From a virus, in the IMG/VR virus record IMGVR_UViG_3300042866_001192, positions 1-22,821 of that record: DNA of 22,821 nt; one strand, 5' to 3'. The translations under genes and the position numbers were made by a program. Of this stretch, positions 1-22,821 are shown piece after piece. The first letter of the stretch is position 1; each line of letters starts with the position of its first letter. The notes beneath the pieces are model-generated. The model ran no database searches, had not been told where the DNA came from, and was given only the letters and a program-made list of their open reading frames with translations.

Positions 1-137
1 GTAAAGTAGGTGTTCTTGCCATAGCCTGTGTAGTGCTGGCCCTTGGTCAGCTTCGTGTTCTTAATAGCCAACAGATCGTTGACGGTCTTGCCCAGCTTAT
101 CGGCCAAAGCAATGATGGGGGTATTGATAGGTTCCAT
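1..137 (-). CDS. Unknown phage protein downstream of terL, 3' end off window
   Basis: Reading leftwards, an ATG at 137-135 overlaps the terL stop by one base (TAATG). It is preceded by a very good SD, AGGAGG, six bases upstream. The visible protein begins MEPINTPIIALADKLGK and stays open to the window edge, 45 residues in all. Position immediately after terL would suit a portal protein, but the N terminus does not look like one. It reads more like a short helical domain (residues 6-25) followed by a Lys/Gly/Tyr-rich stretch. I do not recognise the family. The translational coupling and strong SD make it a real gene; its role is unassigned. Confidence 0.6.
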   Translation of the reverse strand, partial: MEPINTPIIALADKLGKTVNDLLAIKNTKLTKGQHYTGYGKNTYF

Positions 138-1744
138 TAGTATCCTCCTGTGGTTCTTCGAGACTTGTTAAATGCTTTATCGTCAACGTAGCGGATGCCA
201 TCAATCGCCGCATACCGCAGCACATCGATAGGGTCTTTGTGTGCCTCATCTGGGCCACCATCCGCCGTATACTCCTGTAGCGCGGCAATGATGTTTTGGC
301 ACCGATCAGAGATGTAGAAGTGTGGGCGGTTGACGCTATCCATCGGCACCTTGCGATTGTATGCCATCTTGGTCTGCAACGCTTGTAGCCCATCCTCAAT
401 GTCCAGACCGGGAGCCGGGACAAAGGTAAGCCCAGCATCAGCCAGATCCTCTATGATGGACGACGCTCCGTTCTGCGTCTGGTACTTGGCCGCACCCAGC
501 CGAGGGTCAATCAGCCGCTCAAAGATAGTTTCATCCTCTTCTAGGTTGCCGATAAGCTCTACATAGTCCTTGATGCCATAGCCCAGTCCCTTGGACCCTT
601 CGCCGCCGATCCACTTGCCGCCATGCCATTTAGCCCAATCTCCCACGTTTACATCGGGCCATTCTCTATAGACCCAAAACGTTCCGGCTTCATCAACGCC
701 GATCCAAGCCATGAACCAGTTCTTTCGGCCTGCCGGATCGAGGACCATATAGCGTGTGAGTCCTTTCTTCGGAATGGATTCGTGTTTAACGACGTTAACC
801 TCTACCGAGAAGTTGGGGAACTGGGTACTCTTGCTCTTCGTCGGAACACCGTAGGCACGGCATAGAATCTCGTCCTCGGGACGATTCTTTAGATCCTCGG
901 CAATACGCTCGTACCCGCCGAAGGGATTGTCGCGGGAATGGAAGTAGATGATGCCTGCATTCCGGTTCTTGCTCTCCTGTAGGAACGGAACCTTCCGATG
1001 GTTGAGTAGCTCGGCCTCCTTATAGGAAATCGTCCGCGCACCCTCCAGATAGTCACGGACCACTTCCGTATACCCATCAATAGGGGTGAATGTAACAATC
1101 ATCTTGGCGTTGCGCGTAGCCAGACGGAAGCGCAACGTGTTCAACAACTCAGGGCCAATTAGGTATTCGTCGCACCAAGTACCAATGTTAATCCACTTAG
1201 CCTCCCTACTACCCAACTCCGCACCCTCAAGGATGGTGTCGTTATTTAAGAACTGGGAGTAGGTTTTGAAGATGATGTGGCTCTTGCTCCCCGGCAGGAT
1301 GAGGCTCGACTTGCTAAAGCCATTCTTTCGCGTATAGGAGACATTCTCCTCAGTACCAAGAGTTTTGCGCTTAAGCTCCTCGGGAAGCGCATCGTAGATC
1401 GCGGACTGCTGCTGTCTGATGGAAACGTCAGCATTTTGGGCGAAGCACATTATAACGGACCCCTCGTTCTCAATCGCCGCCTTCACCACCGCATGAGCAG
1501 CCCAACTCGTTTTAGACGAACGATTTCCGCCGCTAACAAGAATCTCATTCTTCTTAGCCAGCAACTCCTCCGCCTCCATCCAATTCGCTAGCTTAAAGCC
1601 ATACCGATACGGATCACGCTCAGCGTTCTCAATGGCCTCATGGTAGACACCCCACAGTTGGACCAACTGCTTGGGGTCCATCCGCGCCATCTCCTCCATT
1701 GTAGGAGGCTTAAGTATCGGATGTTGTTTCCAGACTAGGGACAT
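137..1744 (-). CDS. terL: Terminase large subunit (ATPase plus RNase H-like nuclease)
   Basis: This is the DNA-packaging motor, which cuts concatemers and translocates DNA into the prohead. The 535-residue length is typical. The N-terminal ATPase shows a Walker A of the form GGNRSSKT (residues 72-79), a Walker B region ending in D192-E193 within INIGTWCDE, and a coupling motif MIVTFTP (215-221). The C-terminal nuclease shows the expected acidic residues: D336 in VLDPAG, D413 in LIDPRLG, and D504/D507 in KDPIDVLRY. The start follows an AAGGTGG SD with good spacing, 8 bases after the terS stop, so terS and terL form an operon. Motifs and order make the assignment firm. Which packaging type it uses (headful or cohesive ends) cannot be told from the sequence. 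Confidence 0.95.
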   Translation of the reverse strand: MSLVWKQHPILKPPTMEEMARMDPKQLVQLWGVYHEAIENAERDPYRYGFKLANWMEAEELLAKKNEILVSGGNRSSKTSWAAHAVVKAAIENEGSVIMCFAQNADVSIRQQQSAIYDALPEELKRKTLGTEENVSYTRKNGFSKSSLILPGSKSHIIFKTYSQFLNNDTILEGAELGSREAKWINIGTWCDEYLIGPELLNTLRFRLATRNAKMIVTFTPIDGYTEVVRDYLEGARTISYKEAELLNHRKVPFLQESKNRNAGIIYFHSRDNPFGGYERIAEDLKNRPEDEILCRAYGVPTKSKSTQFPNFSVEVNVVKHESIPKKGLTRYMVLDPAGRKNWFMAWIGVDEAGTFWVYREWPDVNVGDWAKWHGGKWIGGEGSKGLGYGIKDYVELIGNLEEDETIFERLIDPRLGAAKYQTQNGASSIIEDLADAGLTFVPAPGLDIEDGLQALQTKMAYNRKVPMDSVNRPHFYISDRCQNIIAALQEYTADGGPDEAHKDPIDVLRYAAIDGIRYVDDKAFNKSRRTTGGY

Positions 1745-1752
1745 ATACCACC

Positions 1753-2352
1753 TTAACCCTGATCTCGGGACTCCACCACGCTATTGTCCCCTCCTTCGTC
1801 ATCGTCGCCGTCCACTTCAATGACGGACTCCACTCGCTCAACAGGGGTCGTGAGTACTGTAATGGTGTCATTCCGTAAAGCCGCCCTAGCCTCCTCAATA
1901 GCCTTCATAGCGTCAGCAAGCGACGGCTTCCCCGTCCTATGCTCCACCACCACCTTCTGCTCCCCAAGAGCCTGCAAGCCCTTGTCCACGCTAATGCCAT
2001 AGCTTAGCGTCAAGTCTTTAAGCGGCGTCTTCATCAACGCCTCATCATCCTCCATCAACATCTCTGTCTTCTTCGCCACCAACGCCCGCATCCTCTCCGC
2101 CATCTCAAAGCCATCTAACGCAAGCTCCTTGCGCCTTACATCCAAAGCCCGCTCATGCCGCGCCCTCAAAGCCGATAGTGCCACAAACCCTATACCCGTC
2201 TCCTCCATCACCTTTGCATACGTCTCCCCATTAGCCAGCATATCCAACGCTAACGCTGCCTCCTTAGGCTTCCGCTTCTCTATGTAACGGTGGTTAAGGT
2301 TGGCTTGCGCCTCCCCTACACTCTCCACAATAGCCTTAGATTTCCTCCCCAT
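1753..2352 (-). CDS. terS: Probable terminase small subunit
   Basis: The predicted protein of 199 residues lies directly upstream of terL in the same operon, the usual place for the DNA-recognition subunit. Residues about 30-65 are helical and fit a helix-turn-helix (the GETYAKVMEETGIGFVALSAL region). Next comes a long charged helix (about 70-115) that could mediate ring assembly. The C terminus is strongly acidic (EVDGDDDEGGD), as in several small terminases, where the tail contacts the large subunit. The ATG at 2352 has no SD; a promoter-like pair lies just upstream, so the message may be leaderless. The assignment rests mainly on context and domain layout. A regulatory HTH protein is a less likely alternative. 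Confidence 0.7.
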   Translation of the reverse strand: MGRKSKAIVESVGEAQANLNHRYIEKRKPKEAALALDMLANGETYAKVMEETGIGFVALSALRARHERALDVRRKELALDGFEMAERMRALVAKKTEMLMEDDEALMKTPLKDLTLSYGISVDKGLQALGEQKVVVEHRTGKPSLADAMKAIEEARAALRNDTITVLTTPVERVESVIEVDGDDDEGGDNSVVESRDQG

Positions 2353-2358
2353 GCAAAT

Positions 2359-2388
2359 GTTCTACAGGTAGTGCTAAGTAGTCGTCAA
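2359..2388 (-). promoter_or_regulatory. Candidate promoter for terS, possibly leaderless
   Basis: On the minus strand, TTGACG (2388-2383) matches the -35 consensus at five of six positions. TAGAAC (2364-2359) matches -10 at four of six, with an 18-bp spacer. Only six bases separate the -10 from the terS ATG, so transcription would start at or next to the start codon. This fits the absence of an SD. It is seen by eye only. Confidence 0.35.
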
Positions 2389-2393
2389 CACCT

Positions 2394-2522
2394 ATTTGCA
2401 AGATTTTTTAAAATCCAACCATCCCTAAGTGAGACATTCTGTCACACCTTGTCTACCCACCACATTGCACCTACTCCCACCACTTGCTTAGTACGGTGGC
2501 CCCCATTTGCAAATTTTTTAAA
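2394..2522. repeat. Pair of direct repeats, ATTTGCA plus T-tract and A-tract
   Basis: Two copies, at 2394-2412 and 2505-2522, share ATTTGCAA, then TTTTTT, then AAA. They differ by one inserted base. The second copy contains the perfect palindrome ATTTGCAAAT (2505-2514). They lie 111 bp apart in the terS upstream region and look like binding sites or DNA-bending elements. Confidence 0.55.
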
Positions 2523-2582
2523 GTTGGCTATCGGACCAATCCAGAAAAAAATAAACTACGCTAGCGCAACCCCCGCCCCCCC

Positions 2583-2643
2583 TATGCAATGCAAATAGAT
2601 TGCATGCAAATGATTTGAATTGCATATACCTTTCCATGCAAAA
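2583..2643. repeat. Cluster of ATGCAAT / TGCAAAT words
   Basis: Within 61 bases there are TATGCAAT (2583-2590), TGCAAAT (2590-2596), ATTGCAT (2599-2605), TGCAAAT (2605-2611), ATTGCATA (2619-2626) and TGCAAAA (2637-2643). TATGCAAT and ATTGCATA are exact inverted copies. Spacing and density look iteron-like. Confidence 0.55.
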
Positions 2644-2649
2644 ACCTAA

Positions 2650-2761
2650 CTTGCGCAAGCGTCATGCGTGGCAAGGTGTTGGCAACGGACAGCCGAGGCG
2701 ATTGCTTGCGTTTAACGGGGCAATAATCAACCGGACAGTCTAACCGTTAGAACTGCGCAAG
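2650..2761. repeat. CTTGCG palindromes and imperfect inverted repeat
   Basis: CTTGCGCAAG at 2650-2659 is a perfect 10-bp palindrome. CTTGCG recurs at 2705-2710, leading into TTTAACGG. Its inverted partner, CCGTTAGAAC then TGCGCAAG, lies at 2744-2761. The two arms form an imperfect inverted repeat with a short bulge and about 25 bases between. Confidence 0.45.
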
Positions 2762-2945
2762 TAACGATTCTATCGACACTTACACAACTGCCGAAAAACA
2801 GGCCCATGCCACGGTATCGACCGGAACCGATCGGCGCGTAAAAGCGAAGGAAACGGCACTTGCCAAGGTGGGCCAATTGCTGGCAATAGGGTCGCGTTGC
2901 AATGGTTTTGCCTAGGGGGAGAGGATGCATTCCACGGCGTGGCAA

Positions 2946-2965
2946 TGTCTGTCTGTCTGTCTGTC
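2946..2965. repeat. (TGTC)5 tetranucleotide microsatellite
   Basis: Five perfect TGTC units lie in noncoding DNA. Such tracts are rare in compact phage genomes and may vary in copy number by slippage. Confidence 0.85.
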
Positions 2966-3030
2966 CACACGATCCGCCAGCAATCGGGTGGAGTGGTTCC
3001 TTCTCTATTAGATGAGCGGGTGGCTTCCAG

Positions 3031-3064
3031 TCCTTCCCTCTCTCCTTTCCTCTCTCTCTCTCTT
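3031..3064. repeat. 34-base pure polypyrimidine tract
   Basis: The plus strand holds only C and T for 34 bases and ends in a CT dinucleotide run. It lies about 90 bases upstream of the first cassette gene and inside no convincing gene. Confidence 0.8.
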
Positions 3065-3111
3065 AGCTAGTAGGGGATGGGTCGGGTGCGCGGGCTTCGC
3101 GCTTTCGAGTG

Positions 3112-3139
3112 TTGACACGCTACGGGCTAGGGCTAGGCT
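3112..3139 (+). promoter_or_regulatory. Candidate early promoter before the lysozyme-like gene
   Basis: A perfect TTGACA (-35) lies at 3112-3117. The best -10 by spacing is TAGGCT at 3134-3139 (three of six matches, 16-bp spacer), so the -10 is weak. It would give a very short A-rich leader before the ATG at 3156. Its position inside the 5' extension of the lysozyme frame argues against translation from further upstream. Confidence 0.4.
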
Positions 3140-3155
3140 AGGAAAACATAAACAA

Positions 3156-3530
3156 ATGACTGCTTCCCTCGCTCTTCTCTTTTCCGCAATTGTAGCCGTA
3201 GAAAGTGGCGGCAACCCTAACGCCGTAGGGGATAACGGGAGGGCCGTTGGTCCGGCCCAAATTTGGGAAATTACGGTGCGCGACGTAAACCGGATAGCCG
3301 GAACGCGGTATACCCTAGCAGATAGGCGCGATTTGACGAAGGCGGCGGAAATGTTCCGGATTTATACGGATTTTTACGGTGCGCGGTACGGCTACCCTAT
3401 TACGGACGAAACCCGCGCGAGGATTTGGAACGGCGGACCTAATGGACCGCGAAACAAACGCGCAACGGACCGTTATTGGCAAAAGGTGCGGAAAGCGCAC
3501 TCCACAATTTCCGCCTCGGTTGGGCGGTAG
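3156..3530 (+). CDS. Lysozyme-like lytic transglycosylase (SLT fold)
   Basis: The predicted 124-residue enzyme would cleave peptidoglycan glycan strands. The catalytic Glu is E16 in AVESGGN. It is followed by the family signature NPNAVGDNGRAVGPAQI (residues 20-36) and a C-terminal block with IWNGGPNG and YWQKV (90-111), all typical of small phage SLT-like proteins. The frame is open back to 3012, but that extension is low-complexity, contains a TTGACA box, and is not part of the family, so I chose the ATG at 3156. The N terminus is mildly hydrophobic (SLALLFSAIVA), but this is part of the catalytic helix rather than a clear signal peptide. The gene opens the early-side cassette, far from the late genes. 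It could serve in lysis or in another cell-wall step. Confidence 0.8.
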   Translation: MTASLALLFSAIVAVESGGNPNAVGDNGRAVGPAQIWEITVRDVNRIAGTRYTLADRRDLTKAAEMFRIYTDFYGARYGYPITDETRARIWNGGPNGPRNKRATDRYWQKVRKAHSTISASVGR

Positions 3531-3558
3531 TTCAAAAACCCAAAAACACAAAAAATAC

Positions 3559-3771
3559 ATGATCGCAGACACGCCGGAGCTGATTAACGGATTCCGTCTC
3601 CTTTCCTTGAAAGGTGCGCTGAAATTGGAATCACTTGGAATGAAACACTCGCGAGGCTCCGTTGCCCCGTTCGTTCGGTCCACTATCGGAAGCAAAACGA
3701 AGGATAAAACGGTTTTGCTCGCCGAGTTTGAAACCTACCTTCGCAACGCCGGAATCCTTCGCCAGCCATGA
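3559..3771 (+). CDS. Small unknown protein, 70 aa
   Basis: A 28-base A-rich leader follows the lysozyme stop. The ATG at 3559 is the first sensible start; the frame extends upstream only as a shadow of the lysozyme gene. The product begins MIADTPELINGF, is basic in the middle (KLESLGMKHSRGS, TIGSKTKDKT) and ends in a short helix (LLAEFETYLRNAGIL). No catalytic motif is visible. It could be a small DNA-binding or inhibitor protein, but nothing proves this. Its stop overlaps the next start (ATGA), which supports a real operon gene. Confidence 0.6.
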   Translation: MIADTPELINGFRLLSLKGALKLESLGMKHSRGSVAPFVRSTIGSKTKDKTVLLAEFETYLRNAGILRQP

Positions 3772-3998
3772 GCCGTCAAATCTTCGAAATAGCGTCAGAA
3801 ATCCGCCGCAATTGGCAACCCGTGCACGTTGCGGCCCGTCCGTACCTAGAGGCAATGGACCATTTAAACACCGTTAGAGATTCGTTTTATTACGACGATG
3901 CACGGACCATTATTCTCTATTTCCTAAATAACGCCGGGACTTGGCGGGGCGAAGTAGCCCGTAGGGTAAAGGCGGAACTCCGGGAGGCGGTTAAATGA
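3768..3998 (+). CDS. Conserved small phage protein, 76 aa
   Basis: The gene starts in an ATGA overlap with the upstream gene and ends in another ATGA overlap with the gp88-like gene. The protein is predicted to be mostly helical: IFEIASEIRRNW, then AARPYLEAMDHL, then ARTIILYFLNNAGTWRGEVARRVKAEL. I recall short phage proteins sharing the pattern PYLxAM followed by YFLxNAxxWRG and ARxxKAEL; their function is unknown to me. No membrane segment or metal site is visible. The close coupling to the gp88-like gene suggests a joint role. Confidence 0.75.
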   Translation: MSRQIFEIASEIRRNWQPVHVAARPYLEAMDHLNTVRDSFYYDDARTIILYFLNNAGTWRGEVARRVKAELREAVK

Positions 3999-4687
3999 AA
4001 CTCCTTTCCGTAGGAAGTGACGCTAAGACAAGCAAAGGGGAAGCGTACGGTTGGCGTACGGCTATCCTTTACCTAGCCCCGGCTAAAGTGGCGGGACGGG
4101 GCAACCTTTGCCCCAACGCTTCGCCGGGATGCCTTGCAGCTTGCCTTTATACGGCGGGACGCGGGGCATTCTCGAATGTCCAAAACTCGCGGATCAGTAA
4201 GGCGCGTTTCTTCTTCGATGATCCGGCGGCCTTCCGTTCGCAACTTCTCGCAGAAATCACAGCTTTCATTGCCGATTGCGGGAGTGACGGAGTCACGCCT
4301 TGCGTTCGTTTAAACGGCACTTCTGACATCCCATGGGAGGGCTTGCAAATCATGCAACGTTTCCCCGACGTTCGGTTTTATGACTACACTAAGAACGTAC
4401 GGCGCGCTTTGCGCTTCGCCGCTGGAGAACTTCCGCCAAACTATCATCTGACATTCAGCCGTTCGGAATGCAATGAGCGGGACGCGGTGACGGTATTGGA
4501 AGCGGGGGGCAATGTTGCCGCCGTTTTCTCTGATGGACTTCCGCACACTTGGCACGGCTCCCCGGTTGTCAATGGCGACATGAGCGACCTTCGGTTTTTG
4601 GACCCTAAGCGTTGCGTGGTGGGGTTGAAGGCTAAAGGTGCGGCGAAGCGCGACGTTTCGGGATTTGTTCTGTCCGTGAACCCATGA
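3995..4687 (+). CDS. Gp88-like phage protein with Cys triad
   Basis: This 230-residue protein resembles the phage 'gene product 88' family, whose function I do not know. The N-terminal third carries C39, C46 and C50 in the pattern CPxxxxxGCxxxC within GNLCPNASPGCLAAC. A conserved basic/aromatic stretch follows, SRISKARFFF (65-74). Later blocks alternate short strands and polar motifs: VRLNGTSDIPWE (104-115), FYDYTKN (128-134) and LTFSRSE (152-158). The three clustered Cys and the repeated strand ends resemble a barrel that could hold an iron-sulfur or zinc site, but this is inference. It overlaps both neighbours by four bases and is the largest gene of the cassette. Confidence 0.75.
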   Translation: MKLLSVGSDAKTSKGEAYGWRTAILYLAPAKVAGRGNLCPNASPGCLAACLYTAGRGAFSNVQNSRISKARFFFDDPAAFRSQLLAEITAFIADCGSDGVTPCVRLNGTSDIPWEGLQIMQRFPDVRFYDYTKNVRRALRFAAGELPPNYHLTFSRSECNERDAVTVLEAGGNVAAVFSDGLPHTWHGSPVVNGDMSDLRFLDPKRCVVGLKAKGAAKRDVSGFVLSVNP

Positions 4688-4941
4688 AACTACCCTCCAT
4701 TCACCCGAACGGGACAAGCCCGGAGCGACTCTTTGAAACTTACAAAGCCGCGCACGTTGCCGCGGAAAATGCGATTCAAGCCTTGCGAGAAGTAGAGTTT
4801 CACGCTCGAGACTATTATCCGCAAGGCCCGGAAGCATTTGAGGAAGCTCGGGAGATGATGCGTTCGCAATTGCGCGACCTCTACCGCGTTTCAGAAGAGC
4901 TAGCCGCCGTTGCTTATTACGCATACGATTTCCGCAAATGA
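4684..4941 (+). CDS. Conserved small helical phage protein, 85 aa
   Basis: The product starts MKLPSIHPNGTS, followed by three helices: RLFETYKAAHVAAENAIQAL, ARDYYPQGPEAFEEAREMM and LRDLYRVSEELAAVAYYA. I recall similar small phage proteins with the blocks IHxNGTS and ARDYYPQG, of unknown function, so I treat it as a real conserved gene. It overlaps the gp88-like gene and the next microprotein by four bases each. The helices are likely amphipathic and the protein probably cytosolic; there is no signal peptide. Confidence 0.75.
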   Translation: MKLPSIHPNGTSPERLFETYKAAHVAAENAIQALREVEFHARDYYPQGPEAFEEAREMMRSQLRDLYRVSEELAAVAYYAYDFRK

Positions 4942-5033
4942 CTTCCGACGCCTTACTTGCCGTTATTCGCTGGTTAGCCGGACTTGGCGAACGACCGCCG
5001 AGAAAACGACAAAAACGAAAACGAAGGAGATGA
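4938..5033 (+). CDS. 31-aa microprotein with a basic tail
   Basis: The ATG at 4938 lies in an ATGA overlap with the upstream stop, and the frame ends only four bases before the terminator stem. The product has a short hydrophobic helix (DALLAVIRWLAGLG) and then a dense Arg/Lys tail, RPPRKRQKRKRRR. Such a layout could bind nucleic acid or membranes. It is too short for standard gene callers. The coupling supports translation, but there is no independent evidence. Confidence 0.45.
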   Translation: MTSDALLAVIRWLAGLGERPPRKRQKRKRRR

Positions 5034-5036
5034 GAC

Positions 5037-5063
5037 AAGCCCCGGTAAATCCGGGGCTTTTTT
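5037..5063 (+). terminator. Intrinsic terminator closing the cassette
   Basis: A 9-bp stem pairs 5037-5045 (AAGCCCCGG) with 5051-5059, with a five-base loop TAAAT and six T's (5058-5063). It begins four bases after the microprotein stop and separates the 3156-5033 cassette from the next transcription unit. Confidence 0.92.
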
Positions 5064-5288
5064 GTGTCTTCATGCAGCCTTTCCGCGCTTCCCTACGCCG
5101 ACTGATTGGACGCGACAAAACAGACTCCTACAAAGCAAAGCAATTGCATGGATATGCTAAGTTGATACTGCGTCTCATTTGCAGCTCATATGGAACTCTG
5201 CGTCACCATATAAGGCGTTTGGCACGGTCCAAAGTTTTCCGTCCAAGACCTCTTATAGTGAATTTTTGAAGAAAAAATCGCAAAAAAA

Positions 5289-5330
5289 ACGCAAACAGAT
5301 GGAATGTTTTGCGAGTGCCATCTTTTGCGT
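5289..5330. repeat. Long inverted repeat, 13-bp arms with one bulge
   Basis: The arm at 5289-5302 (ACGCAAACAGATGG) pairs with 5318-5330 (CCATCTTTTGCGT) over 13 base pairs, with one extra C at 5296. The 15-base spacer contains another TTTTGCG. It overlaps the candidate -35 box, so it could be an operator or, if transcribed, a hairpin. Confidence 0.7.
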
Positions 5331-5341
5331 GACAATACGCA
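5326..5341. promoter_or_regulatory. Operator-like palindrome TGCGT-gacaat-ACGCA
   Basis: Five-base half sites flank GACAAT, which is also the candidate -10 box. It overlaps the right arm of the longer repeat by five bases. A protein bound here would block the promoter, which suggests autoregulation by the wHTH gene at 5371; this last step is inference. Confidence 0.45.
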
Positions 5342-5370
5342 TGAGTGAGCAATTGTAGGTGGCGAAACAT

Positions 5371-5775
5371 ATGTCATCACAAATATCCTCCTGTGTCAGA
5401 TTCATGGAACGTATGCGCGACCGCGTTGAACAGATGGAGCGCGACGAAGCGAAGCTAAACGCTTCAGCAGACAAACGAGTTCGTGCGCCCATTTTCACCA
5501 GAACCCGCATCAGTAGTGGTTTTGGGAAGGGCATGGTGCGGCGCGACAAATGGCGCGAAGGAATGCCGCGCATCACGCAGGAGGCTTGTGCTGTGGTCCA
5601 TGAATACGCACTAGCTCGGGCCGCAAGCACGGGCTACATCGGACGCAAGAGCTATGGCGAGCGAGCAGGAATCAGCACGGCAACGCTCAACCGTTGCGCG
5701 AATGAAATGATTTCGGGCAAGATTTTCCTTGACCCTGCCGACCGTATTTGGAAAGTGAAACACGTTCAGGGCTAA
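5371..5775 (+). CDS. wHTH-like regulator or DNA-binding protein, 134 aa
   Basis: The ATG at 5371 is chosen because AGGTGG lies eight bases upstream; a GTG at 5359 in the same frame has no good SD. The N-terminal half is charged and probably coiled (RFMERMRDRVEQMERDEAKL). The C-terminal half contains a helix-turn-helix pattern, KSYGERAGISTATLNRCANEMI (roughly residues 92-113), followed by a wing-like strand pair (GKIFLDPADRIWKVKH). The arrangement resembles winged-helix domains in phage replication or repressor proteins. It is the first gene of the main rightward operon and sits behind palindromic sites, so it may be the switch for this unit. The specific target is unknown. Confidence 0.65.
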   Translation: MSSQISSCVRFMERMRDRVEQMERDEAKLNASADKRVRAPIFTRTRISSGFGKGMVRRDKWREGMPRITQEACAVVHEYALARAASTGYIGRKSYGERAGISTATLNRCANEMISGKIFLDPADRIWKVKHVQG

Positions 5776-5858
5776 CAGGGAAAGACCACCGCCCTTTCGG
5801 GCGAGCACACGGGTGCAAGTGGCTCCCATGCGGGAGCTTAGGTGGTTGTCCTGTTGCC
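5770..5858 (+). ncRNA. Predicted multi-hairpin (cloverleaf-like) structured RNA
   Basis: A closing helix pairs 5784-5790 (GACCACC) with 5841-5847. It is extended, across a small internal loop, by 5774-5779 (AACAGG) with 5850-5855 and by GGC (5770-5772) with GCC (5856-5858). Inside are three consecutive hairpins: 5791-5794/5799-5802 (GCCC, loop TTTC), 5805-5808/5813-5816 (GCAC, loop ACGG) and 5822-5827/5832-5837 (GCTCCC, loop ATGC). The element begins at the wHTH stop codon and ends 19 bases before the next ATG. It is not a tRNA, since the loops are only four bases. It has no U-tract, so it is not a simple terminator. A cis-regulatory leader or a phage small RNA is most plausible. I could not match it to a known RNA family. 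Confidence 0.6.
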
Positions 5859-5877
5859 TAACCAAAGAAAGAAAAAC

Positions 5878-6075
5878 ATGAGCAAAAAAACTATCAAAAA
5901 CGGAGGTCCGGCTAACGCGATGAGCCTCCGCGATTATCTTGCAGCGGCTGCAATGCAGGGCATATTGGCCTGCCCTGACATTGTTGCAGACGGAAAGACG
6001 ATTGCGAGATGGGCATATAGACACGCAGATTTGATGATATCTGCGCGGCCAAAGCGGAAGGAGACGGCGTCATGA
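5878..6075 (+). CDS. Small phage protein with SLRDYLAAAAMQG motif, 65 aa
   Basis: The core MSLRDYLAAAAMQGILACPD (residues 15-34) is like a motif I recall in many short phage proteins of unknown function, usually written as L(T/S)xRDYFAAxAMQG. The rest is a helix (IARWAYRHADLMISA) and a basic tail. I chose ATG 5878, since the preceding GGPANA looks like part of the family. An internal ATG at 5920 has GGAGG 13 bases upstream and could be an alternative. The upstream leader is A-rich (AAAGAAAGAAAAAC) and directly follows the structured RNA, so its expression may depend on that element. Confidence 0.65.
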   Translation: MSKKTIKNGGPANAMSLRDYLAAAAMQGILACPDIVADGKTIARWAYRHADLMISARPKRKETAS

Positions 6076-6269
6076 GCCTTAACATCGAAGACGCTCGTTC
6101 CATTGTGTTCGAGCTTTCTGAGTACGCAGTGAATCGTTATTGTTTCGTGAATCAAGATGATTACGAAACGATCATGCGTCGCCGCCGGGAACTTCTCGAC
6201 TTCATCGACCATCAGCACGAGTTGCTGCACGGTCGCCGCGATCCAATGAAGGAAGACCCACATCCATGA
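6072..6269 (+). CDS. Unknown small protein, 65 aa
   Basis: This gene starts in an ATGA overlap with the upstream gene and ends in an ATGA overlap with the next. The sequence is helical and charged: IEDARSIVFELSEYAVNRY, then YETIMRRRRELLDFIDHQHELL, then a polar His/Pro end. There are no Cys, no membrane segment and no motif I recognise. Two amphipathic helices of this kind often form dimers. Function is unknown. Confidence 0.6.
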   Translation: MSLNIEDARSIVFELSEYAVNRYCFVNQDDYETIMRRRRELLDFIDHQHELLHGRRDPMKEDPHP

Positions 6270-6520
6270 ACGGCCTTTGGATTCACTCGGACATCCTTGA
6301 ACGGCAAGACCTGTCTCACGCCGAGCGGATGGTATTAGCTTTCATCGCGTCATTCCCGGAGGGCTACTTCGGGAGTGATGGCTATATCGCACAGTCTTTG
6401 CATATGAACAAGAGAACTGTGGAGCGTGTGGTGTCTTCGCTCTACCGTTCTAATTCCCTAGAAAGAAGGGGAAATTCGCGATTCTGCGTGTCAAAAGTAC
6501 GCAAGAACGCGAGCATATGA
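6266..6520 (+). CDS. Winged helix-turn-helix protein, 84 aa
   Basis: The N-terminal half, WIHSDILERQDLSHAERMVLAFIAS, and the HTH pattern GSDGYIAQSLHMNKRTVERVVSSLYRSNSLERRG (about residues 36-69) fit the wHTH domain (HTH_36 type) found in phage replication initiators and regulators. The wing would be the final strand, RFCVSKV. The length of 84 means it is a lone DNA-binding domain with no catalytic or dimerisation module. It precedes the SSB-like gene after a 74-bp gap. It may act in replication or in control of the operon; which of these cannot be decided here. Confidence 0.75.
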   Translation: MNGLWIHSDILERQDLSHAERMVLAFIASFPEGYFGSDGYIAQSLHMNKRTVERVVSSLYRSNSLERRGNSRFCVSKVRKNASI

Positions 6521-6579
6521 TACAGAGATGTAATCAGAATAGGAATAGACCACCAAATAGCTTCATTTTTGTCAGCAAC

Positions 6580-6585
6580 TATAAC
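6580..6585 (+). promoter_or_regulatory. Candidate -10 box just upstream of the SSB-like gene
   Basis: TATAAC matches the -10 consensus at five of six positions and lies nine bases before the ATG at 6595. No good -35 is visible at 16-18 bp. If used, it would give a leader of about three bases. There is no SD before this gene. Confidence 0.3.
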
Positions 6586-6594
6586 TAAACGCAA

Positions 6595-7161
6595 ATGAAT
6601 AACATCCTAGCAGTTAATCCCGGTGAGTATGTCAAAGGTGCCGTCGTTGCCGATGTGAGCAACGCCAAGGCCATCCAAACCAAGAGCGGCAAGACCATCT
6701 TCAAAGCCACCCTTCGGGATGGTCAGAACGTCGTTGATGCCACCTCTTTCAGCAAAACGTTTGAACACGTCGATGGCAAGCGGGTCCAGTTTTCTGGCCC
6801 CGGCATTAAGCGTGGCGACGACTATAACAACAAAGCCAACGTAGTCATTGGCGATAAGGTCGTTTTTAAGGCCGTAGGGGAGCCGACCCCTAGCCAGACT
6901 GCCCCCGAGCCAGAGGAACCCCGTAAAAGCCAAGGAAACGCCGCTCCTGTGCCTTCCCGCATCGAGGGGGTGACCGTTGGAATGGCTATCAACAAGGCTG
7001 TTGATGCCTTGATTGCTGAAGCGCAAGGCACTTCCTCGTCCCTAGTGAACGAGGAGAACGTCTGGCGCGTAGCATCAGACCTGATCCGAGTGGCTCAGAG
7101 GTTACAGTCGGGCGACCTCCACCCTAAGACCGAAACCGTAGGCGAGGAGGCTCCGTTCTAA
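6595..7161 (+). CDS. SSB-like single-stranded DNA-binding protein
   Basis: Residues about 10-95 form alternating short strands (GEYVKGAVVADVSNAK, TIFKATLRDGQNVVDATSF, KRVQFSGPGIKRG, ANVVIGDKVVFKAV), as expected of an OB fold. A Pro/Glu-rich linker follows (95-118) and then a helical region (VGMAINKAVDALIAEA, NVWRVASDLIRVAQRL). The protein ends EEAPF, an acidic-plus-Phe tail like the protein-docking tip of bacterial SSBs. It would coat ssDNA and recruit partners such as the exonuclease and helicase encoded just downstream. The extra helical region before the tail is not typical of canonical SSB. Identity is by fold pattern and context. Confidence 0.65.
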   Translation: MNNILAVNPGEYVKGAVVADVSNAKAIQTKSGKTIFKATLRDGQNVVDATSFSKTFEHVDGKRVQFSGPGIKRGDDYNNKANVVIGDKVVFKAVGEPTPSQTAPEPEEPRKSQGNAAPVPSRIEGVTVGMAINKAVDALIAEAQGTSSSLVNEENVWRVASDLIRVAQRLQSGDLHPKTETVGEEAPF

Positions 7162-7262
7162 TGGATGACGATGACGCTTATCTTTGGGGCATGACAGTTG
7201 CGGCGGTAGTAGGACTCGCTATCGTCGGCATTGCTCTACTAATCATAGATTTATCACGCTAA
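7161..7262 (+). CDS. 33-aa single-pass membrane microprotein
   Basis: ATG at 7161 overlaps the SSB-like stop (TAATG), and its own stop overlaps the exonuclease ATG in the same way. The product is an acidic N terminus (MDDDDAYLWG), one hydrophobic helix of about 20 residues (MTVAAVVGLAIVGIALLIID) and a short polar end. Charge distribution predicts the N terminus outside and the C terminus in the cytoplasm, though this is weak for so short a tail. Double TAATG coupling makes translation likely. Possible roles include a small holin-like, superinfection or membrane-tethering peptide. Confidence 0.6.
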   Translation: MDDDDAYLWGMTVAAVVGLAIVGIALLIIDLSR

Positions 7263-8089
7263 TGCACGCTTACACGGTAACAGGCGAAGCCCGCCACTAC
7301 CAGAAAACAAAACCCGGCGCAAAGAATCCCAGCAGAACAACGACAATCAGGGACATCAAGGATCAGAAGCTGTTACCTAGCGTAACAGAAATCTGCCGGA
7401 TGCTGTCAGCTCCATCCCTTGAGGAGTATCGAATTGGGCAGGTGATTCAAGCTTGTTTTGAGGACACCCCATCAGCAGGTGAGGACTTCCAGAACTACCA
7501 ACGGCGCATCAAGGACAGGGCTGGCGAAGATGCGGCTGGAGCAGCCGACCTCGGCACCATCATCCACGACAGCTTAGAGACCTACCTATCTGACCACGAC
7601 AACTGGGATGGCACCGCTAAGGTGGAGATGCCAGACGGTCGCAGTGTTCCGATTCGAGAGTTTGTCCTGCCTGCGGCGATTGTGGTGGATCAGCTTGGGA
7701 TTGCCGACAAGGTATGCGAGTCGGTGGTAGTTAACCCAGAGCTTGGCTACGCTGGGACTGTTGACCTCTACGGCCATCGTTTGTCTGACCAAGACGGAAA
7801 CAAACAACTTGTTGTCGTCGATTTTAAGTCTAAGCGCACCAAGCCGGGGCAGGTGGTTGAACCCATCGAGACTCACCCCATCCAGATCGCTGCGTACATC
7901 GGCGCGCTCACCCCGCCGTGGTCGATGTATTTCAACGCAGAGGGCTACAACATCTACATCAGCACCACCGAGATCGGGCGTGTTGACGTAGCGCACTACG
8001 ATACGGACAAGATTAGCAAGAGTCAGCGAATCTTTGAACATCTCCTTGCCTTGTGGCGTTGGAGATACTTTGATCCACGTCAGGTCTAA
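7262..8089 (+). CDS. PD-(D/E)XK exonuclease, RecB/Cas4-like
   Basis: The protein of 275 residues carries the full nuclease set: H102 in GTIIHDSLETYL, E153, D168 in GYAGTVDLYG, D187-x-K189 in VVVDFKSK, and a Q208 motif in HPIQIAAYIGAL. This matches the RecB-family fold used by phage exonucleases in recombination and DNA degradation. There is no obvious four-Cys cluster, so it is not a standard Cas4. The start at 7262 overlaps the preceding microprotein stop (TAATG). Encoded near SSB-like, helicase and HNH proteins, it probably processes DNA ends during replication or recombination, or degrades host DNA. Confidence 0.85.
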   Translation: MHAYTVTGEARHYQKTKPGAKNPSRTTTIRDIKDQKLLPSVTEICRMLSAPSLEEYRIGQVIQACFEDTPSAGEDFQNYQRRIKDRAGEDAAGAADLGTIIHDSLETYLSDHDNWDGTAKVEMPDGRSVPIREFVLPAAIVVDQLGIADKVCESVVVNPELGYAGTVDLYGHRLSDQDGNKQLVVVDFKSKRTKPGQVVEPIETHPIQIAAYIGALTPPWSMYFNAEGYNIYISTTEIGRVDVAHYDTDKISKSQRIFEHLLALWRWRYFDPRQV

Positions 8090-8198
8090 CTTTCCTGCTA
8101 CTGCTGAAGAACGACTCCATGTCGGGGTAGAGAAACATCTGCCTAGGCAGACTGTGGGAACGGGGGGAGCGCATCCGAACAACGCTCACCAAAAAAAC
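8090..8198 (+). other. 109-bp leader with several hairpins
   Basis: Between the exonuclease and the next gene lie a hairpin CGAC-TCCAT-GTCG (8112-8124), a perfect 14-base palindrome TCTGCCTAGGCAGA (8138-8151) and a hairpin GAGCG/CGCTC (8167-8171 with 8183-8187, 11-base loop). The end, an A-run before ATG 8199, resembles the leader that follows the 5770-5858 RNA. It is the longest gap inside the main operon, and may be a regulatory or RNA-processing element. Confidence 0.4.
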
Positions 8199-8597
8199 AT
8201 GAAGATAGAACAACTGAATGAGACCCGTTGGAAGTACGATTTTCCGAGCCACTATCGGAAGGTCATCGCCGAGCTTGAGGCAGAGAATGCCGAGCTTCGC
8301 TCTCGACTGAACGATCCCGCAGCGGTGCTCATCGCTGGCGGGCATAACCTCACGCACGAACAAGTTGCTGCCCTATTGGGTGAGAGATTCGTACAGGACA
8401 TGAATCACCTGCGGGAGCACAACCAACTACTACGCCGCGACCGTGAGCGCATGGACTGGCTCTCGGAGGAGGCGTTTTCAATACACATGGTGATTGAGAA
8501 CGGCGGCGTAGAAGTGGCTTGCCGAGATGGACGGTTTGAGGGCGAAACTTTGCGCGAGGCCGTTGACGAGGCTCGCAGGGAAGGAGGTACGTCGTGA
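8199..8597 (+). CDS. Unknown coiled-coil protein, 132 aa
   Basis: The start is ATG 8199, after the hairpin-rich leader; the same frame is open upstream but that part overlaps the exonuclease. The protein has a coiled coil (HYRKVIAELEAENAELRSRLND, about residues 18-39), a helical middle (NLTHEQVAALLGERFVQDMNHLREHNQLLRRDRERMDWL, about 50-88) and a small C-terminal region with GGVEVACRDGRFEGETLREAVDEA. Phage proteins with an ending RMDWL and then DGR/TLREA are common in my memory but of unknown function. The stop overlaps the next GTG. Confidence 0.6.
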   Translation: MKIEQLNETRWKYDFPSHYRKVIAELEAENAELRSRLNDPAAVLIAGGHNLTHEQVAALLGERFVQDMNHLREHNQLLRRDRERMDWLSEEAFSIHMVIENGGVEVACRDGRFEGETLREAVDEARREGGTS

Positions 8598-8833
8598 GTA
8601 TGTCAGATCATGCATATTCAGCAATGTGCGCATACGAGAGTGCTAGGAGTGCTTCTCATAGGGACAGTCTAGAATTGAAGGCTCATCTTGAGCGTTTATT
8701 TATCGAAGCGATGATGATCCATCTCAAAGAATGTCATGGCATAGGCGAAAAGAAAATCTCTGAGATGCTTGGTGTTAAGAGATCGTTGGTGAGAAAGTTT
8801 TTGAAGCAGCGCAGGGAAGGCGGTGCGACGTGA
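8594..8833 (+). CDS. Small HTH protein, 79 aa
   Basis: The start is GTG 8594, six bases after a strong AAGGAGG SD (8581-8587). An in-frame ATG at 8600 is possible but too far from the SD. The product has a long helical N-terminal half (AYESARSASHRDSLELKAHLERLFIEAMMIHL) and an HTH pattern, GIGEKKISEMLGVKRSLVRKFLKQRRE (residues 49-75), that reads like a sigma-4-like or resolvase-type DNA-binding helix pair. It may bind a specific DNA site; the target is unknown. Confidence 0.65.
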   Translation: MSMSDHAYSAMCAYESARSASHRDSLELKAHLERLFIEAMMIHLKECHGIGEKKISEMLGVKRSLVRKFLKQRREGGAT

Positions 8834-9138
8834 GTGATGCACCGGAAATTATAGATGCTGCCGCAATCTTTCAGCGATTTCCTGATACTTGGGACACCAT
8901 TTATCAGTACATCAAAAAGCTAGAACAAGAGAATGATGCTCTGAACGAAGCGGTGGAGAGCCTACGCACTACCCTGTGGGGTATGGAAACCGAGCTAGAG
9001 AAGGCCAACGCTGTGCTGGATCTGCTGAACACCCATTGTATGTCTGCCGACCCTATCATGGGTAGATCAACCTACCGATGGACTATCGAGCATGACGAGC
9101 CAGATATCCGCGCCGCAATTAGCAAAGCCGTGGCCTAG
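8830..9138 (+). CDS. Unknown coiled-coil protein, 102 aa
   Basis: The gene starts with GTG in a GTGA overlap. Residues 23-65 form a probable coiled coil (IYQYIKKLEQENDALNEAV, then LRTTLWGMETELEKANAVL), followed by a short polar end with CMSADPIMGRSTYRW and an acidic helix. No enzyme motif is visible. Its neighbours at 8199 and 10892 are also coiled-coil proteins with EN-rich heptads, possibly related or interacting. Confidence 0.6.
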   Translation: MSDAPEIIDAAAIFQRFPDTWDTIYQYIKKLEQENDALNEAVESLRTTLWGMETELEKANAVLDLLNTHCMSADPIMGRSTYRWTIEHDEPDIRAAISKAVA

Positions 9139-9140
9139 TC

Positions 9141-9620
9141 ATGGACATCCTCACCGAACGCGGCCAGACCTACGTTCAGCATGAGAAGCGCGTGATTGAG
9201 CGACTGAAGCAAGCCTATGCCAACTCGTTCATCTACCACACGCCAATCAATGCTCCCGCATCACTAGACCTAATCAGCACACGCCATGGGCGGCTCGTTG
9301 CTGTTGCAGAGGTCAAGTGTCGCAACAATAGTGTCGATGACTTCCACAACTACGGCTCACTCATTCTGACATGGACCAAGGTTGAGGCACTTATCAATGT
9401 TGCTATTGCGCTGTACGTTCCGGGCTTAGTGATTCTCTACTCAATCCCGGATGACGTAGTGCTTATAGCCAAGGTTGTTAATCCCGATGGTTCTTTGGTT
9501 CGCAGCTTAGACAAAGATCACACGGTTACTCAGAAAAGTTGTAACGGGGGGCAGGCCACACGACTAAACGCCTACATCCCCATTGAAATGTTTGGACCAC
9601 CTAAACCAGAATACTTCTAA
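9141..9620 (+). CDS. PD-(D/E)XK-like nuclease, 159 aa
   Basis: The product shows a Glu in the first helix (E15), D43 in ASLDLISTR and E57-x-K59 in AVAEVKCRN. This fits the D-(E)xK active site of small PD-(D/E)XK nucleases such as Holliday junction resolvases or VRR-type enzymes. The following GSLILTWTKVEALINVA helix is a usual partner of this fold. The C-terminal third (strand-rich LVILYSIPDDVVLIAKVV, then polar) is less familiar. It lies directly before the helicase gene, so a role in branch cutting or DNA degradation is reasonable. Confidence 0.7.
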   Translation: MDILTERGQTYVQHEKRVIERLKQAYANSFIYHTPINAPASLDLISTRHGRLVAVAEVKCRNNSVDDFHNYGSLILTWTKVEALINVAIALYVPGLVILYSIPDDVVLIAKVVNPDGSLVRSLDKDHTVTQKSCNGGQATRLNAYIPIEMFGPPKPEYF

Positions 9621-9629
9621 AAAAACAGA

Positions 9630-10889
9630 ATGAATCACGAACAGGTATTTATCGGCTCCTGCTTATTGGAACCTACCCTCATCGACATCGCTGTAGCTCA
9701 AGGGCTAAAGGCGGATGCATTCAGCAGCAATGACCGCAAGACAATATGGCTCCAGCTTCTTGAGAACCGCACCAACTCCCGGCTCACGGATATGCAGAGC
9801 ATCTTCTTGGAGATGGGCAACGCTTGCCCAGCCGAGGAACTGCTCGCCTGTGAATCCTCCGCACCCACCCAGACTCACGGGAAGAAAGCCCTCAAGGCTA
9901 CGTTGGAAGCCGCCATCATCAGCGACCTGCGCCCTGCCCTGCGGGATGCCTTGTCCATGATTGATGACAAGGAGAGCTACACGAAGATCAAGGAGGCTGT
10001 CGAGGGTTTGCCCAATCACCTCAAGCCCGAGGAACGAACAGAGGTAAGCCTTCCCGAGACTGTGGACGAGGCTATGTCGTGGATTGCGGGGCAGATTAGC
10101 GGCAACACGGCCAATGAGAAGGTGGTGGTGACAGGTCTGCCGCGATTCGACGACTCAGCCGGGGCCATTGGGATGCACGAATACGTCATAGTCGGCGCTC
10201 GTACCTCAACAGGTAAGTCCTCGTTCATGACCCAGCTTGCCGCGCACAACCTCTACCGTGGTCTCAGGGTAGCCTACTTCACGTTGGAGACATCAGCCAA
10301 GGCTGTACTCCTCCAGATGGGAGCACAGCGTGCGGGGGTCAATCTCCGCCGCCTGTCGATGGAGTTCACGAATAAGCAGGATGCTTTGAAGAAGGAGGTA
10401 GAGAAGCTGCGCAATATGCCCCTTCTGGTGTACGAGCGAGACCTGTCGCTTGAGCAGATTGAGGCTCGCTGCCGTCTGCTGGCCTCAACGTGGAAGCCCG
10501 ATCTTGTCATCATCGACTACCTCGGACTCATCCGTGTTAACGCTGACGGTGCCTACGAGCGGATGACCAAGCTGAGTAAGAGCATGATCCCGCTGAAGAA
10601 GGCACTAGGCTGCACCCTCATCGTTGCTGCTCAGCTTAATCGCGGCAACGAACGTGAGGACCGTCCACCTAGTCGCACAGACTTCCGCGACACCGGAAGC
10701 ATTGAAGAAGATGCCCACCGTGTCTTGGCCCTGCACCGCCCTAGCAAAGACGACTCAGGCCAGCTACAGGGCTACGACCGGAGTGAGTATCTCCAAGAAC
10801 TCTACCAACTCAAGAACCGCGATGGCAGTCTGGCGCAAACTAGATTGACATTCTTCGCACCACACACCAAATTCGCTGAGAGGACATAA
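9630..10889 (+). CDS. dnaB: DnaB-type replicative helicase
   Basis: The 419-residue product has an N-terminal helical domain (about 1-130) and a RecA-like C-terminal motor. The motor shows Walker A GARTSTGKSS (189-198), a catalytic Glu in FTLE (E220), Walker B VIIDYLGL (293-300), the Q-motif AAQLNRG (Q335) and the KNRDG sensor (395-399). It would form a hexamer on the lagging strand and open the fork. The TOPRIM primase module of T7 gp4 is absent, and no separate primase was recognised. The start at 9630 has an A-rich leader (AAAAAAACAGA) and no SD. Confident assignment. Confidence 0.92.
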   Translation: MNHEQVFIGSCLLEPTLIDIAVAQGLKADAFSSNDRKTIWLQLLENRTNSRLTDMQSIFLEMGNACPAEELLACESSAPTQTHGKKALKATLEAAIISDLRPALRDALSMIDDKESYTKIKEAVEGLPNHLKPEERTEVSLPETVDEAMSWIAGQISGNTANEKVVVTGLPRFDDSAGAIGMHEYVIVGARTSTGKSSFMTQLAAHNLYRGLRVAYFTLETSAKAVLLQMGAQRAGVNLRRLSMEFTNKQDALKKEVEKLRNMPLLVYERDLSLEQIEARCRLLASTWKPDLVIIDYLGLIRVNADGAYERMTKLSKSMIPLKKALGCTLIVAAQLNRGNEREDRPPSRTDFRDTGSIEEDAHRVLALHRPSKDDSGQLQGYDRSEYLQELYQLKNRDGSLAQTRLTFFAPHTKFAERT

Positions 10890-10891
10890 AC

Positions 10892-11086
10892 ATGAATGAA
10901 ACTGAACTACTAGCCCTGTACCGTGAAACTGCTGCGTTGCGTCAGCAACTGGCCGATGCCGAGATCCGAGAGATGGCACTCAAGGATCAGATCGAGGGAG
11001 CCTTAGACTACATCTACCGTCAGGGCGACACTAGTCTAACCCGTGGACAGGTGGATGAAGTCATCTGCCGCCTTAACGGCGAATGA
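10892..11086 (+). CDS. Small coiled-coil protein, 64 aa
   Basis: The product consists of one long helix (ELLALYRETAALRQQLADAEIREMALKDQIEGALDYIY) followed by a short polar region (TSLTRGQVDEVICRL). Leu heptads suggest a dimer. It starts three bases after the helicase stop with an SD-like GAGG upstream, and overlaps the next gene by four bases. It may assist the helicase, but the only support is position. Confidence 0.6.
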   Translation: MNETELLALYRETAALRQQLADAEIREMALKDQIEGALDYIYRQGDTSLTRGQVDEVICRLNGE

Positions 11087-11391
11087 AACGGACACCTCTC
11101 AAGCGGGTGAGCAGCAAGCGCAGCAAGGAGCTGAAGGAATATTCCAAGCTCCGTAAAGCCTACCTTGAGGCTCACCCCTACTGCGAGGTGTATCTAGCCG
11201 AGAATGGTCTTAAATACGAAGGAAACCCCATCGACGCGCCCTTGGCGACAGACATCCATCATCGCCGAGGACGCTGGCATGGCCGACTAAACGACACAGA
11301 ACATTGGCTCGCTGTATGCCGCGAGTCACATGAACGAATCCATTACCATCCCCAATGGGCATACGAACGGGGATATATGCTTCCACGATGA
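11083..11391 (+). CDS. HNH-like nuclease, NinG-like
   Basis: The N terminus, MKRTPLKRVSSKRSKELKEYSKLRKAYLEAHPYCEV, is the hallmark of small phage HNH proteins related to NinG. The HNH core is ATDIHHRRGRWHGRLNDTEHWLAVCRESHERIH with H59-H60, C79, H83 and H87. The family usually has a Cys pair (CxxC) before the HH; here only C34 is present, so one zinc ligand may be replaced or absent. It could nick or resolve branched DNA. The start overlaps the upstream stop (ATGA). Confidence 0.75.
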   Translation: MKRTPLKRVSSKRSKELKEYSKLRKAYLEAHPYCEVYLAENGLKYEGNPIDAPLATDIHHRRGRWHGRLNDTEHWLAVCRESHERIHYHPQWAYERGYMLPR

Positions 11392-11582
11392 ATAACATTC
11401 CAGACAACTACCTCCGCATCCTTGCAGCAGGCCAAGACGACGTTCTTGCCTCCCTCGAAACAGGAAACCCCAAGGATTTCTTCGCCGCCCTTGAGCGGCA
11501 CAAAGCTCTCACCGAGAGTGTCAAAAATGGAGTCGATGCCTATATGCATCTTACCTACGAGAATGACGGTAGTGGCATTTGA
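11388..11582 (+). CDS. Unknown small protein, 64 aa
   Basis: The product starts in an ATGA overlap. It reads NNIPDNYLRILAAGQDDVL, then FFAALERHKALTESVKNGVDAYMHLTYENDG. It is helical and acidic with no motif I can name. The stop at 11580-11582 lies inside the next gene. Its placement between two zinc-binding proteins is the only clue to function. Confidence 0.55.
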   Translation: MNNIPDNYLRILAAGQDDVLASLETGNPKDFFAALERHKALTESVKNGVDAYMHLTYENDGSGI

Positions 11583-11829
11583 TAAACTCAGCTACCACGT
11601 TCTCTCCGAAACGGTCCATCAGCAACACTATCTGGTGGACCTTTCTGCACATGGGGGAAACGGAGAGTGTAGCTGTACCGACTTCACCACACGCCGATTC
11701 CCTGTGTTCAAGAGGACTGGTAAGATTGTGCAGCATGGTAAGCCAGAGGCCACTCGCTGCAAACACATCAACGCCTGTCTCACGGAACTGGGCAGCTTGG
11801 TGATAGAGAGAATGAACGGACGTGCCTAA
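11563..11829 (+). CDS. SWIM-type zinc-finger protein, 88 aa
   Basis: The protein carries the CxC...CxH pattern of SWIM domains: C36 and C38 in GECSCTDF, then C66 and H68 in TRCKHI. Spacing between the pairs is 27 residues. SWIM domains bind DNA or proteins, often next to helicases, transposases or recombination proteins. Here the domain stands alone. I chose ATG 11563, which overlaps the upstream gene by 20 bases; a GTG at 11572 is possible. The context, between two HNH-type genes, suggests DNA transactions. Confidence 0.7.
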   Translation: MTVVAFDKLSYHVLSETVHQQHYLVDLSAHGGNGECSCTDFTTRRFPVFKRTGKIVQHGKPEATRCKHINACLTELGSLVIERMNGRA

Positions 11830-12226
11830 GCCGCCAAAGACTCGCTGCTCAGGGACATGGACTGAGGCTCGCTATTGGGGCTTCATCCGCTCTGCCCTGC
11901 GCCGAGCCTTCACCCGCTACCCCGTCAACTACCACGTTCGCAACGCAGCTAAACGTCCCTACAAGGGGCCGAACAAGCTACAGAAGAACGAGTTCCAATG
12001 CGGTGTGTGCAAGGAGTGGTTCATTCAGAAGGCCACTCAGGTACATCACCTTGTAGAGTGTGGCTCCCTCAAGAGCTACGCAGACCTCCCCGGCTTCGTT
12101 GAACGTCTATTCTGCGAGGCCGACAATTTACAGGTCGTTTGCAAGACCTGTCATAGTAGAATAACACATACAACAGATGCTAAACCTAGACCAGCCAGAA
12201 GACCAAAAGCGAATCGATTGGATTGA
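11822..12226 (+). CDS. HNH endonuclease, 134 aa
   Basis: The product shows a complete HNH zinc architecture: C60 and C63 in FQCGVCKEW, H75-H76 in QVHHLVECG, N102 in EADNLQ, and C107, C110 and H111 in CKTCHSR. The N-terminal 55 residues (WTEARYWGFIRSALRRAFTRYP) are basic and may bind DNA, and the C terminus is basic too. It starts with GTG at 11822 and overlaps the previous gene by eight bases. It is not obviously inside an intron or fused to a homing module. It may be a phage-encoded nicking enzyme for recombination or host DNA. Confidence 0.8.
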   Translation: MPKPPKTRCSGTWTEARYWGFIRSALRRAFTRYPVNYHVRNAAKRPYKGPNKLQKNEFQCGVCKEWFIQKATQVHHLVECGSLKSYADLPGFVERLFCEADNLQVVCKTCHSRITHTTDAKPRPARRPKANRLD

Positions 12227-12392
12227 GAAGTACGTCATTGCCATCGACTTTTACATCGTGGACGACGAAGACCCGCGCTTCGTGATTACGTTCGTAGACG
12301 ACGGAGAAGAGCACATGATTATGTGCGACGGACCAACGCTGCGAGTGGCCCTAGATCGGGCTATGGAAACAACAAAAGGAGATGCATTATGA
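12177..12392 (+). CDS. Unknown acidic small protein, 71 aa
   Basis: The product has an acidic N-terminal helix (LDQPEDQKRIDWIEKYV), then strands (IAIDFYIVDDEDPRFVITFVDDGEEHMIMCDG) and a final helix (PTLRVALDRAME). The high Asp/Glu content resembles small DNA-mimic or inhibitor proteins, but this is only an impression. It overlaps the HNH gene by 50 bases, the largest overlap in the operon, so its start is less certain; no in-frame ATG follows for over 40 codons. An AAGGAG near its end serves the next gene. Confidence 0.5.
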   Translation: MLNLDQPEDQKRIDWIEKYVIAIDFYIVDDEDPRFVITFVDDGEEHMIMCDGPTLRVALDRAMETTKGDAL

Positions 12393-12877
12393 ATGCTGAT
12401 GAACTCAAAAGCGTGATAGATGCACACGCTAAATGGATCATGGGAACAGGCGGAGAAATGGCTGACCTTAGTGGAGCTAATCTCATTGAAGCAGACTTAA
12501 GCTGGGCCGATCTACGTCAAGCAAACCTGCGTGGGGCAGACCTGCGCGGAGCTAATCTATGCATGACTATCTTGTACGAAGCTGATCTAACCGGGGCCAA
12601 TTTGCAAGGAGCCAACTTTGACGAGGCTAAGTTGGGGCGAGCGAAAGGAATTAACCACGCTCAATGTTCTTTCTCTGCACACGGAGAATATAGCCGTGTG
12701 CTAACTGGTGTACTTATTGATGGAGAATTGATGGTATTTTGCAGTTGTTTTAGCGGCACGCTCGCTGACCTCGATGCCTTCATTGCGTCGGGAGAGGATA
12801 AGCATAAGCGCAGCCGCAAACTTGCACGCGACTTCATCGTTGCTGCCATCAATATAGCAATGGAACAAACCAAATGA
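12389..12877 (+). CDS. Pentapeptide-repeat protein, 162 aa
   Basis: The ATG at 12389 lies in an ATGA overlap with a good AAGGAG SD seven bases upstream. Residues about 25-85 hold about a dozen pentapeptide repeats A(D/N)LxxA (ADLSGANLIEADLSW, ADLRQANLRGADLRG), which build a right-handed quadrilateral beta helix. The C-terminal half is different: CSFSAHGEYSRVLTGVLIDGELMVFCSCFSG (93-123) and a basic helical end. Some pentapeptide proteins mimic DNA and protect or inhibit gyrase; that is a known family role but not shown here. The unidentified C-terminal half, with three Cys, sets it apart. Confidence 0.8.
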   Translation: MNADELKSVIDAHAKWIMGTGGEMADLSGANLIEADLSWADLRQANLRGADLRGANLCMTILYEADLTGANLQGANFDEAKLGRAKGINHAQCSFSAHGEYSRVLTGVLIDGELMVFCSCFSGTLADLDAFIASGEDKHKRSRKLARDFIVAAINIAMEQTK

Positions 12878-13860
12878 GCACACAAAACCCTATTGGATCA
12901 GCCATCGTCGATGAGATGCTGGCTAAGTACCCCGAACTCCCAAGCGCACAGTTGGCTCGTATGATTTACGAGAACAACCCAACTGTCTTCACCAGCCAAG
13001 AGGTGGTGCGGAGTGCAATCCGCTATCGTCGTGGAGCCAACGGTGACAAGAAGCGTAAGAGTGTTGGGCTGGATGAGAACGTTACGCCCAAGTACAAGAT
13101 CCCCAAGTCCTGCACCCGCGCTTGGTCCCCCTTCATCATGGACGGGGTGGAGAAGGTGGCTATCCTCTCAGACATCCACGTTCCCTACCATACAGAGGAG
13201 GCCATTGAGTGCGCGGTAAAGCGCGCCAAAAAGCAGGAGGTGGACGGCATCATTCTCAACGGCGACACCATCGACTGCCATGCTCTTTCCCAGTTCATCC
13301 GAGATCCCCGCGCTCGATCCTTTAAGCAAGAGCGGGAGACGACGAACGAGCTACTAGCCTATCTTCGGGAGCAGTTTCCTCATCAGCGCATTGTCTGGCG
13401 CGACGGCAACCATGAGGACCGCTTCAAAGCCTACATGATGCAGAAGGCTCCCGAGGTGTACGACGAGAAGTTCTTCTCCATCGACAAGCTGCTCAACTTT
13501 GAGGAGCTAGACATTGAGTACGTCACCGACAAGCGCATCATCATGCTGGGCGGCTTGGCCGTGATGCATGGGCATGAGTTCCACAAGGGCTTCGCGCCCC
13601 CGGTGAACCCTGCTCGTGGAGCCTATCTGAAGGCCAAGCAAAGCGTCATGGTGGGACACCACCACCGCACCTCAGAGCACACGGAAACGGCCCTAGACGG
13701 GACGATGACCACTACTTGGAGCGTAGGGTGCCTCTCGGACCTACACCCCGCTTATAGCCCATACAACAGCTATAACCACGGGTCAGCCATCGTCACCCTA
13801 GACGGCAACTACTATGAGGTGGCTAACTACCGCATCGTCAACGGACGGGCGTTGAATTAG
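12874..13860 (+). CDS. Metallophosphoesterase with N-terminal helical domain
   Basis: The last rightward gene encodes 328 residues. The calcineurin-like core shows the metal-binding blocks in order: D100-x-H102 (SDIHVP), D131 (LNGDTID), N179-H180 (GNHED), H232 (MHGHE) and H262/H264 (VGHHHR). Residues 8-54 form an HTH-like domain (DEMLAKYPELPSAQLARMIYE, QEVVRSAIRYRR) that may guide it to DNA or nucleoprotein. It could be a nuclease, phosphatase or cyclic-nucleotide phosphodiesterase; phage relatives are often annotated as DNA repair or nuclease-like. The start overlaps the upstream stop (ATGA), and its 3' end overlaps the convergent virion gene by 23 bp. Confidence 0.85.
   Translation: MSTQNPIGSAIVDEMLAKYPELPSAQLARMIYENNPTVFTSQEVVRSAIRYRRGANGDKKRKSVGLDENVTPKYKIPKSCTRAWSPFIMDGVEKVAILSDIHVPYHTEEAIECAVKRAKKQEVDGIILNGDTIDCHALSQFIRDPRARSFKQERETTNELLAYLREQFPHQRIVWRDGNHEDRFKAYMMQKAPEVYDEKFFSIDKLLNFEELDIEYVTDKRIIMLGGLAVMHGHEFHKGFAPPVNPARGAYLKAKQSVMVGHHHRTSEHTETALDGTMTTTWSVGCLSDLHPAYSPYNSYNHGSAIVTLDGNYYEVANYRIVNGRALN
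13838..13860. other. Convergent gene overlap, no terminator seen
   Basis: The metallophosphoesterase stop (13858-13860) and the minus-strand virion gene stop (13840-13838) overlap by 23 bp. I find no hairpin plus T-run between the two transcription units, so their messages would be complementary at the 3' ends. Confidence 0.85.
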
Positions 13861-16813
13861 TTTGCTGCCCATCCCTATTCCTCTCATCCCGGCTGCGCGA
13901 GAGGTTTAGGATGGTTCCAAGAGTCGGGTTGCGAGAAATTGCGGTAGCCAACTCTCCACTCGCTGCGGCAACCTTGGGCGCCCACTTAGGGTCAACATAC
14001 ATCTTATAGATAGTGTTGTAGCGTCCGTTTCGGAGCATATCAGTAATGCTCTTTAGATCGGCATATGCAGTTACGTTGACCTTCCTGTCTCCCGCGTTTT
14101 GACGCTGTCTAACGGATAGGCCAGCCAGTCTCCCGGCTTTGGTAGCGTCCATGATGTTCTCCTTCACTTCGACTATGTTCTTAATAGGACGACCGAAGGT
14201 GCGCTCAAGATTACTGTACTCATCATTGCCAACCAGAGCAATGAAGCGGCGACGGATTTCGTCGTTATCATTGCCGCTCTTGTAGAAAAATTCATGTAGC
14301 TCCTTGAGTTTAGCTCTTGGGACTACGCCTTCTACAGAAGACTCGTACTGGCGCATTATATTTGCAGCAGCAGCAATTCGTAGATTCTCAAGACTTTCAA
14401 AGTCGCCACGATCCCTAAATGCGTTTACCAAACGAGTAATGGACTCCTTGGGCATCGTAAGAATCTTGCCCACCCAATTACCGTTGTTTGCAGGATCACT
14501 TGCCAGCTTGAAGTTGCTATCCTCAAACATACGAACAAGCGGGTCGTTTCGCGCATCAACTAGAGCCTTCTCCGCATCGCGCAAAGTGATTCCTGCCTTC
14601 TTGGCAGCAACAGTCATTCTTGCAGCAGTTTGGCCCTTTTCCTTGGCCCCCGCAGCAATTAGGTTGTCGCGCACAGCTCTCTGATAGTCCAGCTTCCAAG
14701 CAGCCCGATCTCCACCAATAACTGCGGCAGCATCCAAGAAATCGTTAAGTTCCTTCTGGGTTACTGTCTTTGTGGTCTTGCTGAGATCAAAAACACGGGC
14801 AAGGGAACGAATCATGCCAGACGTGCCAATGCCAAGCTGCTCAGGCTTAAATCCAACTGAGTCAAGCGCATCTAGTTCGGAAGCCAGCTTGTCCAATGAA
14901 AATGCATCAAGCCCCTTGCGCACTCCCTTGCCGATGATTCTCGACTGGCTGAGCGCAGCATCAGCAAGCGAGGTGTTTAGATTGCGGACAAAAATATCGG
15001 CAGCTTCAATCGCACGCCGTTGCCCAAACGGATCAGTCTTATCATAACTAGCAGCAATCGTTGTAGCAATCTTTCGGAAGTCCTGAGCAGCCTGACTAGC
15101 CTTGCCGCCTTCTTTAATCGACTGGTACAGCGTGTCAGAAATCTGAGCGTTCAGCTTAGGATCTGCTGTAATAAGCTGATAAGCAGGCGTATCTTGAGCA
15201 ACGAAATGGGAACGCGCCAAAGACTGAGCCGCTTCCCATGCCGGGAAGTAGCTGGCGTTGGTCCGTTTGATGTAACGGTTAGCGGCGCGAGCAACCGCAT
15301 CATAGGCGTCTGACGCAACACTACGAGCGTCTCCTTCACTCATCCCTGATGCAACCAACGCGTCGCGTGAGGAGTTCCTAAGCTGCCTAAACTTCAAAAG
15401 GTCCAGCTTGTTGCCATCGACATTGTTAGCCATGACATAGCTCTCAACAATCTCCTTCATCTGCTTACGGATCAAGTTATTGCTGAGATGGCTTTGGGGG
15501 TTCTTACCAAGAAGATCAATCTCTTCAAAGATGTCTGGCATAGAAACAACGGGAGTGTTGTTTTCATAGCCAGCTAGCTTATACGCATCTTTGATCGCTG
15601 CTTTCATGTGGTTGTCTGCTGCGGAGACAATCCCACGCACATTGTTATCACGGACAGCCGCAGACACGCTATCAAGTGAGCGGCCCTCAATGCCTTTAAG
15701 CTGTTTCGTTACGGTGTCTAAAAGTTTGACGCGAGCGGCTGTTTCTTGAAATCCGGCAAGCTCAGCTTTGGCAACCAACGAGGGGGCGTCTCGACCACTT
15801 GCAGCCCGAGCATTAGCCGCCTCAGATGCGGCCTTGCTATAGTTCGACTTGGCAAGGTTGTAATCATCTTGCAACTGCGTTAGCAAGTCGCGCTTTGCCA
15901 TCAAGTCTTCACGAATTGGGGCAATATCAGGAATATCTTTGAAGTAAGATTCAATCTTAGGACCAATAGGAGCATCCAAGTTTGAGATGATTTCATCGGC
16001 CAGCAATGACTGCCGAGCATAAGCAGCCCGTTCGGTTTCGGCAAAGTCGGGGATAGCTTCAGAAAGGGCAACGGTGGCATTGGGGCCACGCTCAGATTGA
16101 ACCCTAGCGATGTTAGCCTGAGCTTCCTTGCTACGAGCCGCCGTACTGCCAGCCGCACTAGCTAGCCCAGCAAACGCAAGCGGAACGCCATAGCGCAAAC
16201 CATAGCCAGCAATATCCTCTTCAAATGGCGTATAGCGACTATTCCCTTCTGCGTCCTTGCCCATAGCAATAAACCGAGAAAGCTCGCTTGTTCCCAAGGC
16301 CGAACCCACATTGGTGCTAGTCCTCGCAGCAAGCGATCCTGTGGTCTTCATTGGAGCAAGACCAGCAATCGTTGCGGCGGTAATGGCGTTCGGGTCATAC
16401 TCTACGCGATCCTTGTCAAGCTGCTCAATAGTTTGAGCAACAAACTCAGACGTAGCACCAGCACCTGCGCCAATCAAAGAGGTGAGTCCAACGGCAGTAG
16501 CACCAGCAATGCCAGCAGGGATAGCAGCAGGAGCGAGCACTCCAGCGGCCACAGGGCCAACGATGCGAGCACCCAATGCCAAGGCTGGCTTAGCAGCTTC
16601 AAGCCCAGCAGAAGCCCTAGCTTGGGCTTCGTCTGGAGTCATTCCAGTAATCGTAGAGCGAGGCTGAACAGCATTAGGATTGGCAAGCATGGGCTGTTGC
16701 TCGCGCATCTGCTGCTCATCCATCTGCTTAGCTCGACGATAGATTTCCTCGTCGCTAAGCTCGTCAGAAAAGACAACTTCGCGACCATTAGAAAGGATTA
16801 CTGTGGTAGCCAT
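13838..16813 (-). CDS. Large internal virion / DNA-ejection protein, 991 aa
   Basis: The predicted protein starts MATTVILSNGREVVFSDELSDEEIYRRAK, a short beta-plus-helix module. It has one long hydrophobic Ala/Gly-rich stretch (residues 77-119) that could insert in membranes during DNA entry, and then about 850 residues of mainly helical sequence. Position as the last gene of the late block, after two other long helical proteins, and the size match podoviral ejection proteins of the T7 gp16 or P22 gp16/gp20 sort. No lysozyme or transglycosylase domain is visible. The start has no clear SD (AAGTAGAAT before ATG). Confidence 0.7.
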   Translation of the reverse strand: MATTVILSNGREVVFSDELSDEEIYRRAKQMDEQQMREQQPMLANPNAVQPRSTITGMTPDEAQARASAGLEAAKPALALGARIVGPVAAGVLAPAAIPAGIAGATAVGLTSLIGAGAGATSEFVAQTIEQLDKDRVEYDPNAITAATIAGLAPMKTTGSLAARTSTNVGSALGTSELSRFIAMGKDAEGNSRYTPFEEDIAGYGLRYGVPLAFAGLASAAGSTAARSKEAQANIARVQSERGPNATVALSEAIPDFAETERAAYARQSLLADEIISNLDAPIGPKIESYFKDIPDIAPIREDLMAKRDLLTQLQDDYNLAKSNYSKAASEAANARAASGRDAPSLVAKAELAGFQETAARVKLLDTVTKQLKGIEGRSLDSVSAAVRDNNVRGIVSAADNHMKAAIKDAYKLAGYENNTPVVSMPDIFEEIDLLGKNPQSHLSNNLIRKQMKEIVESYVMANNVDGNKLDLLKFRQLRNSSRDALVASGMSEGDARSVASDAYDAVARAANRYIKRTNASYFPAWEAAQSLARSHFVAQDTPAYQLITADPKLNAQISDTLYQSIKEGGKASQAAQDFRKIATTIAASYDKTDPFGQRRAIEAADIFVRNLNTSLADAALSQSRIIGKGVRKGLDAFSLDKLASELDALDSVGFKPEQLGIGTSGMIRSLARVFDLSKTTKTVTQKELNDFLDAAAVIGGDRAAWKLDYQRAVRDNLIAAGAKEKGQTAARMTVAAKKAGITLRDAEKALVDARNDPLVRMFEDSNFKLASDPANNGNWVGKILTMPKESITRLVNAFRDRGDFESLENLRIAAAANIMRQYESSVEGVVPRAKLKELHEFFYKSGNDNDEIRRRFIALVGNDEYSNLERTFGRPIKNIVEVKENIMDATKAGRLAGLSVRQRQNAGDRKVNVTAYADLKSITDMLRNGRYNTIYKMYVDPKWAPKVAAASGELATAISRNPTLGTILNLSRSRDERNRDGQQTNSTPVR

Positions 16814-16820
16814 ATTCTAC

Positions 16821-18296
16821 TTATCGTCCAACAAAGTCCAACAGGTTATATTGACTCTGAGTAGGTTGCTTTACTGGAACAAGTTTACCATCGCCAATTC
16901 TCAAAGTCCTTGTTGTTGCAAACGGATTGTTCTGCTGCAAGGAAGGGGCTTGTTCATTGGAAAACTCGTACAAAGGAATTAGATCCAAAGGTCTAGCAAA
17001 AGTATATTTTTCCTTAGCGTTGTAATTGTACAAGTCCAAGTCCTGCTTGTATAGATTGTTCTTTTCATTAACAATCGCAAACAATGCTTTGCGAACACGA
17101 TCAATGTTTGTCGAAATATTTCTAATGTCGCCATCCATTGCCTGATACAGGCGTTCAGCGTCTTGGTCTGTAAGAACTCCCGGTCCAAGGATCTCATTCC
17201 TAATCGCACCAAGAAGACGTTGCTGCCTTGCTTTGCCCTCACCAAGGGCATTTTCTGCTTCAGAAAGAGGAAGTCCAAGTGCAGTCTTAACTTTTGAAGT
17301 AAACCCTTCAACCACACGCTGAAGACCACTACGGCTTAACCCCTCGGTAGACTTCAAAAATTCATTAATGGAATTGATTTGATTCTGTTGATTTACTATA
17401 TCCGTACTGATCTTTCGGAATCCATCTGGACTTAAAGTATTGGATTCGCTTCTAGATGAAGGCGAATATTCACTAAGGTTTAGTTTTACACGATTTCCCT
17501 TGGCGTCGTGTCTATAATAGTTACCACGGGCATCAACTATAGTTGAGATAGGGTCTCCTGTGCCGTCGGCACGCCTAAAGATACCACCCGGATTAAACGT
17601 CTCTACACCACCAACTGCCACAATATCGGCAATCCGCCCTTGATATTGATCTTGCGTGATAAGACCTCTAGCCAATTCTGAATCAGCAATAACTTTGGCG
17701 TTCTTCATTGCGGATGTAGGCTCTCCGCCCCCGCCGCTTGCGCGAGACTCGAGTTCCCTAATCTGAGCTTCGGTCTTGCGGGTCTCAAGGTTCATTTGGC
17801 GACCAGCCAGCTTGGCCTCAGGCGAGAACTGACCTTCTTGGAAGCTACGCAAGTTCTTCATGAACGAAGCACCCGTATTATCTTCACCTTGAGTCTGGGT
17901 GAGATAGTCGGCATACTTTGCGCTCTCAGTCTTGAGCTTTTCAGCCTTATCCTGCTTAGCAAATCCAGAAAGATAGGTGTTTAGCTGCAACGCGGCTTCA
18001 AAACCAAGATCATTCACCATCGACCTAACTGCATCCTTATCAACCTTCCCGTCCTTTAAGTAGCTTTGGAAAGCGGCAGGGTTGGCCTCAATAGTTTTGA
18101 TGAACGAGTTTGCAGCCCCTTCCCTCTTCTTCTCTTCCTCTTTCCTAGTGTAATAGTCGCTGATGGACTTGCCAGCGATTTGTCCGAGCGTAGCAATGGC
18201 CTGAGCATAAGCCTGCCCCCCGCTTGCAATAGGAGAGTAGTCAACAAGACCAAGCTGAGGACGAATACCAGAACCAAAACGAGATGGGCGTGCCAT
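16821..18296 (-). CDS. Probable internal virion protein, 491 aa
   Basis: The N terminus is MARPSRFGSGIRPQLGLVDY, then a helical region with charged heptads (YYTRKEEEKKREGAANSFI, about residues 48-66). A flexible Ser/Gly stretch (ASGGGGEP, about 186-193) separates a middle domain (TIVDARGNYYRHDAKGNRV) from a C-terminal helical half. No enzyme motif is seen. It is transcribed between the 727-aa and 991-aa proteins with gaps of three and seven bases, so all three are coexpressed and likely act as a set in DNA ejection. It may alternatively be a tail or scaffold component. Confidence 0.65.
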   Translation of the reverse strand: MARPSRFGSGIRPQLGLVDYSPIASGGQAYAQAIATLGQIAGKSISDYYTRKEEEKKREGAANSFIKTIEANPAAFQSYLKDGKVDKDAVRSMVNDLGFEAALQLNTYLSGFAKQDKAEKLKTESAKYADYLTQTQGEDNTGASFMKNLRSFQEGQFSPEAKLAGRQMNLETRKTEAQIRELESRASGGGGEPTSAMKNAKVIADSELARGLITQDQYQGRIADIVAVGGVETFNPGGIFRRADGTGDPISTIVDARGNYYRHDAKGNRVKLNLSEYSPSSRSESNTLSPDGFRKISTDIVNQQNQINSINEFLKSTEGLSRSGLQRVVEGFTSKVKTALGLPLSEAENALGEGKARQQRLLGAIRNEILGPGVLTDQDAERLYQAMDGDIRNISTNIDRVRKALFAIVNEKNNLYKQDLDLYNYNAKEKYTFARPLDLIPLYEFSNEQAPSLQQNNPFATTRTLRIGDGKLVPVKQPTQSQYNLLDFVGR

Positions 18297-18299
18297 AAA

Positions 18300-20483
18300 T
18301 TATAGGGATTTAATCCGGCTATCCATCCACTTGCGGATAAGATTCTTGATGCGCGGTTTGTCGCTGATCCAGTCGGCAAAGCGTTCGCCATGCTTCTCGT
18401 ACAGCTTAACAAACCACTTAGGAGCCTTAGTGTACAACCACTCGCGGAATGCCAGCCACATCGGATTAAACTCGCCATAGACTGCGCGAGCCACCCAGCA
18501 GGCGCCACCAGCCGCACCAGTTTTACGCCTTGGATCGAAATATGACGTAACACCAGAGCCAAGAACATTGCCAGCCGCACCAAGCGCAGCACTAGTCATG
18601 GCACTCCTAGAGGCATAGGTATTAGCCAAATAATTTGTCTCATTGGCTTTATTGGTCATAGCAAGGTTAATTCCGGCGTCAGGATCAAACACATTGCCAC
18701 CAAATGCCTCCATCATACCAGCAGCGGCACCACGTTCACCAGCGGCAGCGCGAGAAGCACCAGAGGAACGCCCAAGAACAGCCATCATCGGGTCAAAAGA
18801 CATACCACCATACGCACCAGCAAGGTTAATATCAAATGCTCGATTTGCGCCCATCTCGCGCATACGCTCACTTCCAAGAACACGAAGTTGTTCCAACGCC
18901 TTAGCCTGCTGATCTGCTGAAAAGGCACGATTTGCCATTAGCGTCTCCATTTGGTTGAGCTTATTAAACTCAGCAAAACGGTTCATGGCCGCAGCATTTT
19001 CTGCACGCCGCTTAGCCTCTACATCTAGATTAGCCAAGGCTCCACGACTGGCCTGCTCTGCGGCAAAACGAGCCGCTTCATTTCCAGCCGCCATATTCGC
19101 CGCGCTAAACGCATTTTCTGCGCCTTGGTTAGCCATCGCATAACGAGCCATCAAATCGGCATTAATACGGGATGCCTCATTGGCAGCAGTAGCTCCAAAG
19201 CGAGCAGCTTCAGTACGCGCTCCCGCTCCAAAGCGAGCGGCTTCATTGCGAGCCGCAGCACCAAACTGCGCAGCTTCATTTGCCGCGGCAGCACTAAATC
19301 GAGCAGCCTCATTAGCCGACATTGCACCAAATTCGCGCGCCCTATTAATCGCTGCTTGATCGGCAGTAGAAAGCTGAAGTCCAGCAGCTTGATTAGCCAA
19401 CGCAGAACGCAAAGCAGCATCTTGATTTGTCTGCAAACGGCCAAGATCCTGACCATACACACCCGTAGCAAATCCACGGCTGGCGTTGAGGTCGGCCAGA
19501 TAAGCCTGATTGAGCGCAGCAGCCTGCTGGATGTCCTGAGCCTGACGCTGACGAACGGCCTCAGCACGGGACATAGCTTCAGCAGCAATAGCCTGATTGC
19601 TCATCTCTAGCCCACGGGAAGCGAAAGCCTCACGGGTAGCCTGCTGGGCGTTACGAAGTTCCTCCGGCGAAAGCTGGCCTGTAGAAACAGCCATCTCCGC
19701 AGCACGGCGACGAAAGGTTTCGGAAGCAGCCGTAGGAGCCGCTCCCATAGCCTGACCATAAAGGCTTTCGCCAAGAGCACCTTGTCCAATAGTTTGCGCG
19801 GCAACATCGGCAACACGTTGAGCGCGCTCAGCATCATACCCTTGAGATCCATATCCCTGAGCAGCAAATCCTTCAGCATTATATCCTTCAGCACCATAAC
19901 CTTGTGAGCCAACGGTTGGAGCAGCACCAAGCAAAGAAGCGGCAGCACGCTCTGGCGAATATCCTCCAAGGTTTACTCCCTGCATCGCCTCAATCATCGA
20001 GGCTTCTGCTGGGGTAAAATTAACATCCCCAAAAATACGGCGATTTGCCATCGCCGTTTCCAAGTCCTTAAAGTAGTCTGTTGGAGCGCCCTTTAGTTTA
20101 GCCGCCTCTAAAGCAGCAAAGGCTTCTGGGTTTGCGTCAATAAATGCTTTCCTTGCTCTTTCACCAAGCTTTTCAATGTCCGTAATATCGGCAGTACGAA
20201 GAGCCGTATTAGCCGCTGCATCAATCTTGCTGATTTCCGGCGTAACATCTCGCAGAATATCAAGCGTTCCACGGGTTCCCGGTTGTCCCTCTTTTCCGGG
20301 AATACCAAAAGTGTACTGAGCTAGTTCATCAAGATTAAGCTTGGTGTATTGCGGACGAAACTGCTGTTCAGACCCCAAAATCTTCGCTTGAAGCTCGGGG
20401 TCTGCCATTGCTGTAATGTAATCCAAGGCCGATTTGCCGGGATCAATCGGAGCGGGAGCGGGGGGGGGCTTAGGAAAGCACAT
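18300..20483 (-). CDS. Ala-rich internal virion protein with 11-residue repeats and CFI-box-like C terminus
   Basis: The protein (727 residues) starts MCFPKPPPAPAPID, a Cys-second, Pro-rich opening also seen in the T7 gp14 type of internal virion protein (the MC start only). Residues 195-219 hold five pentads of GYxAE/GYxSQ type. Residues 390-444 hold five 11-residue repeats of the form xNEAARFxAxA, which predict a long amphipathic helix. The C terminus (662-727) begins CWVARAVYG and continues with aromatic/basic helices (FREWLYTKAPKWF, ERFADWI). It resembles the CFI-box type C-terminal domain (compare CFIATAAYG). It follows the GNAT-like gene with a 14-bp overlap. Confidence 0.75.
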   Translation of the reverse strand: MCFPKPPPAPAPIDPGKSALDYITAMADPELQAKILGSEQQFRPQYTKLNLDELAQYTFGIPGKEGQPGTRGTLDILRDVTPEISKIDAAANTALRTADITDIEKLGERARKAFIDANPEAFAALEAAKLKGAPTDYFKDLETAMANRRIFGDVNFTPAEASMIEAMQGVNLGGYSPERAAASLLGAAPTVGSQGYGAEGYNAEGFAAQGYGSQGYDAERAQRVADVAAQTIGQGALGESLYGQAMGAAPTAASETFRRRAAEMAVSTGQLSPEELRNAQQATREAFASRGLEMSNQAIAAEAMSRAEAVRQRQAQDIQQAAALNQAYLADLNASRGFATGVYGQDLGRLQTNQDAALRSALANQAAGLQLSTADQAAINRAREFGAMSANEAARFSAAAANEAAQFGAAARNEAARFGAGARTEAARFGATAANEASRINADLMARYAMANQGAENAFSAANMAAGNEAARFAAEQASRGALANLDVEAKRRAENAAAMNRFAEFNKLNQMETLMANRAFSADQQAKALEQLRVLGSERMREMGANRAFDINLAGAYGGMSFDPMMAVLGRSSGASRAAAGERGAAAGMMEAFGGNVFDPDAGINLAMTNKANETNYLANTYASRSAMTSAALGAAGNVLGSGVTSYFDPRRKTGAAGGACWVARAVYGEFNPMWLAFREWLYTKAPKWFVKLYEKHGERFADWISDKPRIKNLIRKWMDSRIKSL
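19152..19316 (-). repeat. Five 11-residue (33-bp) repeats coding xNEAARFxAxA
   Basis: The units, in protein order, are ANEAARFSAAA, ANEAAQFGAAA, RNEAARFGAGA, RTEAARFGATA and ANEASRINADL. The 33-bp phase is kept, and the DNA copies are diverged. Hendecads of this kind form continuous amphipathic helices. Confidence 0.85.
19827..19901 (-). repeat. Five 15-bp repeats coding GYxAE-type pentads
   Basis: In protein order the units read GYGAE, GYNAE, GFAAQ, GYGSQ and GYDAE (residues 195-219). The repeats are tandem and in frame. Confidence 0.85.
20460..20468 (-). repeat. Run of nine C's on the coding strand of the 727-aa gene
   Basis: Codons 6-8 of the 727-aa gene are all CCC (three prolines) in a nine-base homopolymer. 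A length change would shift the frame near the N terminus. The upstream GNAT stop lies just beyond the run, at 20470-20472. Confidence 0.9.
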
Positions 20484-20847
20484 TGGGATTTGAAGTAAAA
20501 ATTTCGGTTTCCCAGATTGGGGTAAACCCTAACGATTTCATTACCGCATTATAAGGACTTGTTTTGTTGCAAAGAACAATGTACGGCTGCCCATTGGTCT
20601 TCTCCTCCATTATAGCATCGTAAGCGTGTTTTAGCTGAATACTGTCTCTTGCGCCAATTTTTGTGCTGTGGTTCCATATCATTACGGTTGGCGCAAGCGT
20701 AAGCGATCCAGCACCAACAATTTCTCCATTTTTAATAACAACATGGGTCGGCATACAAAACCCATGATTATCTTCGGCTGCACACTTTAAAACAGCTTTA
20801 GCTTCTTCGTGCGACCTGACTCTTCGTACTAGCGGTACGTTGCTCAT
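20470..20847 (-). CDS. GNAT-like phage protein, 125 aa
   Basis: The product reads as a small acetyltransferase fold: an N-terminal helix (HEEAKAVLKCAAEDNH), strands around HVVIKNGEIVGAGSLTLAPTVMIW, and the C-terminal GNAT-like YNAVMKSLGFTPIWETEIF. The acetyl-CoA loop (usually Q/RxxGxG/A) is not evident, so it may be a non-catalytic relative. Such proteins often lie next to the tail nozzle gene in podovirus late operons. The start at 20847 follows the nozzle stop by four bases without an SD; its stop falls inside the next gene. Confidence 0.6.
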   Translation of the reverse strand: MSNVPLVRRVRSHEEAKAVLKCAAEDNHGFCMPTHVVIKNGEIVGAGSLTLAPTVMIWNHSTKIGARDSIQLKHAYDAIMEEKTNGQPYIVLCNKTSPYNAVMKSLGFTPIWETEIFTSNPNVLS

Positions 20848-20851
20848 ATAA

Positions 20852-22821
20852 TTAACTTGCCTCAGTAACAGAGCGGAACGCTTGATAGGCTTCTAGCTTC
20901 ACCATACGAAGCTTAGGACGGCCCTTGGTCGGTACGAACTTTAGCTGCATTCCATAGGCGCGGATATTGCCAATACGGCCACGAATAGAGCTATCCTCGC
21001 CAATAGGCAGGTCTTCCTCAAGGCTCTGAGCCAATGAGTACATCGGGGCTTCCTTATCGATGTTTTCGGAAATCATAGTGATGTCCGCATCGCTAGGCTC
21101 ATACTCAGAGCTTTCAACGTGAACCTCGTAGGAATTGAAGCTCTTGCGGCCAACGTCGTCAAAGACATACTGGCGGGTAACTACCTCTGACTCAATCGGG
21201 TACGGGATAGAGTCGCCGCCGGGAACCGTGTAAATGTAGTCGAATCCATCCACACGCTCATCAATGGTATGCACGCCACCAAAGCGGTTGACGGCATAGA
21301 GCTTGTTGATGCCGCCAGCCCCAGACACGATGAGGTTGCTAATGTCCCAGCCCTCTTGGTCGATGATGTCCAAACTCTCCCAGCCCTGATTCAACAGGTT
21401 GTAGACGAGGATGGCATTGTTGCGCGGACTGTTATCTAGTGGTACTGCAATCCAATAGCGATTGTCGTGGTAGATCGCCACAGCGTTGTGGGCGTAGTCT
21501 GGATTGATCCGCTTGATAAGCGGGTTAATCGGATCAGATAGGGGCAACCCCGCGCCACGAAGGTTGTACAGGTCTTGGAAGGACGTGGAGTAGACGCCGT
21601 TGTCAGACAGGAAAAAGATGCGGTCTCCAATAGTTACTACGCTCTTCTGCGCCACCAACCCAGCCTCGCGGGTGATTTCCTTCAAAGAAATATCCGCAAT
21701 AGATCCGCTCAGCCCGAGCATTAGATGGATCGAATTGCGGTTGAAGATAACAGCGTTATCCTCAGTAAATGGGTGAACATACTGGAGATAGTCCGCAATG
21801 CCAGCCGTAACCTTTAGCTGGTTTTGGATGCGGTCATAAGTGTCAGAGTCGAATACGTCCGATAGGAGGATTTCATCCCTGACGTTCCGGTCCGTAATTG
21901 TTTCGCTGCCGCTGCTGCCCGTGGTGTTGTAGTAATAGGGGACAATCAAACGCCGCTGGTGGTAGACACCCCACGCCGGGGCGGGCATATGCGTGAAGCC
22001 AAGCTGGGACGGCTGCTTCTTGGCGTACACCACCTTATGCGAAGTTAGATCGGGAACTTCAGCGTAGAAAGTAAAGGTATCGGCGTCTGCTACCGTAGCA
22101 ATAACATACCCCTGCTCTTGCTCAACAAGAGTAGAACTTCCTTTATCAACAACATGAATCCTGTCCCCAACCGAAAAACCGTGAGCCGTTTCGCTAACCG
22201 TTACAATACCGTTTGCAATTACGGTGTTGTTGTTTGAATCCAAATAGGTGGTTGCCGCGTAATCTCCATTAGCCACCTTCGTAAAAGCTGGCGTGCCGCT
22301 AAAGCTGCCATTCCATTGCAGAGCCGTAGCCCCGTCGCGGAATATGAAAACCTTGTTGAAGGCTTGCAGCATATTCACGGGTTGTGAAATGAAGATGCCA
22401 GAAGGGTAGGCAATCGTCGTCGTTGCCTTGGTCGCCATGTTGATAGCGATGGCGTTCGAGAACAGAGCGAGGATGATGTACTCGTCGTTGTTCGATGCGG
22501 GATTTGAGAACAGGCATGAGCCAAAAGCTCCGTTGATGCTGCTGGTTCCGAGGATAGCTCCACCAGCCTTAGAGCTAGCAGTAACTGAGTAGGTCTCGCT
22601 TCCGGTGGCACCAGCAATCGTGTAGGTAAACGTATTAAGGCCAGTAACGGTGATGGTCTTGTTGCCGTTGGGGTCCACCGTGCCGGGGCCAACATCTACA
22701 ATAGCAACAGCGTAGGACGACGAGAAACCGTGATTGGTTGACGTAGTGATGGTTACCGTCGTGCCGCTGCGGGTGGCCGAGCTAATAACCACTTGCGGCC
22801 ACAAATAGAACGGCAGAGCAA
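20852..22821 (-). CDS. Tail nozzle / tail tube-like beta-propeller protein, 5' end off window
   Basis: The frame is open to the right edge (reading ALPFYLWPQVV before the first internal start), so the true N terminus lies outside. At least 655 residues are visible. The N-terminal visible part is Ser/Thr-rich and beta (SATRSGTTVTITTSTNHGFSS). The middle and C terminus are a series of propeller-like strands (FFLSDNGVYSTSF, YHDNRYWIAVPLD, NAILVYNLLNQGWESLD, KLYAVNRFGG), as in podoviral nozzle proteins (T7 gp12, P22 gp10). It closes the tail tip and connects to needle or fibres. A TTG at 22804 is in frame but need not be the start. Confidence 0.75.
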   Translation of the reverse strand, partial: ALPFYLWPQVVISSATRSGTTVTITTSTNHGFSSSYAVAIVDVGPGTVDPNGNKTITVTGLNTFTYTIAGATGSETYSVTASSKAGGAILGTSSINGAFGSCLFSNPASNNDEYIILALFSNAIAINMATKATTTIAYPSGIFISQPVNMLQAFNKVFIFRDGATALQWNGSFSGTPAFTKVANGDYAATTYLDSNNNTVIANGIVTVSETAHGFSVGDRIHVVDKGSSTLVEQEQGYVIATVADADTFTFYAEVPDLTSHKVVYAKKQPSQLGFTHMPAPAWGVYHQRRLIVPYYYNTTGSSGSETITDRNVRDEILLSDVFDSDTYDRIQNQLKVTAGIADYLQYVHPFTEDNAVIFNRNSIHLMLGLSGSIADISLKEITREAGLVAQKSVVTIGDRIFFLSDNGVYSTSFQDLYNLRGAGLPLSDPINPLIKRINPDYAHNAVAIYHDNRYWIAVPLDNSPRNNAILVYNLLNQGWESLDIIDQEGWDISNLIVSGAGGINKLYAVNRFGGVHTIDERVDGFDYIYTVPGGDSIPYPIESEVVTRQYVFDDVGRKSFNSYEVHVESSEYEPSDADITMISENIDKEAPMYSLAQSLEEDLPIGEDSSIRGRIGNIRAYGMQLKFVPTKGRPKLRMVKLEAYQAFRSVTEAS

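Follow-up and report, generated by a model that had tools for sequence, protein, structure and literature searches.

Few structured RNAs are known from phages, and several of them (the put RNA, the phage hammerheads and the regulatory pseudoknots of T4) have revealed new control mechanisms. The put RNA of phage HK022 is about 70 nt long and comprises two stem-loops; its putR site lies about 270 nt past the start of PR and acts at a distance (PMC9378689). Hammerhead ribozymes flank varied prophage genes, and one of them is located 13 nt upstream of an early helicase gene, where it matches an mRNA 5' end (PMC3088659). A third type of arrangement is found in the L17 downstream element, a structured RNA that always lies just 3' of one gene and is proposed to provide feedback for that gene (PMC2864571). 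The locus described here combines a compact junction RNA with a fixed partner gene, P0001, in a phage operon. Based on the comparison of related contigs, we regard it as established that this element is a conserved four-way-junction RNA of the + strand, carried in the operon message and tied to P0001.

The element occupies about 82 bases (5774-5855, + strand) of the window, i.e., the whole analyzed stretch of 22,821 nucleotides from a single IMG/VR virus record. Helix P1 (7 bp) closes a junction with the hairpins P2 (4 bp), P3 (4 bp) and P4 (7 bp), each with a loop of 4 nt, and an outer clamp P0 (7 bp) follows below P1 (Table 1). RNAfold assigns -42.8 kcal/mol to this fold (z -4.12), and none of 200 dinucleotide shuffles is as good; the 121-nt context of the element reaches -51.5 kcal/mol (z -3.76). 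A first-pass annotation, made from the window alone, had noted the 7-bp closing helix and the three hairpins with 4-nt loops exactly and at the correct place. Its clean 9-bp outer extension proved to be 7 bp followed by four more pairs across a bulge. The element does not fill the intergenic gap exactly either, as that annotation had proposed: the 5' foot overlaps the last codon and the TAA of the upstream gene, while about 19 nt including a ribosome site separate the 3' foot from the ATG at 5878. An A-rich sequence directly follows the element, and in the fold of the 121-nt context no pairing involves the start region of the next gene, which leaves its ribosome site free. A simple terminator had been dismissed for want of a U-tract, and indeed no + strand terminator-like site is detected at the element. 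Its distinction from a tRNA is equally borne out, with 0 genes called by ARAGORN in the window.

Table 1. Coordinates of the RNA element and its flanking genes in the window. Percentages refer to paired cells among 22 distinct sequences.
Feature	Position	Strand	Basis and remarks
P0001, 138-aa protein	5359-5775	+	ORF; partner gene directly 5' of the RNA
P0 extension, 5' strand GGGC	5769-5772	+	RNAfold; pairs with 5856-5859; window-specific, not retained in all relatives
TAA stop codon of P0001	5773-5775	+	Sits within the P0 foot
P0, 5' strand AACAGGG	5774-5780	+	RNAfold; pairs with 5849-5855
P1, 5' strand (closing helix, 7 bp)	5784-5790	+	98.0% paired; two-sided change in 1 pair, one-sided in 3
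Hairpin P2, 4 bp (5791-5794/5799-5802), loop 5795-5798	5791-5802	+	100% paired; two-sided changes in 3/4 pairs
Junction J2/3, RA	5803-5804	+	A5804 invariant in 22 sequences
Hairpin P3, 4 bp (5805-5808/5813-5816), loop ACGG 5809-5812	5805-5816	+	98.9% paired; two-sided changes in 3/4 pairs
Junction J3/4, AAGU	5817-5820	+	4/4 positions invariant in 22 sequences, both forms
Hairpin P4, 7 bp (5821-5827/5832-5838), loop AUGC 5828-5831	5821-5838	+	98.7% paired; two-sided changes in 5/7 pairs
Junction J4/1, UA	5839-5840	+	2/2 positions invariant in 22 sequences
P1, 3' strand	5841-5847	+	Pairs with 5784-5790
P0, 3' strand UCCUGUU	5849-5855	+	RNAfold; the second form instead has ACCGUG(C) just 3' of P1
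P0 extension, 3' strand	5856-5859	+	RNAfold; pairs with 5769-5772
Downstream 65-aa gene	5878-6075	+	Weak PHROG matches including a transcriptional regulator

Relatives of P0001 occur in 22 IMG/VR contigs, to which an alignment adds four and a DNA pattern built on the RNA only adds two more. In all of these 28 other contigs, the element lies directly 3' of P0001. The reverse search gives the same picture: all eight matches to the RNA-only DNA patterns adjoin P0001 in one scan and 20 out of 21 do so in another, the remaining one being a chance match that the model rejects. Each record carries one convincing copy, the two extra matches of that search having E 0.2-0.4. For a model of both forms, the best match in 0.87 Mb of control loci (unrelated viral loci and loci having only the downstream gene in common) is no better than E 1.1. 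The constant linkage to P0001 may nevertheless be inherited rather than functional, since all carriers belong to one phage group. Neither the P0001 alignment nor the terminase retrieved bacterial or prophage relatives in contig scans. Searches of annotated phages found no relative of P0001, and those of annotated phages and plasmids no relative of the RNA, only chance matches of 19-32 nt. The terminase large subunit (137-1744, - strand) has a single close annotated relative, in phage C75C1 (45% identity); this nearest annotated phage by terminase shows no RNA match. Judged by these searches, the phage group is otherwise undescribed within the annotated collection. Five large ORFs on the - strand of 13838-22804 are probably virion genes of an undescribed lineage; the four of 991, 491, 727 and 125 aa are without a match in PHROG or Pfam, and that of 650 aa shows weak structural matches only.

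There are 22 distinct element sequences, 16 of the window type and six of a second form. When both forms are considered, 98.8% of the pair cells are standard and 12 of the 22 pairs show two-sided changes, while controls with slid partners reach 32-42% paired cells. For the window type alone, 99.4% of the cells are paired, with two-sided change in nine of 22 pairs, and none of 500 shuffles scores as high. As shuffles ignore relatedness, a tree-aware null was also applied to the 22 sequences, in which the inferred substitutions of each column are redistributed over the tree. Four structural pairs then remain at E<0.05 and four more at 0.06-0.12. The covariation among these 22 closely related sequences thus exceeds the phylogenetic expectation, and is solid though not overwhelming. 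The compensatory changes that the first-pass annotation had suggested looking for in homologous gaps are present in the gaps beside P0001.

One-sided changes keep the pairing as G-U in 63 cells versus three A-C cells, which shows that the pairing molecule is a + strand RNA and not a DNA cruciform. The reverse strand of the element also folds well (z -4.38, RNAfold), as might be expected of a DNA-level structure such as a cruciform origin, but any inverted-repeat DNA would do so. Given that the compensatory changes and the excess of G-U cells require pairing in the + strand RNA, a DNA-level structure or a chance fold is barely conceivable.

The rate of change points to selection on the RNA as well. 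Among window-type pairs of sequences, the mean RNA distance is 0.16 versus a pS of 0.48 in P0001; among second-form pairs it is 0.27 versus 0.65 at P0001 synonymous sites. Overall, the element changes about two to three times less than these synonymous sites. In the second form, the P0001 frame enters the element, and synonymous change is depressed in the overlap. Most pairs show a pN/pS of 0.6-0.98 there, and one pair a value of 0.16, compared to 0.03-0.12 in the P0001 core, the core values for L182 being left out due to misalignment. A 2-nt deletion in P3 of L188/L191 shifts the P0001 frame while the fold is preserved. In the five other second-form sequences (L177, L179-L182), the frame continues across the RNA for about 29 further codons and ends at a TGA at the boundary of the P4 loop and the P4 3' strand; protein-level constraint on this additional peptide is weak or absent. 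Stop-codon readthrough into the element was considered, because the frames of the window type and the second form look alike past the stop, and was rejected: in several members, indels of 1 and 4 nt break the frame and the fold stays.

Such frame ends raise the question of a translation-linked role. The fold would then keep the translation of P0001 apart from that of the next gene, or couple the two, and would be opened by ribosomes terminating at the foot (window form) or inside P4 (second form). The P0001 stop codon is built into the P0 foot in window-type sequences, and the TGA of the five second-form sequences fits the same idea. However, some members do not retain the frame, the ribosome site of the next gene is left free, that gene varies and simple hairpins would suffice for this purpose. 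We consider a role of this type improbable.

The most constant part of the element is its junction. Seven of the eight junction nucleotides (RA, AAGU and UA) are invariant across the 22 sequences; among the eight loop nucleotides of P2 and P4 only one is, and in the P4 stem, with its 14 nucleotides, none. As invariance is concentrated in the junction, while the hairpin loops drift among relatives and the P4 stem is variable, the junction is probably the functional centre. The single varying position, the purine at 5803 in J2/3, changes together with the P2 pair 5792-5801 (pair 9-18): a C-G pair occurs with G and a U-A pair with A. This may reflect a base triple, or a single inherited change.

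Outside the junction, the two forms differ in the way the foot of P1 is arranged. The 16 window-type sequences have a P3 of 4 bp; their clamp is AACAGG/CCUGUU, except in L027 and L034, where it is reduced to AACAG/CUGUU. Within this type, AACAG and its partner CCTGTT are invariant, which precludes a covariation test of P0. The six second-form sequences (L177, L179, L180, L181, L182 and L191) keep P1, P2 and P4, and are without P0. Their P3 is extended by an inner stem (GGUC/GACC, AAGC/GCUU or GAGC/GCUC), and covariation backs P1, P3 and this inner stem. The P3 loop of the second form, (G)CACGGU, is complementary to the ACCGUG(C) directly 3' of P1, which suggests a possible pseudoknot. The seven pairs of this putative pseudoknot are invariant apart from one broken cell, so that covariation lends them no support. 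For L177, L179, L180 and L182, RNAfold favors a nested structure instead, formed with the pseudoknot strands at the expense of P1 and P3. A pseudoknot and a conformational switch hence both remain candidates for the second form in these models. The kinship of the two forms is apparent from a model based on window-type sequences alone, which recovers the second form at E 1.7e-9 to 2.6e-5. In one of the relatives (L016), the sequence upstream of P0001 is nearly the same as in the window and the downstream gene is 94% identical, yet the RNA and the P0001 C-terminus are clearly different. This pattern suggests that the RNA and the end of P0001 were exchanged as one piece, and recombination could contribute to the RNA similarity between contigs.

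Comparison with described RNA classes was performed with Rfam 15. In the window, no model reaches its gathering threshold, and for positions 5600-6000 there is no match at E<=10, be it to a ribozyme or another family. The relatives give only sub-threshold matches at chance level, the best being Ocean-V on the opposite strand (19.4 bits, far below its gathering score of 75 bits). By the evidence of Rfam 15 and the annotated collections used here, the element represents a new RNA family. The proposal of the first-pass annotation, a new structured RNA that is either cis-acting or released, is supported: a lack of covariation, a folding energy no better than that of shuffled sequence and a clear match to an ordinary known element were named as refuting outcomes, and none of the three was observed.

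The partner gene itself is poorly annotated. Searches at E 1e-3 or looser assign P0001 to no family of Pfam, PHROG, NCBIfam or PADLOC, and PADLOC gives nothing at E<=1. No known toxin or abortive-infection (Abi) family is thus matched, as would be expected of the partner protein in a type III toxin-antitoxin or abortive-infection RNA-protein pair that belonged to one. The AlphaFold2 model reaches a pLDDT of 82-89 for residues 71-130, and Foldseek returns weak winged-helix matches only (best E 0.02). The C-terminal domain is accordingly predicted to be a winged helix, the N-terminal part being less certain. In this model, P0001 resembles a DNA-binding winged-helix protein, and RNA binding by P0001 is a guess.

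In the window, P0001 and the RNA are followed by a small variable gene, a helix-turn-helix replication protein (PHROG 270), an exonuclease and a DnaB-like helicase. The first-pass label of early genes for the flanking genes is plausible, as it fits these replication genes. A strong intrinsic terminator (5037-5059, AAGCCCCGGTAAATCCGGGGCTT TTTTG) closes the genes preceding P0001. The stretch of about 300 nt that comes after it holds no convincing gene and is not homologous between most relatives. No conserved promoter is found before P0001, the upstream sequence not being homologous among most relatives. Downstream of the element, no strong intrinsic terminator occurs within 4.5 kb. The genes on both sides of the unit formed by P0001 and the RNA vary in the relatives, while the replication module further downstream is kept; the 65-aa gene is not constant, and in most relatives other genes come after the RNA. 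In some relatives (L030 and L033), no more than about 10 nt separate the end of the preceding gene from P0001, which indicates that an early place in the operon is not a constant trait of the element.

This arrangement bears on the idea, also raised in the first-pass annotation, of a switch for the following gene. Such a switch is less likely, since the element is always linked to the gene upstream of it, the genes that follow it differ among the relatives and the ribosome site is free. The same applies to a metabolite riboswitch. A multi-branched junction with a nearly invariant unpaired core has the usual look of an aptamer; however, no riboswitch of Rfam is matched and an expression platform on the following gene is absent (no terminator, an unpaired start and no constant gene to control), rendering this explanation highly unlikely. 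Alternatively, a small RNA might be released from the operon and act in trans, for instance as an antisense or protein-binding RNA in the manner of phage C4 RNA. A self-contained, very stable fold that is kept as a unit in a polycistronic message would suit this role. On the other hand, no promoter-like site was found nearby and there is no terminator of its own, its loops are only 4 nt long and drift, unlike antisense seeds, and the Rfam models of the C4 and c4-a1b1 classes are not matched. We therefore deem a released small RNA a distinctly unlikely explanation.

The reading we favor, tentatively and at somewhat less than an even chance, is cis-acting control of the replication operon through the binding of P0001 or RNA polymerase, these two options being about evenly likely within it. 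The element is carried in the operon mRNA, directly after P0001 and upstream of the replication genes, with the foot of P1 held by the outer helix P0 in the window form or, putatively, by the complementarity between the P3 loop and the strand 3' of P1 in the second form. Once transcribed, the junction core would be bound by a factor that sets the expression strength of the downstream replication genes. P0001 is a first candidate, either as feedback control or as an antiterminator that uses its own adjacent site; by analogy with the HK022 put RNA, RNA polymerase could be the second. Since the 4.5 kb downstream are free of strong intrinsic terminators, an antiterminator would need Rho-dependent stops or pauses. 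Against cis-acting control stand the single copy per genome, the position that is not always early in the operon and the translation of P0001 in the second form, which would run through the element.

An element of mRNA processing or stability would act at the same intercistronic position. Here, an RNase site, an exonuclease block or a new self-cleaving ribozyme would part the P0001 message from the replication genes. The compact junction with an invariant core and drifting stems is consistent with this role, as are the intergenic location in a phage operon and the lack of specificity for a downstream gene; phage hammerheads likewise flank varied genes (PMC3088659). The absence of any Rfam ribozyme match argues against it, and for RNase III in particular, the stack of P0 and P1 is short and interrupted, with the second form being without P0. 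Such a processing element is rather unlikely in our view. With a comparably low likelihood, the same core, locked naturally in two ways (outer helix or pseudoknot), may constitute a new functional class of phage RNA. This would be either a four-way-junction antiterminator that is processive and factor-independent, or a self-cleaving ribozyme of a new kind.

The structure is secure; as to function, we infer it. With 22 distinct natural sequences, two forms and a constant partner gene, binding, cleavage and antitermination are each directly testable. The element would also add an entry to Rfam, strictly associated with one gene, from phages that are otherwise unannotated.

Among known systems, the tRNA cloverleaf shares with the element its outline of four helices around a junction and a closing helix of 7 bp. 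The junction spacing of tRNA is 2-1-variable-0, whereas that of the present element is 0-2-4-2; it further differs by its 4-nt loops and the absence of a called tRNA gene. Like the phage hammerheads and other self-cleaving ribozymes, it is a compact multi-helix junction RNA between varied phage genes (PMC3088659), but no known catalytic core is recognized in it by the Rfam models. The L17 downstream element shares the fixed position behind one gene. It follows a ribosomal protein gene in Lactobacillales and Listeria, however, and the Rfam scan reveals no kinship in sequence or structure. For the HK022 put RNA, the likeness lies in the comparable early-operon site of putR (PMC9378689). Put consists of two stem-loops and occurs at two sites per HK022 genome, in contrast to the conserved four-way junction and the one convincing copy of the present element. 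Finally, put binds the beta' zinc-binding domain of RNA polymerase and suppresses termination, and an action of the present element on RNA polymerase is proposed by analogy with it.
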